From assembly GCF_001687105.1 (NCBI RefSeq), contig NZ_CP014599.1:186001-250000 (forward strand): 64,000 bases of DNA, written 5' to 3'. Made by a program: the position numbers and the translations under genes. Below are positions 1 through 64,000 of this stretch, in pieces. The notes under the pieces are model-generated. The model did no database searches. It saw only the letters and a list, made by a program, of their open reading frames with translations, and was not told the DNA's origin. This DNA is from Salipiger sp. CCB-MM3 (GTDB lineage: Bacteria; Pseudomonadota; Alphaproteobacteria; Rhodobacterales; Rhodobacteraceae). Every line of letters begins with the position of its first letter. Position 1 is the first letter of the stretch.

Positions 1-23
1 GGCGCTGAGCACTGCCAAAGGCG

Positions 24-635
24 TCAGGGCGCGGGCTGAAGATAGTCGAGCAGCTGGTCCCGCACGTCGCGCAGGTTGTTTTCAAAGGCGAAATCGTTCC
101 GTGCGGGCCCGCCGAAGAACACGCCATCGATGGCGATCGAGGTCAGCCGCGCGGTGCGCTCGGGGTCGACCTCGCGGAACCGGCCCTCGGCCATGCCGTC
201 GAGGATGGCGTGTTTCAGCGTCTCCCGCTCGCGCGCATAGAACTCGTCGATGATCGCCAGCGCCTCGGCATCGCGGCTTTCCTGAGCGCCGAAATCGCTC
301 ATCAGCTTGACCATGCGCATCAGGCGCGGCGCGGCCTCGATGGTGGCGTCGATCCACACGTCAGCCGCGCCGAGCGGGGCACCGACATCCTTGGGCAGAT
401 CGTCGAACATCACCAGAAAGTCGTCCACCGCGTGCCGCAGCGTGGCGTGCACCAGCCCCTCTTTATTGTCGAAGTAGTGGTAGAGCAGCGCCATGTTCAC
501 GCCGCAGGCCGCCGCGATCTGCCGCATGGTGATCGAGGCGAAGTGTTGATTCGCACACAGCTGCAGCATCTCGTCGAGGATCTGCGTGCGCCGCTCGGCC
601 GGATCGAGCCGTTTTCTGGTTGCGGTCCTGGCCAT
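24..635 (-). CDS. TetR/AcrR family transcriptional regulator
   Basis: 203 aa, the usual TetR length. A helix-turn-helix lies at about residues 36-56 (ITMRQIAAACGVNMALLYHY); the rest is the variable ligand-binding/dimer domain. The ATG at 635 is preceded by a purine-rich stretch and gives a standard short N-terminus. It is transcribed away from the importer/monooxygenase operon that begins at 785, with a 149-bp AT-rich gap between them, so it is probably the local repressor of that operon and of itself. The ligand is unknown; it might be the imported compound or a breakdown product. The stop is 23 bp from the window edge, and nothing can be said about the bases before it. Confidence 0.9.
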   Translation of the reverse strand: MARTATRKRLDPAERRTQILDEMLQLCANQHFASITMRQIAAACGVNMALLYHYFDNKEGLVHATLRHAVDDFLVMFDDLPKDVGAPLGAADVWIDATIEAAPRLMRMVKLMSDFGAQESRDAEALAIIDEFYARERETLKHAILDGMAEGRFREVDPERTARLTSIAIDGVFFGGPARNDFAFENNLRDVRDQLLDYLQPAP

Positions 636-722
636 GGGGACTCTCCGTTCACGCCGCGCCGTCGTAGCGAACTCATCAGGTGATTAATAGCGCATTTTTT
701 ATACATATTAAAAACTTGATTT

Positions 723-747
723 TAACTATTCAACGCTCGTTTAGTTA
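723..747. promoter_or_regulatory. inverted repeat, candidate TetR operator
   Basis: TAACTA and its exact complement TAGTTA are separated by 13 bases in the AT-rich gap between the divergent TetR gene and the SBP gene at 785. Size and position suit a TetR-family operator overlapping the promoter of the right-hand operon. The arms are only 6 bp and AT-rich, so chance is possible. Confidence 0.3.
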
Positions 748-784
748 GAGCATCGAACATCTCTTTCCCTCCCGGAGACACTCC

Positions 785-1855
785 ATGCGTATTTCCCGAC
801 TGCTTCTTCTGCTTGCTTCCGCGGCCTCGGTCGCCTTCACCGCGCCCGCTCAGGCGCAGGAGAAGGAGACGTTCAAGGTAGGTTATGTCGTCTATGTGGG
901 CTTCATGCCTCTGGCTTGGATGCGCACCGAAGGGCTGATGGAGGCGTGGGGCGAGAAATACGGCGTCGACGTCGAGCTTATCCAGATCAATGACTACGTG
1001 GGCTCGATCAACCAGTTCATCGCAGGCGATCTCGACGCGGTGGCGGTGGCGGGCATGGACGCGCTGACCATGCCGGCGGCGGGCGGGGTGGATACCTCGA
1101 TCTTCCTGATCACCGATTATTCCGACGGCAACGACATGCTGATCTCGCGCAGCGCCGAAAAGGTCGAGGACCTGCTCGATGATGAGGTCTGGCTGCTGCA
1201 ATACTCGGTGTCGCACTACCTGCTGAACCGCGCGCTGGCCGAGGCCGGGATCACCGAGCCGTGGCGGGTGAAGAGCGTCAACATCTCGGATGCCGAGATC
1301 GGCGCCGCCTATGTCACCCAGCCCGAGATGAAGCATGTGGCGACATGGAACCCGATTGCCGCCGAAATGCTGAACCAAGTGCCCGAGAGCAACGTGCTGT
1401 TCGACAGCTCGGACATCCCCGGCGAGATCATGGATGTGTTCATCGCCCGCACCGAGACGCTGGAAGAGCATCCCGAGTTCGCCAAGGCGCTGACCGGCGC
1501 ATGGTATGAGGCGATGGAGACCATGGCGGCCGAGACCGGCGACGAGCAGCCGATGGCCGAGGTCATGGCGTCGGCCATGGGCACGGATGTGGCGGGCCTG
1601 TCGGTGCAGGTGGACCAGACGCATTTCTTCACCACGCCCGGCGATGCGGCGGCCTTCCTCTCGGCGGACAGCAGCCGCGACATCATGGACAAGGTGCGCA
1701 CCTTCAGCTTCGAGCAGGGCCTGTTTGGGCAGGGGGCTTCCAGCGTCGATGCCATCGGCATAGAGGTCGGCGGCACGGTGCTTGGGGACGAGGGCAACGT
1801 GAAGCTGCGCTTCGATCCGAGCTTCTCGGAGATGGCCGCCGCGGGCGAGCTGTAA
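785..1855 (+). CDS. NitT/TauT-type ABC transporter substrate-binding protein
   Basis: 356 aa periplasmic binding protein. Residues 1-24 form a Sec signal peptide ending in AQA. The mature part resembles, from memory, the binding proteins encoded beside urea (guanidine) carboxylase genes: VELIQINDYVGSINQF, a DALTMPAAGGVD stretch and YSDGNDMLISR are typical of them. It opens a seven-gene operon with its permease (1877) and ATPase (2695). The neighbours are a creatininase homologue and a flavin monooxygenase, so a small guanidino, ureido or cyclic amide compound is a reasonable but unproven substrate. The start follows a GGAG-type ribosome site in the CCCGGAGACACTCC leader. Confidence 0.88.
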   Translation: MRISRLLLLLASAASVAFTAPAQAQEKETFKVGYVVYVGFMPLAWMRTEGLMEAWGEKYGVDVELIQINDYVGSINQFIAGDLDAVAVAGMDALTMPAAGGVDTSIFLITDYSDGNDMLISRSAEKVEDLLDDEVWLLQYSVSHYLLNRALAEAGITEPWRVKSVNISDAEIGAAYVTQPEMKHVATWNPIAAEMLNQVPESNVLFDSSDIPGEIMDVFIARTETLEEHPEFAKALTGAWYEAMETMAAETGDEQPMAEVMASAMGTDVAGLSVQVDQTHFFTTPGDAAAFLSADSSRDIMDKVRTFSFEQGLFGQGASSVDAIGIEVGGTVLGDEGNVKLRFDPSFSEMAAAGEL

Positions 1856-1876
1856 TCGGCGACCCGAGACGTTTCC

Positions 1877-2695
1877 ATGCGCCGAGCCATCAACCGGCTT
1901 CCCTCCCGCAGGAGTAAAATCCTGCTGGGCGCGATGCCCTTCATTCTGGTGATCGCGGTCTACGCGGTCACCTCCGAAGCGCGGCACGCCGTCGATGCTT
2001 CCGACAAGCTGATGCCGGGCCTCGAAGCCTTTCGCACCGCCATGTCCCGCCTGATCTTTCAGGTCGACATGGCGACCGGCAAGAAACTCTTCTGGGCCGA
2101 CACTTGGGCCTCGTTGTCGCGGCTTGGGATCGGCCTTGGCCTGTCGGCGCTGATCGGCCTCGTCATCGGGGTGCTGGTAGGGTTCATCCCCTATCTGCGC
2201 GCCATCTTTGAGCCCTTCTTCGCCGCGCTCTCGCTGGTTCCGCCGCTGGCGGTGCTGCCGATCCTCTTCATCCTCTTCGGCCTCGGCGAGCTGTCGAAGA
2301 CCGTGCTCATCGTCTTTGGCATCGCGCCCTTCATCATCCGCGACGTGATGCTGCGGGTGTCGGAAATCCCGCGCGAGCAGATCGTCAAGGCGCAGACCCT
2401 TGGCGCCTCGACATGGCAGATGATCCTCGGGCTGGTGCTGCCGCAGGTCTTGCCGCGGCTGATCAGTTCGGTGCGGCTGTCGCTGGGGGCGGCGTGGCTT
2501 TTTGTCATCGCCGCCGAGGCGATCACCGCCGAGGCAGGCCTTGGCTACCGCATCTTCCTCGTCCGGCGCTATCTCGCGATGGATGTGATCTTGCCCTACG
2601 TCGTGTGGATCACCTTCCTTGCCTTTGCGATGGATTACGCGCTGCGCGTCGCGCATGACGCGATCCCCTGGACGCGCTTCCGGGAGGGCGGCTGA
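1877..2695 (+). CDS. NitT/TauT-type ABC transporter permease
   Basis: 272 aa with about six membrane helices and a BPD_transp_1 domain. The cytoplasmic EAA loop that contacts the ATPase is visible as QIVKAQTLGASTWQMILG followed by a LP pair. A hydrophilic segment near residues 35-65 follows the first helix, as in SsuC/TauC relatives. It starts 21 bp after the binding-protein stop and its own TGA overlaps the ATG of the ATPase by one base (TGATG), which implies translational coupling. Confidence 0.9.
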   Translation: MRRAINRLPSRRSKILLGAMPFILVIAVYAVTSEARHAVDASDKLMPGLEAFRTAMSRLIFQVDMATGKKLFWADTWASLSRLGIGLGLSALIGLVIGVLVGFIPYLRAIFEPFFAALSLVPPLAVLPILFILFGLGELSKTVLIVFGIAPFIIRDVMLRVSEIPREQIVKAQTLGASTWQMILGLVLPQVLPRLISSVRLSLGAAWLFVIAAEAITAEAGLGYRIFLVRRYLAMDVILPYVVWITFLAFAMDYALRVAHDAIPWTRFREGG

Positions 2696-3456
2696 TGGCC
2701 ATCATCACCTTCGACAATGTCTCCAAGACCTATGGCGAGACCGTGGTGCTCGAGAACATCAACCTGTTCATCGACGACAACGAGTTCCTTGCGGTGGTCG
2801 GGCCTTCGGGGGCAGGCAAATCGACGTTGCTGCGCATGCTGCTGAGCCAAGAGGCTCCGACCGGCGGGCAGATCCTCATCGACGGCGAGCCCATCGCGCC
2901 AGAGCCCATGCCCGATCGCGGCATCGTCTTTCAGCGCTACTCGGTGTTCCCGCACCGCACGGTGATCGGCAATGTCATGACCGGCCCCGAATGGCAGGCG
3001 GCCCCTTTGATGGGGCGGCTCTTCGGCAGCGCCCGCGCCGATCTGCGTGACCGGGCGCAGGCGATGCTCGATCGGGTCGGGCTGGGCGGACATGCGGCGC
3101 TTTATCCGGCGCAGCTTTCGGGCGGACAGCAGCAGCGGCTTGCCATTGCGCAGGCGCTGATGACCAAACCCAAGGTGCTGCTGCTCGACGAGCCCTTCGG
3201 TGCGCTCGACCCCGGCACCCGCAAGGCCATGCACCAACTGGTGCTGGAGCTGTGGGAAGAGCATCAGATGACCGTGGTGATGGTGACCCATGATCTCTCC
3301 GAGGCGTTCCACCTCGGCACGCGGGTCATCGCCGTGGACAAGCGCCGCCACGATCCGCATGCGCCGCACCGCTACGGCTCGATCATCACCTCCGACTTCG
3401 AGGCCAAGCCGCGGCTGGCCCGCAGCCTGCGCCGCGCCGAGCGCGCGGCGGGCTGA
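2695..3456 (+). CDS. NitT/TauT-type ABC transporter ATP-binding protein
   Basis: 253 aa nucleotide-binding subunit. Walker A is GPSGAGKST, the Q-loop FQRYSVFPHRT, the signature LSGGQQQR, Walker B VLLLDEP, and the H-loop VMVTHDLSEA, all intact. A short insert, WQAAPLMGRLFGSARADL, follows the Q-loop region. It powers the importer made of the two preceding genes. The next gene, a monooxygenase, lies 62 bp downstream beyond a small hairpin, and continues the same operon. Confidence 0.92.
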   Translation: MAIITFDNVSKTYGETVVLENINLFIDDNEFLAVVGPSGAGKSTLLRMLLSQEAPTGGQILIDGEPIAPEPMPDRGIVFQRYSVFPHRTVIGNVMTGPEWQAAPLMGRLFGSARADLRDRAQAMLDRVGLGGHAALYPAQLSGGQQQRLAIAQALMTKPKVLLLDEPFGALDPGTRKAMHQLVLELWEEHQMTVVMVTHDLSEAFHLGTRVIAVDKRRHDPHAPHRYGSIITSDFEAKPRLARSLRRAERAAG

Positions 3457-3479
3457 TCCTCCCCTTCCTCCCGAACTCA

Positions 3480-3495
3480 GCCAGCTTTGGCTGGC
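3480..3495 (+). other. intra-operon RNA hairpin
   Basis: GCCAGC, loop TTTG, GCTGGC: a perfect 6-bp stem in the 62-bp gap between the ATPase and the monooxygenase gene. No U-tract follows, so it is more likely to modulate mRNA processing or stability than to terminate transcription. Confidence 0.35.
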
Positions 3496-3518
3496 GCATT
3501 TGCAAGGACGACCGACAG

Positions 3519-4832
3519 ATGACCGACAAACGCTTTCACCTCGCATGGTTCATGAATTTCACCCCCGACGAATGGCGCGCGCCCTTCGGGCAGGGCGGCT
3601 ACCCGTGGGACGGGCAGTTCTACATCGAGATGGCGCAGACGTTGGAACGGGCCTGCTTCGATTACATCATGATCGAAGACAAGCTGATGGTGCCCGAGAC
3701 CTTCGGCGGCGACCGCAAGTTCTCGCTGGCCAACGGCATGATGGCCCCCAAGCACGATCCGGCGCCGCTGGCGGTGGCCATGGGCATGGCGACGCGCAAC
3801 CTTGGTGTCGTCGCCACCATGTCGACCATGGCCTATCCGCCCTTCATGCTCGCCCGTCTCAGCTCGACCATCGACAGTCTGACCAAGGGCCGCTTCGGCT
3901 GGAACGTGGTCACCTCCGCTGAGGATCTGGCCGCGCAGAACTTCGGCATGGACGTGCTGCCCCCGCGCGAGCAGCGCTATGCCATGGCCGACGAATATAT
4001 GGATGTGGTGGGGCAGCTCTTTGACAGCTGGGACGCCGATGCCGTGGTGCTCGACCGCGAGAACGGCGTCTACGCCGACAGCACCAAGGTGCGCAGCATC
4101 GATTTCGAGGGCGAGTTCTTCAAGGTGCGCGGGCCGCTCAACACTGTGCCTTCGCCGCAGAAGCGCCCGGTCTACGTGCAGGCCGGTGCCTCGCCGCGGG
4201 GCCGCGATTTCGCCGCGCAGCACGCCGATAGCATCGTCTCGGTGGCCAATGGCATCGAGGGGATGAAGGCCTTCCGCGATGACATCCGCGCCCGCGCCGA
4301 GAAGATCGGCCGCAACCCCGACGACATCAAAGTGCTGTTCTGCGTCACCCCCACGCTTGGCGAGACCGAAGAGGACGCCCGCGCCAAATACGAGCGCGGC
4401 ACCACCGCCGATCATTTCGTCAACGATGTGCTGGCTTCGATCTCGGCGATCACCGAGATCGACTTCTCGCAATATGATCTCGACAAGCCGCTGCCCGAGA
4501 AACTGGTGACCAACGGCGAAAGCGGCACGCTCGACAAGTTCCAGCAATGGGGCAGTGGCAAAACCCTGCGCGAACTGGCCGCTGCCGAGGGCGGCGGGCT
4601 GGTCTCGTCGATGGAACTGATCGGCACCCCGGCGCAGGTGGCCGACAAGATGGGCGAGGCGATGGCCGAAGTGGGCGGGGACGGGTTCCTGATCACCACC
4701 CCGGTGCTGCGGGTCAGCCGCCATTACCTTGTCGAGATCGCCGACGGGCTGGTGCCCGAACTGCAACGCCGCGGCCTCGTGCGCACCGAGTACAAACACC
4801 AGCTGCTGCGCGACAACCTCAAGGAATTCTGA
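3519..4832 (+). CDS. LLM class flavin-dependent monooxygenase (NtaA/SnaA/DszA group)
   Basis: 437 aa, the length of the FMNH2-dependent monooxygenases of the bacterial luciferase superfamily such as nitrilotriacetate, EDTA and dibenzothiophene-sulfone monooxygenases. Group features include an N-terminal strand with WFMNFTPDEWR, the GRFGWNVVTS segment, QRYAMADEYMDVVGQLFDSW, and the long insertion before FFKVRGPLN. These enzymes need reduced flavin from a separate reductase; none is encoded nearby. Position between an importer and a creatininase homologue suggests oxidative C-N (or C-S) cleavage of the imported compound. It is more divergent from the two LLM proteins at 14982 and 16548 than those are from each other. 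Confidence 0.88.
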   Translation: MTDKRFHLAWFMNFTPDEWRAPFGQGGYPWDGQFYIEMAQTLERACFDYIMIEDKLMVPETFGGDRKFSLANGMMAPKHDPAPLAVAMGMATRNLGVVATMSTMAYPPFMLARLSSTIDSLTKGRFGWNVVTSAEDLAAQNFGMDVLPPREQRYAMADEYMDVVGQLFDSWDADAVVLDRENGVYADSTKVRSIDFEGEFFKVRGPLNTVPSPQKRPVYVQAGASPRGRDFAAQHADSIVSVANGIEGMKAFRDDIRARAEKIGRNPDDIKVLFCVTPTLGETEEDARAKYERGTTADHFVNDVLASISAITEIDFSQYDLDKPLPEKLVTNGESGTLDKFQQWGSGKTLRELAAAEGGGLVSSMELIGTPAQVADKMGEAMAEVGGDGFLITTPVLRVSRHYLVEIADGLVPELQRRGLVRTEYKHQLLRDNLKEF

Positions 4833-4846
4833 GGACAGTCGAGAAT

Positions 4847-4872
4847 GCGCGGGCCCTTCGCGGGGCCCGCGC
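4847..4872 (+). other. intra-operon RNA hairpin
   Basis: A perfect 10-bp GC stem (GCGCGGGCCC / GGGCCCGCGC) with the 6-nt loop TTCGCG lies between the LLM monooxygenase and the creatininase homologue. No U-run follows; an AAGGAAAG ribosome site does. Probably a stability or processing element that sets different expression of the two flanking genes. Confidence 0.5.
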
Positions 4873-4893
4873 GGCAACAAGGAAAGCCCGATC

Positions 4894-5688
4894 ATGACCA
4901 GCCCCGCCCAACCGCCCGCACCTTCGCCGGTTCTGATGGCCGAGATGACATGGCCCGATTATGCCGAAGCGCTGGAGCGCAACCCGGTGGTCTTTCTGCC
5001 CACCGGCGCGCTTGAACAGCACGGCCCGCATCTGCCGATGGGCGTGGATCACATGCTGCCGCTGGCCATCGCCGAAGAGATCGCCCGTGACATCGGCGGC
5101 GTGGTCGCCGCGCCCGTCTGCTATGGCTACAAGTCGATGACCCGCTCGGCGGGCGGTCCGTTCTTTCCCGGCTCCACCGGGCTCGACGCGGCAACACTGA
5201 CGGGCATCGTGCGTGACATCATCCGCGAGTTGGTGCGACACGGCGTGCGGCGGATCTGCGTGCTCGATGGCAACTACGAGAACCTGTGGTTCCTCAACGA
5301 AGGCATCGATCTGGCAATGCGCGACGCGGCGGGCAAGGATTTGCGGGTCATGTGCCTGCAGCATTGGGATTTTCTCACCGAAGACACGCTGGCGCAGGTC
5401 TTCCCCGAGGGCTATCCGGGCATCGAGCTGGAACATGCGGCGGTGCTCGAGACCTCGCTGATGATGCATTTCTACCCGCATCTCGTCCGCGCCGATCTGA
5501 TCCCCGACAATAAGGCCGCCTATGCTCCGCCCTATGACGCATGGCCGCCGCATCGCGACTGGGTGGCGCCCGAGGGCAACCTTGTGTCCGCCGCCGGAGC
5601 GAGCCCCGCGAAGGGCGCGCTGATGGCCGAGCAATACCGGCGCGACATCGGGGCTGCGGTGCGCGGCGAGTTCGGGCTCGGCGCATGA
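4894..5688 (+). CDS. creatininase (creatinine amidohydrolase) family protein
   Basis: 264 aa, very similar along its length (from memory) to Pseudomonas creatininase: LPTGALEQHGPHLPMGVD, YGYKS, FPGSTGLDAATLTG, DIIRELVRHG, HWDF and ELEHAAVLETS. The metal ligands map as Glu41, His43, Asp52 and Glu129, but the ligand equivalent to creatininase His120 is Asn127 (DGNYEN rather than NGHYEN). Activity or metal content may therefore differ. I chose the ATG at 4894, after AAGGAAAG; the longer open frame back to 4729 overlaps the monooxygenase. It overlaps the next SDR by 4 bp (ATGA). True creatininase activity is possible but should not be assumed. Confidence 0.85.
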   Translation: MTSPAQPPAPSPVLMAEMTWPDYAEALERNPVVFLPTGALEQHGPHLPMGVDHMLPLAIAEEIARDIGGVVAAPVCYGYKSMTRSAGGPFFPGSTGLDAATLTGIVRDIIRELVRHGVRRICVLDGNYENLWFLNEGIDLAMRDAAGKDLRVMCLQHWDFLTEDTLAQVFPEGYPGIELEHAAVLETSLMMHFYPHLVRADLIPDNKAAYAPPYDAWPPHRDWVAPEGNLVSAAGASPAKGALMAEQYRRDIGAAVRGEFGLGA

Positions 5689-6452
5689 GCGCTGCGGGAC
5701 GGGTTCAGTTCGATTTCACCGGCCAGAATGTGGTGGTGACAGGCGCCAGCCGCGGCATCGGGCAGGGCATCGCCGCCGCCTTTGCCGCCGCCGGAGCGTC
5801 GCTGTGGATGCTGGCCGAGGATGATGGGATCCACCCCGCTGCCGACGCGCTGGGTGCGACGCCGCTGCGCTGCGATATCCGCGCGCCCGAGGCGGTGGCC
5901 GAGGCCCTGGCGCCACTGGGGCGGATCGACGTGCTGGTGAACAACGCCGGGATCGAGCGGCCCACGTGGCTCGATGATCCGGCGGCGGGCAAGGTTGCCG
6001 CCGAGGTGCTGAGCATCAACGTCATGGGCACCGAGCATGTCACCCGCGCGGCGCTGCCGAAGATGGGGCAGGGCGGGCGCATCCTGCTGACCTCCTCGAT
6101 CTGGGGCAAGACGGCGGTGGCTGGGTTTTCCGCCTATGCTGCGTCGAAACACGCGATGCTCGGGCTGATGCGCAGCTGGGCCAAAGAGCTTGGCCCGCGC
6201 GGCATCACGGTCAACGCGGTCTGCCCCGGCTGGATCGGCACCGAGTCCGCGCTCGCCTCGGCGCACGAGATGGCGCGGGTAGAGGGGCGCACACAAGAGG
6301 CGGTGATGGCCGACATTCTGGCGGCGCAGGCGATGCCGGGCCTGATGTTGCCGCAGGACATCGCGGCGCTTTATCTTTTCCTCGCCAGCGAGGGCGCGGC
6401 CTGCATCAGCGGACAAGCGGTCTGCATTGATCGCGGCGAGACGCTGGCATGA
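5685..6452 (+). CDS. SDR family NAD(P)-dependent oxidoreductase
   Basis: 255 aa classical short-chain dehydrogenase. The Rossmann glycine motif TGASRGIG is near residue 20, NNAG follows, and the catalytic Ser...Tyr-x3-Lys is SSI...YAASK. The ATG at 5685 overlaps the creatininase-family stop (ATGA) and the gene's own stop overlaps the next SDR the same way. Two SDRs in tandem behind an amidohydrolase suggest stepwise oxidation or reduction of hydroxy/keto intermediates from the imported compound. Substrate cannot be deduced. An open frame running upstream to 5541 is only a shadow inside the previous gene. Confidence 0.9.
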   Translation: MSAAGRVQFDFTGQNVVVTGASRGIGQGIAAAFAAAGASLWMLAEDDGIHPAADALGATPLRCDIRAPEAVAEALAPLGRIDVLVNNAGIERPTWLDDPAAGKVAAEVLSINVMGTEHVTRAALPKMGQGGRILLTSSIWGKTAVAGFSAYAASKHAMLGLMRSWAKELGPRGITVNAVCPGWIGTESALASAHEMARVEGRTQEAVMADILAAQAMPGLMLPQDIAALYLFLASEGAACISGQAVCIDRGETLA

Positions 6453-7162
6453 GCGGCCCGCTGACCGGAGAGGTGGCGCTGGTCACGGGCGGCAGCCGGG
6501 GCATCGGGCGCGCCATGGCGCTGGCGCTGCGCGAGGCCGGAGCGGCGGTGGCGGTCTGCCATCCGCGCGATCCGCAGGCGGCGGATTTGCCGGAAGACAT
6601 CCTGCAACTGCCCGCCGATGTGACCCTTGAGACCGAGGTCAGCGACATGTTCGCCAGGCTTCAGGCGCGGCTCGGCCCGGTGACGCGGGTGTTCGCCAAT
6701 GCCGGCATTCTCGACGAGGCCCCCCTGCGCGACACCTCTGCCGAGGCGTTCGACCGGGTGATCGCGGTCAACCTGCGCGGCGCTTTCCTGACCGCGCGCG
6801 CGGCAGCGCGGCAGATGCCGGGCGGGCGGATCATCTTCACCGCCTCGGATCTGGGCTATCTTGGCGCGGCGAATACAGTGGCCTATGCCGCCTCGAAGGG
6901 CGGGATCATCGCCATGACCCGCAGCCTCGCGCGGGAACTGGGGCCGCAGATCCTCGTCAATGCCATCGCGCCCGGCCCGGTGGAGACCGATATGACCGCT
7001 GGCATGACCCCCGAGGCGGTGGCCCGCGATCTTGCCACGCCGCTTGGCCGCTTCGGCACGCCCGAGGAGATCGCCGCCATGGCGGTGTTTCTCGCCGGGC
7101 CGGGGGCAGGGTTCATCACGGGACAGGTCTATGGCGTCAACGGCGGCTCGGCGATGTACTGA
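6449..7162 (+). CDS. SDR family oxidoreductase
   Basis: 237 aa classical SDR, last gene of the operon that starts at 785. TGGSRGIG lies near residue 12, FANAG replaces the usual NNAG, and the catalytic YAASKG follows ASDLGYLG. The C-terminus ends in GQVYGVNGGSAMY, typical of the family. Start and previous stop overlap as ATGA. It is related to, but clearly distinct from, the SDR just upstream, so the two probably act on different intermediates rather than being a recent duplication. Confidence 0.9.
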   Translation: MSGPLTGEVALVTGGSRGIGRAMALALREAGAAVAVCHPRDPQAADLPEDILQLPADVTLETEVSDMFARLQARLGPVTRVFANAGILDEAPLRDTSAEAFDRVIAVNLRGAFLTARAAARQMPGGRIIFTASDLGYLGAANTVAYAASKGGIIAMTRSLARELGPQILVNAIAPGPVETDMTAGMTPEAVARDLATPLGRFGTPEEIAAMAVFLAGPGAGFITGQVYGVNGGSAMY

Positions 7163-7171
7163 CGGCGCGCC

Positions 7172-7954
7172 TCAGCCGGGGATCTCGGTCACGCTCACCT
7201 CCTGCCAGACCAGCGTCGCCGGGGCCTGCGATTCCATGAAGGCGATGTCATAAGCGTCGCGCCCCACGGCGATCAGCGCCAGCGCGTCCGGGCGGCACAT
7301 GCCGGTGGGATCCACCGGGTGCCAGCGCCCCTCCAGCCAGACCTCGGCCAGCGCGTGAAAGTCAGGCGGCGTGACGCAAGGCCCATAGGCGGCGACCATG
7401 CGCGCGGGGATCTGCGCCGCGCGCACCATGGCGCAGAAAAGATGAGCGTAATCGCGGCACACCCCCTGCCGCGCCGCGAAGGTCTCCAGCACATGGGTGT
7501 CGGCATCGGAACTGCCGGGGACGTAGTCCAGCTCGGCCTCGATCCAGTCGCGGATCGCCAGAACCTTGGCACCGCCCTGCAAATGGCCGAAGCGCCGCGC
7601 GACGAAGGCGACGAACTTATCCGACAGGCAATAGCGCGAGGGCCGGATGAACGGCGCGGCCTCGGTGGTCAATTCGTGCAAAGGCGCGGCGCGCAGCGTC
7701 TCGAGGGGAAGGTCTGGACGGGTCACCTCGACCTCGGCGCGGTAGCTCAGCCGCATCTCGTCGCCGGGCACCTGCACCCAGAGGCGGCTTCCAAGGTCCA
7801 TGTCGCCCGCGATCCGCGTCACCTGCGCATCCCCCAGATCAAGCTCGGCGCGGTTGACCGTTTGTCCTGCGGTCTCGGCGGCTTCGATCACAAGGGTGAC
7901 CGTGTTGGGCATGGCGAACTGATAGTGCATCTCTACGTCGATCATCATGCGCAT
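7172..7954 (-). CDS. transglutaminase-like domain protein
   Basis: 260 aa, cytoplasmic (no signal peptide). An N-terminal beta-rich region of about 110 residues precedes a transglutaminase-like cysteine-protease core with the triad Cys in GVCRDYAH, His in DFHALAEVW and Asp in HPVDPTG. This is the architecture of many bacterial transglutaminase-family proteins of unknown substrate. It is convergent with the preceding SDR operon, 9 bp apart, and stands alone, upstream of nothing obvious. An alternative start is the ATG two codons downstream. Confidence 0.85.
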   Translation of the reverse strand: MRMMIDVEMHYQFAMPNTVTLVIEAAETAGQTVNRAELDLGDAQVTRIAGDMDLGSRLWVQVPGDEMRLSYRAEVEVTRPDLPLETLRAAPLHELTTEAAPFIRPSRYCLSDKFVAFVARRFGHLQGGAKVLAIRDWIEAELDYVPGSSDADTHVLETFAARQGVCRDYAHLFCAMVRAAQIPARMVAAYGPCVTPPDFHALAEVWLEGRWHPVDPTGMCRPDALALIAVGRDAYDIAFMESQAPATLVWQEVSVTEIPG

Positions 7955-8208
7955 CCGGCACCCCCGGTCTGATTGGTCCTCTCGGTCTCAAGATGGCGCG
8001 CGCGCCGCGCTTGTCACGCAATCTTGGACCTGCGCCGGAGAGGTCGGGGCAAAGCGCGCGATTCCGATGGGAAATGGCGGAAATTCACGCGCGGCGGGGC
8101 GTGCGAACGGATGAAGATGCATATTCGATTGGCATTTTCGCCGTACCCAAAATTTTGCTTTGGGGGCGTTCCATAACCTGAAGTTCAGGGTGAGCGGCCG
8201 CTCTGCCC

Positions 8209-9102
8209 TCAATGCGCTCGCCTTGGGGCGGTGACCGCCAGCATGTGTTCGACGAATTTCCGCGCGATCAGGGTCTGCGGTTTCAGCGGGTTCTGCAGCA
8301 AATAGATCGGCACCGAGAGTTCCTCGGCCAAGGGGCGGATGACCGCGCCCGCCGCCTCGAAGAGCTTTGCGGATTCCTCGTCGACGATGCCGATGCCATG
8401 GCCGTCCGCCGCCATCCGGCACAGCATCGCGCCATGCGCCACATCCACCTGACTGCGGATGCTGTAGCCCGCCATCAGCATCGCCGCTTCGAACTTCTTG
8501 CGGATCTCATCCGCCGCGCTCAGCGACAGCAGGCGTTCCTCGTGCAAATGGTCCAGCCGGATGTGCTTTTCGGCGCAAAGCCTGTGGCCGCGCGGCAGAA
8601 TGCAGACCGACTGCAGATCGAAGAGCCGGGTCTTTTCGACCATCTTGTCCTCGCTGCGCGCCTGCGACACGCCGATATCAAGCTCGCCGCGCGCCACCAG
8701 TTGCACCGTCTCGGGGGAACTGCGCGAGCGGAAAGACAGCGAAAGATCGGGGTATTCGTGCAGGAAGTCGCACATGGTCTCGGGCAGCCATGCGGTCGAA
8801 AGCGCCGGGATACAGCTGATCTCGAGCCGCGCGTGTTCGAGCCGCACAAGGCTTTGGGCAAAGCTCTCCAGATGGCCGAAACTTTCCGTCAGCCGCGCCG
8901 CTTCAAGGTAGAACGAGCGGCCCTCGTCGGTGGGTTGCAGCCCTTTGGCGCCGCGCAGGAACAGGCGCACACCCAGCTCTGTCTCCAGCAGTTTCAAGGA
9001 CTTGCTGACGGCGGGTTGCGAGAGATCCAGCCGTTCTGCCGCCGCCGTCACCGAGCCCGCCTCAAGCGCGGTGACGAAGATTTCGCACTGTCTGTAATTC
9101 AT
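8209..9102 (-). CDS. LysR family transcriptional regulator
   Basis: 297 aa. The N-terminal winged helix starts immediately (MNYRQCEIFVTALEAGS) with HTH AAERLDLSQPAVSKSLKLLE; the effector domain follows with CILPRGHRLC and GHGIGIVDEESA. I prefer the ATG at 9102 since LysR proteins normally begin within a few residues of this motif; an in-frame ATG at 9132 adds ten residues. It is divergent from the importer operon at 9306 and is the obvious candidate regulator of that transporter/monooxygenase set. The 203-bp gap contains AT-rich sequence but no palindrome strong enough to list. Confidence 0.9.
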   Translation of the reverse strand: MNYRQCEIFVTALEAGSVTAAAERLDLSQPAVSKSLKLLETELGVRLFLRGAKGLQPTDEGRSFYLEAARLTESFGHLESFAQSLVRLEHARLEISCIPALSTAWLPETMCDFLHEYPDLSLSFRSRSSPETVQLVARGELDIGVSQARSEDKMVEKTRLFDLQSVCILPRGHRLCAEKHIRLDHLHEERLLSLSAADEIRKKFEAAMLMAGYSIRSQVDVAHGAMLCRMAADGHGIGIVDEESAKLFEAAGAVIRPLAEELSVPIYLLQNPLKPQTLIARKFVEHMLAVTAPRRAH

Positions 9103-9305
9103 GCCAAAGCCATAACTCAAAGATATATACATGCCCCAAACATAATTTGACAGAAAAGATAACGCTTGGGCAAGCTGAGGTTACTCCATGGCCGGAGGGG
9201 GCCGCAGAACGCTCCCCGCCAGTTTCCGGAATCGCTGATTTTCCGACTTAACCCCGTCGCTTAGCCGCTTCGGGGAACAGAAACCTACAGCCAACAGGGA
9301 CTGAC

Positions 9306-10871
9306 ATGACACGTATCCTCCCCTCTCTGCTCTCCCGCTCGGGTCTGCGCTCGGTGACCGCCTCGCTGCTGATGGCCACCGCGCTGCCGCTCGCGGCTCT
9401 GGCCGCGCCCGAAGGCGAGCTGCGCATCGCCGTGGGCGCTGACGCCACCACCTTCCATCCGCATGTGAACTCGCTGCCGGTGGGCAATGCGGTCGACGGG
9501 CTGGTCTTTCAGCAGCTGTTCCGCATCGACGGTGACAACAAGGTGGTTCCGGCGCTGGCCAAGGAGTGGGACTGGTCCGAAGACGGCATGACCTTCACCG
9601 TGACCTTCGAGACCGGCCATAAGTTCAGCAACGGCAAGCCGCTCGACGCTGAAGCCGTCGCCGCCTCGTTCAACCAGTTGCTCGACCCCGACAGCGGCTC
9701 GATCTTCGCCGGGCTTTATTCCTCGCTGGGCGAAGCCGAAGCGCAGGGCGAAGACACGGTGGTCTTTCACATGGCCGAAAAGAACGGTCACGTGCTGATG
9801 CTTCTGGCCAATACCGCCGCCAGCATCATCGACACCGAGGCCAATGCCGAGATGGGCGCCGAATACGGGTTCTACCCGGTCGGCTCGGGCCCCTACATGG
9901 TGGATGAGTTCATCGGCGGCGAGCGGTTTAGCCTTGTGCCGAACCCCGACTACGAGGGCCCGCGCCCGGCGACGCTGGAAAAGATCACCTTCATGGCGGT
10001 CCCCGAGGACGGCTCGCGCATGGCGCTGCTGGAAACCGGGGAAGTGGACATCGTCGACCGCGTTCCGGCGGAATCCATCGACACGATCAACGCGCTCGAC
10101 AATGCCGAGGTGATCCTGCCCGACAGCATGTTCTCGATCTCCATGGAAATGGTGCTGAACGGCCCGCTCGAAGACAAGCGGGTGCGCGAGGCGCTGAACA
10201 TCTCGCTCGACCGCGATGGCATGGTGCAGGGCATTCTCGGCGGCCTTGGCACACCCTCCGAAGGGCAGGTCGGTCCGGGCACCGAGGACGCGCTGCGCGT
10301 GACCTTCGAGCCCAAGCCCTATGACGTCGAACGCGCCAAGGCGCTGCTCGAAGAGGCGGGCTATGGACCGGGCAACAAGCTCGAGCTGACGGTGAACTGC
10401 CCCAACGGGCGTTACATCAAGGACGCGCAGGTCTGTCAGGCGCTGGTCGGCCAGTGGCAGGCGATCGGCATCGACGCGCAGGCCCGCGTTCTCGACCTGC
10501 CAAGCTGGTCCGCCGCGCACCGCGTGCCGCTGGAAGAGCGCACCTATGACATGTCGATGATCGGCCGCGCCACGGCGGGGATCGACTTCACCCTCTACCG
10601 CCTGTTCCACACCGGCGTCAGCGCCAACACCACCGGCTTCAGCGACGAGCGCGTCGACAGCCTGCTGGCCGAAGGCCGCGCGACCACGGACATCGACGAG
10701 CAGAAAGAGATCTACGCCGAAGTGCAAAAGATCATCTGGGACGAAATGCCCTTTGTCTTCCTGTGGTACCAGAAGCAGGCGATCGGCATCTCGGACAAGG
10801 TCGAAGGCTTCACCATCCGGCCTGACGAGACCATGCTGTTCGACGACGTCCACGTCTCGGTCGACGGCTGA
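9306..10871 (+). CDS. peptide/nickel-type ABC transporter substrate-binding protein (family 5)
   Basis: 521 aa with a Sec signal peptide to about residue 34. The family-5 order is canonical: LRIAVGADATTFHPH, then LAKEWDWSEDGMTFTVTF, then LNISLDRDGMVQGI, then AKALLEEAGYGPGNKLELTV, and a C-terminal lobe ending LFDDVHVSVDG. It is the first gene of an operon with two permease segments, two ATPases and an LLM monooxygenase. By analogy with the EDTA importer linked to EDTA monooxygenase in Chelativorans, the cargo may be a non-peptide organic nitrogen or chelator compound; this is inference. Confidence 0.92.
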   Translation: MTRILPSLLSRSGLRSVTASLLMATALPLAALAAPEGELRIAVGADATTFHPHVNSLPVGNAVDGLVFQQLFRIDGDNKVVPALAKEWDWSEDGMTFTVTFETGHKFSNGKPLDAEAVAASFNQLLDPDSGSIFAGLYSSLGEAEAQGEDTVVFHMAEKNGHVLMLLANTAASIIDTEANAEMGAEYGFYPVGSGPYMVDEFIGGERFSLVPNPDYEGPRPATLEKITFMAVPEDGSRMALLETGEVDIVDRVPAESIDTINALDNAEVILPDSMFSISMEMVLNGPLEDKRVREALNISLDRDGMVQGILGGLGTPSEGQVGPGTEDALRVTFEPKPYDVERAKALLEEAGYGPGNKLELTVNCPNGRYIKDAQVCQALVGQWQAIGIDAQARVLDLPSWSAAHRVPLEERTYDMSMIGRATAGIDFTLYRLFHTGVSANTTGFSDERVDSLLAEGRATTDIDEQKEIYAEVQKIIWDEMPFVFLWYQKQAIGISDKVEGFTIRPDETMLFDDVHVSVDG

Positions 10872-10883
10872 TCGGGGACGGCC

Positions 10884-11807
10884 ATGTTTGTTCTCAAGAG
10901 ACTCCTCGTCGCGGTCCCGACCCTCTTCGCTGTCAGCCTGCTGGCCTTCTGGTTCGTGGCCCTGATCCCCGGAGACCCGGCCGCGCAGCTTGCGGGCAAC
11001 ATGGCCACCGATGAGGAGATCGCCGATATCCGGCATCACCTCGGCCTCGACCGCCCGCCGTTCGAGCGCTACGCGCTGTTCCTGCGCGGCGTGGTCGATC
11101 CCGAGGTGGCGACCTCCTATCGCACCAGTCGCCCAGTGGTTCAGGAAATCACCGAGCGGCTGCCCAAGACCTTGATCATCGCCGTCGGCGGGCTGGTTAT
11201 CGGCCTTGCCTTCGGGGTGGTCACCGGGGTGATTTGCGCGCTGCGGCAGGGCGGGTGGTTCGACGCCACCGTCACCGTGCTGACGCTCGCGGGCATCTCG
11301 ATGCCGATCTACTGGCTGGGGCTGTTGTGCATCTGGCTGTTCGCCGTGACGCTGGGCTGGCTGCCAGCAGCCGGAGCGGCGACACCCGCGCATTATGTGC
11401 TGCCGGTGCTGGTGGTGGCGACACGGCCCGCCGCGCTTTTCAGCCGCCTCGTCACTGCCAACCTGCTGGAGGTGATGGGCAAGGATTACCTCGACACCGC
11501 CCGCTCCAAGGGGCTGGCCGAACGCACGGTGATCCTGCGCCACGCGCTGCGCAACTCGCTGGTGGCAGCGGTCAGCGTCGCCGGGGTGCAATTCGGCGGC
11601 ATGCTGGGCGGCTCGGTGGTGACCGAGACGGTGTTCGGCGTGCCCGGACTGGGGCGGCTTCTGGTCAGCGCGGTCGGCAGTTCCGACTACCCGGTGATCC
11701 AATACTGCGTGCTGCTCTTTGCGGTGTTCTTCGTCCTCATCAACCTCGCGACCGACCTGCTCGGCCAGTGGCTCGATCCGCGGACCCGCGATTACGCGGC
11801 CGCCTGA
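10884..11807 (+). CDS. ABC transporter permease (DppB-like)
   Basis: 307 aa inner-membrane permease, about six helices. The first helix is followed by the usual periplasmic loop (PGDPAAQLAGNMATDEEI), and the EAA loop is ARSKGLAERTVILRHALRNS. It lies 12 bp after the binding-protein gene and 12 bp before the fused permease/ATPase gene, clearly co-transcribed. It pairs with the permease half of the next gene. Confidence 0.92.
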   Translation: MFVLKRLLVAVPTLFAVSLLAFWFVALIPGDPAAQLAGNMATDEEIADIRHHLGLDRPPFERYALFLRGVVDPEVATSYRTSRPVVQEITERLPKTLIIAVGGLVIGLAFGVVTGVICALRQGGWFDATVTVLTLAGISMPIYWLGLLCIWLFAVTLGWLPAAGAATPAHYVLPVLVVATRPAALFSRLVTANLLEVMGKDYLDTARSKGLAERTVILRHALRNSLVAAVSVAGVQFGGMLGGSVVTETVFGVPGLGRLLVSAVGSSDYPVIQYCVLLFAVFFVLINLATDLLGQWLDPRTRDYAAA

Positions 11808-11819
11808 CAGGCAGACCTC

Positions 11820-13832
11820 ATGACAATGACATCCACCACAGACGATATCCCCGGCGGCGCCGAGACCGGCGCACGGCAAGGGCTGCTGCGGCAGACTCTG
11901 CTGCATCCAAGGCTCAAGACCCTGCGCCGCATTGCCAGTTCGCCCAAGGGCGCCATCGGCCTCGCGCTGGTGACGGTGCTGACCTTCCTCGCCTTCTTCG
12001 GTCCCTGGCTGGCGCCGCTCGATCCCTACAAACAGGATTTCATGGCGACGCTGCAGCCGCCCTCGGCGGCGCATTGGTTCGGCACCGATCAGCTGGGCCG
12101 CGACGTGTTCAGCCGCATCCTCGTCGGCGCGCGCTCGTCGCTGGGCATCGGCGTCGGCGGCGTGGCGGTGGCCTTCGTCATCGGCGTGCCGCTGGGACTG
12201 GCCGCAGCCTATGTGCGCGGCACCTTCGATCAGCTGCTGATGCGCGGCGTCGACATCATGCTCTCGTTCCCCGACATCGTCTTTGCCCTCGCCGTCGTGG
12301 CGATCCTCGGGCCGAGCACGTGGAACGTGATCCTCGCGGTGGGCATCGTGTCGATCCCGGTGTTCATCCGCACCACCCGCGCGGTGGCGATGAGCACCCT
12401 GTCGGAACCCTTCGTCGAAGGCAGTGTCTCGCTCGGCTGCTCGCCGATGCGGGTGATGGCGCGGCACGTGCTGCCGAACATGGGCGGCATCCTCGTGACC
12501 CTGTGCAGCCTGCTGTTCGCCTCGACGCTGCTCAACGCCTCGGGCCTCAGCTTTCTCGGCCTCGGCACCCAGCCGCCGGAACCCGAATGGGGCACCATGC
12601 TGGGCGAGAGCCGCTCTTACATTCGCAGCCATCCCTATATGGCGACCTTCCCGGGCCTCTTCCTTGCGCTCTCGGCGCTGGGGTTCAACCTGCTGGGCGA
12701 GGAGTTGCGCAACATCTACGACCCCACCGCCGCCAAGCGCCGCAAGGGGCAGGGGATGCTGGCGCGGCTGATCTCCGGTGGCAAGGCGCTGCCCGCCGCC
12801 CCGCGTGAGACCGCCGCCGAGGCCAAGGCGCGGCTCGGGGTGGCCAGCGATGCCGCCGCGCTAGGGCGCGATCTAGAGATTTCCTATCTCACCGAGCGCG
12901 GCCAGCTTCCGGCGGTGCGCGGTGTCGATTTCGCGCTGCGCCGCGGGCGCACTCTGGCGGTGGTCGGCGAGTCCGGCTCGGGCAAGAGCACGCTGCTGCG
13001 CGCCGTCGGCACCCTGCTGCCGCGCGGGCAGGCGGTGGTCTCGGGCGGTGAGCTGGAGATCGCGGGCAAATCCGCCGCGCATCTGTCGGGCAAAGAGGTG
13101 CAGGACCTGCGTCGCCGCTATATCGGCATGGTGTTTCAGGATGCCGCCAGCGCGCTCAACCCGGTGATGACCATCGGCGCGCAGCTGGCCGAGGCGCTGA
13201 CCTCCGGCACCAGCCTCAGCGCCGCAGAGGTGCGCGCCCGTTCCATCGACTTGCTCAAGGCGGTGCAGATCGCCGATCCCGAAAGCCGCCTCTCGGCCTA
13301 TCCGCACCAGTTCTCGGGCGGGATGAAACAGCGCATCGTGATCGCCATCGCGCTGGCGCAGGAGCCCGAGATCCTGCTGGCCGACGAGCCCACGTCGGCG
13401 CTCGACGTGACCATCCAGCAGCAGATCCTCTCGCTGCTGCGCAAGATGCAGAAAGAGCGCGACATGGCGATGATGCTGGTCACCCACGATCTGGGGCTGG
13501 TGGCGCGCTATGCCGACGACGTGGCGGTGATCTACGCCGGGCGCATCGTCGAGGTCGGGCCGGTGGACGAGGTGTTCCGCAACGCCCGCCACCCCTACAC
13601 CCGCGCCCTGCGCAACTCGACGCCGAAGCTGCGCCACGATGGCTCGACCCGGCTGCTTCCGGCGATTTCGGGCGAGCCGCCGATGCTGGGCCGTCTGCCC
13701 GAGGGCTGCAGCTTTGCGCCGCGCTGCGCGCGGGCCAAGGGCCGGGCGCCCTGCATGACCATTGCGCCGGATCTGCAGAGCTGCGGCGCGGCCTCGGTGG
13801 CCTGTCACTTCGCGCAAGAAGAGGAGGTCTGA
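11820..13832 (+). CDS. ABC transporter permease-ATPase fusion (DppC-DppD)
   Basis: 670 aa single frame. Residues 1-300 are a DppC-like permease ([14 protein letters not shown] signature, EAA loop [20 protein letters not shown]). After a linker to about residue 345, a DppD-like ATPase follows: Walker [10 protein letters not shown] at 383-391, signature FSGGMKQR at 498-505, Walker B ILLADEP at 518-524, and a C-terminal cysteine patch ([16 protein letters not shown]) typical of oligopeptide-type ATPases. The fusion is known in several bacterial lineages. The following ATPase gene begins 1 bp after the stop, so the complex has two different NBDs, one tethered. Confidence 0.92.
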
Positions 13833-13833
13833 G

Positions 13834-14931
13834 ATGCCCAAGGACATGCAGCAAGAGGTCCAATCCGGCGCGGATGTGGTGTTGGACGTGCGCAACCTCA
13901 GCGTCGATTTCCCGGTGAACAAATCCTTCTTCCGCACCGGCGCCACCAAGGTGGTGCGCGCGGTGCAGAACGTCAGCTTCTCGGTGCCGCGCGGCGGCTG
14001 CTACGCCATCGTCGGGGAATCCGGCTCGGGCAAGAGCACGCTGGCGCGGGCAATCGTCGGGCTGGTTAAGATGACGGCGGGTGAGGTGACCCTTGGCGGG
14101 CAGCAGCTGTCCGGCCTCACCCCGCGCGAGCGGCGGCAGCTGCGGCGGCGGGTGCAACTGGTGCTGCAGGATCCGCGCGCCTCGATCGACCCGCGGATGC
14201 GCGTCTATGACGTGCTGCGCGAGGCGCTGGTGGTGCATGGCATCAAGGGCAGCAAGGACGATCAGCGCGCCCGTATCGAGCAGGTGATCCGGCAGGTGGG
14301 GCTGAGCGTGGCGCACCTCGGGCGCTTTGCCAATGAACTGTCGGGCGGTCAGCGCCAGCGCGTCGCCATTGCCCGCGCGATCATCCTCGAGCCCGAGATC
14401 CTCGTGCTCGACGAGCCGGTGAGCGCGCTCGACGTGTCGATTCAGGCGCAGATCATCAACCTGCTGGTGGAACTGCAAGAGCGGCTCGGGCTGACCTATG
14501 TGATCATCACCCATGATCTCGCGCTGGTCAGCCATTTCGCCGACAGCACCGGGGTGATGTACCTCGGGCGCTTCGTCGAGCAGGGACCGGCCCGGCAGAT
14601 CTGCGACAGCCCGCGCCACCCCTATTCCGAGAGCCTGCTGTCGGTGGTGGCGGGCGAGGACCCGGAGGTGGAGCGCAATCGCGAGGTGGTGCTGCTCGAG
14701 GGCAATATCCCCAGCCCGCTCGATCTGCCGACCGGTTGTGCGTTTCACACCCGCTGCCCGCATGCGCGCGTGGTCGCCGCGGGGATCGATCCCGCATCGC
14801 GCCAAGAGGTGGCAGGCCACAGTGTGCCGCGCCTCTGCGTCGAGGCAACGCCGCGTGCCGAAACCGGCCCCGCGGGGTGCCTGTGCCATTACCCGCTTGC
14901 CGGCGCGCAGCCGGACCCGACTGACAATTGA
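13834..14931 (+). CDS. oligopeptide-type ABC transporter ATP-binding protein (DppF-like)
   Basis: 365 aa. Walker [10 protein letters not shown], signature LSGGQRQR, Walker B ILVLDEP, H-loop ITHDLALV, and a C-terminal oligopeptide-transporter region with the cysteine patch CAFHTRCPHARV. I chose the ATG at 13834, 1 bp after the preceding stop and behind GAGGAGG; the open frame back to 13762 overlaps the fusion gene. The N-terminal INPVNKSFF-like segment (DFPVNKSFFRTG) is usual for DppF. It partners the ATPase domain of the preceding fusion protein. Confidence 0.92.
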   Translation: MPKDMQQEVQSGADVVLDVRNLSVDFPVNKSFFRTGATKVVRAVQNVSFSVPRGGCYAIVGESGSGKSTLARAIVGLVKMTAGEVTLGGQQLSGLTPRERRQLRRRVQLVLQDPRASIDPRMRVYDVLREALVVHGIKGSKDDQRARIEQVIRQVGLSVAHLGRFANELSGGQRQRVAIARAIILEPEILVLDEPVSALDVSIQAQIINLLVELQERLGLTYVIITHDLALVSHFADSTGVMYLGRFVEQGPARQICDSPRHPYSESLLSVVAGEDPEVERNREVVLLEGNIPSPLDLPTGCAFHTRCPHARVVAAGIDPASRQEVAGHSVPRLCVEATPRAETGPAGCLCHYPLAGAQPDPTDN

Positions 14932-14951
14932 TCAAAACACCCCAGAAGATA

Positions 14952-14969
14952 TCCCGGCGCAGTCCGGGA
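14952..14969 (+). other. small hairpin just upstream of a ribosome-binding site
   Basis: TCCCGG, loop CGCAGT, CCGGGA: a perfect 6-bp stem ending directly against the AAGGAG of the monooxygenase gene at 14982. It may influence initiation or mRNA stability at the transporter/enzyme boundary. Short enough to be chance. Confidence 0.25.
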
Positions 14970-14981
14970 AAGGAGACCAAG

Positions 14982-16367
14982 ATGCCCACGACCCAACGCC
15001 GCATGAAGATCGGCATTAACATGGTGCAGAACGGCGGCCATAACTCGGGCTGGCGCCACCCCGATGCCAACGCCGGTATCGCCAATGATTTCAAAGGCTA
15101 CGCCAAGATCATCAAGCAGGCCGAGGCGCAGAAGATCGACTTCATGTTCCTTGCCGACGGCGCCGCCGTGCGCATCCCGCACAAGGATGCTGACGAACTG
15201 AGCCGCCACGGCCATATCGACCGCTTCGAGCCGATCACCCTGCTCGCCGCCATGTCGGCGGTGACCGAGAGCATCGGCCTGATCTGCACCGCCTCGACCA
15301 CCTATAACGAGCCCTATGCGCTGGCCCGCAAATTCGCCTCGCTGGACCATATCTCGGACGGGCGCGCGGGTTGGAACGTGGTGACCGGCTGGAGCGAAGA
15401 AGAGGCGATGAACTTTGGCCGCGACACGCTCATGGAGCATTCCGAGCGCTATGAGCGCGCCAATGAATTCTTCGATGTAGTCACCGGCCTGTGGAACAGC
15501 TGGGACGATGACGCCTTCGTGCGCGACAAGGACGAGGGCCGCTATTTCCGCCCCGAGGGGATGCATCTGCTCAACCACAAGGGCAAACACTATCAGGTGC
15601 GCGGCCCGCTGAACCTCGAGCGTTCGCCGCAGGGCTATCCGGTGATCGCGCAGGCGGGCGGCTCGGGTCCGGGGCGCGAGCTGGGCGCGCGCATCGCCGA
15701 CATCATCTACACCGGCCAGAAGGACAAGGAGATCGCCAAGGAGTTCTACGCCGACATGAAGGCGCGGGTCGCCGCGGCGGGTCGCGATCCGGCGCAGGTG
15801 ATGATCATGCCGGGCATCATGCCGATCATCGGCGCCACCGAGGAAGAGGCGCAGGCCAAGCTCGACGAGTTGAAGGCGCTGGTCCACCCCGAGGTCGGCC
15901 TGCAGCTGATCTCGAAGATGTTCGGCGATCTCAGCGCCTATGATCCCGACGAGTTGGTGCCGCTGCCGCTGCCGGAGTCGAACGGTGTCAAAAGCGCCAT
16001 CGAGCAATGGGAGCGCCGCCTGCGCGAGACCCCGATGACCATCCGTCAGGTCTATGAGGAGATCTCGATCTCTTCGGGCCACAACGTCTGCTGCGGCACG
16101 GTCGAGCAGATCGCCGACGTGATGCAGGATTGGTTCGAAGATGGCGCCTGCGACGGCTGGAACTTGATGGCGCCCTATATGCCCGGCGGCGCAGAGGATT
16201 TCATCAACCTGCTGGTGCCGGAACTGCGTCGGCGCGGACTGGCGCAGAGCGAATATGAGGGCGGCACGCTGCGCGCCCGGCTCGGGCTGGAGGCCAAGCC
16301 CAACCCGCTGGCGGGACGTGTGTCGGAGAGTTCGGAATCCGAAGAAGCGATCGCCGTCTCGCACTGA
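14982..16367 (+). CDS. LLM class flavin-dependent monooxygenase (NtaA/SnaA/DszA group)
   Basis: 461 aa. Group motifs include SGWRHPDAN, FMFLADGAAV, ICTASTTYNEPYALARKFAS, GRAGWNVVTGW and ERYERANEFFDVVTGLWNSW. The ATG at 14982 follows AAGGAG; the frame extends upstream to 14928 but that start lacks a ribosome site. It is the last gene of the importer operon begun at 9306 and is closed by a strong terminator. It is a clear paralogue of the convergent LLM at 16548 (shared RHPD, TAYNEPY-type and GRAGWNVV blocks). Requires FMNH2 from an unlinked reductase. Expected chemistry is oxygenolytic C-N or C-S cleavage of the imported compound; substrate unknown. Confidence 0.9.
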   Translation: MPTTQRRMKIGINMVQNGGHNSGWRHPDANAGIANDFKGYAKIIKQAEAQKIDFMFLADGAAVRIPHKDADELSRHGHIDRFEPITLLAAMSAVTESIGLICTASTTYNEPYALARKFASLDHISDGRAGWNVVTGWSEEEAMNFGRDTLMEHSERYERANEFFDVVTGLWNSWDDDAFVRDKDEGRYFRPEGMHLLNHKGKHYQVRGPLNLERSPQGYPVIAQAGGSGPGRELGARIADIIYTGQKDKEIAKEFYADMKARVAAAGRDPAQVMIMPGIMPIIGATEEEAQAKLDELKALVHPEVGLQLISKMFGDLSAYDPDELVPLPLPESNGVKSAIEQWERRLRETPMTIRQVYEEISISSGHNVCCGTVEQIADVMQDWFEDGACDGWNLMAPYMPGGAEDFINLLVPELRRRGLAQSEYEGGTLRARLGLEAKPNPLAGRVSESSESEEAIAVSH

Positions 16368-16420
16368 GCGCGGCAGAACTTTGATGGTCGCTTTGGGGGC
16401 TGCTCCCGTCCCCGGCGCCG

Positions 16421-16449
16421 AGAGGGCGGGCCTTCGGGTCCGCTCTTTT
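16421..16449 (+). terminator. intrinsic terminator for the 9306-16367 operon
   Basis: Arms AGAGGGCGGGCC (16421-16432) and GGTCCGCTCTTT pair over 12 positions, allowing several G-U pairs, with a stable TTCG tetraloop and a TTTT run. It lies 54 bp after the monooxygenase stop on the plus strand. Confidence 0.75.
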
Positions 16450-16491
16450 CGTCTTGGCCGGCTGCCGCCGCGCGAGAAATTGTCAGCTGAC

Positions 16492-16522
16492 AAAAAAGCC
16501 CCCCGGCACAGGACCGGGAGGC
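16492..16522 (-). terminator. intrinsic terminator for the 23783-16548 operon
   Basis: Read on the minus strand: GCCTCCCGG, 7-nt loop, CCGGGGGGC (one mismatch), then TTTTTT. It lies 26 bp beyond the stop of the LLM gene at 16548 and back to back with the plus-strand terminator at 16421, so the two convergent operons are well insulated. Confidence 0.8.
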
Positions 16523-16547
16523 AGTTGGGAAGAAATTTTCGAGGGTG

Positions 16548-17915
16548 TCAGGCCATTGTGGTCTCGCGCTCACGGGCGGCGGTGTAGCGGTTCACATGCG
16601 CTGGCAGCCCGAGGTTCTCGCGCAGGGTGCGGCCTTCGTATTCGGTGCGGAACAGCCCGCGCCGCTGCAGTTCGGGCACCAGCAGATCGGCCACATCCGC
16701 AGCGCCGCCGGGCAGGTGCGGCACCGTCAGGTTGAAGCCGTCGCAGGCGCCCTTGTGGAACCAGTCTTCCATGACGTCGGCGATGTCGGCGGCGGTGCCG
16801 ATGTAATTGCTCGATGCCTGTCCGGCCTGCTCGAGATAGAGATCGCGGATCGTCTTGCCCTCTTGCCGGGCGCTGGCGATCAGCCGGTCGGCCCAGCCGC
16901 TGAGGCTTTCATTGTCCCCCGAGGGTTTGAAATCGGCGGGGATCGGCTCGTCCAGCGGCAGCCCCGAGAGATCGCCGAATGTGTCGGCAAGGAACGACAG
17001 GCCAACCACCGGCTCGATCAGATCCTGCATCATTTCGAATTTCTCCTGCGCCTCCTCGCGGCTCTCGCCGATGTAGGTGCGGAAGCCGGGCATCACCCGC
17101 AGCGCATCGGCGGGGCGTCCGAATTTGGCCAGCCGCTCGCGCATGTCGGCGTAATAGTCCAGCGCCTCTTCGACGCTGCGCGCGGCGGTATAGATCACCT
17201 CGGCGTGTTTGGCGCCGATGTCGCGCCCGGCGGGGGAATTGCCCGCCTGCACCACGATCGGACGGCCCTGCTCCGAGGGGCGCGCGTTCAGCGGCCCGCG
17301 CACCCGGAAATGTTTTCCCTCGTGGTTCAGCCGGTGCATCTTCGCCTCGTCAAAGAACAGCCCCGAGGCCTTGTCGAGCGGGAAGGCGTCTTCTTCCCAG
17401 CTGTCCCAGAGGCCGGTGACAACCTCGACGAACTCGGCGGCGCGCTCATAGCGTTCGGTGTAGTCGCGCACCTGTTCGAGGCCGAAGTTCTTGGCCTCTT
17501 CGTTCGACCACGAGGCGACCACGTTCCAGCCCGCGCGGCCATGGCTCATCAGGTCGAGCCCGGCAAAGCGGCGGGCGAGGTTGTAGGGCTCGTTATAGGC
17601 GGTGGAGGCCGTGGTCACGAGGCCCAGATGCGTGGTCACCGCCGAGATCGAGGCCAGCAGCACCGTGGGTTCGATGTCGGTGATGTAATGGCCGAGGCGG
17701 GCCAGTGAGCCCTTGGGGGTGTCCTTGGCGCGCACGCCCGCGCCGTCGGCAAAGAAGATCATGTCGATCTTGCCGCGTTCGGCGTGTTTGGCGACGGTGT
17801 GGAAATGCTCGATCTCGCTGGCGCCATTGGCCGGCACATCGGGGTGGCGCCATGCAGAGGGGTGATAGCCGACGCCACGCATCGACAGGCCGAGCCGCAT
17901 CTTTTTGTCAGTCAT
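16548..17915 (-). CDS. LLM class flavin-dependent monooxygenase (NtaA/SnaA/DszA group)
   Basis: 455 aa, FMNH2-dependent monooxygenase of the nitrilotriacetate/EDTA/DszA group. Features: SAWRHPDVP near residue 20, MIFFADGAGV, TTASTAYNEPYNLARRF, GRAGWNVVASW, ERYERAAEFVEVVTGLWDSW and the C-terminal HLPGGAADVADLLVPELQRR. Last gene of the minus-strand importer operon (23783 to 16548), separated from the unusual binding-protein gene by 99 bp that hold a strong hairpin. Paralogue of the 14982 protein, with which it converges. No flavin reductase gene is adjacent. Confidence 0.9.
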   Translation of the reverse strand: MTDKKMRLGLSMRGVGYHPSAWRHPDVPANGASEIEHFHTVAKHAERGKIDMIFFADGAGVRAKDTPKGSLARLGHYITDIEPTVLLASISAVTTHLGLVTTASTAYNEPYNLARRFAGLDLMSHGRAGWNVVASWSNEEAKNFGLEQVRDYTERYERAAEFVEVVTGLWDSWEEDAFPLDKASGLFFDEAKMHRLNHEGKHFRVRGPLNARPSEQGRPIVVQAGNSPAGRDIGAKHAEVIYTAARSVEEALDYYADMRERLAKFGRPADALRVMPGFRTYIGESREEAQEKFEMMQDLIEPVVGLSFLADTFGDLSGLPLDEPIPADFKPSGDNESLSGWADRLIASARQEGKTIRDLYLEQAGQASSNYIGTAADIADVMEDWFHKGACDGFNLTVPHLPGGAADVADLLVPELQRRGLFRTEYEGRTLRENLGLPAHVNRYTAARERETTMA

Positions 17916-17969
17916 CTCTTGGATCCGTTCCTTACGGGGATGTGTCCAGGGCTGTGCCTTGGTCGAGGT

Positions 17970-17993
17970 CCCGGGCGCGGCGAGGCGCCCGGG
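17970..17993 (-). other. intra-operon hairpin after a binding-protein gene
   Basis: CCCGGGCGC, 6-nt loop, GCGCCCGGG: a perfect 9-bp stem just beyond the stop of the binding-protein gene (18015) and ahead of the LLM gene. No U-tract. Such hairpins often protect the 3' end of binding-protein mRNA (as at malE-malF in E. coli), giving more binding protein than downstream product. Confidence 0.5.
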
Positions 17994-18014
17994 GCAGGTC
18001 GCTGCGGGCCGGGG

Positions 18015-19754
18015 TCAGTAGACGTAGCCAGCCTTGGTCATGAAATCGCGCGCGATCTCGAGGTCGTACTCGATGGGTTTGAGCAATTCCTTGGCGTATT
18101 CCGGCGCGGTGAAGGGCATAGGCACCGTGCCCGGCGCGCCAAAGCCGCTGGCGATCTCCTGCACGATCTGCTCGCGCGGCATGGCGTGGCTGAAGGCCTG
18201 ACGCACATAGGCCGCAGCCTCGGCGGCGCGCGACGGGTCCTCGCGGCCAAGCGGCGTGTCGACGCCGGTGCCAAAGACCGGGTGCTGCAGGTTGTAGCAG
18301 ACGTGCTGCCACTTGTAGCTGTCGTAGGTCTGCACCTTGCCCCACGAGGGGTCGATCGTGTCGACCAGCGAGCCGATGTCATACATCGGGTCATGCGCGT
18401 CGATCTCTCCGGATTTCAGCGCCGACAGCACCGCGTCCGAGCCTTGGATGTTGACCACGTAGAAGGTCTCGACGTTGCCCGGCGTTTCTTGCCAGTAGTC
18501 GGCGTTCTTGGCGTAGACGAAGGCCTTGCGCATCTGGTCCTGACCCTGACAGACCCACGGCCCGGTGCCGACGCCGCCTTTGGCGGTGTAGGTCGAGCCG
18601 TCGGACAGGGTGACCTCATAGCTGCCATTCCACGTGTTGAACGGATGCGCGCGCAGATCGCCCGGCGCGATGCCTTCCAGAACGTGCTTGGGCATCACCT
18701 GCATGGCGTTCATCACCCAATGTTCGAACTGGATGGTGAAGGCGGGCAGATCGATGGTGACCTCGTATTTGCCGGTGGCCTTGAAGGCGTCGGGTGAGCC
18801 GAAGATCTCGACGAAGGGCGCGTTGAACGCCGAGGCATAAGCCGGGTCCATGATCATCTTCCAGGTGAAGATCACATCCTCGGCGGTGAACTCCTCGCCG
18901 CTGTGCCATTTCACGCCTTCGCGCAGCGAGATGACCCATTGCTTGCCGTCCTCCGACATGGTGTGGCCGGTGGCCAGCGCCGGAGCGATCTCTTTGGTTT
19001 CCCAGTCTTTATACTCGTAAAGGCGGTTGAACACCGGCCCGAAGACATTCGAGTCCGAATAGCCGCCGGTATACATCGGGGTGAGGTTCTGCGGCGGTTG
19101 CCACGAGGCGAAGGCGGCGGTGGCACCGCCCTCGGCCCCTTCGATCGTCCAGTTGTGCGGGTCGGGGAAGAACACCGGGTTGAAGGTGGTGCCGGTAAAG
19201 CCCGAGAGCTTGGGGTTCGTGGCGATCACATCCTCGGGGTAGAACAGGATGGTCATCGGCTGGATGTCATACCAGCGCTTTTCGAAGCGGTGGATTGCCT
19301 CCATCCGCGGGCCCTCTTCGCGGGCGGCGGCGTAATCCTTGAGCGAGGCATCAATCTCTTCGTCATTGACGTAATAGTAGTTCTGCCCGTTCGGCGGGAA
19401 GGCCGTGGACGAGAAGAGGTTGTTCGGCATCGGGGTGATCGAGTTGTAGTAATAGCGCTCGAGATAGGCGTCCCAGCCGCCCTCGGCGTGGCTTTTGCCC
19501 TCGCCATTGGTGCGCCGCGGGGTGATCACCGACCACGGCACATAGCTCGATTGCACGTCGATCCCCAGCTTCGAGATCTGCTGCGCCGCCAGCGTGCCCC
19601 AGATCATCCGGGCGGGCTGGTTGTTGGGGATCATCATATACATCTTGAAGAAGGGTGCCGCGGCGCGGCCCATGCCCGGTGCCGACCCGGCCAGTGCCGC
19701 CGCGGCGGCGCCGGTGGTCTTCAGGAAGTTTCTGCGTGTCTGGTTTGCTTGCAT
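18015..19754 (-). CDS. circularly permuted family-5 ABC substrate-binding protein (Tat-exported)
   Basis: 579 aa in one uninterrupted frame. Residues 1-33 are a Tat signal (TRRNFLK, then an alanine-rich helix). Residues 35-205 match the canonical C-terminal lobe of DppA/OppA proteins (PNNQPARMIWGTLAAQQISK, KLGIDVQ, then the final strand before HNWTIEG). Residues 212-579 match the canonical N-terminal part: LAT-TMSEDGKQWVISLREGVKW, FTAEDVIFTWK, GTGPW, VRQAFSHAMPREQIVQEI, and it ends at IARDFMTKAGYVY, exactly where other family members continue into the lobe found here at the front. It is therefore a natural circular permutation. Unusually it is fifth in its operon, after both permeases and both ATPases. 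Cargo unknown. Confidence 0.88.
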   Translation of the reverse strand: MQANQTRRNFLKTTGAAAAALAGSAPGMGRAAAPFFKMYMMIPNNQPARMIWGTLAAQQISKLGIDVQSSYVPWSVITPRRTNGEGKSHAEGGWDAYLERYYYNSITPMPNNLFSSTAFPPNGQNYYYVNDEEIDASLKDYAAAREEGPRMEAIHRFEKRWYDIQPMTILFYPEDVIATNPKLSGFTGTTFNPVFFPDPHNWTIEGAEGGATAAFASWQPPQNLTPMYTGGYSDSNVFGPVFNRLYEYKDWETKEIAPALATGHTMSEDGKQWVISLREGVKWHSGEEFTAEDVIFTWKMIMDPAYASAFNAPFVEIFGSPDAFKATGKYEVTIDLPAFTIQFEHWVMNAMQVMPKHVLEGIAPGDLRAHPFNTWNGSYEVTLSDGSTYTAKGGVGTGPWVCQGQDQMRKAFVYAKNADYWQETPGNVETFYVVNIQGSDAVLSALKSGEIDAHDPMYDIGSLVDTIDPSWGKVQTYDSYKWQHVCYNLQHPVFGTGVDTPLGREDPSRAAEAAAYVRQAFSHAMPREQIVQEIASGFGAPGTVPMPFTAPEYAKELLKPIEYDLEIARDFMTKAGYVY

Positions 19755-19792
19755 GTCGGTTCTGGTCCCTGTTGGTGCGTTATGGTCGTGGC

Positions 19793-20836
19793 TTAACTGT
19801 CGGGGCTGAGCGGTTCGGCCGGGGCCGGCTCGTTCAGCGGGTGGTGGCAGGCGAGCGCGTGGCCGCGCTGGGTCTTCATCGGCGGCTCATGCGCGGCGCA
19901 GACCGCACTGGCGCGCGGGCAGCGGGTGTGGAACCGGCAGGCGGCGGGCATGTTCATCGCGCTGGGGATCTCGCCGCGCAGCGTGTTGCGCGCGGCGGGC
20001 CGGTCGGGATCGGGCACCGGGATCGCGCTTAGCAGGGCGCGGGTGTAGGGATGGCGCGGCGCCTCGAAGAGCGTGTCCACATCGGCGATCTCGACGATCT
20101 TTCCCAGATACATCACCGCGACGCGGGTGCTGAGAAACCGCACCGAGCTGAGGTCATGCGAGATGAAGAGATAGGTCAGCCCCAGTTCCGCCTGCAGCCG
20201 CGCCAGCAGGTTGAGGATCTGCGCCCGCACCGAGACGTCGAGCGAGGACACCGGCTCGTCGAGGATCAGCAGTTCGGGGTCTACGGCGAGCGCGCGGGCG
20301 ATGCCGACGCGCTGGCGCTGACCGCCCGAGAACTCATGCGGGTAGCGGTCGGCGTGATGCGGCTCCAGCCCCACCAGTTCCAGCAGTTCCAGCACCCGCG
20401 CGCGCCATGCGGCGGGCGGCAGCAGCGCATGCACCCGCAGCGGCTCGGATAGCGTTTGCGCGATGGTCCAGCGCGGGTTGAGCGACATATAGGGATCCTG
20501 AAAGACGTATTGCACGCGGCGGCGCATGGCCAGTTCGGCCTTGCGGTCGTCGCCGCCCAGCGTCGCCAGCAGGTCTTGCCCGCCGAGCAGCACCTCGCCG
20601 CCGCTGGCACCGATCAGATGCAGGATCGAGCGCGCAGTGGTCGACTTGCCGCAGCCGGATTCGCCCACGAGGCCAAGGGTCTGCCCGCGCGCCACGGAAA
20701 AGGAGATCTCGTCGACGGCGCGGATCACCCCGGTCTGGCGGCTGCGAAAGAGGCCGCGTTTGGTCACCGGGTAGAGCTTCTGCAACCCGCGCACGGTGAG
20801 CAGGTCGGGATCGGGGATGGCGAAGGGGGCGGTCAT
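19793..20836 (-). CDS. oligopeptide-type ABC transporter ATP-binding protein (DppF-like)
   Basis: 347 aa. Walker A GESGCGKST, Q-loop FQDPYMSLNPRW, signature FSGGQRQR, Walker B LLILDEP, H-loop FISHDLSSV, and C-terminal cysteine patch CRFHTRCPRASAVC. Its ATG overlaps the stop of the preceding ATPase (ATGA), and it ends 38 bp before the binding-protein gene. It forms the heterodimeric motor with the ATPase at 20833. Confidence 0.93.
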   Translation of the reverse strand: MTAPFAIPDPDLLTVRGLQKLYPVTKRGLFRSRQTGVIRAVDEISFSVARGQTLGLVGESGCGKSTTARSILHLIGASGGEVLLGGQDLLATLGGDDRKAELAMRRRVQYVFQDPYMSLNPRWTIAQTLSEPLRVHALLPPAAWRARVLELLELVGLEPHHADRYPHEFSGGQRQRVGIARALAVDPELLILDEPVSSLDVSVRAQILNLLARLQAELGLTYLFISHDLSSVRFLSTRVAVMYLGKIVEIADVDTLFEAPRHPYTRALLSAIPVPDPDRPAARNTLRGEIPSAMNMPAACRFHTRCPRASAVCAAHEPPMKTQRGHALACHHPLNEPAPAEPLSPDS

Positions 20837-21897
20837 GCGGCGTCCTCCTCGATCAGCGAGCCGCGGCGCAGGCAGCTGACGGCATGGCCGGGCCCGCTGG
20901 CGGTCATTTTCGGCAGGTGGCGGCGGCAGTCCTCCTGCGCCTCGCCGCAGCGCGGATTGAACTGGCAGCCGCTGGGCCGCTCCGCCGGGTTCGGGGGCTT
21001 GCCGCCGATCGCCGGCAGGCTCTGCGCGCCCTGCTCATAGCGCTGGTCGATGCGCGGCGTGCTGTCGAGCAGCGCGCGGGTGTAGGGGTGCTGAGGGTCG
21101 CGAAAGACCGTGCGCGCCGCGCCGCTCTCGCAGATGCGGCCCGAGTACATCACCGAGATCCGGTCGGCCATGCGCGCCACCACCCCCATGTCGTGGGTGA
21201 CAAGCAGGATCGACGTGTGAAAGCGCTCTTTGATCTCATCCAGAAGGTCGAGGATCTGCGCCTGAATGGTCACGTCGAGGTTTGTGGTGGGCTCGTCTGC
21301 AAGGATCAGCGCCGGATCGCAGAGCAATGCGCGGGCGATGCAGACGCGCTGTTTCATGCCGCCGGACAGCTCGTGCGGGAACTGGTTCAGACGGCTGGTG
21401 GCATCGGTGATGCCGACCTGCCGCAGCAGGTAGCCGACGCGCTCGCGCGTCTCGAGCCGGCCCGCCCCGGTGTGCCATGCGTAGATCTCGCCCAGTTGCT
21501 TGCCGATGGTCAGGATCGGGTTGAGCGAATGCGCCGGGTTCTGGAACACCATGGCCATGCGCTTGCCGCGCACGCGGCCCATGGCTTTTGCGGATTTGCG
21601 GGTCAGATCCTCGCCCTCGAAGACCACCTGTCCGCCGGTCACCTGCGCGCCCGCTGGCGGCAGCCCCATCAGCGACAGCGAGGTTACGGATTTGCCCGAG
21701 CCGCTTTCGCCGACAAGGCAGAGGGTTTCCTGCCGCCCGACGGCGAGACCGACACCCATCACCGCGGGCACCGCGCTTGCGCCCTTGCCGAAGCTGACGC
21801 TCAGCCCGCGCACCTCGAGCAGCGGGGCGGCACCGGGTGCGGGATCACCGGAGGGATCACGGGACAGGGGATCATTTGACGCGGGGGTTGAAAGCAT
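20833..21897 (-). CDS. oligopeptide-type ABC transporter ATP-binding protein (DppD-like)
   Basis: About 354 aa. Walker [10 protein letters not shown]-loop [10 protein letters not shown], signature LSGGMKQR, Walker B LILADEP, H-loop [10 protein letters not shown]-terminal patch [15 protein letters not shown] prefer the ATG at 21897, which overlaps the upstream permease stop by 26 bp; an ATG at 21909 and a TTG at 21930 are alternatives and no start has a convincing ribosome site. Co-transcribed with the permeases upstream. Confidence 0.9.
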
Positions 21898-22816
21898 CGG
21901 ACAGCCCATCTGCAAGAAGGTTGAAACCAAGAACCGTGATGAAGATCGCCGCGCTCGGGGCGATGGAGGCCCAGGGCGAGACCCTGAGGTTCTCGTAGTT
22001 GAAATAGAGAAGCTGGCCCCAGCTGATCGCCTCGGGGTCGCCGAAGCCGAGGAAGCTGACCATCGCCTCCGAAAGGATGGCCGAGCCGATCCCCAGCGCG
22101 ATGATCACCACCAGCGACGGCATGGCGTTGGGCAGGATGTGGCGCATCAGAATGTCGCTGCGGGTGGCGCCGATGCAGCGGGCGGCCTCGACGAACTCCA
22201 TGCTTTTCAGGCGCATGAACTCGGCGCGGGCGATGCGCGCGATGGGCGGCCAGCCGAAGAGGCCAAGCAGCACGACGATTGTGCTGAGGTTGAGATAGGG
22301 GATCTCTTCGAGCGGGGTGCCGACCACGATCACCCCGAAGAGCCGGACCACGGCAAGGATGACCACAAACACCGGCAGCACGAGGAAGAATTCGGTGATG
22401 CGCATCATCACCTCGTCGGCCCAACCGCCGACATAGCCGCTGATGCCGCCGATCAGCAGCCCCAGCACCGAGGCGACCAGCATGGTGCCGAGCCCCACCG
22501 CCAGCGCCGTGGGGGCGCCATAGACCACGCGGGTGAAGACGTCATAGCCCATACGGTCGGTGCCGAAGGGATGCGCGAGGCTGGGGGCGGCGCGCGAGCC
22601 GAAGTTGAGCATCGCCGACTGGTCGTCGGCGGCATAGGGCGCGATCAGCGGCGAGAGGATCGCCACCAGCACCACGAAGCTTACCAGCACGAGACCCAGC
22701 ATGCCGGTACGGTTGCGGCGGAAGCGCGACCAGCCCTGTGCCCACATGCCGCGCGGCATCTCGGGCCGTGCCGCCTTGGGGCTGGCGGCTGGGGTGAGAG
22801 GATCAATCGAGGCCAT
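21872..22816 (-). CDS. ABC transporter permease (DppC-like)
   Basis: About 314 aa, six membrane helices. Family marks are FGTDRMGYDVFTRVVYGA after the first periplasmic loop and the EAA loop EAARCIGATRSDILMRHILP. The ATG at 22816 sits 4 bp after the DppB stop; a TTG ten codons upstream would overlap that gene and is less likely. The C-terminal end ([15 protein letters not shown]) is typical. Confidence 0.9.
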   Translation of the reverse strand: MASIDPLTPAASPKAARPEMPRGMWAQGWSRFRRNRTGMLGLVLVSFVVLVAILSPLIAPYAADDQSAMLNFGSRAAPSLAHPFGTDRMGYDVFTRVVYGAPTALAVGLGTMLVASVLGLLIGGISGYVGGWADEVMMRITEFFLVLPVFVVILAVVRLFGVIVVGTPLEEIPYLNLSTIVVLLGLFGWPPIARIARAEFMRLKSMEFVEAARCIGATRSDILMRHILPNAMPSLVVIIALGIGSAILSEAMVSFLGFGDPEAISWGQLLYFNYENLRVSPWASIAPSAAIFITVLGFNLLADGLSDAFNPRVK

Positions 22817-22820
22817 GGGG

Positions 22821-23783
22821 TCAGTCCAGTCTGATGCGGGGATCAATGAGCACGTAGGCGATGTCGGTGAGCAGCGTGGCCAGCACGAGCATCACCGAGA
22901 TCGCCATGGTGACGCCGAGGATCACCGGGTAATCGAGCTGCTGGATCGCGTTGATGTAGAGGTAGCCGACACCGGGCCAGGTGAAGACGGCCTCGGTCAC
23001 CGGAGCGGTGCCCAGCATCAGCCCGAAGAGGATGGCCAGATAGGTCAGCACCGGGATCAGCGCGTTGCGCAGCGCGTGGCCGTAGATGATGCGCCGCTCG
23101 GGCAGGCCGCTGGCGCGGGCGGCGGTGACGAAGTCATGGCGCAGGATGTCCACGAGGTTCGAGCGCATCAGCAGCGTCAGCGCGGCGGTGTTGAAGAAGG
23201 TCAGCATCGCCACCGGCAGCACCATATGCCACAGCGCGTCGAGCGTCGGGCTGCCCCAGAGCGGCGCGCGCATGGAATAGGCCCCGTAAGAGGGGAAGAT
23301 GCCCAGCCAGTAAGAGAAGATGAGGATCAGCAGGATGCCGACGAAGAAGGCGGGCAGCGACTGGCCGAGCATGGCGCTGGCCATGACCCCGAAGTCGGTC
23401 TTGCTGTACTGGCGCACGGCGGCGGTCACGGCCATCACCGTGGCGATGGCCAGCGCGATGAGGATGCCGGGGACCTGAATCTTCATGGTCTCGGCGCCCC
23501 AGACCGTGATCATCTCCCAGACCGGCTGGTTGTAGATGATCGAGGTGCCGAAATCGCCCTGCAGCAGATTTCCGGCCCAGATCAGGTAGCGGGTCACCGC
23601 CGGCTGATCGAGCCCGTAATAGGCGGTCATCTGGTCGATGGCCTGCTGGCTGATGCCGGGCCGTTCGGCAAGGAGGATCTCGATCGGATTGCCCACGGCG
23701 TTGACCAGCGCAAAGACGATAACGCTGACGCCGATGAGCAAGATCACCGAGAAGATGAGACGGCGAATGATGAACTGGGTGAC
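22821..23783 (-). CDS. ABC transporter permease (DppB-like)
   Basis: About 320 aa. The usual DppB start (TQFIIRRLIFSVILLIGVSV) points to the GTG at 23783, 12 bases after GGGAGAG; the open frame to 23849 begins with TTG and an atypical leader. The EAA loop is ARASGLPERRIIYGHALRNA. It is the first gene of the minus-strand operon DppB-DppC-DppD-DppF-binding protein-LLM, an order that places the binding protein late. Confidence 0.88.
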   Translation of the reverse strand, partial: VTQFIIRRLIFSVILLIGVSVIVFALVNAVGNPIEILLAERPGISQQAIDQMTAYYGLDQPAVTRYLIWAGNLLQGDFGTSIIYNQPVWEMITVWGAETMKIQVPGILIALAIATVMAVTAAVRQYSKTDFGVMASAMLGQSLPAFFVGILLILIFSYWLGIFPSYGAYSMRAPLWGSPTLDALWHMVLPVAMLTFFNTAALTLLMRSNLVDILRHDFVTAARASGLPERRIIYGHALRNALIPVLTYLAILFGLMLGTAPVTEAVFTWPGVGYLYINAIQQLDYPVILGVTMAISVMLVLATLLTDIAYVLIDPRIRLD

Positions 23784-24091
23784 CTGCAAGCCAAGCTCTC
23801 CCGTTGCCGCAAGGCGGGGATCAGCGCGCCTGCAGCCTAATGATTTCAATTGGTTCTGATGGGGTCAGGATGAGATGCCGCAGCCCGTAGGGTCAAATTC
23901 CAAATAATAGGTATGCATCGAACTCAGGTTATGGGGCGGCCTGTGCCGATAACCAAAACCCGTGCGCCCGGCAGCGGATTTGGCGGTCAGGACATCGGCG
24001 CTGGCATTTTGCGAGGCAGGCCCCGCGCGCCTGCGTCGCGGTGGGGCCGGAAATCTGCTATGGTGCCCGTGCTTGGAGGAGGGCCCGCATC
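23784..24091. other. divergent intergenic region
   Basis: 308 bp between the DppB-like gene and the metallo-hydrolase gene. It should hold both promoters. A GGTTAT ... ATAACC inverted repeat with a 16-base spacer lies at 23927-23954, and a GGAGGAGGG ribosome site precedes the 24092 start. No small ORF with coding character and no RNA motif was recognised. Confidence 0.5.
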
Positions 24092-24877
24092 ATGAAGATC
24101 CGGCTGTTGAATGAGAACCTCGTCTCCGACTTGTGTTGGCTGGCCGAATACGGGTTTTCCGCCTGGATCGAATACGAAGGCAGCAAGATCGTCTTTGACA
24201 CGGGCTGGTCCGACGTATGGTGCCGCAACGCCGAAACCGCGCATATCGATCTGGACGCCGCCGACGTCATCGCGCTGTCGCACTTTCACAGTGACCATTC
24301 GCGCGGGCTGCTTTTCCATCCGTTCACCGAAAAGAAGACGCTGGTGCTGCACCCACGGGTCATGACGGCGCTGCTTGATCCCTTCATAGAGCCGCCCGAC
24401 CGCCACCTTCCGCACAGGTATTCCGACATCGAGCGGAAGATCCGTGCGGACTTTCAGATCGTCGAGACGGTCGGGCCCTATGAGATCGCCCCCGGTGCCT
24501 TTTTCCTCGGGCAGATCCCAAGGGTCGTCCCCTTCGAGCGGGGCTATTACTATGAGGACACGATGGAGGACGACACGGCTTTGGCCTTCAGGACCGAGAA
24601 GGGCGCGGTTGTTCTCACCGGCTGTTCGCACAGCGGGATCTGCAACATCTGCACCTATGCGAAATCGGTGACCGGTCAGGATCTATACGCCGTGATCGGT
24701 GGCTTTCATCTGGTCCATCCCGAAAAACCCGCCTTGGATGAAACGATTGCATGGCTCCGCGCCGAAGGCATTCCGCGCCTTTTGCCGGTCCATTGCGTGT
24801 CCTTCGACATTCAGGCGCGTCTGCAAAGCGAGTTCGGCTATGACAGGCCGGGGGCGGGTTCGCTGATCGAGATTTGA
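24092..24877 (+). CDS. metallo-beta-lactamase fold hydrolase (COG1237-like)
   Basis: 261 aa. The metal-binding motif HFHSDH is at about residue 69, followed by the conserved TGCSHSGI, GGFHL and PVHC segments. These mark the subfamily loosely annotated as 7,8-dihydropterin-6-methyl-4-(beta-D-ribofuranosyl)aminobenzene-phosphate synthase-like, whose bacterial functions are mostly unknown. I chose the ATG at 24092 after GGAGGAGGG; an upstream in-frame GTG at 24041 has no such support. It converges with the LysR gene at 24913, 35 bp apart. Confidence 0.85.
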   Translation: MKIRLLNENLVSDLCWLAEYGFSAWIEYEGSKIVFDTGWSDVWCRNAETAHIDLDAADVIALSHFHSDHSRGLLFHPFTEKKTLVLHPRVMTALLDPFIEPPDRHLPHRYSDIERKIRADFQIVETVGPYEIAPGAFFLGQIPRVVPFERGYYYEDTMEDDTALAFRTEKGAVVLTGCSHSGICNICTYAKSVTGQDLYAVIGGFHLVHPEKPALDETIAWLRAEGIPRLLPVHCVSFDIQARLQSEFGYDRPGAGSLIEI

Positions 24878-24912
24878 GCGGGCCCTGCGTCCTGCGTAGC
24901 CCGCCTTGAAAG

Positions 24913-25854
24913 TCAGCGCAGCTCGGCGGCGGTCTTTGTGGTGCTGGCGGGGGGCGGGGCCAGCGCGGGGCCGAGGCTTTCTGCGTGGGCCAGCGCCAGT
25001 TCGACAAAGCGCTGCACCTGACTGGTGCGCGGGCGGTGGCGGGGCAGCAGCAGCCGCACCTCGGAACTGACCGTGGGCGCGAAGGGGCGGCAGACCACAA
25101 GTTCCGAGAAAGCCCCAAGGTACAGAGGGTTGAGCAGCGCCACGCCCAGACCGCGCGCCACCATGGCGCAAATGCTGGGCGCCATCGAGGCTTCGGTGAT
25201 GATGTCGCGCTGCACCCCGGCGCGGGTGAAGAGCTCATCCACTTGAGCGCGCAGATCCGAGGTCGGGGTGAAATTGATGAAACGCTCGCCTTCGAGGTCC
25301 GCCGGACAAAGCGCGGGCCGTTCGGCCAGCCGGTGGCCGCGCGGCATCACGCAGACATAGGGGCGACTGTCGAGCGCGATATGCTCGATCTCGGGATCGT
25401 CGATTGGATGGGACGAGACACCGATGTCGAGGCTGCCGGAAATCAGCATGTCGACGATCTTGACCGTGCTGCGCGCATGCAGCGCCAGTCGCGCGGCGCT
25501 GTTGCTGCTTTGGTATTCCATCACGAGGTCCTGAATGAAGCCGGTCGACAGCGCGGGCATCACCCCGACCGACAGCATCGTGCCCTTCATGTTGCGGATG
25601 TCCGAGGCGGCTGTCTCGATCCGGTCGAGGCCGCGATAGAGCCGGTTGATCTCTTCGAACAAGAGCAGCGCGTCGCCGGTGGGGCGGACCCGGCCGGGGC
25701 TGCGCTCGAACAGGGCGAGCCCGGTGTCATACTCGAGGTTCTGCAGCATCTTGCTGATCGCGGGCTGCGAGACGCAGAGGCGCGAGGCGGCGCGGCTGAC
25801 GGTGCCGGTTTCAATGACGGCCTTGAAGGCCTCGATCTGGCGGACGTTCAACAT
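24913..25854 (-). CDS. LysR family transcriptional regulator
   Basis: 313 aa. N-terminal winged helix MLNVRQIEAFKAVIETGTVS with HTH AASRLCVSQPAISKMLQNLE; effector-binding domain from about residue 92 (LSVGVMPALSTGFIQDLV). It is divergent from the ferric-reductase-like gene at 26201 and convergent with the metallo-hydrolase. Its target is not evident; a short inverted repeat (GAAGA-N5-TCTTC) lies 80 bp upstream. Confidence 0.9.
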   Translation of the reverse strand: MLNVRQIEAFKAVIETGTVSRAASRLCVSQPAISKMLQNLEYDTGLALFERSPGRVRPTGDALLLFEEINRLYRGLDRIETAASDIRNMKGTMLSVGVMPALSTGFIQDLVMEYQSSNSAARLALHARSTVKIVDMLISGSLDIGVSSHPIDDPEIEHIALDSRPYVCVMPRGHRLAERPALCPADLEGERFINFTPTSDLRAQVDELFTRAGVQRDIITEASMAPSICAMVARGLGVALLNPLYLGAFSELVVCRPFAPTVSSEVRLLLPRHRPRTSQVQRFVELALAHAESLGPALAPPPASTTKTAAELR

Positions 25855-26200
25855 GCTGGGCCCGGTCGGCTATTTCGGGAGCGTCGCGGCAGGCACCCCG
25901 GAGCGACCCCCAAGCGCCTGCGGCTAAGGTAAGTGAAGAATAAATCTTCGGGCGCTCCGAGGTTTAAGTCCGAACTTGTGCAAGATTTCCCTCCGCCGCG
26001 CAGACACTGCTTGCAGAACCGGCATTTGCTGCGCCGACACGCCGAGTTTTCAGCACGCCGAGAAAGAGTGTGCGCCCGGGATGATCGCCCTCGCCGGGAA
26101 AAACACGCGCGGCGGAGAGTTTCCGCCCCCGCTTGTGATCCGCATCAAGTCTTCGCTGCGCGGGCCGCGCTAAGCTTTGGACAAAGGAGCCAAAAGCGCC
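25855..26200. other. divergent intergenic region
   Basis: 346 bp between LysR (minus) and the ferric-reductase-like gene (plus). It contains GAAGA-N5-TCTTC at 25935-25949, a possible LysR contact site, and AAAGGAG ahead of 26201. Open frames through it lack coding character. Nothing else was recognised. Confidence 0.4.
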
Positions 26201-27637
26201 ATGCCCCAAGACCGTTCCAAACGCCGCGGCCTGCCGCCTCGCGTGCTCGCCTGTCTCTACGCCGGGCTGGTCGCGTTGCCGATGCTTGTGGCGCTGCTTT
26301 CCGAGCCCGGCCATTGGCAAGGTGCCATGCGGCTGGCGACGGCTTGCGGTATCGCGGCGGCGGTCATGGTTCTGGCGCAGATGGTGACCAGTGGGCGCTT
26401 CGAGGCGATCTCGGGCCGCATCGGCATCGATGTGACCATGGCGTTTCACAAATGGGCGGCGCCGCTGGCGTTGCTTTTGGCGCTGATGCATGTGCTGGCC
26501 TTCATCGGCCTGCCCGACCCCGACCGTCCCGGACGGCTCGCGCGGAGGATCGACTTCGTGCTCTCGGGGCCGGGGCTGTGGGATGCGCGGATCGCGCTGG
26601 GGCTGCTGGCCTTGCTGGTCGCGCTGGCGCTGCTGCGGGACCGGCTGCCGATGCGCTATCAGCTGTGGCGGGCGGGTCATGCGCTTGGCGCTTTGGGGCT
26701 GGTCGCGGCGCTGCTCTGGCATGTGCTGAGCGATGGCCCGAGGGGCATGGGGACGGCGCTGCTCTGGGTCGGGCTGGCGCTGGCGGTTTGCCTGCCAGCG
26801 GTCTCGGTCTACGCCCGCCGTTTGGTCCGGCGCGGTGCCGCGCCTTGGACCATCGCCGAGAACCGCCACGTCGCCGAACGTCTGTGGCTGCTGCGTCTGG
26901 CACCGCCGCAAGGGGCCGCGCTGGCCTTCGAGCCGGGGCAGTTCGCGTGGTTGGCGTTCGGTGCAAAGCGGCTGCCGCTGCATGACCATCCGTTTTCCAT
27001 CGCCTCGGCGCCGGGGGAAGACGGCCTGCGGTTTCTTATTCAGGAGGCCGGGGATTTCACCGATGGCATCGGCGCGCTGCCTGCGGGCACCGCCGTGTCG
27101 ATGGATGCGCCGCACGGCAGTTTTGTGCCGCGCGGGGCCGGGCCGCTGATCCTTGTGGCCGGCGGCGTCGGGATCGCGCCGATCCTGTCGATCCTCAGCC
27201 ATCTGGCGCGCAGCGGCAGTCAGCGGCAGGTCCGCTTTGTCTATGCCGCCCGCAGCGCCGAAGCGATGGTGCCGCCCGAGCTGTACCAGCCCGCCTGCGC
27301 CGCGCTTGGCGTCACGCCGATGCTGGTGTCGGACCGGGCCGAAGATGTGTCCGAGCTGGGGCTGCTGCGCGGGCCTATGAGTGCTGCCCTGCTCGAGAAA
27401 GCCATGGAGGGGCTGGAGCCCTCAGCCTGCGAGGTGATGATCTGCGGGCCGGGCGTGATGATGACCCTCGTGGCCGACAGCGCGCTGGAAATGGGCGTGC
27501 CGCTGAGCCGCATCGACTACGAGCGCTTCAGCTATGGGGCCGGGCCGAGTTCGGTGAAGGACCGGCTGCGGCTGACGGGATTTGCGGCGCTGCTCGGGTC
27601 GGTTCTGGGCTTGGTGCTGCTTTACTGGCTGGCCTGA
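26201..27637 (+). CDS. ferric reductase-like transmembrane flavoprotein
   Basis: 478 aa. The N-terminal half holds about six membrane helices with paired histidines suited to bis-heme ligation (FHKWAAPLALLLALMH and RAGHALGALGLVAALLWH). The C-terminal half is a ferredoxin-reductase-type domain: FAD site HDHPFSIAS, NAD(P)-site GGVGIAP and ICGPGVMM, then DYERFSYG. One further helix closes the C-terminus (LLGSVLGLVLLYWLA). This is the NOX/ferric-reductase plan, moving electrons from NAD(P)H across the membrane. The ATG at 26201 follows AAAGGAG. It overlaps the opposing cytochrome gene by 16 bp at the 3' end. Confidence 0.87.
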   Translation: MPQDRSKRRGLPPRVLACLYAGLVALPMLVALLSEPGHWQGAMRLATACGIAAAVMVLAQMVTSGRFEAISGRIGIDVTMAFHKWAAPLALLLALMHVLAFIGLPDPDRPGRLARRIDFVLSGPGLWDARIALGLLALLVALALLRDRLPMRYQLWRAGHALGALGLVAALLWHVLSDGPRGMGTALLWVGLALAVCLPAVSVYARRLVRRGAAPWTIAENRHVAERLWLLRLAPPQGAALAFEPGQFAWLAFGAKRLPLHDHPFSIASAPGEDGLRFLIQEAGDFTDGIGALPAGTAVSMDAPHGSFVPRGAGPLILVAGGVGIAPILSILSHLARSGSQRQVRFVYAARSAEAMVPPELYQPACAALGVTPMLVSDRAEDVSELGLLRGPMSAALLEKAMEGLEPSACEVMICGPGVMMTLVADSALEMGVPLSRIDYERFSYGAGPSSVKDRLRLTGFAALLGSVLGLVLLYWLA

Positions 27638-27912
27638 TCCGCCAGCCAGTTGACCAGCGCGGCGCGCGCCTCGTCATCGGGGGCGTGATGCATGGCCAGA
27701 AAGCGGTTCAGCCGGTCCTTCCCCGCGCGGTCGTCGGGATCGGGCAGCGCATAGGCGATCGCCTCGGTGCTGCGGTGGCACTTTGCGCAGGTGTCGGACC
27801 ATGCCTGCCCGCCGGGGGAGGGATCATCGGCAACGCAGGGCCCGACCGCCCCCACACAAAGCAGGCCCGCGATCAGCGCGGCGCGGTGGCGCGAAGAAGC
27901 TGGCAATGGCAT
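27622..27912 (-). CDS. small c-type cytochrome
   Basis: 96 aa from the ATG at 27912. Residues 1-28 are a Sec signal peptide (ALIAGLLCVGAVGPCVA). One heme c site CAKCH follows. The segment FLAMHHAPDDEARAALVNWL supplies possible second axial ligands (Met or His). Small diheme-less cytochromes of this type are often periplasmic electron carriers. The 3' end overlaps the opposing ferric-reductase-like gene, and the gene lies 69 bp beyond the amidohydrolase at 27982 in the same direction. Whether it partners the flavoprotein is unknown. Confidence 0.8.
   Translation of the reverse strand: MPLPASSRHRAALIAGLLCVGAVGPCVADDPSPGGQAWSDTCAKCHRSTEAIAYALPDPDDRAGKDRLNRFLAMHHAPDDEARAALVNWLADQASQ
27624..27650. 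terminator. stop-spanning hairpin between convergent genes
   Basis: ACTGGCTGGC, loop CTGATCC, GCCAGCCAGT: a perfect 10-bp stem covering the stop codons of both convergent genes. It is symmetric, so it forms in both transcripts. No U-tract in either direction, so factor-independent termination is not assured. Confidence 0.45.
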
Positions 27913-27981
27913 CGGCGAGATCTCCGGATCAGCGGAGCACCATGATGCCGCGCGGCGGCCCATCGGGCAAGATGCGCGCCC

Positions 27982-29478
27982 TCAGCCAAGTCGCCGCCGC
28001 AGCCCCACGTCCCGCGCCGAGGCCATGTCGTACATCGCGCGGTAGGCGGGCAGATAGCGCGCCACCTGCGCATCGGCGCGGTCCATCTGGGCGCGCTTGC
28101 CTGCAAAGAGCGCGCCTGCCTCCTCAAGAAGCGCCGCCTCGTCGACCCGCAGCAGGCGGCCCTTCTCGGTGACGATCTCTCCGGCGACCATGGTCATCCG
28201 AAGCGACTGGCCCAATTCGCAATGCACCAATTGCCGGGGCAGGTTGTTGAGCGGCACGAAGGGCAGGGCGCTGAGGTCCAGCAGATTGAGATCCGCAGGC
28301 GCGCCGATCGTGAGCGTGCCCAGACCGGGCTCGCGCATCGCCCGTCCGCCGCCTTCGGTCGCGGCGCGCAGCACCTCGGGTGCCATCGGCCAATCCTCAT
28401 AGCGCGGGCGGTCCAGCGTATGCACCAGCGCGGCGGTTTTCATCACGCTCCACATGTTGATCGCGTCGTCGGCGATGGCCTCGTCGACGCCGAGGCAGAG
28501 CGGGATGCCCCTACCGAGCATGTCGCGCCACCGCATGATGCCGCTGCCGAGGCGCAGGTTCGAGATCGGATTATGCGCCACGCTTGCGCCGCTTTGCGCG
28601 ATAAGGTCGAGATCGGCGTCATCGACCCAGATCGCATGGATCACGTTCATCCGCTCGGACAGAAACCCCAGATCCGCCGTGTAGCGCACCAGCGAGCGCC
28701 CGCCGAGGCACTCCTCGCCATAGACCCGCTGCAGTTTGGTCTCGAGCATATGGGCATAGAACGGCAGGTCGTGGCGCTGGCTCAGGTCGTCGAGCGCGGC
28801 GAAATACTCGGGCGTCACCCGCTGCGGTGCCGAGCAGGAGACCGCCGCCTTCAGCCGGCCACCTTCCGCGCCATGCCACTGGCCAAGGAGGTGATCGTAA
28901 AGCTCCAGCAGGCGCGGGGCGGGGCAGGGCGAGGGCTGTTCGAGCGGCGCGCGCAACTCGCAAGGCAGCAGGTCGCGCAGGAACGGCAGCTTGTCGAGTT
29001 CGGGCACCTCCGGCTGATCCAGCGCCAGCCGAGCGCGCATCCCGCTGTCGAGATAGGCCTGCGCCACCGCGTCGATGATCTCGGGCGTCGGCTCGGGCAC
29101 GAAAAAGCAATCGTCCTGCACCGAGGTGGTGCCGGTCTTCAGCATCTCGATGCAGCCGAGCATGGTGCGCAGGTAGGCCTCGCGCGGGGTGGGGCGCAGC
29201 ACCTCGAGTTCGGGGCACTCGTAGAGCATGAAGATCTCGAGCGGCAGCGACGGCAGACGGCCCTTCATGTGATTGACCGACGAGTGGAAATGGCCGTTCA
29301 CGAGGCCGGGCATCAGCAGATCGCCGCGACCCTCGACCACCGCCGCACCGGGCGCGGGCTGGGGGGCACCGATCTCGGCGATACGGCCATCGCGCACCAG
29401 CAGATCGCAGGGCGCAGTCAGTCCGTCATGCGCCTGCAGATCAAGCAGGCGCACGTTGCGAAAGAGGGTTTCGGGCAT
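27982..29478 (-). CDS. amidohydrolase superfamily aminohydrolase (TrzA/AtzA/SsnA group)
   Basis: 498 aa cytosolic metal-dependent hydrolase. A small N-terminal composite beta domain leads into the TIM barrel: metal site NGHFHSS, the KTGTTSVQDD strand, HMLET, HAIWVDD and GVDEAIADD (catalytic Asp). This is the cytosine/guanine deaminase and s-triazine hydrolase branch, which removes amino, chloro or thio groups from N-heterocycles. Paired with the related enzyme at 29502 and an importer in one operon (33819 to 27982). Substrate not predictable; catabolism of a purine-, pyrimidine- or triazine-like ring fits. Confidence 0.87.
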   Translation of the reverse strand: MPETLFRNVRLLDLQAHDGLTAPCDLLVRDGRIAEIGAPQPAPGAAVVEGRGDLLMPGLVNGHFHSSVNHMKGRLPSLPLEIFMLYECPELEVLRPTPREAYLRTMLGCIEMLKTGTTSVQDDCFFVPEPTPEIIDAVAQAYLDSGMRARLALDQPEVPELDKLPFLRDLLPCELRAPLEQPSPCPAPRLLELYDHLLGQWHGAEGGRLKAAVSCSAPQRVTPEYFAALDDLSQRHDLPFYAHMLETKLQRVYGEECLGGRSLVRYTADLGFLSERMNVIHAIWVDDADLDLIAQSGASVAHNPISNLRLGSGIMRWRDMLGRGIPLCLGVDEAIADDAINMWSVMKTAALVHTLDRPRYEDWPMAPEVLRAATEGGGRAMREPGLGTLTIGAPADLNLLDLSALPFVPLNNLPRQLVHCELGQSLRMTMVAGEIVTEKGRLLRVDEAALLEEAGALFAGKRAQMDRADAQVARYLPAYRAMYDMASARDVGLRRRLG

Positions 29479-29501
29479 GGTCTGTCCTCTCGGGCTCCGG
29501 G

Positions 29502-31043
29502 TCAGTCGCGGGAGGAGCGGTTGTAGAAGGGCGTTCGCGGGGCGGTGCCGGTGATATAGCCGTCGTAGAAGTTCTCGACCTCGCCAAAGACCTGATCGCG
29601 CAGCCAGTGGCGGTGCTGCTCTTCTTCGTCGCGCGGTTTGGCCAGCGCCTCGGCGATCTGCGCCAGCACCTCTGCGCGGTCGATGCGGGTGAAGCTGCCG
29701 TCGCGGTAGACCACTTCGCCGTCGATCAGCACCTCATGCACGTCCTTGCACTTGGCGCGGTGGATCAGCGCGTCGAGCGGCGCGATGTCGGGGTCCTGAT
29801 AGGGATAGGTGGCGCTGTCGTAATCGAGCACCACCGCATCGAAGCGCCGCCCCGGATCAAGGCGCCCGATCTCGGCGCCGAAGGCGGTGGTCAGCGCGCC
29901 ATGTTCGGAGGCCATGCGCAGCACGCCGGTTGGCGTCGGCACGGCGCTGTGATCCATGCCCGGCACGCGGTGCACGGTCAGCGCCATGCGCATTTCCTGA
30001 AGCATGTCGCGGTCGTCGTTGATGCCCGCCTCGTCGATGCCCATTCCAACCACGATGCCGCGCTTGCGCAACTCCATCAGCGGCAGCATCCCCGAGCGCA
30101 GGCGGAAGTTGGACGAGCAGTTGTGGCACACGCAGGTGCCGGTCCCGGCGCAGATCTCGAGGTCTTCTTCGGTCATCCACACGCCGTGGCCAAGGGTCAG
30201 CTTCGGGCTGAGAAGTCCGAGCTTTTCGAGATGTTTGACGGCGGTCGTGCCGGTGCGCTTGAAGGCGTATTCCTTCTGATAGGCGGTTTCGAGCAGGTGC
30301 ATATGCATCGGCACGCCGTCAGCGTCCGAGCGCTCTTTCATCGCCAAAAGCCCATCGTCGGTCATCCAGTGCAGGTTCGCCGGGGCCAGCTGGATGCGCG
30401 CGCGCGAATTGCCGTTGCTGTCGCGCAGATGTTCGTAAAGCGCCATATATTCGGCAAAGCTCATCTTCTGCTGGCCGAGGTGCTCGGCCATGGCGCGCCC
30501 GGCTTCGGGCGGCAGGCGGCGGCAGAAATCTTCGTCGGCCTCGTAGACGAACCGGTTCTGCTCTCGCACCGCGTAGCAGTAAGAGGCGCGCATCCCCACC
30601 GTCTCATAGGCTTTCAGCACACCGCCCGCCGAGGCCTTGACCTGCTCCAGATCGCCGGTGGCCCAGCCTTGGATATGCTGCACCGTGGTGACGCCCGAAG
30701 AGATCATCTCGAAGGCAGAGAACAGCGTGTCGAGATAGGGGTCGATCTTGCGCATCGACAGCCGCGCGGCGAACCACAGTTCCAGCGCGTAATCGGGCGC
30801 GCCCAGTTGCAGCGGGGTCAGGCCGATGTGGTGGTGGCTGTTGACCAGCCCCGGCATCATCAGGTGATGCGGGTAGTCCGTGGTCTTTGCACCGGGATAG
30901 GCGGCGGTGATCTCGGCGGCGGGACCGACGGCGAGGATGATGCCGTCTTCATGGGCCAGTGCCGCGTTTTCGATGATATCGGGCGAGACATCATCCTTCG
31001 CGCCCGAAACGATCCAGCGGGCGGTGACGATTTCGATACTCAC
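29502..31043 (-). CDS. amidohydrolase superfamily aminohydrolase (TrzA/AtzA/SsnA group)
   Basis: 513 aa. Barrel landmarks: NSHHHIG near residue 68, SGVTTVQHI, MHMHLLET, LGHGVWM and GMGIDEAGIND. It differs from its neighbour by HHH at the first metal site and by a cluster of cysteines (TGTCVCHNCSSN). The GTG start at 31043 overlaps the ATPase stop (GTGA), so it is translationally coupled to the importer. The two hydrolases are distant paralogues and likely act in sequence or on related rings. Confidence 0.87.
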   Translation of the reverse strand: MSIEIVTARWIVSGAKDDVSPDIIENAALAHEDGIILAVGPAAEITAAYPGAKTTDYPHHLMMPGLVNSHHHIGLTPLQLGAPDYALELWFAARLSMRKIDPYLDTLFSAFEMISSGVTTVQHIQGWATGDLEQVKASAGGVLKAYETVGMRASYCYAVREQNRFVYEADEDFCRRLPPEAGRAMAEHLGQQKMSFAEYMALYEHLRDSNGNSRARIQLAPANLHWMTDDGLLAMKERSDADGVPMHMHLLETAYQKEYAFKRTGTTAVKHLEKLGLLSPKLTLGHGVWMTEEDLEICAGTGTCVCHNCSSNFRLRSGMLPLMELRKRGIVVGMGIDEAGINDDRDMLQEMRMALTVHRVPGMDHSAVPTPTGVLRMASEHGALTTAFGAEIGRLDPGRRFDAVVLDYDSATYPYQDPDIAPLDALIHRAKCKDVHEVLIDGEVVYRDGSFTRIDRAEVLAQIAEALAKPRDEEEQHRHWLRDQVFGEVENFYDGYITGTAPRTPFYNRSSRD

Positions 31044-31822
31044 GAGAATTCCTGTTCCTTGAAGGATTTTTCCACTTCCTCGGCCAGCAGCGCTTCGCAG
31101 CGGCGCGCGAGGTCGATCATTTCGGGGCTGCGCAGATCGCGCGGGCGGGCCTGATCGAGGCGGATCTCGGCCTTGATCTGGCCGGGACGCGCGGTGAAGA
31201 CGACGATGCGGTCGGCCAGCGCCAGGGCCTCGTCGATCGAGTGGGTCACCAGCAGCACCGAAGCGCCCGAGCTTTCCCAGACATCGAGCAGATGTTTCTG
31301 CATCCGGGCGCGGGTCTGGATGTCGAGCGCGGCAAAGGGCTCGTCCATCAGCAGCACCTTGGGTTTCATCGCCAGCGCCCGTGCCAGCGCGGCGCGCTGG
31401 CGCATCCCGCCCGACAGCTCATGCGGGCGCTTGTTGCCCGCGCCGACGAGGCCGACGAGACGCAGCAACCGCTCGGCGGCCTCATCCATCTCGCGCGGCG
31501 ACTTGCCAGCGATGCGCAGACCGAAGGTGATATTGTCCTTCACCGTCAGCCACGGATAAAGCGAGGCCTCCTGAAAGATCAGGCTGCGTTCGGGCGAGGG
31601 TTCGGTGATCTCCAGCGCGTCGAAGGTGACAGATCCCTGCGTGGCGTCTTCGAGCCCGGCGACGATATAGAGCAGCGAGCTTTTGCCACAGCCCGAGGGC
31701 CCGAGCAGCACGACGAACTCGCCAAGCGCCACATCGAGGGTGAGGTTGCGGACCGCGGGGACTGGCTCGGGGCCGTCCGGGTTCCAGGTTTTCGAGACGT
31801 TCTTGATGGACAGTCCGAGCAT
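31040..31822 (-). CDS. NitT/TauT-type ABC transporter ATP-binding protein
   Basis: 260 aa. Walker A GPSGCGKSS, Q-loop FQEASLYPW, signature LSGGMRQR, Walker B VLLMDEP, H-loop LVTHSIDEA. Begins 3 bp after the permease stop and overlaps the aminohydrolase start. Motor for the importer with the permease at 31826 and binding protein at 32761. Confidence 0.93.
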   Translation of the reverse strand: MLGLSIKNVSKTWNPDGPEPVPAVRNLTLDVALGEFVVLLGPSGCGKSSLLYIVAGLEDATQGSVTFDALEITEPSPERSLIFQEASLYPWLTVKDNITFGLRIAGKSPREMDEAAERLLRLVGLVGAGNKRPHELSGGMRQRAALARALAMKPKVLLMDEPFAALDIQTRARMQKHLLDVWESSGASVLLVTHSIDEALALADRIVVFTARPGQIKAEIRLDQARPRDLRSPEMIDLARRCEALLAEEVEKSFKEQEFS

Positions 31823-31825
31823 GGG

Positions 31826-32722
31826 TCACACCCCTCCCACGGGGCTGGGACCGACCCACCAAAGGACCTTGCGCTGCACGTAGCGAAGCGCCTGATCGAA
31901 GGCAAAGCCGGTGATCCCGATAAGTGTCATGGTGAAGAAGACGAGGCTGGCGTTGAACGTGTTGCGCGCCAGCATGGTGACCTGACCAAGGCCCGAGCCG
32001 ACGCCCACCGCCTCGGCGATCAGCACTACCATCCACGCGGCGAAAAGGTTCATGCGCAGGGTGACGAAGAGGTCGGGCAGGATCGCGGGCAGGATCACAT
32101 GGCGGTAGATCTGCCGTTTCGAGCAGCCCATGATCTTGGCCAGTTGGATGTAGTTCTTGGGCACGCTGTCGATCAGCGACAGCGTCGCCAGCGTCATCAC
32201 GAAGAAAATGGCGATGAACACCAGAAAGATCGCGGGCGGGTTGCCGATGCCGAAGACGAAGACGGCGACCGGGATCCATGCCACCGGCGAGATCGGTGCC
32301 AGCATGGTGACCATCGGCAGCATCAGATTGCCGAAGATGCGGAAGTAGCGGATCGCAAGCCCGATCCCCAGCGACATGATGAAGCCCAGCCCCAGCCCTG
32401 CGGTGACCCGCAGCGAGGTCCAGCCGATCACCCCCAGCACCGACCAGAAGGATCCGCCTTGGCTGAGCGCCCCGGCGCGCTGGCCGTTGGGGTCGAAAAA
32501 GCGGAACTGGTCGGGCAGATTGGCCAGAAAGATATGCGGTGGCGGCAGCAGCAGAGGGTTTGCCCACCCCCGCCACCATGCGAGCTCCCACAAGCCCACG
32601 AAGATTGCGAGCGACGCGAGAGACCACAGCGCCGGGGCCAGTTTGCGGGCCAGATTGCGGCCCGCGGGCGGACGCGTTGGGGCGGATAGTTTTCTCTCGT
32701 CACTCATGGTTCCGTCGCTCAT
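31826..32722 (-). CDS. NitT/TauT-type ABC transporter permease
   Basis: 298 aa with about six helices. EAA loop QLAKIMGCSKRQIYRHVILP. The first helix is preceded by a charged, proline-rich cytoplasmic tail of about 30 residues. Start ATG at 32722 follows CAGGAGCC; an ATG five codons in is possible. It is 38 bp downstream of the binding-protein gene. Confidence 0.9.
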   Translation of the reverse strand: MSDGTMSDERKLSAPTRPPAGRNLARKLAPALWSLASLAIFVGLWELAWWRGWANPLLLPPPHIFLANLPDQFRFFDPNGQRAGALSQGGSFWSVLGVIGWTSLRVTAGLGLGFIMSLGIGLAIRYFRIFGNLMLPMVTMLAPISPVAWIPVAVFVFGIGNPPAIFLVFIAIFFVMTLATLSLIDSVPKNYIQLAKIMGCSKRQIYRHVILPAILPDLFVTLRMNLFAAWMVVLIAEAVGVGSGLGQVTMLARNTFNASLVFFTMTLIGITGFAFDQALRYVQRKVLWWVGPSPVGGV

Positions 32723-32760
32723 GGGAGGCTCCTGTGCTCATTCTCGGCTCAATGGGGTCT

Positions 32761-33819
32761 TCAGGCGGTCTTGAGCGCGAGCTGCTCGTAAAGGTCACCG
32801 TTCTCGGCGATCACCTCTTCCAGAAGCGTCCAGTCAACGGCCTCGGCAGGGAGCGTGTTCTTGACGTAACCCATGGCCTGCATCGAGGCCGAACGCTCGA
32901 CAAAGAACTCGGTGTTGTTGCGCTGGTCGATCATCACCGGCTGGCGCGACTGGGCCAGCTTCAACGCCTCGAGCGAGGTCTTGTAGTAGGTGCCCACCGT
33001 GTCCTCGAGCGCCTTGTCGGTGTCCTGCTCGGACTGCAACTGCGCGGTCATCATCGCCTTGATCACCGCTTTCACCGCGTCAGGGTTTTCCTCCAGCAGC
33101 GGGATGCGCGCGGCCAGCACGCAGTCCGAATAGCCCTTGCCGTAGACGTCGAGCCCGTCCGACAGCACCGAGGCGCCCGCGCGCTCCTGCAGACATTGCG
33201 TGGCATAGGGTTCGATGTGGCACACCGCGTCGATCGCGCCATTGATGAAGGCGGCGGCAAGCTCGGGCGAGGTGTTGAAGTATTTCACGTCGACATCGGC
33301 AAAGGACATGCCCGCGGCGGTCAGATAGTCATAGGGCAGCACCTCAAGCGTGTCGGCCTGAAAGGTGCCGATGGTCTTGCCTTTGAGGTCCTCTGCCGAG
33401 GTGATGCCTTCGGCACCGACGAAGATGCAGCCCTCGACACCCGCGCCCGCGACGATGCGCACCGGCGCCCCGGCATCGACCAGCGTGATGAAGTTGGAAT
33501 AGGGGATGACCGAGACGTCGACCATGCCCGCGCCGAAGAGCGTGACCACATCGGTGGTGGTCGGGGTCACGACGAAATCAAGCTCGACGCCATCGTCCTT
33601 GGCCAGTTCACGCTCTTTGGCGAGGAAAATGCCGAGGTTGCACAGGCCCGAGCCGTGGGTGGCCTTGATTGTGGTCATTCCGGCAGCGGCGGCCTCGGAG
33701 GCGCTCATCAGCCCGGCGGGCAGCGCTAGGCTGGCCGCAGCGGCGGCGCTGCCTTTGAGAAAGCCGCGTCGGCTGGCCATCTGGATGTTTTGGTAGGTGT
33801 TCCCGCAACGTTCGCACAT
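32761..33819 (-). CDS. NitT/TauT-type ABC transporter substrate-binding protein, Tat-exported
   Basis: 352 aa. The ATG at 33819 follows GAGAGGA; the longer frame to 33954 has no ribosome site. An unusual N-terminus, MCERCGNTYQNIQ, precedes the Tat motif SRRGFLKG and an alanine-rich helix, so a CxxC pair sits ahead of the signal. The mature part is a NMT1/ThiY-like binding fold (SGLCNLGIFLAKERELAKDD, GMVDVSVIPYSNF, EDLKGKTIGTF, CHIEPYATQC). First gene of the operon leading to two aminohydrolases. Export by Tat suggests folding or cofactor/ligand loading before export. Confidence 0.88.
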   Translation of the reverse strand: MCERCGNTYQNIQMASRRGFLKGSAAAAASLALPAGLMSASEAAAAGMTTIKATHGSGLCNLGIFLAKERELAKDDGVELDFVVTPTTTDVVTLFGAGMVDVSVIPYSNFITLVDAGAPVRIVAGAGVEGCIFVGAEGITSAEDLKGKTIGTFQADTLEVLPYDYLTAAGMSFADVDVKYFNTSPELAAAFINGAIDAVCHIEPYATQCLQERAGASVLSDGLDVYGKGYSDCVLAARIPLLEENPDAVKAVIKAMMTAQLQSEQDTDKALEDTVGTYYKTSLEALKLAQSRQPVMIDQRNNTEFFVERSASMQAMGYVKNTLPAEAVDWTLLEEVIAENGDLYEQLALKTA

Positions 33820-33947
33820 GTCTTTGTCCTCTCTGTTGGGCACGGACAAAGTGGCGGGCGGTCTATCGTTCAGGCAGGCCGGGCCAAATCGTCCATGACA
33901 ATTTTTCTCGGCACGCCAACCAGAAGAAGAGGAGCGAACACTGCCAT

Positions 33948-33958
33948 ATGGCATTCAT
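33948..33958. promoter_or_regulatory. degenerate copy of the TGGNATNCCA operator motif
   Basis: ATGGCATTCAT matches one half of the motif seen at four other places around the GntR gene. It lies about 130 bp upstream of the SBP gene at 33819. Weak on its own. Confidence 0.25.
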
Positions 33959-34083
33959 GTCAGTGGTTCAGCGGGCAGTGTGCCCTCTCTGCGCTGAGAT
34001 CAGCCTGAGCCGATCCACGGCGGACGAGAGGGAAATTGCGCCGAATTTTCTTTGTCGCACTCGGCGCTGTCGGCTTATTGAGC

Positions 34084-34099
34084 AAATGGAATGCCAAAT
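34084..34099. promoter_or_regulatory. candidate GntR operator
   Basis: AAATGGAATGCCAAAT: TGG-AATG-CCA core with AT-rich flanks, located between candidate -35 and -10 elements about 100-220 bp ahead of the GntR reading frame. Fits autoregulation. Confidence 0.5.
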
Positions 34100-34188
34100 T
34101 TGCATAATTTAAGCGATCTGGATCCGAAGAGGGCCCGGAGCGGCGAGGTTATGGCGAATCAAATGGTTGCGGGCGCTTCTACGCCGGG

Positions 34189-34998
34189 ATGTCTGCGATG
34201 AACGGGTCGGCGGCTCCGCGCTATGCGCGTGATTTGGTTGCATCGCCCTGCGGCATGGGCAAAATGGAATGCCACAGTATTACTTGTCTGAGACACTTTG
34301 CCTTGAGCCAGCCTCTTCCCGAACTGACCGCCGTTCCCCCGGTCACGGACTCGCCGACTGCGATTGCCCAATGGGTGGCCGAAGTGCTTCGCGATCGTAT
34401 CGTTAAAGGCGAGTACCCGCCCGGCTCGCGGTTGGTGGAGCGGCGCATCTCGGCGGAACTGGATCTGTCGCGCACGCCGGTGCGCGAGGCGCTGAAGCTG
34501 CTGCATCAGGACGGGCTGATCGAGATCTCGCGCAACAAGGGTGCGCAGGTGGTGCAATGCAGCGCCGAAGAGGCGGTGCAGCTTTTCGAGGTGATTGCCT
34601 CGCTCGAAAGCCTTGCCGCCGAGCGGCTCGCGCGGACCATCACGCCCGCGCTGCTGGACGAGCTTGAAGACCTGCACGCGCAGATGATGGTGTTTCACAA
34701 GCTGGGCAACCACACCGATTATTTCGACACCAATTCCGCGATCCACGATTTCATCGTCGAGAACTGCGGCAATCCCATCGTGCATGATGCGCACAAGCGG
34801 CTGATTGCGCGGGCGCGCTATGGCCGGTTCATGGCGATCCACAGCGCCGACCGACTGGCGCAATCGGTGCAAGAGCATGAGACGCTGATGGAGGCGCTGC
34901 GCAGCGGCGACGCGGCGGCGGCGGCGCAGGTCTGGCGCCAGCATCTCCAGCACACCGGCGAGACCTTCGCCGCCGTTCTGGAGGACGGGGAGGGTTAG
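34189..34998 (+). CDS. GntR family transcriptional regulator (FadR/FCD subgroup)
   Basis: 269 aa as the longest frame. The winged helix runs from about residue 56 (AIAQWVAEVLRDRIVKGEYP, then SRLVERRISAELDLSRTPVREALKLL), followed by an all-helical FCD ligand domain with metal-binding histidines (AIHDFI, VHDAHKRL, WRQHLQHT). The first 38 residues look non-coding and contain a copy of the operator motif at 34261, so translation may really begin downstream, for example at the TTG at 34303 (231 aa, a more usual length). It lies between two importer operons and probably controls the one at 35331. Confidence 0.85.
   Translation: MSAMNGSAAPRYARDLVASPCGMGKMECHSITCLRHFALSQPLPELTAVPPVTDSPTAIAQWVAEVLRDRIVKGEYPPGSRLVERRISAELDLSRTPVREALKLLHQDGLIEISRNKGAQVVQCSAEEAVQLFEVIASLESLAAERLARTITPALLDELEDLHAQMMVFHKLGNHTDYFDTNSAIHDFIVENCGNPIVHDAHKRLIARARYGRFMAIHSADRLAQSVQEHETLMEALRSGDAAAAAQVWRQHLQHTGETFAAVLEDGEG
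34261..34276. promoter_or_regulatory. candidate GntR operator inside the nominal 5' end of the GntR frame
   Basis: AAAATGGAATGCCACA carries the TGG-AATG-CCA core. It falls within the first codons of the longest GntR frame, supporting a downstream translation start and autoregulation. Confidence 0.4.
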
Positions 34999-35088
34999 GC
35001 CTCCTTCGCCCGCGTTCACGAAACATCCCGACAAGGTTGCCCCGACCCGCTGACCGGCGGGCGCGAGTCGCTGTGTACTGCCGTTTTT

Positions 35089-35106
35089 AAAATGGGATGC
35101 CATTTT
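35089..35106. promoter_or_regulatory. candidate GntR operator (perfect arms)
   Basis: AAAATGGGATGCCATTTT: 7-bp perfect arms AAAATGG / CCATTTT around GATG. Located upstream of the 35331 operon. Confidence 0.6.
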
Positions 35107-35232
35107 GGTTCGCGGCTAGCCTGCGGGTCGGGCAGAAGTGGGATTCAGCCGCGCAAACTTTGGGCGTTCTGAGAAACAAGGAGATTTTCAAGCTGTATCT
35201 CTCGCCAGCGGGCCAGCAATCCTGCGTAAGTT

Positions 35233-35248
35233 AAATGGCATCCCATTT
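35233..35248. promoter_or_regulatory. candidate GntR operator (perfect arms)
   Basis: AAATGGCATCCCATTT: 6-bp perfect arms around CATC; the reverse complement of the 35089 site. It lies 83 bp before the PotD-like start, where it could block the promoter. Confidence 0.6.
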
Positions 35249-35330
35249 GAGGTCGGCGCCAGAACCGGCCCTTTTCACCAGCCGAACCCTTTGGCCAACG
35301 CGCCTTGCAACCGACAGAGAAGGAACGCCC

Positions 35331-36383
35331 ATGACCCGCCTCACGCACCGTGGCCTCACCCGCCGCTCGCTGCTCAAGACCTCGGCCTTTGCCGCCGCTG
35401 GAACGCTGGCCACGCCCGCGCTGCTGCGCGCGCAATCCTCTGAACTGGTGATCGGCTGTGCCGGATCGCACACCGCCTGGATGGAAGAGATCGTCGTGCC
35501 TCATATGAAAGAGGCGATCGGCGCGGATATTCTGTTCGAGGGCACCAAATCCTCGGTCAACCTTGAAAAGATGGCCTCGAACAAGGACCAGCCGTATCTG
35601 TCGGTCGTGCAGATGGACGATCCGGTGATGATCCAAGCGGTCGAGGCCGATCTGCTGACCCCGATCACCGCCGAGGCCGTGCCCAATATGACCGACCTGC
35701 GCGGCGATGCGGTGCATATGGACGGCATGTGGTGCAACTATGTCCAGCCGTGGGCGGGCGTGGCTTATAACACCGACTATTCCGAGGGCGTGCCGTCGTG
35801 GGACGCGCTTTGGGATCCGGCCAACGCGGGGCAGGTGATCATCCCTTCGCTGCAGAACACCGAAGGCATGTGGACGCTGTTTGTCGCGGCGATGCTGGGC
35901 TCGGGCAAGCCGTTCTCGGAAGCGCAGTACGAGATCGACGCGGCCTTCGCCAAGCTCGAGGAGCTCAAGCCCAACCTGCTGTCGGTCTATTCGACCATGA
36001 GCCAAGCCTTCAACTTGCTGGAACAGGGCGAGATCACGCTGCTGTCGGGCAATTTCTCGTCCTACACGCTGCCGCGCAAATCCGAAGGCGTACCGGTCGA
36101 TCTGGCCGCGCCGAAGGAAGGCATTTTTGCCATGCCGTCGGGCATCTGCCTTGTGAAGGGCGGGCCGAACCCGGAGCTGGCCGAGGCCTATGTGAACGAG
36201 ATGCTGGGCGAGAAGATGCAGTCGGCCATTGCCGATTTCGCCTCTTCGGTGCCCGCCAACACCACGGTCAAGGCGGGCGCGGTGATCCCCGAGGGCGTGC
36301 AGATCTACAGCCCCGACTGGGCCTTCGTCGCCGCCAACCGCCGCGCGTGGATCGAGCGTTTCGACAAGCTGATGGCGCTCTGA
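35331..36383 (+). CDS. spermidine/putrescine-type ABC transporter substrate-binding protein, Tat-exported
   Basis: 350 aa. Tat signal LTRRSLLKTSAFAAAG ends near ALLRA (about residue 34). Mature fold is the PotD/Fe3+-type family: ELVIGCAGSHTAWMEE, NLEKMASNKDQPYLSVVQMD, WAGVAYNT, PSWDALWDPANAGQV, FAMPSGICLVKGGPN. The ATG at 35331 follows AGAAGGA. First gene of an importer operon followed by a PuuE-like hydrolase, an amidase and a racemase homologue; a nitrogen-rich cyclic amide or polyamine-like cargo is plausible. Confidence 0.9.
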   Translation: MTRLTHRGLTRRSLLKTSAFAAAGTLATPALLRAQSSELVIGCAGSHTAWMEEIVVPHMKEAIGADILFEGTKSSVNLEKMASNKDQPYLSVVQMDDPVMIQAVEADLLTPITAEAVPNMTDLRGDAVHMDGMWCNYVQPWAGVAYNTDYSEGVPSWDALWDPANAGQVIIPSLQNTEGMWTLFVAAMLGSGKPFSEAQYEIDAAFAKLEELKPNLLSVYSTMSQAFNLLEQGEITLLSGNFSSYTLPRKSEGVPVDLAAPKEGIFAMPSGICLVKGGPNPELAEAYVNEMLGEKMQSAIADFASSVPANTTVKAGAVIPEGVQIYSPDWAFVAANRRAWIERFDKLMAL

Positions 36384-36387
36384 GCCG

Positions 36388-37476
36388 ATGTTGGACATGA
36401 CCCAAGACCCCACTCCGGGCGATCGCCGCTACCTCGACGTCTGGGGCGTTGCGAAATCCTTCAAAGGCACAAGCGTCATGTCCGGCATGAACTTCCGGGT
36501 GGACCGGGGAGAGCTTGTCTCTCTCCTCGGTCCCTCGGGCTGCGGCAAGACCACGCTTTTGCGCATCATCGCCGGGCTGATGGAGGCCGACGAGGGCTCG
36601 GTGGTGCTGGGCGGGCGCGACATCAGCCGCTTTCCCGCGCATAAGCGCAACGTTTCGGTGGTGTTCCAGAACTACGCGCTGTTCCCGCATCTGACCGTGG
36701 CCGAGAATGTCGCCTTCGGGCTGCGGGCGCGCGGCACCCCCAAGGCGCAGATTTCTGCCCCGGTGGACGAGGCGCTGCGCCTCGTGCGCATGGAGGGATT
36801 TGCGGGCCGCCCGATCTCGGCGCTGTCGGGTGGTCAGCAGCAGCGCGTCGCCGTGGCGCGGGCGCTGGTGGTGGGGCCGGACCTGCTGCTGCTCGACGAG
36901 CCGTTCTCTGCCCTCGACCGCAAGCTGCGCGAGACCATGCAGGTGGAGCTGAAATCGCTGCTGCGCGACCGCGGGATCACCGCCATCTTTGTCACCCACG
37001 ATCAGGAAGAGGCGATGGGCGTGTCGGACCGGATCGCGGTGATGAACGCCGGGAAGATCGAGCAGTTTGCCGACCCGTCGACGCTCTATGCCCGCCCGGC
37101 CTCGCCTTTTGTCATGGATTTCGTCGGGCTTTCCGCGACCATCATGGGCACCGTCGCCGCCTCCGAGGGCGGTCTTTTGACGCTCGACACACCCTACGGC
37201 CCCTTGCGTGCCCGCGGCGATCTTCCGGTTGGCGGCGCGGCGCAGATCGGCGTGCGGCCAGAGCTTATCTCGGTGGGGCAGGGCGAGAACAGCCTGTCGG
37301 TCGTGCTGGAGGACGTGATGGTTCTGGGCTCCAAGACCGTGCTGCATGGCCGCGCCGCCGAGGGGGACCGCATCCTGTGCGAACTGCCCGGCATCCGCAG
37401 CGGTCTGGCGCGAGGTGAGACCGTTCAGCTTGGCTGGGAGATCGCCGACACGCTGGTCTATGGAGGCGCCGCATGA
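36388..37476 (+). CDS. spermidine/putrescine-type ABC transporter ATP-binding protein (PotA-like)
   Basis: 362 aa. Walker A GPSGCGKTT, Q-loop FQNYALFPHLT, signature LSGGQQQR, Walker B LLLLDEP, H-loop VTHDQEEAMG; C-terminal TOBE domain from about residue 280 (IGVRPELISVG). Begins 4 bp after the binding-protein stop; overlaps the next permease by 4 bp. Confidence 0.93.
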   Translation: MLDMTQDPTPGDRRYLDVWGVAKSFKGTSVMSGMNFRVDRGELVSLLGPSGCGKTTLLRIIAGLMEADEGSVVLGGRDISRFPAHKRNVSVVFQNYALFPHLTVAENVAFGLRARGTPKAQISAPVDEALRLVRMEGFAGRPISALSGGQQQRVAVARALVVGPDLLLLDEPFSALDRKLRETMQVELKSLLRDRGITAIFVTHDQEEAMGVSDRIAVMNAGKIEQFADPSTLYARPASPFVMDFVGLSATIMGTVAASEGGLLTLDTPYGPLRARGDLPVGGAAQIGVRPELISVGQGENSLSVVLEDVMVLGSKTVLHGRAAEGDRILCELPGIRSGLARGETVQLGWEIADTLVYGGAA

Positions 37477-38303
37477 TCCGCCGCGTCGACCGTCTTTCGC
37501 TGCTCGCGGTCCCCGCGCTGGGGTATCTGGCGGTGATCTATGCGCTGCCTCTGGTCATGCTGCTGGCCAAATCGGTGCGCACGCCGGAAGGATTTTCACT
37601 CGCCGAATACGCCGATTTCTTTGCCGATGAGTATAACATGCGGGTGCTCTGGCGCACGCTGCGCGTTGCCGGGCTGACCACCTTGCTGGCGCTGGTCATC
37701 GCCTATCCCACCGCCTTCGCCATGAGCCGCGCCAAGGGTGGATGGCTGACGGTCTTTCTGGTGGCCATGGTGCTGCCGATGTCGCTGGGGGTGGTGGTCA
37801 AAGCCTTTGCGTGGTCGATCCTGTTCCGCGCCAATGGCGCGCTGAACGGAGCGCTGCAATGGATTGGCCTGATCGACCGGCCCATCCGCATGATGTTCAC
37901 CGAAACCGCGCTGATCGTCGGGGCGGCGAATGTGTTCCTGCCGTTCATGGTACTGCCGATCTACGCCGTGGTGCGCCAGCTTGACCAGCGCCTGCCCGAA
38001 GCCGCCGCCTCGCTTGGGGCCACGCCGATGTTCCGCTTCTTCAACGTCACGCTGCCGCTGACCCTGCCGGGGGTGGTGGCGGGCTCGGCCTTCACCTTCT
38101 CGCTGGCGGTGTCGATGTATGTGATCCCTTCGCTCATCGTCGGCGAGCGCCAGCAGACGCTGTCGATGCTCATCGCGCGCTCGTTCCTTTATCTCCGCAA
38201 CGAGCCGCTTGGCTCCACCATCTCGGCGGTGCTCTTGGGCATCGCGGTGCTGGTGGTGGTGCTCTCGAGTTGGCTGGCCCGCAGGCTGGGAGCCCGCACA
38301 TGA
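37473..38303 (+). CDS. spermidine/putrescine-type ABC transporter permease (PotB-like)
   Basis: 276 aa, six helices, BPD_transp_1. EAA loop EAAASLGATPMFRFFNVTLP. Both ends overlap neighbouring genes by 4 bp (ATGA), consistent with tight translational coupling in the importer operon. Confidence 0.92.
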   Translation: MIRRVDRLSLLAVPALGYLAVIYALPLVMLLAKSVRTPEGFSLAEYADFFADEYNMRVLWRTLRVAGLTTLLALVIAYPTAFAMSRAKGGWLTVFLVAMVLPMSLGVVVKAFAWSILFRANGALNGALQWIGLIDRPIRMMFTETALIVGAANVFLPFMVLPIYAVVRQLDQRLPEAAASLGATPMFRFFNVTLPLTLPGVVAGSAFTFSLAVSMYVIPSLIVGERQQTLSMLIARSFLYLRNEPLGSTISAVLLGIAVLVVVLSSWLARRLGART

Positions 38304-39100
38304 CCCAGACAGACCGTATCTTCCGCGCCCTCTCGTGGAGCGTGGGGCTGGCCTGCGTCGCCTTCCTGATGCTGCCCATCGTGATCACCATCGCGGCCTC
38401 TTTCACCTCTTCGCCGGTCTACACGCTGCCGCCGCCCGAATGGTCGCTGCGCTGGTACGCCTCGCTGGGCAAGCGCAGCGGGCTGCGGGACGCGGTGCTG
38501 CTGTCGCTGAACCTTGCGCTGATCTCCACGCTGATCTCGCTGGTGCTGGGCACGCTGGCCTCGGTTGCTGTCACCCGTGGCCAGTTCCGCGGTCGCGAGG
38601 CGATCGCCACTTTCGCCGTCTCGCCGCTGATGATGCCAGGCCTGGTAGTGGGCGTGGCGCTGCTGCAGTTCTTCCGCGAGATCGGCCTGCGCGACGCCTA
38701 TTGGTCACTGCTGCTGGGCCATATCGTGATCACGCTGCCCTTCGTGATGCGCACGCTGCTGGCCTCTATGGCGGCCTTCGACTTCTCGCTGATCGATGCG
38801 GCGCGGACGCTGGGGCTGAGCTATCCCAAGGCGATCCTCAAGGTGCTCGTGCCAAGCCTTGCGCCCGCCTATCTGACCTCGGGGCTCTTCGCCTTCCTCG
38901 CGTCGATGGACAACTACCCGATCTCGATCTTCCTCACCGACGCGCGCAACAAGACGCTGCCGATCAAGATGCTGCAATACCTCGAGGAACAGCCCGATCC
39001 GTCGCTGGCGGCCATGTCCTCGGGGCTGATCCTGCTGGCGATCATCGTGCTGGTCTTAGGCGCGCGCACCGTCGGCCTCAATCGTATGATCCAAGGGTAA
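38300..39100 (+). CDS. spermidine/putrescine-type ABC transporter permease (PotC-like)
   Basis: 266 aa, six helices. EAA loop DAARTLGLSYPKAILKVLVP. I chose the ATG at 38300 that overlaps the PotB stop; an upstream in-frame start at 38270 would lie inside PotB. Ends 4 bp before the deacetylase-family gene. Confidence 0.92.
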   Translation: MTQTDRIFRALSWSVGLACVAFLMLPIVITIAASFTSSPVYTLPPPEWSLRWYASLGKRSGLRDAVLLSLNLALISTLISLVLGTLASVAVTRGQFRGREAIATFAVSPLMMPGLVVGVALLQFFREIGLRDAYWSLLLGHIVITLPFVMRTLLASMAAFDFSLIDAARTLGLSYPKAILKVLVPSLAPAYLTSGLFAFLASMDNYPISIFLTDARNKTLPIKMLQYLEEQPDPSLAAMSSGLILLAIIVLVLGARTVGLNRMIQG

Positions 39101-39104
39101 GCGC

Positions 39105-40004
39105 ATGAGTTTTGACAGGGACGACCGCCGCGACTTCCGGGGTTATTTCGGCGCCGAGCCAGCGCCTTGCTGGCCGGGGGACGCGCGCCTCGCCGTCTCC
39201 TTCGTGGTCAACGTGGAGGAGGGCGCGGAATATTCAATCGGCGACGGCGACGCGCGCAACGAGTTCACCTATGAGATCCGCGAAGAGGTCGAGCACGCGC
39301 CGGATCTCTGTATGGAGAGCCACTTCGCCTATGGCACGCGGCAGGGCTATGCGCGGATCGCCAAGGCCTTTGACAAGGTGGGTGCCAAGGCGACCTTCTC
39401 GACCTGCGGGCGGGTGGCCGAGCGCGCGCCGTGGCTGCTGCAGGACGCGGTGGCGCGGGGGCACGAAGTCTCTTGCCACGGCTGGCTGTGGGAGCGTCAC
39501 GCCAATATGGCGCGCGCCGAGGAAGAGGCGGTGATCGAGCGCACCCATGCCGCCATCACCCGCGCCTGCGGTGTGGCCCCGGTGGGCTGGCACACCCGCT
39601 CTTCGGCCTCGGTGAACACGCGGCCGCTGCTGAAGGCGCGGGGCGATTTCCTCTATGACAGCGACGCTTATGACGATGACATCCCTCGCATGGACGGCGG
39701 CCATGTGATCCTGCCTTATGCGTTCGATACCAATGACATGCGCTTCTCTCCGGGGGGCGGCTTCGTGCAGGCGCGCGATTTCTCGGACTATGTGATCGGC
39801 GCGTTCGAGCGGCTCTACGACGAAGGCGGCGCGGCGGTGCGGATGCTCTCGGTCGGTCTGCATCTGCGTCTGATCGGCCGCGCTGGCCGGATCGCAGGGC
39901 TCGAGGATGTGCTGGCGCATATTTCGGCCCACGAAGGGGTGTGGATCGCCCCGCGCCGCGACATCGCTGCGCACTGGGCGCAGGTACAGGAGAGTCAAGG
40001 ATGA
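39105..40004 (+). CDS. polysaccharide deacetylase family protein, PuuE (allantoinase)-like
   Basis: 299 aa with no signal peptide. The N-terminal block SFVVNVEEGAEYSIGDGD, SHFAYGTRQGYARI, KATFSTCGRVAER, GHEVSCHGWLWERH and GWHTRSSAS resemble cytosolic PuuE-type cofactor-independent allantoinases more than secreted chitin/peptidoglycan deacetylases. Family members open cyclic ureides or deformylate small amides. Co-transcribed with an importer, an amidase (ATGA overlap) and a racemase homologue, which fits hydrolysis of a cyclic amide or hydantoin-like compound. Confidence 0.85.
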   Translation: MSFDRDDRRDFRGYFGAEPAPCWPGDARLAVSFVVNVEEGAEYSIGDGDARNEFTYEIREEVEHAPDLCMESHFAYGTRQGYARIAKAFDKVGAKATFSTCGRVAERAPWLLQDAVARGHEVSCHGWLWERHANMARAEEEAVIERTHAAITRACGVAPVGWHTRSSASVNTRPLLKARGDFLYDSDAYDDDIPRMDGGHVILPYAFDTNDMRFSPGGGFVQARDFSDYVIGAFERLYDEGGAAVRMLSVGLHLRLIGRAGRIAGLEDVLAHISAHEGVWIAPRRDIAAHWAQVQESQG

Positions 40005-41356
40005 GCGTGATGGAGCTTTCCGCCTGCGATCTTGCCGCCGAGGTGCGCGCGCGGCGCATCACGCCGCTTGAGGTAGCGCAGGCCGCGCGGGCGCGCGTCG
40101 CGGAGATGAACCCGCAGCTGAACGCGCTGACGCTGGTGAACCCTCGCCTTGAGGCCGAGGCCGAAAGCGTGGCCGCGCGCCTTGCCGAGGGTGAGGATCT
40201 GCCGCTCGCCGGGGTGCCGGTGGTCATCAAGGACAACATTTGGGTGAAGGGCCTGCCGATCACCCAAGGCTCGAGGTTGTTTGCCGATTTCATCGCGCCC
40301 GAGGACGCGCGGGCCGTGGCCCGGCTGCGCGCAGCGGGGGCGATGATCCTCGGCATCGGCACCTGTTCCGAGTTCGCCTGCAAGGGCGCCACCAAAACGC
40401 CGCTGCACGGCATCACCCGCAACCCTGTCGACCCGTCGCGAACGCCGGGTGGTTCCTCTGGCGGCTCGGTGGCCGCTGTGGCGGCAGGGATGGCGCCGCT
40501 GGCGCTTGGCACCGATGCGGGCGGCTCCAGCCGGCGTCCGCCTGCGCATGTGGGGGTGATCGGCTTCAAGCCGACGCAGGATCTGGTGCCTTACGGTCCC
40601 GGTTTCGACGAGCCGGTCTGGGGGATCTCGGTCATCGCGCCAATCGCGCGCCATATGGAGGACATCCAGCTTGCCATGTCGGTGTTGGCAGACGTGCCGC
40701 GGGCCGAGCCGCTGCGCGGCTCCTTCGCGGCCAGTGCGGATTTCGGCCTTGGCCAGCTGCTGGACCCGGATGTCGATCTGGCCTTCGCTGCCGCGATGGA
40801 TGCCCTGCGCGGCGCCGGTCACAGCCTGACCGAGGCGGCGCCCGAGTGGGCAGGGCTGGACGGGATGGCCATCATGCCGCTGCAATACGCGGGGCTGGCG
40901 GCGCTCTTCGGGGATCGCTGGCAGCAGGATCCTGCGCTCTTTGATCCCGATCTCGGCGCGCAGATCGACAGCGGCCTGCGGCTCTCGGGCCGCGCGGTGG
41001 CGCAGGCGCATCAGGCCGGGCACCGCATGGCCCAGATCCTGCGCGATTTCCTCACCCGCTTTGACGTGGTGATCACCCCGACCACGCCCTGCGCCGCATG
41101 GCCCGCCGAAGACAGCGCGCCCGCCACCATCGCTGGTGCCCGCTGCGGCGGTCGCGATCACGCCGCCTTCACCCCGCAGGCCAACCACTCCGGCTGCCCG
41201 GCGATTTCGCTGCCCTGTGGCCGGGATCGCGAGGGCCTGCCGTTGGGCTTGCAGATCATCGCCGCCCCAGGCCGGGACGCGGCCCTTCTCGCGCTGGCGG
41301 CAGAGATCGCGCCGCTTTTGAAGCGCATCGACATCTTTCAGAAAGAGGCCCCGTGA
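40001..41356 (+). CDS. amidase signature family protein
   Basis: 451 aa. The Ser-cisSer-Lys triad is in place: Lys in VVIKDN, cis-Ser in TPGGSSGGSVAA, nucleophilic Ser in GTDAGGSSRRPPAHVG. The start overlaps the deacetylase-family stop (ATGA); the stop overlaps the racemase homologue start by one base. Likely hydrolyses the linear amide/carbamoyl product of the upstream ring-opening enzyme. Could equally belong to allophanate/aryl-acylamidase branches; the substrate is not readable. Confidence 0.9.
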   Translation: MSVMELSACDLAAEVRARRITPLEVAQAARARVAEMNPQLNALTLVNPRLEAEAESVAARLAEGEDLPLAGVPVVIKDNIWVKGLPITQGSRLFADFIAPEDARAVARLRAAGAMILGIGTCSEFACKGATKTPLHGITRNPVDPSRTPGGSSGGSVAAVAAGMAPLALGTDAGGSSRRPPAHVGVIGFKPTQDLVPYGPGFDEPVWGISVIAPIARHMEDIQLAMSVLADVPRAEPLRGSFAASADFGLGQLLDPDVDLAFAAAMDALRGAGHSLTEAAPEWAGLDGMAIMPLQYAGLAALFGDRWQQDPALFDPDLGAQIDSGLRLSGRAVAQAHQAGHRMAQILRDFLTRFDVVITPTTPCAAWPAEDSAPATIAGARCGGRDHAAFTPQANHSGCPAISLPCGRDREGLPLGLQIIAAPGRDAALLALAAEIAPLLKRIDIFQKEAP

Positions 41357-42099
41357 TGCGTCTGCTTCTCGTCAATCCGAATATGACCGTCGCGATGACC
41401 GACAGCATGGCCGCCATCGCGCGGCAGGTGGCTGGCGACCGGGCCGAGATCGTGCCGGTCACCGCGCCACGGGGGTTTCCCTATATCGCCTCGCGGGCCG
41501 AAGCGCAGATCGCCGGCGGCATCACGCTTGAGATGATCGCCGAGAATCTGCAGGGGATCGACGCGGTGATCGTCGCCGCCTTCGGCGATCCGGGGCTGGC
41601 AGGCGCGCGCGAGATCTTCGATCTGCCGGTGGTCGGCATGGCCGAAGCCTCGGTGCTGTCGGCAGCCATGCTCGGCGACCGCTTTTCGATCGTGACCTTC
41701 TCGCCGGTGATGAGCCGCTGGTACAGCGATTGCGTCATGGCGACCGGCCTCGGCGCGCGGTTCACCGGGGTGCGCACGCCTGCGGGACATGCCGCCGACG
41801 TGCTGGCAGCGCGCGAGGCGCAGCGCGCGGATCTGGTCGCTCTGGCGCGCGCGGCGGCGCTGGAAGATGGCGCCGACGTGGTGATCCTCGGCGGAGCGCC
41901 GCTGGCGGGGCTGGCGCCGGAAATCGCGGGCGAGGTGCCCGCCATCGTGCTCGACCCGATCGCCACGGCAACGGCGCAGGCGCTCACGCTGGCCTCGCTG
42001 CGCGCGGGCTTTGCCAGCCGCGCCTGCAAGCCGATTGCCAAACCCTCGGTCGGGCTGTCGCCTGCGCTGAGTCAGATCATTGCGACGGGGGCGGTGTGA
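41356..42099 (+). CDS. Asp/Glu/hydantoin racemase superfamily protein lacking both catalytic cysteines
   Basis: 247 aa. Hydantoin-racemase-like opening LLLVNPNMT. At the first catalytic position the family CFGDPGL is AAFGDPGL (Ala75), and at the second the LGCAGM-type motif is LGGAPLAGL (Gly180). The substrate-loop and FSIVTF segments are otherwise conserved. Without the two cysteines the normal two-base racemisation is not possible, so it may be a decarboxylase, isomerase or binding protein. The ATG at 41356 shares one base with the amidase stop (TGATG). Last gene of the 35331 operon. Confidence 0.85.
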   Translation: MRLLLVNPNMTVAMTDSMAAIARQVAGDRAEIVPVTAPRGFPYIASRAEAQIAGGITLEMIAENLQGIDAVIVAAFGDPGLAGAREIFDLPVVGMAEASVLSAAMLGDRFSIVTFSPVMSRWYSDCVMATGLGARFTGVRTPAGHAADVLAAREAQRADLVALARAAALEDGADVVILGGAPLAGLAPEIAGEVPAIVLDPIATATAQALTLASLRAGFASRACKPIAKPSVGLSPALSQIIATGAV

Positions 42100-42101
42100 C
42101 C

Positions 42102-42125
42102 GCGCCGCGTCCCTTATTGCGGCGT
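42102..42125. terminator. hairpin between convergent genes
   Basis: GCGCCGC, 10-nt loop containing the LysR stop, GCGGCGT (one G-U pair). It lies in the 14-bp gap between racemase homologue and LysR and could end both transcripts. No clear U-tract. Confidence 0.3.
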
Positions 42126-43043
42126 GCGCGCCTCGGCCAGTTGCGCCTGCGTGCGCTCGACGAGGAACTCCGCGACCATACGCGCGGCGCGCGACAACGG
42201 ACGGCGCGCGTCAATGGCGACCGAAATGCTTGGCGGGACGAGACCCTTGTCCTTCAGCGGCAGAAAGACCAACTCGCCCCGGATCAACTCGGGCAGCACG
42301 TCAAGCTCGGAGGTGATCATCGCCACATCTCCTTGCCGCAGCGCGGATTTCACCAGTTGCAGCGAATTGGAGGCCAGCACCGGGGCGTTCTCGGCGAAGA
42401 ACCACGCGTAGCGCGCATCGAGATATTGCCGCGTCGGCAGCAACGCGCTTTGCGAGACCAGCGCATGACCGTTGACCTTGGCCAAAGAGGTCTCGGCTTC
42501 GGCGGCCAGCGGATGGTCCGGCGCGACGATGCAGCCAAAGCGCAGCTTGTCGGTCCAGAGGATATGCTGGTGTCGCAGACGCGGCAGGTTGAAGGCCATG
42601 GCGACCTCGACCGTGCCCTCGTCCAGTTCGCGTGCCGCATCGCTGGGCGCCATGATGTCGAGGTTGAGGCGGATGTGCGGGTGCTCTTCGCGCAGCCAGC
42701 GGTGCAGGTCGGCAAGCACACCGTTGCTCAGACTGTCCATCGCCGCAAGGCGCACGCTGCCGCGCTCTTGGCCGCGCATCTCCTGCAGGTCGGTCTCCAG
42801 CCGTTCCGCATCGGAGCGCCAGCGCCGCGCCATGACCACCATCGCCTCGCCCGCCGCCGTGGGCCGCATGCCGCGCGGCAGCCGCTCGAACAGCGGCGCG
42901 CGGTTCGCGTCCTCCAAGGACTTGATATGCCTGTCGATTGCCGAGGCGGCAATGCCAAGGGCGCGGGACGCGGCCTGTATGGACCCGTGTTCCGCCACCG
43001 CTTCGAGGTAGAGAAGGGGGCGCGGCACAAGGTGGAAACTCAT
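42114..43043 (-). CDS. LysR family transcriptional regulator
   Basis: 309 aa from the ATG at 43043, which follows AGAGAGGCG; an in-frame ATG at 43064 is an alternative. HTH AASRALGIAASAIDRHIKSLE at about residues 23-43, then the effector domain (VRLAAMDSLSNGVLADLHRW). Divergent from the hydantoinase operon at 43209, with two palindromes in the gap, so it is the probable regulator of that operon. The Asp-Arg in the recognition helix (SAIDRHIK instead of SAVSRQIK) is unusual. Confidence 0.9.
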   Translation of the reverse strand: MSFHLVPRPLLYLEAVAEHGSIQAASRALGIAASAIDRHIKSLEDANRAPLFERLPRGMRPTAAGEAMVVMARRWRSDAERLETDLQEMRGQERGSVRLAAMDSLSNGVLADLHRWLREEHPHIRLNLDIMAPSDAARELDEGTVEVAMAFNLPRLRHQHILWTDKLRFGCIVAPDHPLAAEAETSLAKVNGHALVSQSALLPTRQYLDARYAWFFAENAPVLASNSLQLVKSALRQGDVAMITSELDVLPELIRGELVFLPLKDKGLVPPSISVAIDARRPLSRAARMVAEFLVERTQAQLAEARTPQ

Positions 43044-43063
43044 CTGAAACGCCTCTCTCTGCA

Positions 43064-43078
43064 TTCTCAATATGAGAA
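43064..43078. promoter_or_regulatory. T-N11-A LysR box
   Basis: TTCTCAATATGAGAA: perfect 6-bp arms TTCTCA / TGAGAA around ATA. The inner TCTCA...TGAGA is a classic T-N11-A LysR site. It overlaps the leader of the LysR gene itself, suggesting autoregulation. Confidence 0.55.
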
Positions 43079-43094
43079 CGGAGGATTACCTATT

Positions 43095-43110
43095 TTGCCA
43101 TAGATGGCAA
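43095..43110. promoter_or_regulatory. palindromic site in the LysR/hydantoinase gap
   Basis: TTGCCATAGATGGCAA: perfect 7-bp arms around AG. Its centre is about 31 bp, or three helical turns, from the T-N11-A box at 43064, as expected for a second LysR dimer site or a second regulator. Confidence 0.5.
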
Positions 43111-43208
43111 TTCATCTCGCCGTTAACCTTGCTTCCAATCCGCCATGAAGGACTGCTCCCACCGATGACCGAACCGACACAGACACCCCTGCGCCGCGAG
43201 GCCTGCCA

Positions 43209-44603
43209 ATGACCCATGACCTAGTGATCCGGGGCGCCCGCGTGGTCTGTCCGGGTGTGGTGTCGGAGTGTGAGATCGGCATCACCGGCGGGCGCATCGC
43301 GACGCTCGGTCGCGGTCTGGAAGGGCGCGAGGAAATCGACGCGGCGGGCCTCATCGCCATGCCCGGCGGGATCGACAGCCACGTGCATATCTCGCAGCCC
43401 TCGGGGCCGGGTATCGAGATGGCCGACGATTTCGCCTCCGCCACCCGTTCGGCGGCCTGCGGCGGCAACACCACCGTCATGCCATTCTGCCTGCCCGAAG
43501 ACGGCCAGACGCTGCGCGAGGCGGTGACGGCCTATCTTGCCAAGGCCGAGGGGCAGTGCCTCACCGATGTGTCGTTCCATCTCATCGTGAAATCGGTGGA
43601 CCCGGTCACGCTGGGGCAGGATCTGCCGGCGCTGATCGCGCAGGGGATGACCAGCTTCAAAGTGTTCATGACCTATCAGGGTATGCGGCTGAGTGATGCC
43701 GAGATCCTGCAGGTGATGGACGTCGCGCGCGAGCAGGGCGCGCTGACCATGGTCCACGCCGAGAACGAGGACGCCATCGAGTTCCTGCGCGACAAGGCCG
43801 AGCGGGCGGGCGATATCCAACCGCTGCATCACGCGCGCACCCGTCCGGTGCCGGTCGAGCGGGAGGCGACCCATCGGGCGACCACGCTGGCCGAAGTGGC
43901 GGATGTGCCGGTGATGATCGTGCATGTCTCGAATGGCGCCGCGCTTGATGAGATCCGCCGCGCCAAGGCGCGCGGCGTGAAAGTGCTGTCCGAAACCTGC
44001 CCGCAGTATATCACGCTCACCGCCGATGACCTCGACCGCGCCGGGTTCGAGGGGGCCAAATGGGTATGCTCGCCGCCGCCGCGCGATACCGGCGAACAGG
44101 CAGCGATCTGGGCCGGGCTGGAGCAGGGCGCGTTTGACGTCTTCTCCTCGGACCATTGCCCGTTCCGCTTCGCCGACACGGCGGGCAAGGATGCGCCCGG
44201 TGCACGGGCCTCTTTCCGCAATATTCCCAACGGCATCCCCGGCGTCGAGACGCGGCTGCCGATCCTCTTCTCCGAAGGGGTGACCAAGGGCCGGATTTCA
44301 CTGACCGCCTTCGCCGCACTGACCGCGGGCAACCACGCCCGCATCTATGGGCTGCAGGACAAGGGTGCCATCGCGGTCGGCAAGGACGCCGACATCGTGC
44401 TGTGGGACCCCGAGCTTACCCGCCCGATCACGCAAGAGCGTCTGCATCATGGATCGGATTACACGCCATGGGAGGGCTTTGAAGTGACCGGCTGGCCGGT
44501 GCGCACGTTGCTGCGCGGCCAGACCGTAATGCTGGACGGCGCGCCCGTGGGGACGCCCGCCGGAACCCATGTCGCCCGCGCAAAACCCGAGGTGATCGCA
44601 TGA
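43209..44603 (+). CDS. dihydropyrimidinase/hydantoinase family amidohydrolase
   Basis: 464 aa cyclic amidohydrolase. Binuclear metal ligands are all present: DSHVHI, the carbamylated Lys in TSFKVFM, VHAE, VHVS and Asp in SSDHCPF. The substrate-backbone strand ASFRNIPNGIPGVETR is also clear. Such enzymes open dihydropyrimidine or 5-substituted hydantoin rings to N-carbamoyl amino acids. GAGG sits 8 bases before the ATG. First gene of an operon with a decarboxylase/racemase-like protein (ATGA overlap), a TRAP importer and an amidase. No N-carbamoyl hydrolase of the classical type is nearby, so the amidase at 48338 may serve. Confidence 0.9.
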   Translation: MTHDLVIRGARVVCPGVVSECEIGITGGRIATLGRGLEGREEIDAAGLIAMPGGIDSHVHISQPSGPGIEMADDFASATRSAACGGNTTVMPFCLPEDGQTLREAVTAYLAKAEGQCLTDVSFHLIVKSVDPVTLGQDLPALIAQGMTSFKVFMTYQGMRLSDAEILQVMDVAREQGALTMVHAENEDAIEFLRDKAERAGDIQPLHHARTRPVPVEREATHRATTLAEVADVPVMIVHVSNGAALDEIRRAKARGVKVLSETCPQYITLTADDLDRAGFEGAKWVCSPPPRDTGEQAAIWAGLEQGAFDVFSSDHCPFRFADTAGKDAPGARASFRNIPNGIPGVETRLPILFSEGVTKGRISLTAFAALTAGNHARIYGLQDKGAIAVGKDADIVLWDPELTRPITQERLHHGSDYTPWEGFEVTGWPVRTLLRGQTVMLDGAPVGTPAGTHVARAKPEVIA

Positions 44604-45358
44604 CCTATCCGCCTTTTGATGGCCGCCGCGTGGGGATGCTCACACCGTCGTCCAACACCGTGCTGGAGCCTTACACCTCTGCCATGTTTGCGCCTTTCGG
44701 CGATGCCGCAAGCGCGCATTTTGGACGGTTCCGGGTGGTCGAGATCTCCATGTCCGAGGCCTCGCAGTCGCAGTTCACGCTCGATCCGATTTTAGAGGCG
44801 GCAGAGCGGCTGGCCGAGGCCAACCCGCATGTCATCGCGTGGAACGGCACGTCGGCAGCATGGTTGGGGCTGGAAAAAGACCGCGCGCTCTGCGCTGCGA
44901 TCACCGAGCGCACCGGGGTGCCCGCCACCTCCACCATGCTGGCCTATGACGCGCTTTACCGCGAGATGGGGGTGAAACGGCTTGGCCTTGTGACGCCCTA
45001 TATCGACGATATCCAGACCCGCATCGCCACCAATTACGCGGCTCAGGGCATCGAGGTGGTGGCCGAAGCGCGGCTCGAGGACAAGGGCAACTACAGTTTC
45101 GCCACCTACCCGCCAGAGCAGGTGGGCGCGATGGTCGAAGAGGTGGCGCAGGCGCGCCCCGACGCCATCGCCATCGTCTGCACGAATTTCCGCGGCGCCC
45201 CCGTCGCGGCCCGCATCGAGGACGCCTGCGGCATCCCGGTGCTCGATTCCGTCGCCGTCACGGCGGCGCATTGCCTGCGCGAGGTCGGGCTCGACCCGGC
45301 GCGCGTGACAGGGTGGGGGAGCGTGTTCCAGCGCGTCGCCGCCTTCGAGACGACCTGA
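44600..45358 (+). CDS. Asp/Glu racemase superfamily protein, arylmalonate decarboxylase/maleate isomerase-like
   Basis: 252 aa. VGMLTPSSNTVLEP is the maleate-isomerase-type opening. At the first catalytic position it has Gly83-Thr84-Ser85 (NGTSAAW), like Gly74-Thr75-Ser76 of arylmalonate decarboxylase, where racemases and maleate isomerases have Cys. Tyr134 in TPYIDDIQ and Cys194 in IVCTNF match Tyr126 and Cys188 of that enzyme. A single-cysteine decarboxylase- or isomerase-type chemistry is more likely than racemisation. Overlaps the hydantoinase stop (ATGA). Confidence 0.85.
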   Translation: MTYPPFDGRRVGMLTPSSNTVLEPYTSAMFAPFGDAASAHFGRFRVVEISMSEASQSQFTLDPILEAAERLAEANPHVIAWNGTSAAWLGLEKDRALCAAITERTGVPATSTMLAYDALYREMGVKRLGLVTPYIDDIQTRIATNYAAQGIEVVAEARLEDKGNYSFATYPPEQVGAMVEEVAQARPDAIAIVCTNFRGAPVAARIEDACGIPVLDSVAVTAAHCLREVGLDPARVTGWGSVFQRVAAFETT

Positions 45359-45397
45359 CCCGACACAACAGCAAAGACCCAACAAGGAGACACTCCA

Positions 45398-46429
45398 ATG
45401 ATCCGCAAGATCGCAACCGGCGCCGCGGCGCTGGCCGTCCTCGCTATGCCTGCCGCCGCCGAGTCGCTGCGCGTAATGGGCCAGCCGGTCGCCACCGGCC
45501 TCATCCAGAAGAACGTCGAACAGCCGTTCTTTGAAAACTTCGCCGAAGAAACCGGCCTCGACGGCTATACCGCCGATTATCAGCCGGTGGATGTCACTGG
45601 CATCAAGGACACCGAGCAGCTGCGCATCCTCAAAGACGGGCTCTTTGACATCGTGTCGCTGCGTCTGAGCCAAGTGTCGCGCGATGAGCCGACGATCCTC
45701 GGCCTCGACCTCGTCGGCCTGAACCCGGACTATGAGACCGGCAAGGCCACCGTCGAAGCCTTTGCCCCCGTCGTCGACGCGCGCCTGCAGGAGAAGTTCA
45801 ACACCAAGCTGCTCGGTGTCTGGCCCTTCGGTCCGCAGGTGCTGTTTTGCGAGCCCGAGATCGGCTCGCTGGCCGACCTCAAGGGCCTGAAAGTGCGTGT
45901 CTACGACCAGAACCTCGCCGAGTTTGTCAGCCTCGTTGGCGGCACGCCGGTGCCGATCGGCTTCCCGGAAGTGCAGCAGTCGCTGGCGCGCGGTGTGGTC
46001 GATTGCGCCATCACCGGCCCGTCGTCGGCGAACTCTGCGGGCTGGCCCGAAGTGAGCTCCTACACGCTGCCGATTGCCTTCCAGCTTGCGATGAACGGCT
46101 ATGGCATCAACCTCGACACTTGGAACAGCCTCTCGCCGGAACAGCAGGACCAGCTTCAGGCCGGGTTCGACACGCTGGTCGGCCGCATCTGGGAGTACTC
46201 TGAAGAGCTGTTCGTCGACGCGGTGAACTGCAACACCGGCGCCGAGCCCTGCGAAACCGGCACCAAATATGACCTGACGCTGGTCGAGCCCTCCGAGGCC
46301 GACAAGGAGCTTGTCGGGACCGCCGTGCCCAACGTCTCCTTCCCGGCGTGGAAAGAGGTCTGCGACGCGACCAACGCGGGCTGTTCCGAGGCTTGGATGG
46401 ACACCGTCGGCGCTGCCAAAAACATGTAA
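45398..46429 (+). CDS. TRAP transporter substrate-binding protein (DctP family)
   Basis: 343 aa with a Sec signal peptide ending AMPAAA (about residue 21). Contains the DctP core, including the ligand-arginine segment GLKVRVYDQNLAEFV and FPEVQQSLARGVVDCAITGPSS. The protein has four cysteines near the C-terminus (NCNTGAEPCE, VCDATNAGC) that may form disulfides. ATG follows AAGGAG. A strong hairpin separates it from the small TRAP permease. The usual DctP cargo is a carboxylate; here a hydantoin-like or N-carbamoyl acid is possible. Confidence 0.92.
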   Translation: MIRKIATGAAALAVLAMPAAAESLRVMGQPVATGLIQKNVEQPFFENFAEETGLDGYTADYQPVDVTGIKDTEQLRILKDGLFDIVSLRLSQVSRDEPTILGLDLVGLNPDYETGKATVEAFAPVVDARLQEKFNTKLLGVWPFGPQVLFCEPEIGSLADLKGLKVRVYDQNLAEFVSLVGGTPVPIGFPEVQQSLARGVVDCAITGPSSANSAGWPEVSSYTLPIAFQLAMNGYGINLDTWNSLSPEQQDQLQAGFDTLVGRIWEYSEELFVDAVNCNTGAEPCETGTKYDLTLVEPSEADKELVGTAVPNVSFPAWKEVCDATNAGCSEAWMDTVGAAKNM

Positions 46430-46437
46430 GCGACAGC

Positions 46438-46464
46438 GCGTCCGGGCGGGTTCCGCCCGGACGC
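46438..46464 (+). other. strong intra-operon hairpin after the TRAP binding-protein gene
   Basis: GCGTCCGGGCGG, loop GTT, CCGCCCGGACGC: a perfect 12-bp GC stem 8 bp beyond the DctP stop and 19 bp before DctQ. No U-run. Probably protects the DctP message from 3' decay and reduces read-through to the permeases. Confidence 0.6.
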
Positions 46465-46483
46465 CAGCCAGCCGGAGACCCTC

Positions 46484-47038
46484 ATGGATCGACTTGCCAC
46501 ATGGATCAGCCGCATCTTCGGATGGGCGCTGCTGTTCCTTTCTGCCTTTATCGCGCTGGAGACAGTGCTGCGAAAGTTGTTCAACACCTCGCTTCAGGGC
46601 GCGGACGAGTTGGGCGGCTATGTGCTCGCCATCGGCGCGTCGCTGGCGTTCATCGTCGCGATGATCGACCGGGCGCATATTCGCATCGACGTGCTGCACG
46701 CCCGCTTCCCGGTCTGGCTGCAGGCGCTGATCGACTGGCTCTCGGTGATCTCACTGGGGGTGCTTGGGCTGTTTTTCCTCTACGTCGGCTGGTTCGTGAT
46801 CTCTGACACGATGGAATATGGCTCGACCGCTGCGACGCCCTGGCGGACGCCGCTGATCTGGCCGCAATCGGCGTGGTACGCGGGGCTGGCGATCTTTGCG
46901 CTGTGCTCTTTCATCATGGCCGCGCGCGCCACGCGCCTCTTCTTCTCGGGCCGCTACGCGCAGCTGGCCGAGGAGTTCAATCCCGAAAGCGCCGAAGACG
47001 AGCTCGCGGATGAGCTCGAACAGCTGCAGGAGCGCTGA
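46484..47038 (+). CDS. TRAP transporter small permease (DctQ family)
   Basis: 184 aa with four membrane helices (about residues 10-30, 45-65, 85-110, 130-150) and a charged C-terminal tail rich in Glu (EEFNPESAEDELADELEQLQ). It joins DctM in the membrane complex. Ends 1 bp before the DctM start. Confidence 0.9.
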   Translation: MDRLATWISRIFGWALLFLSAFIALETVLRKLFNTSLQGADELGGYVLAIGASLAFIVAMIDRAHIRIDVLHARFPVWLQALIDWLSVISLGVLGLFFLYVGWFVISDTMEYGSTAATPWRTPLIWPQSAWYAGLAIFALCSFIMAARATRLFFSGRYAQLAEEFNPESAEDELADELEQLQER

Positions 47039-47039
47039 C

Positions 47040-48341
47040 ATGAGCATGATCGACGTTTTCATCGGCTTTACCGTGATGATGGGCCTGCTGCTGGCCAGCC
47101 TTCCGGTGGCCACGGTGATGGTGGCCATGGGGGTGCTGGGGGGCATGATCCTCTACGGGCCAGTGCTGCTCAAAAGTATGGGGCCGGTGCTTTGGGGCAC
47201 CTCGAACGAAGCGGTGTTGACCGCCATTCCACTGTTCATACTTCTGGGCGAGCTATTGCTGCGCTCGGGGCTGGCGGACCGCATGTATGGCGCTCTGGCG
47301 CTCTGGCTGGGACGGCTGCCCGGTGGGCTTTTGCACACCAACATCGGCTGCTGCTCGCTCTTTGCCGCCACCTCCGGCTCGTCGGTGGCCACCGCCGCGA
47401 CGGTCGGCACCGTCGCGCTGCCCGCCCTGACCGAGCGCAGCTACAGCCCCTCGCGCTCGCTTGGCTCGCTGGCTGCGGGCGGCACGCTGGGCATTCTCAT
47501 TCCGCCTTCGGTGAACCTGCTGGTCTATGGCTCGCTCGCCAGTGTTTCGGTGGGCCAGCTGTTCATCGCAGGGGTGGTTCCGGGCATTCTGCTGACGCTG
47601 CTGTTCATGGTGTTCATCGCGGTGCAGGACATCCTGTCAGAGGGCGGTGCCCAGCATGACACCCATGTCCCGCTGCAGGTGAAGCTGCGCGCGCTGAAGC
47701 ATCTTCTGCCCGCCGCCGTCGTTTTTCTGATCGTCATGGGCTCGATCTATCTCGGCATCGCCACGCCCACCGAAAGCGCAGCACTGGCGGTGGTGGTCGC
47801 GCTTGGGTTCGTTTGGGCCGAGGGCAAGCTGAGCCTTGCCTTCCTCGATCTTTGCTTCCGCAAGACCGCCAAGACCACCGGGATGATCCTGCTGATCATC
47901 GTCGCGGCCTTCACGCTCAACGTCACTCTGGCGCTTGGCGGGATCACAGGGGTGATGTCGCGCTGGGTCGAGGGGCTGGGGCTGACACCGGTCGAGCTTT
48001 TGTTCGCACTCATGGTCTTCTACCTGATCATGGGCATGTTCATGGACGTGCTGTCGATGCAGGTGCTGACCATCCCGATAGTGGTGCCGATCATCACAGC
48101 CGCGGGGATCGACCCGATCTGGTTCGGTATCTTCGTCGTGCTGATGTGTGAGCTTGGGATGATCACCCCGCCGGTCGGCATGAACCTCTACGTGGTGCAG
48201 GGCGTGCGCGGGGATGGCGGCCCGTTCATGGATGTCGTGGCTGGGGCGGTGCCCTATGCAGTGCTGATGCTGGCCTTCACCGCCGCGCTGATCTTCTGGC
48301 CCGGCATCGCGACGTGGCTGCCGGAGGCGATTGGCCGATGA
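47040..48341 (+). CDS. TRAP transporter large permease (DctM family)
   Basis: 433 aa, about twelve helices plus hairpin loops. Family features: SNEAVLTAIPLFILLGELL, SGSSVATAATVGTVALP, RSLGSLAAGGTLGILIPPS and ELGMITPPVGMNLYVVQG. I chose the ATG at 47040, 1 bp after the DctQ stop; the frame upstream is a shadow. Overlaps the amidase start by 4 bp. Na+-coupled import with the DctP protein is the family mechanism. Confidence 0.93.
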   Translation: MSMIDVFIGFTVMMGLLLASLPVATVMVAMGVLGGMILYGPVLLKSMGPVLWGTSNEAVLTAIPLFILLGELLLRSGLADRMYGALALWLGRLPGGLLHTNIGCCSLFAATSGSSVATAATVGTVALPALTERSYSPSRSLGSLAAGGTLGILIPPSVNLLVYGSLASVSVGQLFIAGVVPGILLTLLFMVFIAVQDILSEGGAQHDTHVPLQVKLRALKHLLPAAVVFLIVMGSIYLGIATPTESAALAVVVALGFVWAEGKLSLAFLDLCFRKTAKTTGMILLIIVAAFTLNVTLALGGITGVMSRWVEGLGLTPVELLFALMVFYLIMGMFMDVLSMQVLTIPIVVPIITAAGIDPIWFGIFVVLMCELGMITPPVGMNLYVVQGVRGDGGPFMDVVAGAVPYAVLMLAFTAALIFWPGIATWLPEAIGR

Positions 48342-49666
48342 CCCCTCTCGACGACGCAACCACCCTTGTCGCCGGCTATCGGGCCGGCACCCATGACCCG
48401 CTGCGGGTGGCCGAGCAGCACCTCGCGCGCATCGCCCGGCTCGATCAGGAACTGAACGCCTATTCGGCGCAGGCAGGCGATGTGCTGGAGGAGGCGCGCG
48501 CCTCGCGGGACCGCTGGGCCGAGGGCAGGCCAAAGGGGCCGCTCGACGGGGTGCCGGTGATCATCAAGGACAATCTCGTCTCTGCCGGTCTGCCCGCAGC
48601 ATGGGGCAACGCGGAACTCGCCCGCCGGGTGCCGGAGCATGATGAACTGCCGGTGGCGGCGGTGCGGCAGGCGGGGGCGATCATTCTCGGCAAGGGCAAT
48701 ACGCCCGAGTTCGCGGTGGAAGGCTACACCGGCAACGCGACGTTCGGCACCACCGGCAATCCCTATGCGCCGAACCTTACGCCCGGCGGCTCGTCGGGAG
48801 GGGTGGTCGCTGCGGTGGCCGCGGGCATGGCGGTTGCCGGGCTTGGAACCGATGGTGGCGGCTCGATCCGGCGCCCGGCAGGCTACACCGGGCTGTGGGG
48901 GCTGAAACCCGGCATCGGTGCGGTGCCGCGCGGGCAAGGGCTGGCGCAGGTGCTGCTCGATTTCGAGACGGTCGGCCCGCTCACCCGCTCGGCGCGCGAT
49001 CTCGCGCTCTTTCATGGGGTGCTGTCTTGCTGTGTCCGTGGTCATCGCGCGGCCGCGCAGAGCCGCCCGCTGCGCGTCCTTGCGGTGGCGCGCATCGGCG
49101 AGGCCCCCTGCGATCCGGGCATCCTCGAGCGTTTCGGGGTGAGCGTAGGGCGGTTGGAGGCGCTTGGGCATGAGGTGACCCATGGCGCGCTGCCGCTCGA
49201 TCTTGGGCCGCTCAACGAGGTCTGGGCACGGATGGCCGAGATCGGGCTTGCGCATCTCGGTTCTCGGGATCCCGAGGTTCTGGCGGCGGCGGCCCCCAAA
49301 TATCGCGAGATGGCTGCGCGCGGGGCAGGCGGCTCGGCGGTGGAGCTTTACGAGGCGCTCAGCCGCGTCTTCGCGCTGCGCGAGGCGGTGCGCGGCCTCT
49401 GGGGCTATGACGTGATCCTCATGCCCACCGCCGCCGCGCCGCCATGGCCCGCCACCGAGGCCTTCCCGCCGCAGATCGCGGGCCAGCCCGCCGGACCGCG
49501 GGGCCATGCGGTCTATACCGGCTGGGTCAATGCCAGCGGTTTGCCCGCGCTCGCCTTCCCCGCGGGCCTGTCCCAAGGCTTGCCGGTCGGCATGCAGCTG
49601 ATTGCGGACCAAGGCGGCGAGGGATTGCTGCTGGCGCTCGCCGCATCGCTCGAAGCCGCCGCGTAA
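48338..49666 (+). CDS. amidase signature family protein
   Basis: 442 aa. Lys in VIIKDN, cis-Ser in TPGGSSGGVVAA, nucleophilic Ser in GTDGGGSIRRPAGYTG. The ATG at 48338 overlaps the DctM stop (ATGA). It closes the hydantoinase/TRAP operon, and may hydrolyse the N-carbamoyl or other amide product. It is a separate paralogue from the amidase at 40001, and the two operons thus have parallel make-ups. Confidence 0.9.
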   Translation: MTPLDDATTLVAGYRAGTHDPLRVAEQHLARIARLDQELNAYSAQAGDVLEEARASRDRWAEGRPKGPLDGVPVIIKDNLVSAGLPAAWGNAELARRVPEHDELPVAAVRQAGAIILGKGNTPEFAVEGYTGNATFGTTGNPYAPNLTPGGSSGGVVAAVAAGMAVAGLGTDGGGSIRRPAGYTGLWGLKPGIGAVPRGQGLAQVLLDFETVGPLTRSARDLALFHGVLSCCVRGHRAAAQSRPLRVLAVARIGEAPCDPGILERFGVSVGRLEALGHEVTHGALPLDLGPLNEVWARMAEIGLAHLGSRDPEVLAAAAPKYREMAARGAGGSAVELYEALSRVFALREAVRGLWGYDVILMPTAAAPPWPATEAFPPQIAGQPAGPRGHAVYTGWVNASGLPALAFPAGLSQGLPVGMQLIADQGGEGLLLALAASLEAAA

Positions 49667-49675
49667 GAATGGACG

Positions 49676-49699
49676 CCGGGGGCTGACGTCAGTCTCCGG
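49676..49699. terminator. hairpin between convergent amidase and ppsA genes
   Basis: CCGGGGGCTG, loop ACGT, CAGTCTCCGG: ten pairs including two G-U, covering the ppsA stop and starting 10 bp after the amidase stop. Near-symmetric, so potentially bidirectional; no long U-tract. Confidence 0.45.
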
Positions 49700-52088
49700 T
49701 CTCTGCCTCGGCCACATGGCGCTTCACCGCAAGGAAGCTGTCGGGGGTGACCGAGATGCTATCAATGCCCGCGCGGACCAAAAGCTTGGCGAATTCCGGA
49801 TGGTTGCTCGGTGCCTGTCCGCAGAGCCCGATCTTGCGCCCTGCTTTGCGGGCCTTGGCGATCACCGTCTCGATCATCCACAGCACCGCCGGATCGCTCT
49901 CAGAAAACAGGCTCGCCAGCGCCTCGGAGTCCCGGTCGATCCCGAGCGTCAGTTGCGTCAGGTCGTTCGACCCGATGGAGAACCCGTCGAACCGCTCGGC
50001 AAAGGCCTCGGCCTCGATCACATTCGAGGGGATCTCGCACATCACATAGACCTCGAGCCCGTCCTTGCCGCGCCGCAACCCATTCTCGGCCATGACCTCG
50101 AGCACGCGGTCCGCCTCGCCCACGGTGCGGCAGAAGGGGATCATCACCACCGCGTTGCGAAAGCCGATGGTCTCGCGCAGGCGGCGGATGGCGCGGCACT
50201 CCAGCGCGAAACCGTCGCGGTAAGCGTCGGAATAATAGCGCGAGGCCCCGCGGAAGCCGATCATCGGGTTCTCTTCCTGCGGCTCGAAGGTCGCGCCCCC
50301 CAGCAGCCCGGCGTATTCGTTTGTCTTGAAATCGCTCATCCGGATGAGCGCCGGGTGCGGATACCACGTGGCGGCGATACGCGAGAGGCCGCGCGCCAGC
50401 GTCTCGACGAAATATTCAGTGCGGTCGGCATAGCCGCGGGTGAGCCTGTCGATGGCGTCACGATCCGGGCCTTCGGGCAGGCTGTCGTAGCGGGTCAGCG
50501 CCAGCGGGTGCACTTTGACCTCGTTGGAAATCACAAACTCCATCCGCGCCAGCCCCACACCATCCGCAGGCAGCCGCCACCAGCGCGTCGCCGCCGCCGG
50601 GTTGGCCATATTGAGCATCACTTTGGTGCGGGTCTGCGGGATCTCGTCGAGCCGCGTTTCCTCGATCTCGAAACCGGCCTCGCCCGCGTAGATCACCCCC
50701 TCGTCGCCGCCCGCACAGGAGACGGTGATTGCCTGCCCGTCGTGCAGCAAATGCGTCGCCTGCCCGGTTCCGACGATGGCGGGCACCCCAAGCTCGCGGC
50801 TGATGATCGCCGCATGCGAGGTGCGTCCGCCGTGATCGGTGACAATGGCTGCGGCGCGCTTCATGATCGGCACCCAGTCGGGATCGGTGGTGGAGGTGAC
50901 CAGCACCGCGCCATCGCGGAACCGGTCGATCTCTGCGGCGCTCTCGATCAGGCAGACCTCGCCCGTCGCCACGGCGCTGCCGACGCTAAGCCCCCTCAGC
51001 AGCGCTGCGCCGGTCTCTCCGAGCCTGTAGCTGCGGAAGGCATGGCTCTCGGTCCGCGACTGCACCGTCTCGGGCCGCGCCTGCACGATGAAAAGCGGGC
51101 CCCCCAGACCGTCGCGCGCCCACTCCATGTCCATCGGCTGGCCGTAGTGGCGTTCGATCTTCACTGCGATGCGTGCCAATTCGAGGATCTCGGCGTCCGA
51201 CAGAACGAAGTTCTCGCGCTCGGCCTTGGCGGTCGGCACGGTGCGCGTCGGGGCCGCTGGGTCCGGGCCATAGATCATCTTGATCTCTTTGGTGCCCAAG
51301 CCTTTGTGCAGCACCGGCACGCAGCCCTCATGATCGAGAAACGGCTTGTAGACCTGATATTCGTCCGGGCTCACCGCGCCCTGCACCACCGTCTCGCCCA
51401 GCCCCCAAGCGGCGTTGATCAGCACCAGCTTGTCAAAGCCGCTTTCGGTGTCGAGCGAGAACATCACCCCCGACCCGCCCTCGTCCGACCGCACCATCAG
51501 TTGCACCCCGACGGAGAGCGCGACGCCCAGATCGTCAAAGCCTTTGAGCCGCCGGTAGGTAATGGCGCGGTCGGTGAAGAGCGAGGCATAGCAGCGGCGG
51601 CAGGCAGCCAGCAGCGCGGCTTCGCCGCGGATATTGAGAAAAGTCTCCTGCTGGCCGGCAAAACTGGCGTCGGGCAGATCCTCGGCGGTGGCCGAAGAGC
51701 GCACGGCCACTGCTGGATCGCTCACGCCGGCACGGTCCGCAAGCGCACGATAGGCGGCGCGGATCGCGGTTTCGATGTCTTCGGGCCATGTCCCGGCGTT
51801 CACCTCGGCGCGAATGCGGCGCCCGGCGTCGCTCAGCGAAATCCGCCCTTCGGCAAGTTGGCCAAGCTGATCGGACAGCACAGTACCAAGGCCGTTGGCG
51901 TCGATATACGCGCGAAAGGCGGCGGCGGTGGTCGCGAACCCGGGCGGCACGCGGATACCTTCAGCCCCGAGCCGCGCCACCATCTCGCCGAGCGACGCGT
52001 TCTTGCCGCCCACCTCCGGCACATCCTCCCTCGCCAGATCTTCGAACCATTTCAGCATGACCGGCGCGTCGCGCGCATCAGGTCCCAT
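49689..52088 (-). CDS. ppsA: phosphoenolpyruvate synthase
   Basis: 799 aa, normal length for PEP synthase (pyruvate, water dikinase). Domains in order: ATP-grasp nucleotide-binding domain (VPEVGGKNASLGEM, AVRSSATAEDLPDASFAGQQ), swivelling phosphohistidine domain with the catalytic His in DHGGRTSHAAIISRELGVPA, and C-terminal PEP/pyruvate TIM barrel (EENPMIGFRGASRYYS, SIGSNDLTQLTLGIDRDS, GLCGQAPSNHPEF). Start is the ATG at 52088 after GGGAGGATGGAG; the frame runs on to 52331 without support. Makes PEP from pyruvate for gluconeogenesis, which would be needed for growth on C2/C3 catabolic products. Confidence 0.93.
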   Translation of the reverse strand: MGPDARDAPVMLKWFEDLAREDVPEVGGKNASLGEMVARLGAEGIRVPPGFATTAAAFRAYIDANGLGTVLSDQLGQLAEGRISLSDAGRRIRAEVNAGTWPEDIETAIRAAYRALADRAGVSDPAVAVRSSATAEDLPDASFAGQQETFLNIRGEAALLAACRRCYASLFTDRAITYRRLKGFDDLGVALSVGVQLMVRSDEGGSGVMFSLDTESGFDKLVLINAAWGLGETVVQGAVSPDEYQVYKPFLDHEGCVPVLHKGLGTKEIKMIYGPDPAAPTRTVPTAKAERENFVLSDAEILELARIAVKIERHYGQPMDMEWARDGLGGPLFIVQARPETVQSRTESHAFRSYRLGETGAALLRGLSVGSAVATGEVCLIESAAEIDRFRDGAVLVTSTTDPDWVPIMKRAAAIVTDHGGRTSHAAIISRELGVPAIVGTGQATHLLHDGQAITVSCAGGDEGVIYAGEAGFEIEETRLDEIPQTRTKVMLNMANPAAATRWWRLPADGVGLARMEFVISNEVKVHPLALTRYDSLPEGPDRDAIDRLTRGYADRTEYFVETLARGLSRIAATWYPHPALIRMSDFKTNEYAGLLGGATFEPQEENPMIGFRGASRYYSDAYRDGFALECRAIRRLRETIGFRNAVVMIPFCRTVGEADRVLEVMAENGLRRGKDGLEVYVMCEIPSNVIEAEAFAERFDGFSIGSNDLTQLTLGIDRDSEALASLFSESDPAVLWMIETVIAKARKAGRKIGLCGQAPSNHPEFAKLLVRAGIDSISVTPDSFLAVKRHVAEAETGD

Positions 52089-52423
52089 CGCTCCATCCTC
52101 CCTCAGGTCGAGGTCAGGATAGCCGGAGGCTGCGCGCGTGACCTTGATTGCGCTCAATCTCTGTTGCCGCCGTCGGGCGCGGCGGCCGGGGCGGCGACTT
52201 TGGCCTATAGCGCCATAACCTCTGCGCGCTGACGAAACGGTGTTTCGGTGATCCGCCGGAGGCCCGAACCGATCGGCAAAGAACCACCTGCGGATCGGGC
52301 GGATCGCGAATTGGCGGGACTCCGCCTTCACTTATGGGTTTGCTCGCCTAGATGTCAGAGTCTCGATAATTTGATTTAGATGGCCATGCCGAACTCCAAT
52401 GCACTGTCGAAGGGAGCGAGAAA
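52089..52423. other. divergent intergenic region
   Basis: 335 bp between ppsA (minus) and the PAP2-type gene (plus). Contains an FNR/CRP-like half-perfect site at 52144, a CGAAAC-GGT-GTTTCG inverted repeat at 52233-52247, and AAGGGAG ahead of 52424. No convincing ORF. Confidence 0.4.
52144..52157. promoter_or_regulatory. FNR/CRP-superfamily-like site upstream of ppsA
   Basis: TTGATTGCGCTCAA matches the FNR consensus TTGAT-N4-ATCAA at 9 of 10 positions, 56 bp upstream of the ppsA start codon. One mismatch; single sites of this kind occur by chance. Confidence 0.3.
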
Positions 52424-53440
52424 ATGATCCCTTCTCTCGCCTTCTTCACCTTCTGCATCGGCTACGCGCTGGTCTCTTTTCTGGTGGCCGTCCTGTTTCG
52501 CGATGGGGTTCTCGCGGATGTGCTCGGCACGCTGACCTCGGAGCCGGACGTCTCGCTCTGGTATGTGGCGGTCATTGCGGTGCTGGTCTCGGTCTGGGCC
52601 TTTTATGCCGAGACGCGGCGGGGTGTCGCAAAAGGTAGAGCCGCCGCCAATGTCGCCATGGTCTACGCCGCGGTGCTGGCGTTGCATTTCGGCTTTACGC
52701 TGTTCAAGACCACGATGCCGCAGATCGTGCCCTATTACGCCGATCCCTATCTGGCGCGGTTCGATGCATGGCTGCATGGGCAGGCGGACCCTTGGGCAGT
52801 GATCAACCGGCTGTTCGGCCCCGACACCATGCTGAGCCTCAGCCCGCTCTATCACGGGCCGTGGCTGATCGCGGCGCTGCTGTTTCCGGTCGTGCTTGTG
52901 ACCTGCGACGAAGATCAGGCCCGCGTGAAGCGCTATCTGGCGCTCTATTGTGCAAGCTGGATCGTCATCGGCAACATGCTGGCGCTGGGGGGAATGTCGG
53001 TGGGGCCGGTCTTTTACGACCGCCTCTATGACGGCAATCGCTTTGCGTTGCTGACCCTGACGCAGCGATATGCGGGGCTCGACGGCACCACCATGGGTGC
53101 CCTTCAGGAGTACCTATGGGAGATGTATGCCGCGGGGCGCGAAAGCTTTGGCACGGGGATTTCCGCCTTTGCCTCGGTGCATGTGTCGGTGGCCACGGTC
53201 GTCGCGCTCTATTGCGGCGAGCGCTCTGCCCTGCTCGCCTTCCCGGCGGCGCTGTTTTGCGCCGCGATCCTGCTGCTGTCGATCTGGAGCGGCTATCACT
53301 ACGCCGTGGATGGCTATTTCTCGATCGGCGTCATGGCGATGCTGTGGATTTACCTGCGCAAACGCGCGGCGCCTCAGGACATGGCGGCGCGGCTTGCGGC
53401 GCAGCCCGTCGCAAGGCCGATCCGGGTGCGCCGGGACTGA
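52424..53440 (+). CDS. PAP2 superfamily membrane phosphatase/phosphotransferase (Aur1/IPT-like)
   Basis: 338 aa, about eight membrane helices. The PAP2 active-site motifs are in the C-terminal third: FASVHVS and SGYHYAVDGYFS. An upstream loop carries the LYHGPWLIAALLF segment seen in inositolphosphotransferase-like PAP2_3 proteins. Probably transfers or removes a phospho-group on a lipid in the membrane. ATG follows AAGGGAG. It stands alone between ppsA (divergent) and BKACE (convergent). Confidence 0.8.
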   Translation: MIPSLAFFTFCIGYALVSFLVAVLFRDGVLADVLGTLTSEPDVSLWYVAVIAVLVSVWAFYAETRRGVAKGRAAANVAMVYAAVLALHFGFTLFKTTMPQIVPYYADPYLARFDAWLHGQADPWAVINRLFGPDTMLSLSPLYHGPWLIAALLFPVVLVTCDEDQARVKRYLALYCASWIVIGNMLALGGMSVGPVFYDRLYDGNRFALLTLTQRYAGLDGTTMGALQEYLWEMYAAGRESFGTGISAFASVHVSVATVVALYCGERSALLAFPAALFCAAILLLSIWSGYHYAVDGYFSIGVMAMLWIYLRKRAAPQDMAARLAAQPVARPIRVRRD

Positions 53441-53492
53441 GCCCGGGCGTTTTCCCGATCCATAAGCAGCCTTGCGCCGGTACGGGCGCGGC

Positions 53493-54422
53493 TCAGAACC
53501 CCACAGCGTCCGCGCCTTTGGTGTCGAGGATTTCGCGGGCTTCGTCGGGGCTGGCAAGCTCCAGCCCGAGCCCTTCGATGATCTGCCGCGCCTTGGCGAC
53601 CTGCTCGGCATTGCTGCGCGCGAGCTGTCCCGGACCGGCCCAGAGTGAATCCTCGAGACCCACGCGCACATGCCCGCCCATGGCCGCGGACATCGCGGCG
53701 ATCGGCAGCTGGTTCTTGCCCGCGCCCAGCACCGACCAGCGGTACTGATCGCCGAACAGCCGGTCGGCGGTGCGCTTCATGTGCATGACGTCGTCGGGAT
53801 GCGCGCCGATGCCGCCCATCAGGCCAAACACCGTCTGGATGAACAGCGGTGCCTTCACCAGCCCCTGATCGAGGAAATACTTGAGGTTGTAGAGATGGGC
53901 GGTGTCATAGCACTCGAACTCGAAGCGGGTGCCGAGCGCGCCGAGCGTGGTCAGGATGTGCTCGATCTGCCCGAAGCTGTTGTTGAAGATGATGTTCTTA
54001 TTGCCGACATAGTCGCGCTCCCACTGGTGTTCGAGGTTGGGAAAGCGCTGCAGCATCGGGAAGAGGCCGAAGTTCATCGAGCCCATGTTGAGCGAGGCGA
54101 TCTCGGGCCGATGCGTCGCGGCGGGGCGCACGCGCTCCTCGATGCTCATGGTCGGCGCGCCGCCGGTGGTGATGTTCACCACCACGTTCGAGGCCTGTTT
54201 GATCACCTTCAGGAACGGGCTGAACGCCTCGGGGGTCTGGTCCGGGCGGCCGTCTTCGGGATCGCGGGCGTGCAGATGCACCACTGCCGCACCAGCCTCG
54301 GCGGCACCGATGGCGGCATCGGCGATCTCGGAGGCGCTCACCGGCAGATATTCCGACATCGAGGGGGTATGGATCGCGCCGGTCACGGCGCAGGTGATGA
54401 TCACCTTGCGGGATTTTGCCAT
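53493..54422 (-). CDS. BKACE family 3-keto acid cleavage enzyme
   Basis: 309 aa Zn-dependent enzyme of the former DUF849 family, which exchanges a beta-keto acid with acetyl-CoA to give acetoacetyl-CoA or another CoA ester. Zn ligands His-x-His in VVHLHARDPEDGRP and Glu in RVGLEDSLW; NITTGGAPTMS and SLNMGSMNFG are conserved. The substrate-selecting position carries AVTGAIHTPSM instead of the Glu-bearing TGAE found in the 3-keto-5-aminohexanoate enzyme, so that amine-binding residue is missing. From recall this variant resembles BKACEs linked to carnitine-like compounds. ATG follows AAGGAGA. Partner dehydrogenase lies directly upstream. Confidence 0.9.
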   Translation of the reverse strand: MAKSRKVIITCAVTGAIHTPSMSEYLPVSASEIADAAIGAAEAGAAVVHLHARDPEDGRPDQTPEAFSPFLKVIKQASNVVVNITTGGAPTMSIEERVRPAATHRPEIASLNMGSMNFGLFPMLQRFPNLEHQWERDYVGNKNIIFNNSFGQIEHILTTLGALGTRFEFECYDTAHLYNLKYFLDQGLVKAPLFIQTVFGLMGGIGAHPDDVMHMKRTADRLFGDQYRWSVLGAGKNQLPIAAMSAAMGGHVRVGLEDSLWAGPGQLARSNAEQVAKARQIIEGLGLELASPDEAREILDTKGADAVGF

Positions 54423-54437
54423 TGGGGTCTCCTTGGA

Positions 54438-55370
54438 TCAGTTTTGCTCGGCGGCGAGGTGGCGGCGCAGCGCGGCGAGGCGCGTGTCGCGGCGGTCCTG
54501 CCGTTCGCGGATTTTCTCGGGACTGCGGTCCTGCGGCCAGCTTGCGGCGATCTTTTCGGCCTGCGCGACCGAGAACACCTCGGGGCCTGCAGGCTCGGCG
54601 GCCAGTCTTGCATAAAAGCCGCCGTAGCGCGCCGCGTAATCGGTGATGCCGCCGGGGGCGTTGAGGTCGATGGTCTCGATCGGGCCGATCAACGTCCAGC
54701 GCAGGCCAAGCCCGTGTTTGATGGTGGCGTCCAGCCCCTCGACCGACACCGTGCCCTCGCCGATCAGCCGCAGCGCCTCTCCCAGAAGCGCGCCCTGCAG
54801 GCGGTTGAGCACGAACCCGTCGCGCTCGCGGGCCATCGTCACCGGCACCTGACCGATGGCGCTGTAGATCGCCTCGGCCGTCTCCATCGCGGCGGCATCG
54901 GTCCAGGGCGCGGGGCAAAGCTCGACCACCGGCACCAGATGCGGCGGGTTTACCGGGTGGCCGACGAGGCAGCGCGCGCGGTGGGTGAGCGTCTCGGTGA
55001 ACCGCGAGGCGACGATGGCCGAGGTCGAGGAGGCGATCACCGCATCATCCGGGGTCGCGGCGTCGAGCCGGGCGAAAAGCTCTGTCTTCACCTCGATCTT
55101 CTCGGGGCCGTTCTCTTGCACGAAGGCGACATCCGCCACCGCCTCTTCCAGCGTCGGGCAGGTGCGGATGCGGGCCAGCGTGCCGGGCTTGTCGTCGAGC
55201 AGCTTCTCGGTGATCAGCGTGTCGCAGAGCGCCTCGATATCGGAGGGGAAGCGTTCGAGCACGCCGGGGTCGGCGTCCCAGACCTGCACCTCATATCCAG
55301 CGCGGGCGAAGAGCGCGCTCCACGAGCGGCCGATCAGCCCGGCCCCGATGATGGCAACCTTTTGGGTCAT
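54438..55370 (-). CDS. 3-hydroxyacyl-CoA dehydrogenase family protein (lambda-crystallin/L-gulonate dehydrogenase-like)
   Basis: 310 aa. NAD-binding GAGLIG near residue 9; SSTSAIVAS, HPVNPPHLVPVVELCP, and FVLNRLQGALLGEALRLIGEG match the CRYL1/L-gulonate 3-dehydrogenase branch that oxidises free 3-hydroxy acids rather than CoA thioesters. The ATG at 55370 follows AAAGGACC; upstream extension overlaps the transporter. With BKACE next door it would make the 3-keto acid that BKACE then cleaves. Carnitine dehydrogenase-like activity is an alternative. Confidence 0.88.
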   Translation of the reverse strand: MTQKVAIIGAGLIGRSWSALFARAGYEVQVWDADPGVLERFPSDIEALCDTLITEKLLDDKPGTLARIRTCPTLEEAVADVAFVQENGPEKIEVKTELFARLDAATPDDAVIASSTSAIVASRFTETLTHRARCLVGHPVNPPHLVPVVELCPAPWTDAAAMETAEAIYSAIGQVPVTMARERDGFVLNRLQGALLGEALRLIGEGTVSVEGLDATIKHGLGLRWTLIGPIETIDLNAPGGITDYAARYGGFYARLAAEPAGPEVFSVAQAEKIAASWPQDRSPEKIRERQDRRDTRLAALRRHLAAEQN

Positions 55371-55383
55371 GGAAGGTCCTTTC

Positions 55384-57900
55384 TCAGAGCCAGAGCACTT
55401 GCCGGCGCAGGTCGATGTCATGCGCGAGCGCGGCGGAGGGGCCGTCGTGGATGATGCTGCCCCGTTCGAGCGCGACGGTGCGGTCAGAGAGTGTCAGCGC
55501 CAGATCGAGGTTGTGGTCGACGATGATGATCGAAACCTCCTGCCGCAGCCGGTCGAAGGTTTCGAAAAGCTGCTCGACCACGGCAGGTGAGAGCCCCTCG
55601 AAGGGTTCGTCCAGCAGCAGCACGCGGGTATCGCCAGAGAGCGCCCGCGCAACCGCGGCCATCTGCTGCTCGCCGCCCGAGAGATAGTCGGCGGGCGTGT
55701 CGATGCGTTCTTTGAGGCGCGGGAAATAAGAGAAGATACGCTCTTCGTCCCAATGCACCCCATGCCCGGTCTGACGCTGGATGCGCCCAAGCTCGAGGTT
55801 GTCCTTCACCGACATGCCAGCAAAGAGGCCGCGCCCCTGCGGCACATAGGAGATCCCGGCGCGCGCCATGGCGGCGGAGGGCAGTCCCGAGATCGTCTTG
55901 CCCTCGAGGGTGATCTCGCCGCTGCCCACCGGGGCGATGCCGATCAGCGATTTCAGCAGCGTCGATTTGCCCGCACCGTTCCGACCCAAGAGCGCGAGGA
56001 TCTCGCCCTGCCGCAGATCGAAGCTGACGTCGTTGAGGATGTGGCTCTTGCCGTAGCTGACGTTGACCTTGTCGAGCGACAGGATGGTGGCGTCCTGCAC
56101 CGCGCTGACGCGCGGCTTGGCGGCGACCGCCGAGGTGCCCGAGCCGATATAGACCTCTTGCACCCGCGCGTCGCCGCGTGCCTCGTCCACCGTGCCGTCG
56201 AGTAGCACCTGTCCTTCGTTCATCACCGTGACGTGGTCGGCCAGTTCGAACACCCGGTCGATGTCATGTTCGACCAGCAGCACCGGGATGTCGCGGGACA
56301 GCGCCTTGAGCAGCAGGCCGATGCGCTCGCGCTCGGCCACCGAAAGGCCCGCCAGCGGCTCGTCGGCCAGCAGGATGCGCGGGTGGTTGCCAAGCGCCAG
56401 TCCCAGATCGAGCAGCCGCTGCCCGCCGTAGGACAGAGATCCGGCCTCGGCCTCTTCCATGCCGCTGAGCCCGGCGTAGCGCATGATCTGTGCGGTGCGC
56501 TCGTTGACCTGCGCAAGATTGCGGGCGCGGATCACCGGGTTCATCCGGCTGGGATCGCCTGCCTGCACCGCGAGGCGGATGTTTTCCTGCACGGTGAGCG
56601 AGGGAAAGAGGTTGGTGATCTGGAAACTGCGCCCGATCCCGGCCTCGGAGATCTCCTCGGGCTTGCGCCCCGAGAGCGGCTGGCCGCCCAGCGTCACCTC
56701 GCCGCTGTCGGGGGTGTAAAGTCCCGACAGCAGGTTGAAGGCCGTGGTCTTGCCCGCGCCATTGGGGCCGATCAGCGCGTGCAGCGTGCGGTCCCGCACT
56801 GAGATGTCGACCTCATCCACGGCCTTGAGCCCGCCGAAGTGCTTGGAGATGCCGCGCGCTTCCAGCAGCGCGCCTTCCACATGGCGCTCGGGACGCAGGA
56901 ACTCGGGCAGCGGATGCACCTCGGCCTTGCGCCCGGCCATTGCCGCGCCGGTCTCGGCGGGCGGATTGAAGTGGCGCCGGATCTGTCCGGGGATGCCGAT
57001 CAGCCCGTCGCGGGCGAACAGCACGAAGCCCATGAACACGAGGCCGAACCAGAACAGCCAGTTCTCGGAATAGATCGACAGATACTCGCGGAAGAGGATG
57101 TAGAAGAGCGCGCCGATCGCCGGACCCATGAACGAGCGCATGCCGCCGATCACCACCATGGCCAGAAGCTCGCCCGAGAAGACCACCGACATCGGCTCGG
57201 CCGAGGTCATGCGGTTCTTGTAGAGCAGCAGCACCCCGGCCAGCGCGGTGATCGTCGCCGAGAGCACGAAGGCGGCCAGCTTGTAGCGGTCGACCTTGTA
57301 GCCCAGAAAGCGCGCGCGCTGCTCATTCTCGCGGATCGCCAGCAGCACCGTGCCGAGCGGCGAGTTATAGACCCGCCACAGCAGGCACAGCACCGCAAAG
57401 GCGATGAGTGCGACCAGCCAGTAATAGGGCTGGGACATCTCGAAGCTGAGCCCGAAAATCTGCGGGCGGGAGATGCCGCCAAGCCCGTTCTCGCCGCCGG
57501 TCACTTCGGTCCAGCGGAAGGCGATGGTGAACCCGAGCGCCGAGAGCGCCAGCGTCATCAGCGAGAAATAGACCCCCCGGCGGCGCAGGATCAGCGCGCC
57601 GAAGACGGCGGCGATCAGCGCGGTGGCAAGCACGGCGACGATCAGCGGGAGAAAGAAGCTGCCCTCCGCGCCCATGGCCCGGGCCGAGAGCCCGGCGAGA
57701 TAGGCGCCAAGGCCGAACCACGCGCCATGGCCGAAGCTGATCAGCCCGGTGCGCCCGGCAAGGATGTTGAGCCCCATGCAGGCGAGGCCGAAGACCACCA
57801 CCTCGGTCGCCGAGGTATAGGTCAGCCCGGCGGCGAGGATGAGGAAGGGCAGCACGATCAGCGCGGCTGCCGCGACAAGAAGCGGATGTATGCGGGTCAT
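55384..57900 (-). CDS. branched-chain-type ABC transporter LivM-LivG-LivF triple fusion
   Basis: 838 aa single frame. Residues 1-310: LivM permease (NILAGRTGLISFGHGAWFG, RENEQRARFLGYKVDRYKL). Residues 346-585: LivG ATPase with Walker A GPNGAGKTT (378-386), signature LSYGGQR (489-495), Walker B ILLADEP. Residues 605-838: LivF ATPase with Walker A GRNGAGKST (639-647), signature LSGGEQQ, Walker B VLLLDEP. Linkers at about 311-345 and 586-604. LivM-LivG fusions are familiar; having LivF in the same chain is rarer. Only LivH and the binding protein remain separate. ATG at 57900, 13 bp after the LivH stop. Confidence 0.93.
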   Translation of the reverse strand: MTRIHPLLVAAAALIVLPFLILAAGLTYTSATEVVVFGLACMGLNILAGRTGLISFGHGAWFGLGAYLAGLSARAMGAEGSFFLPLIVAVLATALIAAVFGALILRRRGVYFSLMTLALSALGFTIAFRWTEVTGGENGLGGISRPQIFGLSFEMSQPYYWLVALIAFAVLCLLWRVYNSPLGTVLLAIRENEQRARFLGYKVDRYKLAAFVLSATITALAGVLLLYKNRMTSAEPMSVVFSGELLAMVVIGGMRSFMGPAIGALFYILFREYLSIYSENWLFWFGLVFMGFVLFARDGLIGIPGQIRRHFNPPAETGAAMAGRKAEVHPLPEFLRPERHVEGALLEARGISKHFGGLKAVDEVDISVRDRTLHALIGPNGAGKTTAFNLLSGLYTPDSGEVTLGGQPLSGRKPEEISEAGIGRSFQITNLFPSLTVQENIRLAVQAGDPSRMNPVIRARNLAQVNERTAQIMRYAGLSGMEEAEAGSLSYGGQRLLDLGLALGNHPRILLADEPLAGLSVAERERIGLLLKALSRDIPVLLVEHDIDRVFELADHVTVMNEGQVLLDGTVDEARGDARVQEVYIGSGTSAVAAKPRVSAVQDATILSLDKVNVSYGKSHILNDVSFDLRQGEILALLGRNGAGKSTLLKSLIGIAPVGSGEITLEGKTISGLPSAAMARAGISYVPQGRGLFAGMSVKDNLELGRIQRQTGHGVHWDEERIFSYFPRLKERIDTPADYLSGGEQQMAAVARALSGDTRVLLLDEPFEGLSPAVVEQLFETFDRLRQEVSIIIVDHNLDLALTLSDRTVALERGSIIHDGPSAALAHDIDLRRQVLWL

Positions 57901-57913
57901 GCGTTGGATCGTC

Positions 57914-58789
57914 TCATTCGAAGCGGAGGATGCGCTCGCCCAGCAGGCCGCGCGGGCGCACCAGAAGCACGAGGAACATCAACAGGTAGATGGCGGCGGT
58001 GGACCATGACGACAGGCCGATGGCCACGAGCACGCCCTTGGTCAGCCCGACGAGGACAGCGGCGATGATGACGCCCCAGAACGAGCCGAGCCCGCCGATC
58101 ACGACCACCACGAAGGCCAGCGTGATGACCTCGGCGCCCATCGCCGGGTGGATGGTGTAGATCGGCGAGAGCAACACGCCCGCCAGCCCGGCGAGGCCGA
58201 TGCCGATGCCCGCGACCACCGACAGATAGGGCCGCAGTGAAATGCCGAGGGAGCCGACGATCTCGGGGTTCTGCACTCCGGCGCGGACGATGCGCCCGAA
58301 GGCGGTCTTGTTGAGCAGCAGCCACAGCGCACCGACGGCGAGCACCGCGACGGCGATCAGGAAGATGCGGTAGCGCGAGTAGATGAAATCACCCAAGAAC
58401 ACCTGCCCGCGCAGCAGTTCGGGCATGTTGTAGTTCTGCGGCGAGGCCCCGAAAATCCAGCGCAATCCCTGTTCGATCACCATGGCAAGCCCGAAGGTCA
58501 GCAGCAGCGAATAGAGCGGATCGACCCGGTAGAAGCGGGTGAAGAGCGTGCGCTCGGTCGCCATGCCCAGCCCCGCCACGATCAGCGGCACAAGGATCAG
58601 CGCGCCGAAATAACCCACGTAGGGCGTGATCAGGATCGCGAGATAGGCGCCGATGGCGAAGAAGGCGCCATGCGCGAGGTTGATGATCCCGCCAAGCGAG
58701 AAGATCAGCGACAGTCCCAGCGCGATCAGCAGGTAATAGGTGCCGTCCAGCAGGCCGTTCAGCACCTGCGCGATGAATAGCCCCAGCAT
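57914..58789 (-). CDS. branched-chain-type ABC transporter permease (LivH-like)
   Basis: 291 aa, about eight helices. Opens MLGLFIAQVLNGLLDGTYY, then ALGLSLIFSLGGIINLAHGA and NKTAFGRIVRAGVQNPEIVG, the LivH-type EAA region. The ATG at 58789 follows AAGGAG; the longer open frame to 59020 overlaps the binding-protein gene. Pairs with the LivM domain of the fused protein. Confidence 0.92.
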   Translation of the reverse strand: MLGLFIAQVLNGLLDGTYYLLIALGLSLIFSLGGIINLAHGAFFAIGAYLAILITPYVGYFGALILVPLIVAGLGMATERTLFTRFYRVDPLYSLLLTFGLAMVIEQGLRWIFGASPQNYNMPELLRGQVFLGDFIYSRYRIFLIAVAVLAVGALWLLLNKTAFGRIVRAGVQNPEIVGSLGISLRPYLSVVAGIGIGLAGLAGVLLSPIYTIHPAMGAEVITLAFVVVVIGGLGSFWGVIIAAVLVGLTKGVLVAIGLSSWSTAAIYLLMFLVLLVRPRGLLGERILRFE

Positions 58790-58836
58790 CGCGGCGCACT
58801 CCTTCCTTGGGTATTTTCTTTGGGTATCGGGGGTGT

Positions 58837-58865
58837 GGGGCAGGGGCCCTCTGGCCCGCTGCCCC
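58837..58865 (-). other. intra-operon hairpin after the Liv binding-protein gene
   Basis: Twelve pairs (GGGGCAG-GGGCC with GGCCC-CTGCCCC, one bulged G) around a CTCT loop, 18 bp past the binding-protein stop and ahead of LivH. No U-tract on the minus strand. Third binding-protein-trailing hairpin in the window. Confidence 0.5.
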
Positions 58866-58883
58866 GGTTGCGTCACCGGAACA

Positions 58884-60128
58884 TCACATCGAGCAGGTGC
58901 CGCCGGTGACGGCGGTGGCCAGCGACTCGAGCGGCTGGTCCGCGCCCGGAACCGGATCGGAGGTGGTGAAGATGTCCCACTCGTTCTGCGCCTCGGAGGC
59001 GGGCAGCGCGGTGATCGCATAGATCTCCTGAATGAGCTGGTGATCCGAGGGGCGGAAATAGCCCGGACGGCTCTTCATCAGGTCGAACTTCGCCTCCTCG
59101 CTCTCGAGATAGCCGACCAGCGCGTCTCCCGACGCGTCGCCCGCCTCGGCCACCGCTTTGGCCATGATCAGACCGGCGTTGTAGTCTCCCCAGGCCTGGT
59201 TCTCGGGCGGCTTGCCAAAGGCATCGCTGAACGCCTGCACGAAGGCTTGGCTGGCATCGTTCTGCACCAGATGGTTCCACACGTTCGGCCAAGTGCCGCG
59301 GAAGTTCTGCGCCCCCGCCGCCCAGGCCGAGACCGTGTCGAAGCCGAAGCCGCCGAGCGTGAAGTCGAGGCCGAACTCACCGTATTGCTTGAAGAAGTTG
59401 GTGATCTGCGTGCCCGCGAGATTGAGCGCCACCACGTCCGGCTCGGCCTGACGGATCTTCAGCAGGTAAGACGAGAAATCGGTCGCATCGGTCGGCACCA
59501 GATCGTCGCCGACGAGATTGCCGCCATTGGTCTCGAGGAACGCCTTGGCCGCCGACAGAAGGTCGTGGCCAAAGGCGTAATCGGCGCTCAGCGTGTACCA
59601 GTTCTTGCCATCCACCATGCCTTCGCCAGCGAAATACTGGCCCTCGGCGTTCACATACATCGAGTTCTGCGTCTCGACGTGGAACATGTAGCGGTTGCAG
59701 TCCTGACCGCGAAGGCTGTCCGAGTTGCCACCGGTGTTGACGAAGCATTTCTTGTAGCGCGCCGCGACCTGACTGATCGTCAGACAGGAGGCCGAGGAGA
59801 TCTCGCCGATGATCATGTCGACGCCGTCGCGCTCGAACATGCGCTCGGCCTTGGTCGAGGCGGTCTGCGGGTTGACGCTGTCCTCCATGATCAGCTCGAC
59901 CTGCCGCCCTCCGGCGCCGCCGTTGGCATTGATGTGCTCGACCGCCAGCTTGATGCCCATCTGCGCGTATTCGCCGAGCGGGCCGAGAAAGCCGGTGGTG
60001 GGGGTCAGGTGGCCGATTTTCAGCGGCGCGCTCTGCGCCCGCAGATAGGCGGGGGCGGCGACGGCAAGCGTCAGGCCAGCCGCTCCCGTCCGCAGGAATC
60101 CCCTGCGGCTCGTGAGATGGTTCGTCAT
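58884..60128 (-). CDS. branched-chain-type ABC transporter substrate-binding protein (LivK family), Tat-exported
   Basis: 414 aa. Tat signal SRRGFLRTGAAGLTLAVAAP, ending near YLRAQ. Mature part is Peripla_BP_6: LKIGHLTPTTGFLGPLGEYAQM, AVEHINANGGAGGR, ISSASCLTISQVAARYKK, FVNTGGNSDSLRGQDCNRY. ATG at 60128 after GGGAGGA. First gene of the minus-strand operon that runs through the transporter to the 3-hydroxyacid dehydrogenase and BKACE. Family 4 proteins of this type often bind amides, urea or aromatic acids, not only amino acids. Confidence 0.92.
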   Translation of the reverse strand: MTNHLTSRRGFLRTGAAGLTLAVAAPAYLRAQSAPLKIGHLTPTTGFLGPLGEYAQMGIKLAVEHINANGGAGGRQVELIMEDSVNPQTASTKAERMFERDGVDMIIGEISSASCLTISQVAARYKKCFVNTGGNSDSLRGQDCNRYMFHVETQNSMYVNAEGQYFAGEGMVDGKNWYTLSADYAFGHDLLSAAKAFLETNGGNLVGDDLVPTDATDFSSYLLKIRQAEPDVVALNLAGTQITNFFKQYGEFGLDFTLGGFGFDTVSAWAAGAQNFRGTWPNVWNHLVQNDASQAFVQAFSDAFGKPPENQAWGDYNAGLIMAKAVAEAGDASGDALVGYLESEEAKFDLMKSRPGYFRPSDHQLIQEIYAITALPASEAQNEWDIFTTSDPVPGADQPLESLATAVTGGTCSM

Positions 60129-60243
60129 GGTACTCCTCCCTGAGACCAATTTGCTAAGATCACCTCGGGCCCTGCCTCTTGGGGTCCGGCGGCCGATGTT
60201 CCTCCGTGGCCGTCTTGCCCATGGGAGAGCCTTGCTCCTCCAT

Positions 60244-60262
60244 CTGTGATCTGAGATCACAG
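60244..60262. promoter_or_regulatory. 19-bp perfect palindrome, candidate GntR operator
   Basis: CTGTGATCTGAGATCACAG: two perfect 9-bp arms around a single G, in the 176-bp gap between the Liv binding-protein gene and the divergent GntR gene. Location and symmetry make it the likely operator for the FCD regulator at 60305. Confidence 0.65.
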
Positions 60263-60304
60263 TTACAGAGCGGGCTTCCGCGGTCAACTGGAGTTATGAG
60301 ATAG

Positions 60305-61045
60305 ATGAACGACGGCCTCGAACAGCTTCAGCCCGCGCGTCGGGAAACCCTTTCGGATCAGGTGCATGAGGCGCTCTGCGAGATGCTTTTGTCGGGCGCG
60401 CTCAAGCCTCGGGACAGGCTGTCGCTGCGCGATCTCGCCGAACGGCTGGACGTTTCCATGATGCCCGTGCGCGAAGCGGTGAGTCGTCTCGCGGCCAGCG
60501 GCGCGCTGAATGTCTCGCCAAAACGGGCGGTGCAGGTGCCGCTGATGACCGCGGGGGAGTTTGCCGATCTGACCGAGGTCCGGATGCTCAACGAAGGCGA
60601 GGCGGCGCGCCGTGCGGCGCTTGCCGCAACCGAGGCAGAGATCGCCGGGATCCTGCGCCTTGCCGAGCAGTTTGAACGGGTTCTCGACCGATCCTATGGC
60701 AGCGCCGAGGCGGTGGCGGCCAACAAGGACCTGCATTTCGCGCTCTACCGGGCGTCCGGGTCTGCGGCGCTGATGCAGGTGATCCGTATGCTCTGGCTCA
60801 AGGCCGGTCCGATCATCAACTACGACATCGGGGTGAGAGCGGGGGTCCCGGCGGAAGAGGGTCTGACCCGGTCGCGCACTCACCATTCGCGCGAGCACCA
60901 CCGCCAACTCTGCCAAGCGCTGCAGGCCCATGACGGCGCGGCGGCGGCTCATGCCATCGCCGAGGATATCCGCGTCGCCTCGGAAATGATCCGCGCCCAT
61001 GCCGCCGACGAGATGGATGAGGGGCGCAGGCGCATCCTGATCTGA
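60305..61045 (+). CDS. GntR family transcriptional regulator (FadR/FCD subgroup)
   Basis: 246 aa. Winged helix at about residues 18-75 (LSDQVHEALCEMLLSGALKP, RLSLRDLAERLDVSMMPVREAVSRLAA), FCD ligand domain after residue 85 with NKDLHFALYRASG and HSREHHRQLCQAL metal/ligand residues. Start ATG 60305 with only a weak GAGATAG leader; the preceding frame is closed by a stop just upstream. Divergent from the Liv/BKACE operon and very likely its repressor through the palindrome at 60244. Confidence 0.9.
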   Translation: MNDGLEQLQPARRETLSDQVHEALCEMLLSGALKPRDRLSLRDLAERLDVSMMPVREAVSRLAASGALNVSPKRAVQVPLMTAGEFADLTEVRMLNEGEAARRAALAATEAEIAGILRLAEQFERVLDRSYGSAEAVAANKDLHFALYRASGSAALMQVIRMLWLKAGPIINYDIGVRAGVPAEEGLTRSRTHHSREHHRQLCQALQAHDGAAAAHAIAEDIRVASEMIRAHAADEMDEGRRRILI

Positions 61046-61248
61046 GGCTGCGGGGGCAACTCATCCAAGCATGCGCCCGAGCCATCCCGGCGCTCAGCAC
61101 TGGGTGATCGGCGGTCTTGCGCTGATGCCGACGCCGAGGCTCGCGGTTGCCGTGGTTCTGCACTACCGGTGGGGCCTCGCGCCGGTCGGAGCGCCGGGCA
61201 GGGGTCCGCGCGGGCGGAAGGCGTAACTATCTAACTGAATGCAAGAAA

Positions 61249-61449
61249 ATGAAACTGGCGGATATCTTTTTCGTGTCGATCTTTGTGGTGCTGCTGGCCA
61301 TGCTGATCGCGCTCTCTTTCTTCGACCTTTGGTACGGGCTGATGGGCATCGGGCTGCTCCTCGTGGTGTTCGGACTGCTGCTTTTGCTGATCCGGCGGGC
61401 CAACCGGCCCACCTCGGCGCAGATCGCGGCGATGCGGATAAAGCACTGA
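61249..61449 (+). CDS. small two-helix membrane protein, unknown function
   Basis: 66 aa from the ATG at 61249 (MKLADIFFVSIF). Two hydrophobic helices (about residues 5-22 and 25-46) joined by a DLWYG turn, then a basic tail RRANRPTSAQIAAMRIKH. The leader AAGAAA is a poor ribosome site. The longer frame back to 61147 lacks coding character. It lies 203 bp after GntR and converges on the RND gene. I do not recognise a family. Confidence 0.6.
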   Translation: MKLADIFFVSIFVVLLAMLIALSFFDLWYGLMGIGLLLVVFGLLLLLIRRANRPTSAQIAAMRIKH

Positions 61450-61562
61450 GGGCGGGCTCTGGCATGGGGGTGCCTTTTGGCCCGGATTGCCTGCCGTGGA
61501 GTGAGCAAATCAAATGGCGGCACCATGTCCATCGCAGGGTACCGCCTTTGGCTCGCGGTGCC

Positions 61563-61587
61563 AAACTGCAGCCAGAACTGCAGCTTA
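61563..61587 (-). terminator. candidate terminator of the RND gene
   Basis: Minus strand: AAGCTGCAG, loop TTCTGG, CTGCAGTTT. Nine pairs (one G-U) overlapping the RND stop and followed by a short T run. The T tract is only three bases, so efficiency is uncertain. Confidence 0.4.
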
Positions 61588-64000
61588 TGAAACTAAGGCC
61601 TGCTCTTTTCGAATGCTGCGTGGCACTGAGCGTGTCTCGCGTTTTTCCCGCAGCATCAGCATCGCCGGGGTCACCACGAGGGTGAGCACGGTGGCGATCA
61701 CCAGCCCGCCGGCAATGGCGCTCGACAGCTCGGTCCAATATTGCGTCGAGGGGGCGCCGAAGACGATCTCGCGCGAGATGAAGTTGATGTTCATCCCCAA
61801 GACCATCGGCATCAGCCCCAGCGCCGTGGTGATCGAGGTGAGCACCACCGGGCGCAGACGTTGCGCGCCGGTGCGCAGCGCAGCCTCGAGCGGCGAGAGC
61901 CCGTCTTTGCGCAGGTCGTTATAGGCGTCGATCAGCACGATGTTGTTGTTCACCACGATGCCCGCAAGGGCGATCACGCCGACCCCTCCCATCACGATGC
62001 CGAAGGGGCGCCCGGTGACGACCAGCCCTAGCAGCACGCCCCCGATCGAGAAGACGATGGCGCTCATCACCACGAAGGACTGGTAGAAGCTGTTGAACTG
62101 GACCACGAGAATCAGGAACATCAACACGATGGCGGCGACGAAGGCGAGCGCCAGAAAGGTCATCGACTCCTGCTGGTCCTCGGCTTCGCCCGCGAACTCA
62201 TAACTTGCGCTGTCGGGCAGATCGGCCTGATCAAGCGCGGCGCGCAGGGCGGTGACCTGATCGTTGACCAGCAGCCCCGGCGCGACATTGGCCTCGATGG
62301 TGGTCACGCGCTGCTCGTCGATGCGGCGGATGACGCCGACGCGCTCCACCGGCTCGAAGGTCACGAAGTTGGAGATCGGCACGAGCCCCGCCGAAGTGGG
62401 CACACGCAGGTTGGTCAGTTCCGACAGCGAGCGCGAGTCGTTCGGGAAGCGCACCCGGACGTCCAGCTCGCCGTCGGCGTCCGGCGGGCGATAGTCGGTG
62501 ACGGTGATGCCTTGGGTGAGCAGTTGCACCGCCTGTCCCAGCAGGCTGACATCGGCACCAAAGCGCGCCGCCTCGGCGCGGTCGACGTTGATCGCCACCT
62601 CGACGCCGGGCAGCGGGCGGGTGTCGGTCACATCGGTGAAGCCGCCGACACGCTCCATCGCCGCCAGCACCTTATCGACCGCCGCGCTCTGCTGAGTGAA
62701 ATCTTCGGCCGAGACGCGCAGGTTCACCGGCTTGCCGCTGGACGGGCCGCCGCTTTCGGTCTCCACCTGCACGTCGATTCCGGCGATGTCGGCCATCTTG
62801 GCGCGGATGTCCTCCCCGATCTCGGCGGCGGTGCGGCGCGCCTGCCAGTCCACCAGATCGAGCTGCAGAGTGCCGATCACGTCTTCCTCGCCGCCGCCCG
62901 CGCTCATGGTCGAGCGGGCGTAAACGCTCTCGATGCCTTCGGTGCCAGTGAGCCTGTCCTCAACCTTGCGGACCAGATCGTCGCGCTCGTAGATCGACAG
63001 GTTGTCGCGGGCGCGCACCTGCACCTGCATGAATTCCGGCTCGACCGAGGGGAAGAACGAGATGCCGCGCCCGAACTGGCCGTAAAGGGCAAACCCGCCG
63101 AGCAGCAGCGCCAGCGCCAGAACCACGGTGGTCCAGGGCCGCAGGATCGCGCGCTCCAAGAGCCGTACGTAGGCACCTGTGAAACCGGGGATGCGGCGCG
63201 GGTCGCCGCGCTCGGCGGCGTGCAGCGTGGCCTTTGCCTTGGCGGTCTGCGGCTGGTTGCGCCCGATCATACCGCCGAGGACGGGGATGAAGATCAGCGC
63301 CATGAAGAGCGAGGCGCCCAGCGTCAGGATCACGGTGATCGGCAGATATTTCATGAACTGCCCGATGAGCCCGGTCCAGAACAGCAGCGGGAAGAACACC
63401 GAAAGCGTGGTGGCGGTGGAGGCGATGATCGGCCAAGCCATGCGCTTGGCGGCATGGGCGTAGGCGGCCTTGGGGCTGTCGCCCTCCTGCAGGCGGCGGT
63501 CAGCAAGCTCGACGGTGACAATGGCGCCATCGACCAGCATGCCCACCACGAGGATCAGCGCGAAAAGCACCACGATGTTCATGGTGAACCCCATCGCCCA
63601 GATGATGGCGACGCCGGCGAGGAACGCGCCCGGAATGGACAGGCCGACAAGGATCGCCGAGCGCAGCCCGAGGGCGAAGACGATGACGATCATCACCAGC
63701 ATGACGGCGGCCATGACGTTGGCCTCGAGATCGGAAAGCAGCGTCTTCACCTGCTCGGACTGGTCCTGCAGGTAGGTGACGCGCAGGCTTTCGGGCCAGT
63801 CGGCGCTCATCTCGTCGATGACCGCTTTGGTGGCCGCGACGGTGTCGATGATATTGGCGCCCGAGCGTTTGGTGACCTCCAGCGCCAGCGAGGGCTGGCC
63901 GTCGATGCGCGCATAGCCGGTGGGGTCTTCGAAGGTGCGGCGCACGGTGGCGACGTCGCCAAAGGTGACGACAGTGGTGCCATCGACCTTCACCGGCATG
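61585..64000 (-). CDS. RND efflux transporter permease subunit, N-terminus beyond the window
   Basis: At least 804 codons; relative to AcrB (about 1050 aa) some 220-240 N-terminal residues lie to the right of the window. Visible: part of the first porter domain, TM2-TM6 (including GMLVDGAIVTVE in TM4), the second large periplasmic domain, and TM7-TM12 (ALAGIVVNNNIVLIDAYND, TTALGLMPMVLGMNINF). TM4 carries one Asp where AcrB has two adjacent, and TM10 has Asn where AcrB has Lys940, so the proton relay differs from AcrB. HAE1-like inner-membrane pump; the adaptor and outer-membrane parts are not in view. Cargo unknown. Confidence 0.88.
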   Translation of the reverse strand, partial: MPVKVDGTTVVTFGDVATVRRTFEDPTGYARIDGQPSLALEVTKRSGANIIDTVAATKAVIDEMSADWPESLRVTYLQDQSEQVKTLLSDLEANVMAAVMLVMIVIVFALGLRSAILVGLSIPGAFLAGVAIIWAMGFTMNIVVLFALILVVGMLVDGAIVTVELADRRLQEGDSPKAAYAHAAKRMAWPIIASTATTLSVFFPLLFWTGLIGQFMKYLPITVILTLGASLFMALIFIPVLGGMIGRNQPQTAKAKATLHAAERGDPRRIPGFTGAYVRLLERAILRPWTTVVLALALLLGGFALYGQFGRGISFFPSVEPEFMQVQVRARDNLSIYERDDLVRKVEDRLTGTEGIESVYARSTMSAGGGEEDVIGTLQLDLVDWQARRTAAEIGEDIRAKMADIAGIDVQVETESGGPSSGKPVNLRVSAEDFTQQSAAVDKVLAAMERVGGFTDVTDTRPLPGVEVAINVDRAEAARFGADVSLLGQAVQLLTQGITVTDYRPPDADGELDVRVRFPNDSRSLSELTNLRVPTSAGLVPISNFVTFEPVERVGVIRRIDEQRVTTIEANVAPGLLVNDQVTALRAALDQADLPDSASYEFAGEAEDQQESMTFLALAFVAAIVLMFLILVVQFNSFYQSFVVMSAIVFSIGGVLLGLVVTGRPFGIVMGGVGVIALAGIVVNNNIVLIDAYNDLRKDGLSPLEAALRTGAQRLRPVVLTSITTALGLMPMVLGMNINFISREIVFGAPSTQYWTELSSAIAGGLVIATVLTLVVTPAMLMLREKRETRSVPRSIRKEQALVS

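Follow-up and report, generated by a model that had tools for sequence, protein, structure and literature searches.

Binding proteins of ABC importers that are circularly permuted in nature have a described precedent in TpMglB-2 (Tp0684), a Cluster B protein for which the label 'Type Ic / Cluster Bc' has been proposed (available excerpts of PMC4990184), and this is the one natural binding-protein permutation that we found in the literature searched. For Cluster C proteins, the domain assignment used here follows the description of EppA as I, IIa, III, IIb (accessible sections of PMC7312458). Our search of the open-licence literature, largely at the level of titles and abstracts, found no permuted family-5 or Cluster C protein, and the accessible sections of PMC2588589 and PMC12667903 describe none.

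We analysed a window of 64,000 nt from Salipiger sp. CCB-MM3 in which the product of a minus-strand gene (18015..19754) is very probably a Cluster C (family-5, SBP_bac_5) solute-binding protein (SBP) of 579 residues whose chain has undergone natural circular permutation. A sequence-only reading of the window had picked out this 579-codon frame without giving its strand, and had proposed a Tat signal at its start; both are present. The twin-arginine signal occupies residues 1-33 (19656..19754), contains the motif TRRNFLK and exceeds the cut-offs of Pfam TAT_signal (23.4 bits vs 22.7) and TIGR01409 (20.4 bits vs 16.7). Residues 34-204 (19143..19655) correspond to the canonical C-terminal part, comprising the second half of domain III and the closing strands, as indicated by PF00496 model positions 276-355 and by the C-terminal pieces of 17 canonical proteins that align there. 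A linker from the old C-terminus to the old N-terminus follows at residues 205-212 (19119..19142), and residues 213-579 (18018..19118), ending in MTKAGYVY, represent the canonical N-terminal two-thirds (PF00496 model 1-278); all of these parts lie on the minus strand.

The protein clears the PF00496 cut-off by a wide margin (186.2 bits vs 32.4), and its best stretch aligns residues 255-577 with SBP_bac_5 model 1-278 of 368, in agreement with the proposed placement of the N-terminal two-thirds at the rear. A second stretch lies upstream (contig C5, 205425-205691, about residues 22-110) and covers model 276-355 with 21.3 bits and an E-value of 3.2e-4, by itself below the family cut-off. In the genome-wide search, which gave this second stretch, model 276-355 comes first in the reading direction and then 1-280, so that the two matches in swapped order foreseen by the sequence-only reading are indeed there; the canonical profile order is absent along the chain, and rotation alone restores it. 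Across the whole genome SBP_bac_5 gave 28 matches in 27 proteins, 26 of them single and collinear, with only the permuted SBP giving two. The internal control in the same window, a canonical-order family-5 SBP on the plus strand (9306..10871), has one collinear PF00496 match over model 1-351, and its normal order had been read correctly. Cluster B sugar-binding homology was not detected in the permuted SBP, for which the Pfam rows at E <=1 were SBP_bac_5, TAT_signal and Tail_spike_N only, the last below its cut-off. Elsewhere in the genome, two family-5 SBP genes (L058, G000:C4:9634-10668; L059, C4:262040-263074) share identical scores and profile coordinates, as if recently duplicated.

When the chain is rotated (residues 206-579 followed by 34-205), it gives one continuous Pfam match over model 1-355, and the score rises from 186.2 to 198.0 bits. 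The effect differs among NCBIfam models: Opp4A gains nothing (103.4 to 103.5) and NikA little (74.3 to 75.5), and the rise is larger with DppA (50.4 to 58.0) and GsiB (40.2 to 55.1). With hhalign, the alignment of seven permuted members reached a score of 322 in its encoded order, spanning template columns 73-386; among 17 cut positions, the one at 212 did best, with 406 over columns 73-530. The canonical reference held 24 of the genome's 26 canonical proteins, since L060 and L063 were dropped by a 15-bit filter, here and in a local-HMM rotation scan. That scan peaked near the joint by about 3% only, with cuts at 469-514 nearly equal. Compared with Bacillus subtilis AppA (1xoc) by phmmer, the protein matched in three pieces in swapped order, with residues 228-374 on AppA 35-179, residues 516-577 on 282-344 (a weak piece, i-E 1.7) and residues 53-186 on 377-502, and after rotation AppA 282-502 becomes one stretch. 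The similarity of the front part to canonical C-terminal parts is weak, at best 25.1 bits. One alignment (A4), to which a row from L035 had been added, placed 0 of 17 canonical C-terminal pieces on residues 34-205 and was discarded in favour of A5; A3 and A5 omit three of the 20 cut canonical proteins, those close to L020.

A first AlphaFold2 model built from permuted homologues only was poor (pLDDT 40) and was left out of the fold comparison, and a second was confident (pLDDT 86.7), though not fully independent because its canonical rows had been pre-cut at the proposed boundary. In an order-dependent structural alignment only residues ~201-579 matched the N-terminal part of AppA/DppA/NikZ-type chains, and the C-terminal ~150 residues of those chains had no in-order partner in the model, among the 50 matches listed; the Foldseek TM-score against AppA 1xoc was 0.46 by query and 0.53 by target. 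This partial in-order alignment of the predicted fold, together with the swapped Pfam matches and the same-order homologues described below, supports the reading of the gene as a natural permutation.

The joint itself can be read from the ends of the chain. Where canonical proteins run from AKELLKEAGY directly into PDGFDLEI, the permuted SBP stops at MTKAGYVY and begins, after the signal, with PFFKMYMM, so the chain does end where the family normally continues, as had been claimed. The sequence-only reading had also called residues 35-205 the C-terminal lobe; they do correspond to the C-terminal part of canonical proteins, but probably to half of domain III plus strands and not to a whole lobe. 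By analogy with the EppA description, the cut would lie within domain III, the front piece would hold the second half of that domain and the C-terminal strands, and the order along the chain would be second half of III, IIb, linker, I, IIa, first half of III. Relative to AppA/DppA/NikA-type proteins, about eight variable residues connect the old C-terminus to the old N-terminus, and the new ends would open in a domain III loop between the helix ending in AGY and the next strand.

We sought relatives with six exact peptide words in one genome per species (84,980 species), which returned 27 loci, six of them belonging to the permuted SBP family. Same-order homologues, which the sequence-only reading had proposed to look for, thus exist in independently sequenced organisms: Salipiger marinus (88% identity), an Acetobacteraceae MAG (69%), Belnapia mucosa (65%), Reyranella soli (64%) and an Enhydrobacter MAG (62%), with a truncated copy in Citreicella sp. 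C3M06. A further member came from a plasmid collection (Neorhizobium sp. NCHU2750, 55%), and on this homologue the label 'peptide/nickel ABC transporter substrate-binding protein' hides the permutation. All seven full-length members, Salipiger sp. CCB-MM3 included, share the same order and ends, an RR pair near the N-terminus and a C-terminal AGYxY, the Neorhizobium protein being one residue longer. The six members with an order assignment, all but the Acetobacteraceae MAG, belong to Rhodobacterales, Acetobacterales and Hyphomicrobiales. The family is rare: we found it in three of 20 genomes of the genus, the present one included, and in 1/295 genomes of the family and 1/385 of the class (E <=1e-60) and 1/398 of the phylum (E <=1e-25), which in each of these three samples was Salipiger sp. 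CCB-MM3 itself. Placed in a tree beside 73 other family-5 rows, the seven permuted proteins group as a single clade with a long stem (SH-aLRT 100). Invariant positions among the seven number 64 of 171 before the linker, none of eight within it and 158 of 367 after it, and dN/dS against S. marinus is 0.098, 0.54 (eight codons only) and 0.138 for the same parts. Both halves are under purifying selection, and the 8-residue linker is variable.

The permuted SBP is encoded with Dpp/Opp-type permeases and ATPases, and an NtaA-family monooxygenase adjoins the importer. Reading along the minus strand, the operon runs from an OppB/DppB-type permease (22821..23849; NCBIfam Opp2B, 251.2 bits, under cut-off) through an OppC/DppC-type permease (21872..22846; Opp4C, 257.1 bits, under cut-off), an OppD/DppD-type ATPase (20833..21930; PRK09473, 314.4 bits, under cut-off) and an OppF/DppF-type ATPase (19793..20836; PRK11308, 387.7 bits, under its cut-off of 408) to the permuted SBP and then an NtaA/DmoA-family FMN-dependent monooxygenase (16548..17915; TIGR03860, 516.5 bits, cut-off 279.7). 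A terminator-like hairpin on the same strand (16498..16522; a 10-pair stem with eight GC pairs, then TTTTTTG) could mark the operon end; the scan is pattern evidence only, as it picked out eight sites in the region where shuffled sequence averaged 4.4, and the same scan of the region found no sigma-70-type promoter. Two permeases and two ATPase domains lie beside the permuted SBP in all seven full-length loci. The monooxygenase is directly 3' of it in the window and in L010, L011, L012, L013, L014 and L038, that is, in six of the seven other loci, the contig of the seventh (L009) ending first.

Several neighbouring features vary. In Neorhizobium (L038, 5197-6879) the permuted-SBP operon has its two ATPases as a single fused gene ahead of the permeases. 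Citreicella sp. C3M06 carries a decayed operon copy (L011, 6123-6606 and 7603-9305) in which two out-of-frame internal deletions have left permease B running into permease C and ATPase F into the permuted SBP. An adjoining second Dpp/Opp-type operon in the window (8209-17915) encodes a canonical SBP as well as another NtaA/DmoA-family monooxygenase, and related side-by-side pairs of systems also occur in the S. marinus, Citreicella and Neorhizobium loci. Between permease B and a LysR gene (24913-25854) the window has a putative metallo-beta-lactamase-like ORF (24041-24877, named by eye); in L010, by contrast, permease B comes straight after LysR.

On the basis of its signal motif, the permuted SBP would be exported by Tat, and it may fold as the usual two-lobed flytrap, bind a small substrate between its lobes and pass this on to the operon's own Dpp/Opp-type importer, after which the imported compound would be oxidised by the flavin monooxygenase encoded next. 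The conserved grouping of importer, permuted SBP and monooxygenase makes uptake followed by oxidation likely. EmoA and NtaA are presumably akin, and our best guess, drawn from the enzyme family, is that the ligand may be a small N- or S-containing organic compound of the aminopolycarboxylate or organosulfur type.

Other explanations of the gene differ widely in how well they fare. That the order is an artefact of misassembly or annotation, which the sequence-only reading had named as a refuting outcome, is next to impossible, as the same in-frame order recurs at 55-88% identity in six other records and purifying selection acts on both halves; that related bacteria share this rearranged gene within a shared operon makes it look like a real, evolved arrangement and not a sequencing mistake. 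An equally minute chance attaches to an unrelated N-terminal domain set before a complete, collinear SBP. The weakness of the C-terminal similarity when that part is searched alone would suit such a domain, but at the chain end the SBP match runs no further than model 278-280 of 368 while model 276-355 sits at the front, and the C-terminal ~150 residues of related chains lack an in-order partner in the 50 matches listed. Alignments pair residues 34-190 with the C-terminal part of canonical proteins, so this second refuting outcome did not materialise, and we rejected it on the swapped Pfam pieces, their rotation into one match and the AppA comparison. A phage origin was rejected for want of any match at E <=1e-20 in a phage collection, as were leftover tandem copies inside the gene, where we found only short imperfect repeats of 18-27 nt.

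More serious, though still unlikely, is a chimera in which the front part came from a different family-5 gene and was joined to the front of one that had lost its C-terminal end. Scores for the two parts are uncorrelated across 67 other family-5 proteins (Spearman -0.10, p 0.40), their nearest rows in separate trees are not the same, being L102 and L042 for the N part but L049 for the C part, and the TpMglB-2 authors raise a like possibility for their own protein (excerpts of PMC4990184). Against this, each part forms a single clade in the separate trees, and the C-part signal is too weak for placement (<=25.1 bits, with long-branch warnings), so the disagreement between the two trees is uninformative; they favour neither one parent gene nor two. 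These trees omit four rows (three long branches and one partial frame at the edge of L096), with L102 added. An unpermuted sister sought via the permease led to three other systems with ordinary SBPs, scoring at best 114.4 bits with the rotated profile. A real permuted protein that has lost its transport role, as a relic or in some other role, is improbable: the sparse distribution and the decayed operon copy in Citreicella sp. C3M06 would fit such a loss, but dN/dS is ~0.13 against S. marinus and all four transporter domains lie alongside in the seven full-length loci.

Returning to the natural permutation, we consider it likely that these proteins are the first described permuted Cluster C lineage (a 'Cluster Cc'), in which one old event put the ends in domain III and made that domain discontinuous, and which remained functional alongside its dedicated importer and dispersed sparsely across Alphaproteobacteria within an uptake-and-oxidation operon. 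A Cluster C case in a conserved operon would demonstrate that proteins of the three-domain class can accommodate new ends within the C-terminal lobe. Natural and back-permuted versions would make flytrap movement, docking and signal-peptide placement testable, and the gene would offer a natural cut site for sensors built from peptide-type binding proteins, as well as a warning that a plain annotation label can hide such a rearrangement.

Among known systems, AppA (1xoc) and the Cluster C proteins DppA, NikA, NikZ and OppA are the best sequence and fold matches, and an operon with Dpp/Opp-type permeases and ATPases is a further likeness to the AppA/DppA type; the difference is that the in-order match is restricted to permuted residues ~201-579 in all 50 entries among the matches listed. 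The EDTA system EppA-EmoA of Chelativorans sp. BNC1 resembles this locus in pairing a Cluster C binding protein and importer with a flavin monooxygenase that oxidises the substrate, but EppA has the ordinary order I-IIa-III-IIb (accessible sections of PMC7312458). TpMglB-2, as described in the excerpts of PMC4990184, is likewise a natural permutation of an ABC-importer binding protein that represents a lineage and no singleton; it is a Cluster B glucose/galactose protein that retains the two-lobed fold and ligand binding, with permuted strands near its C-terminus and a fourth hinge crossing, whereas the Salipiger protein belongs to Cluster C (SBP_bac_5), is cut in domain III and carries its C-terminal segment at the front.
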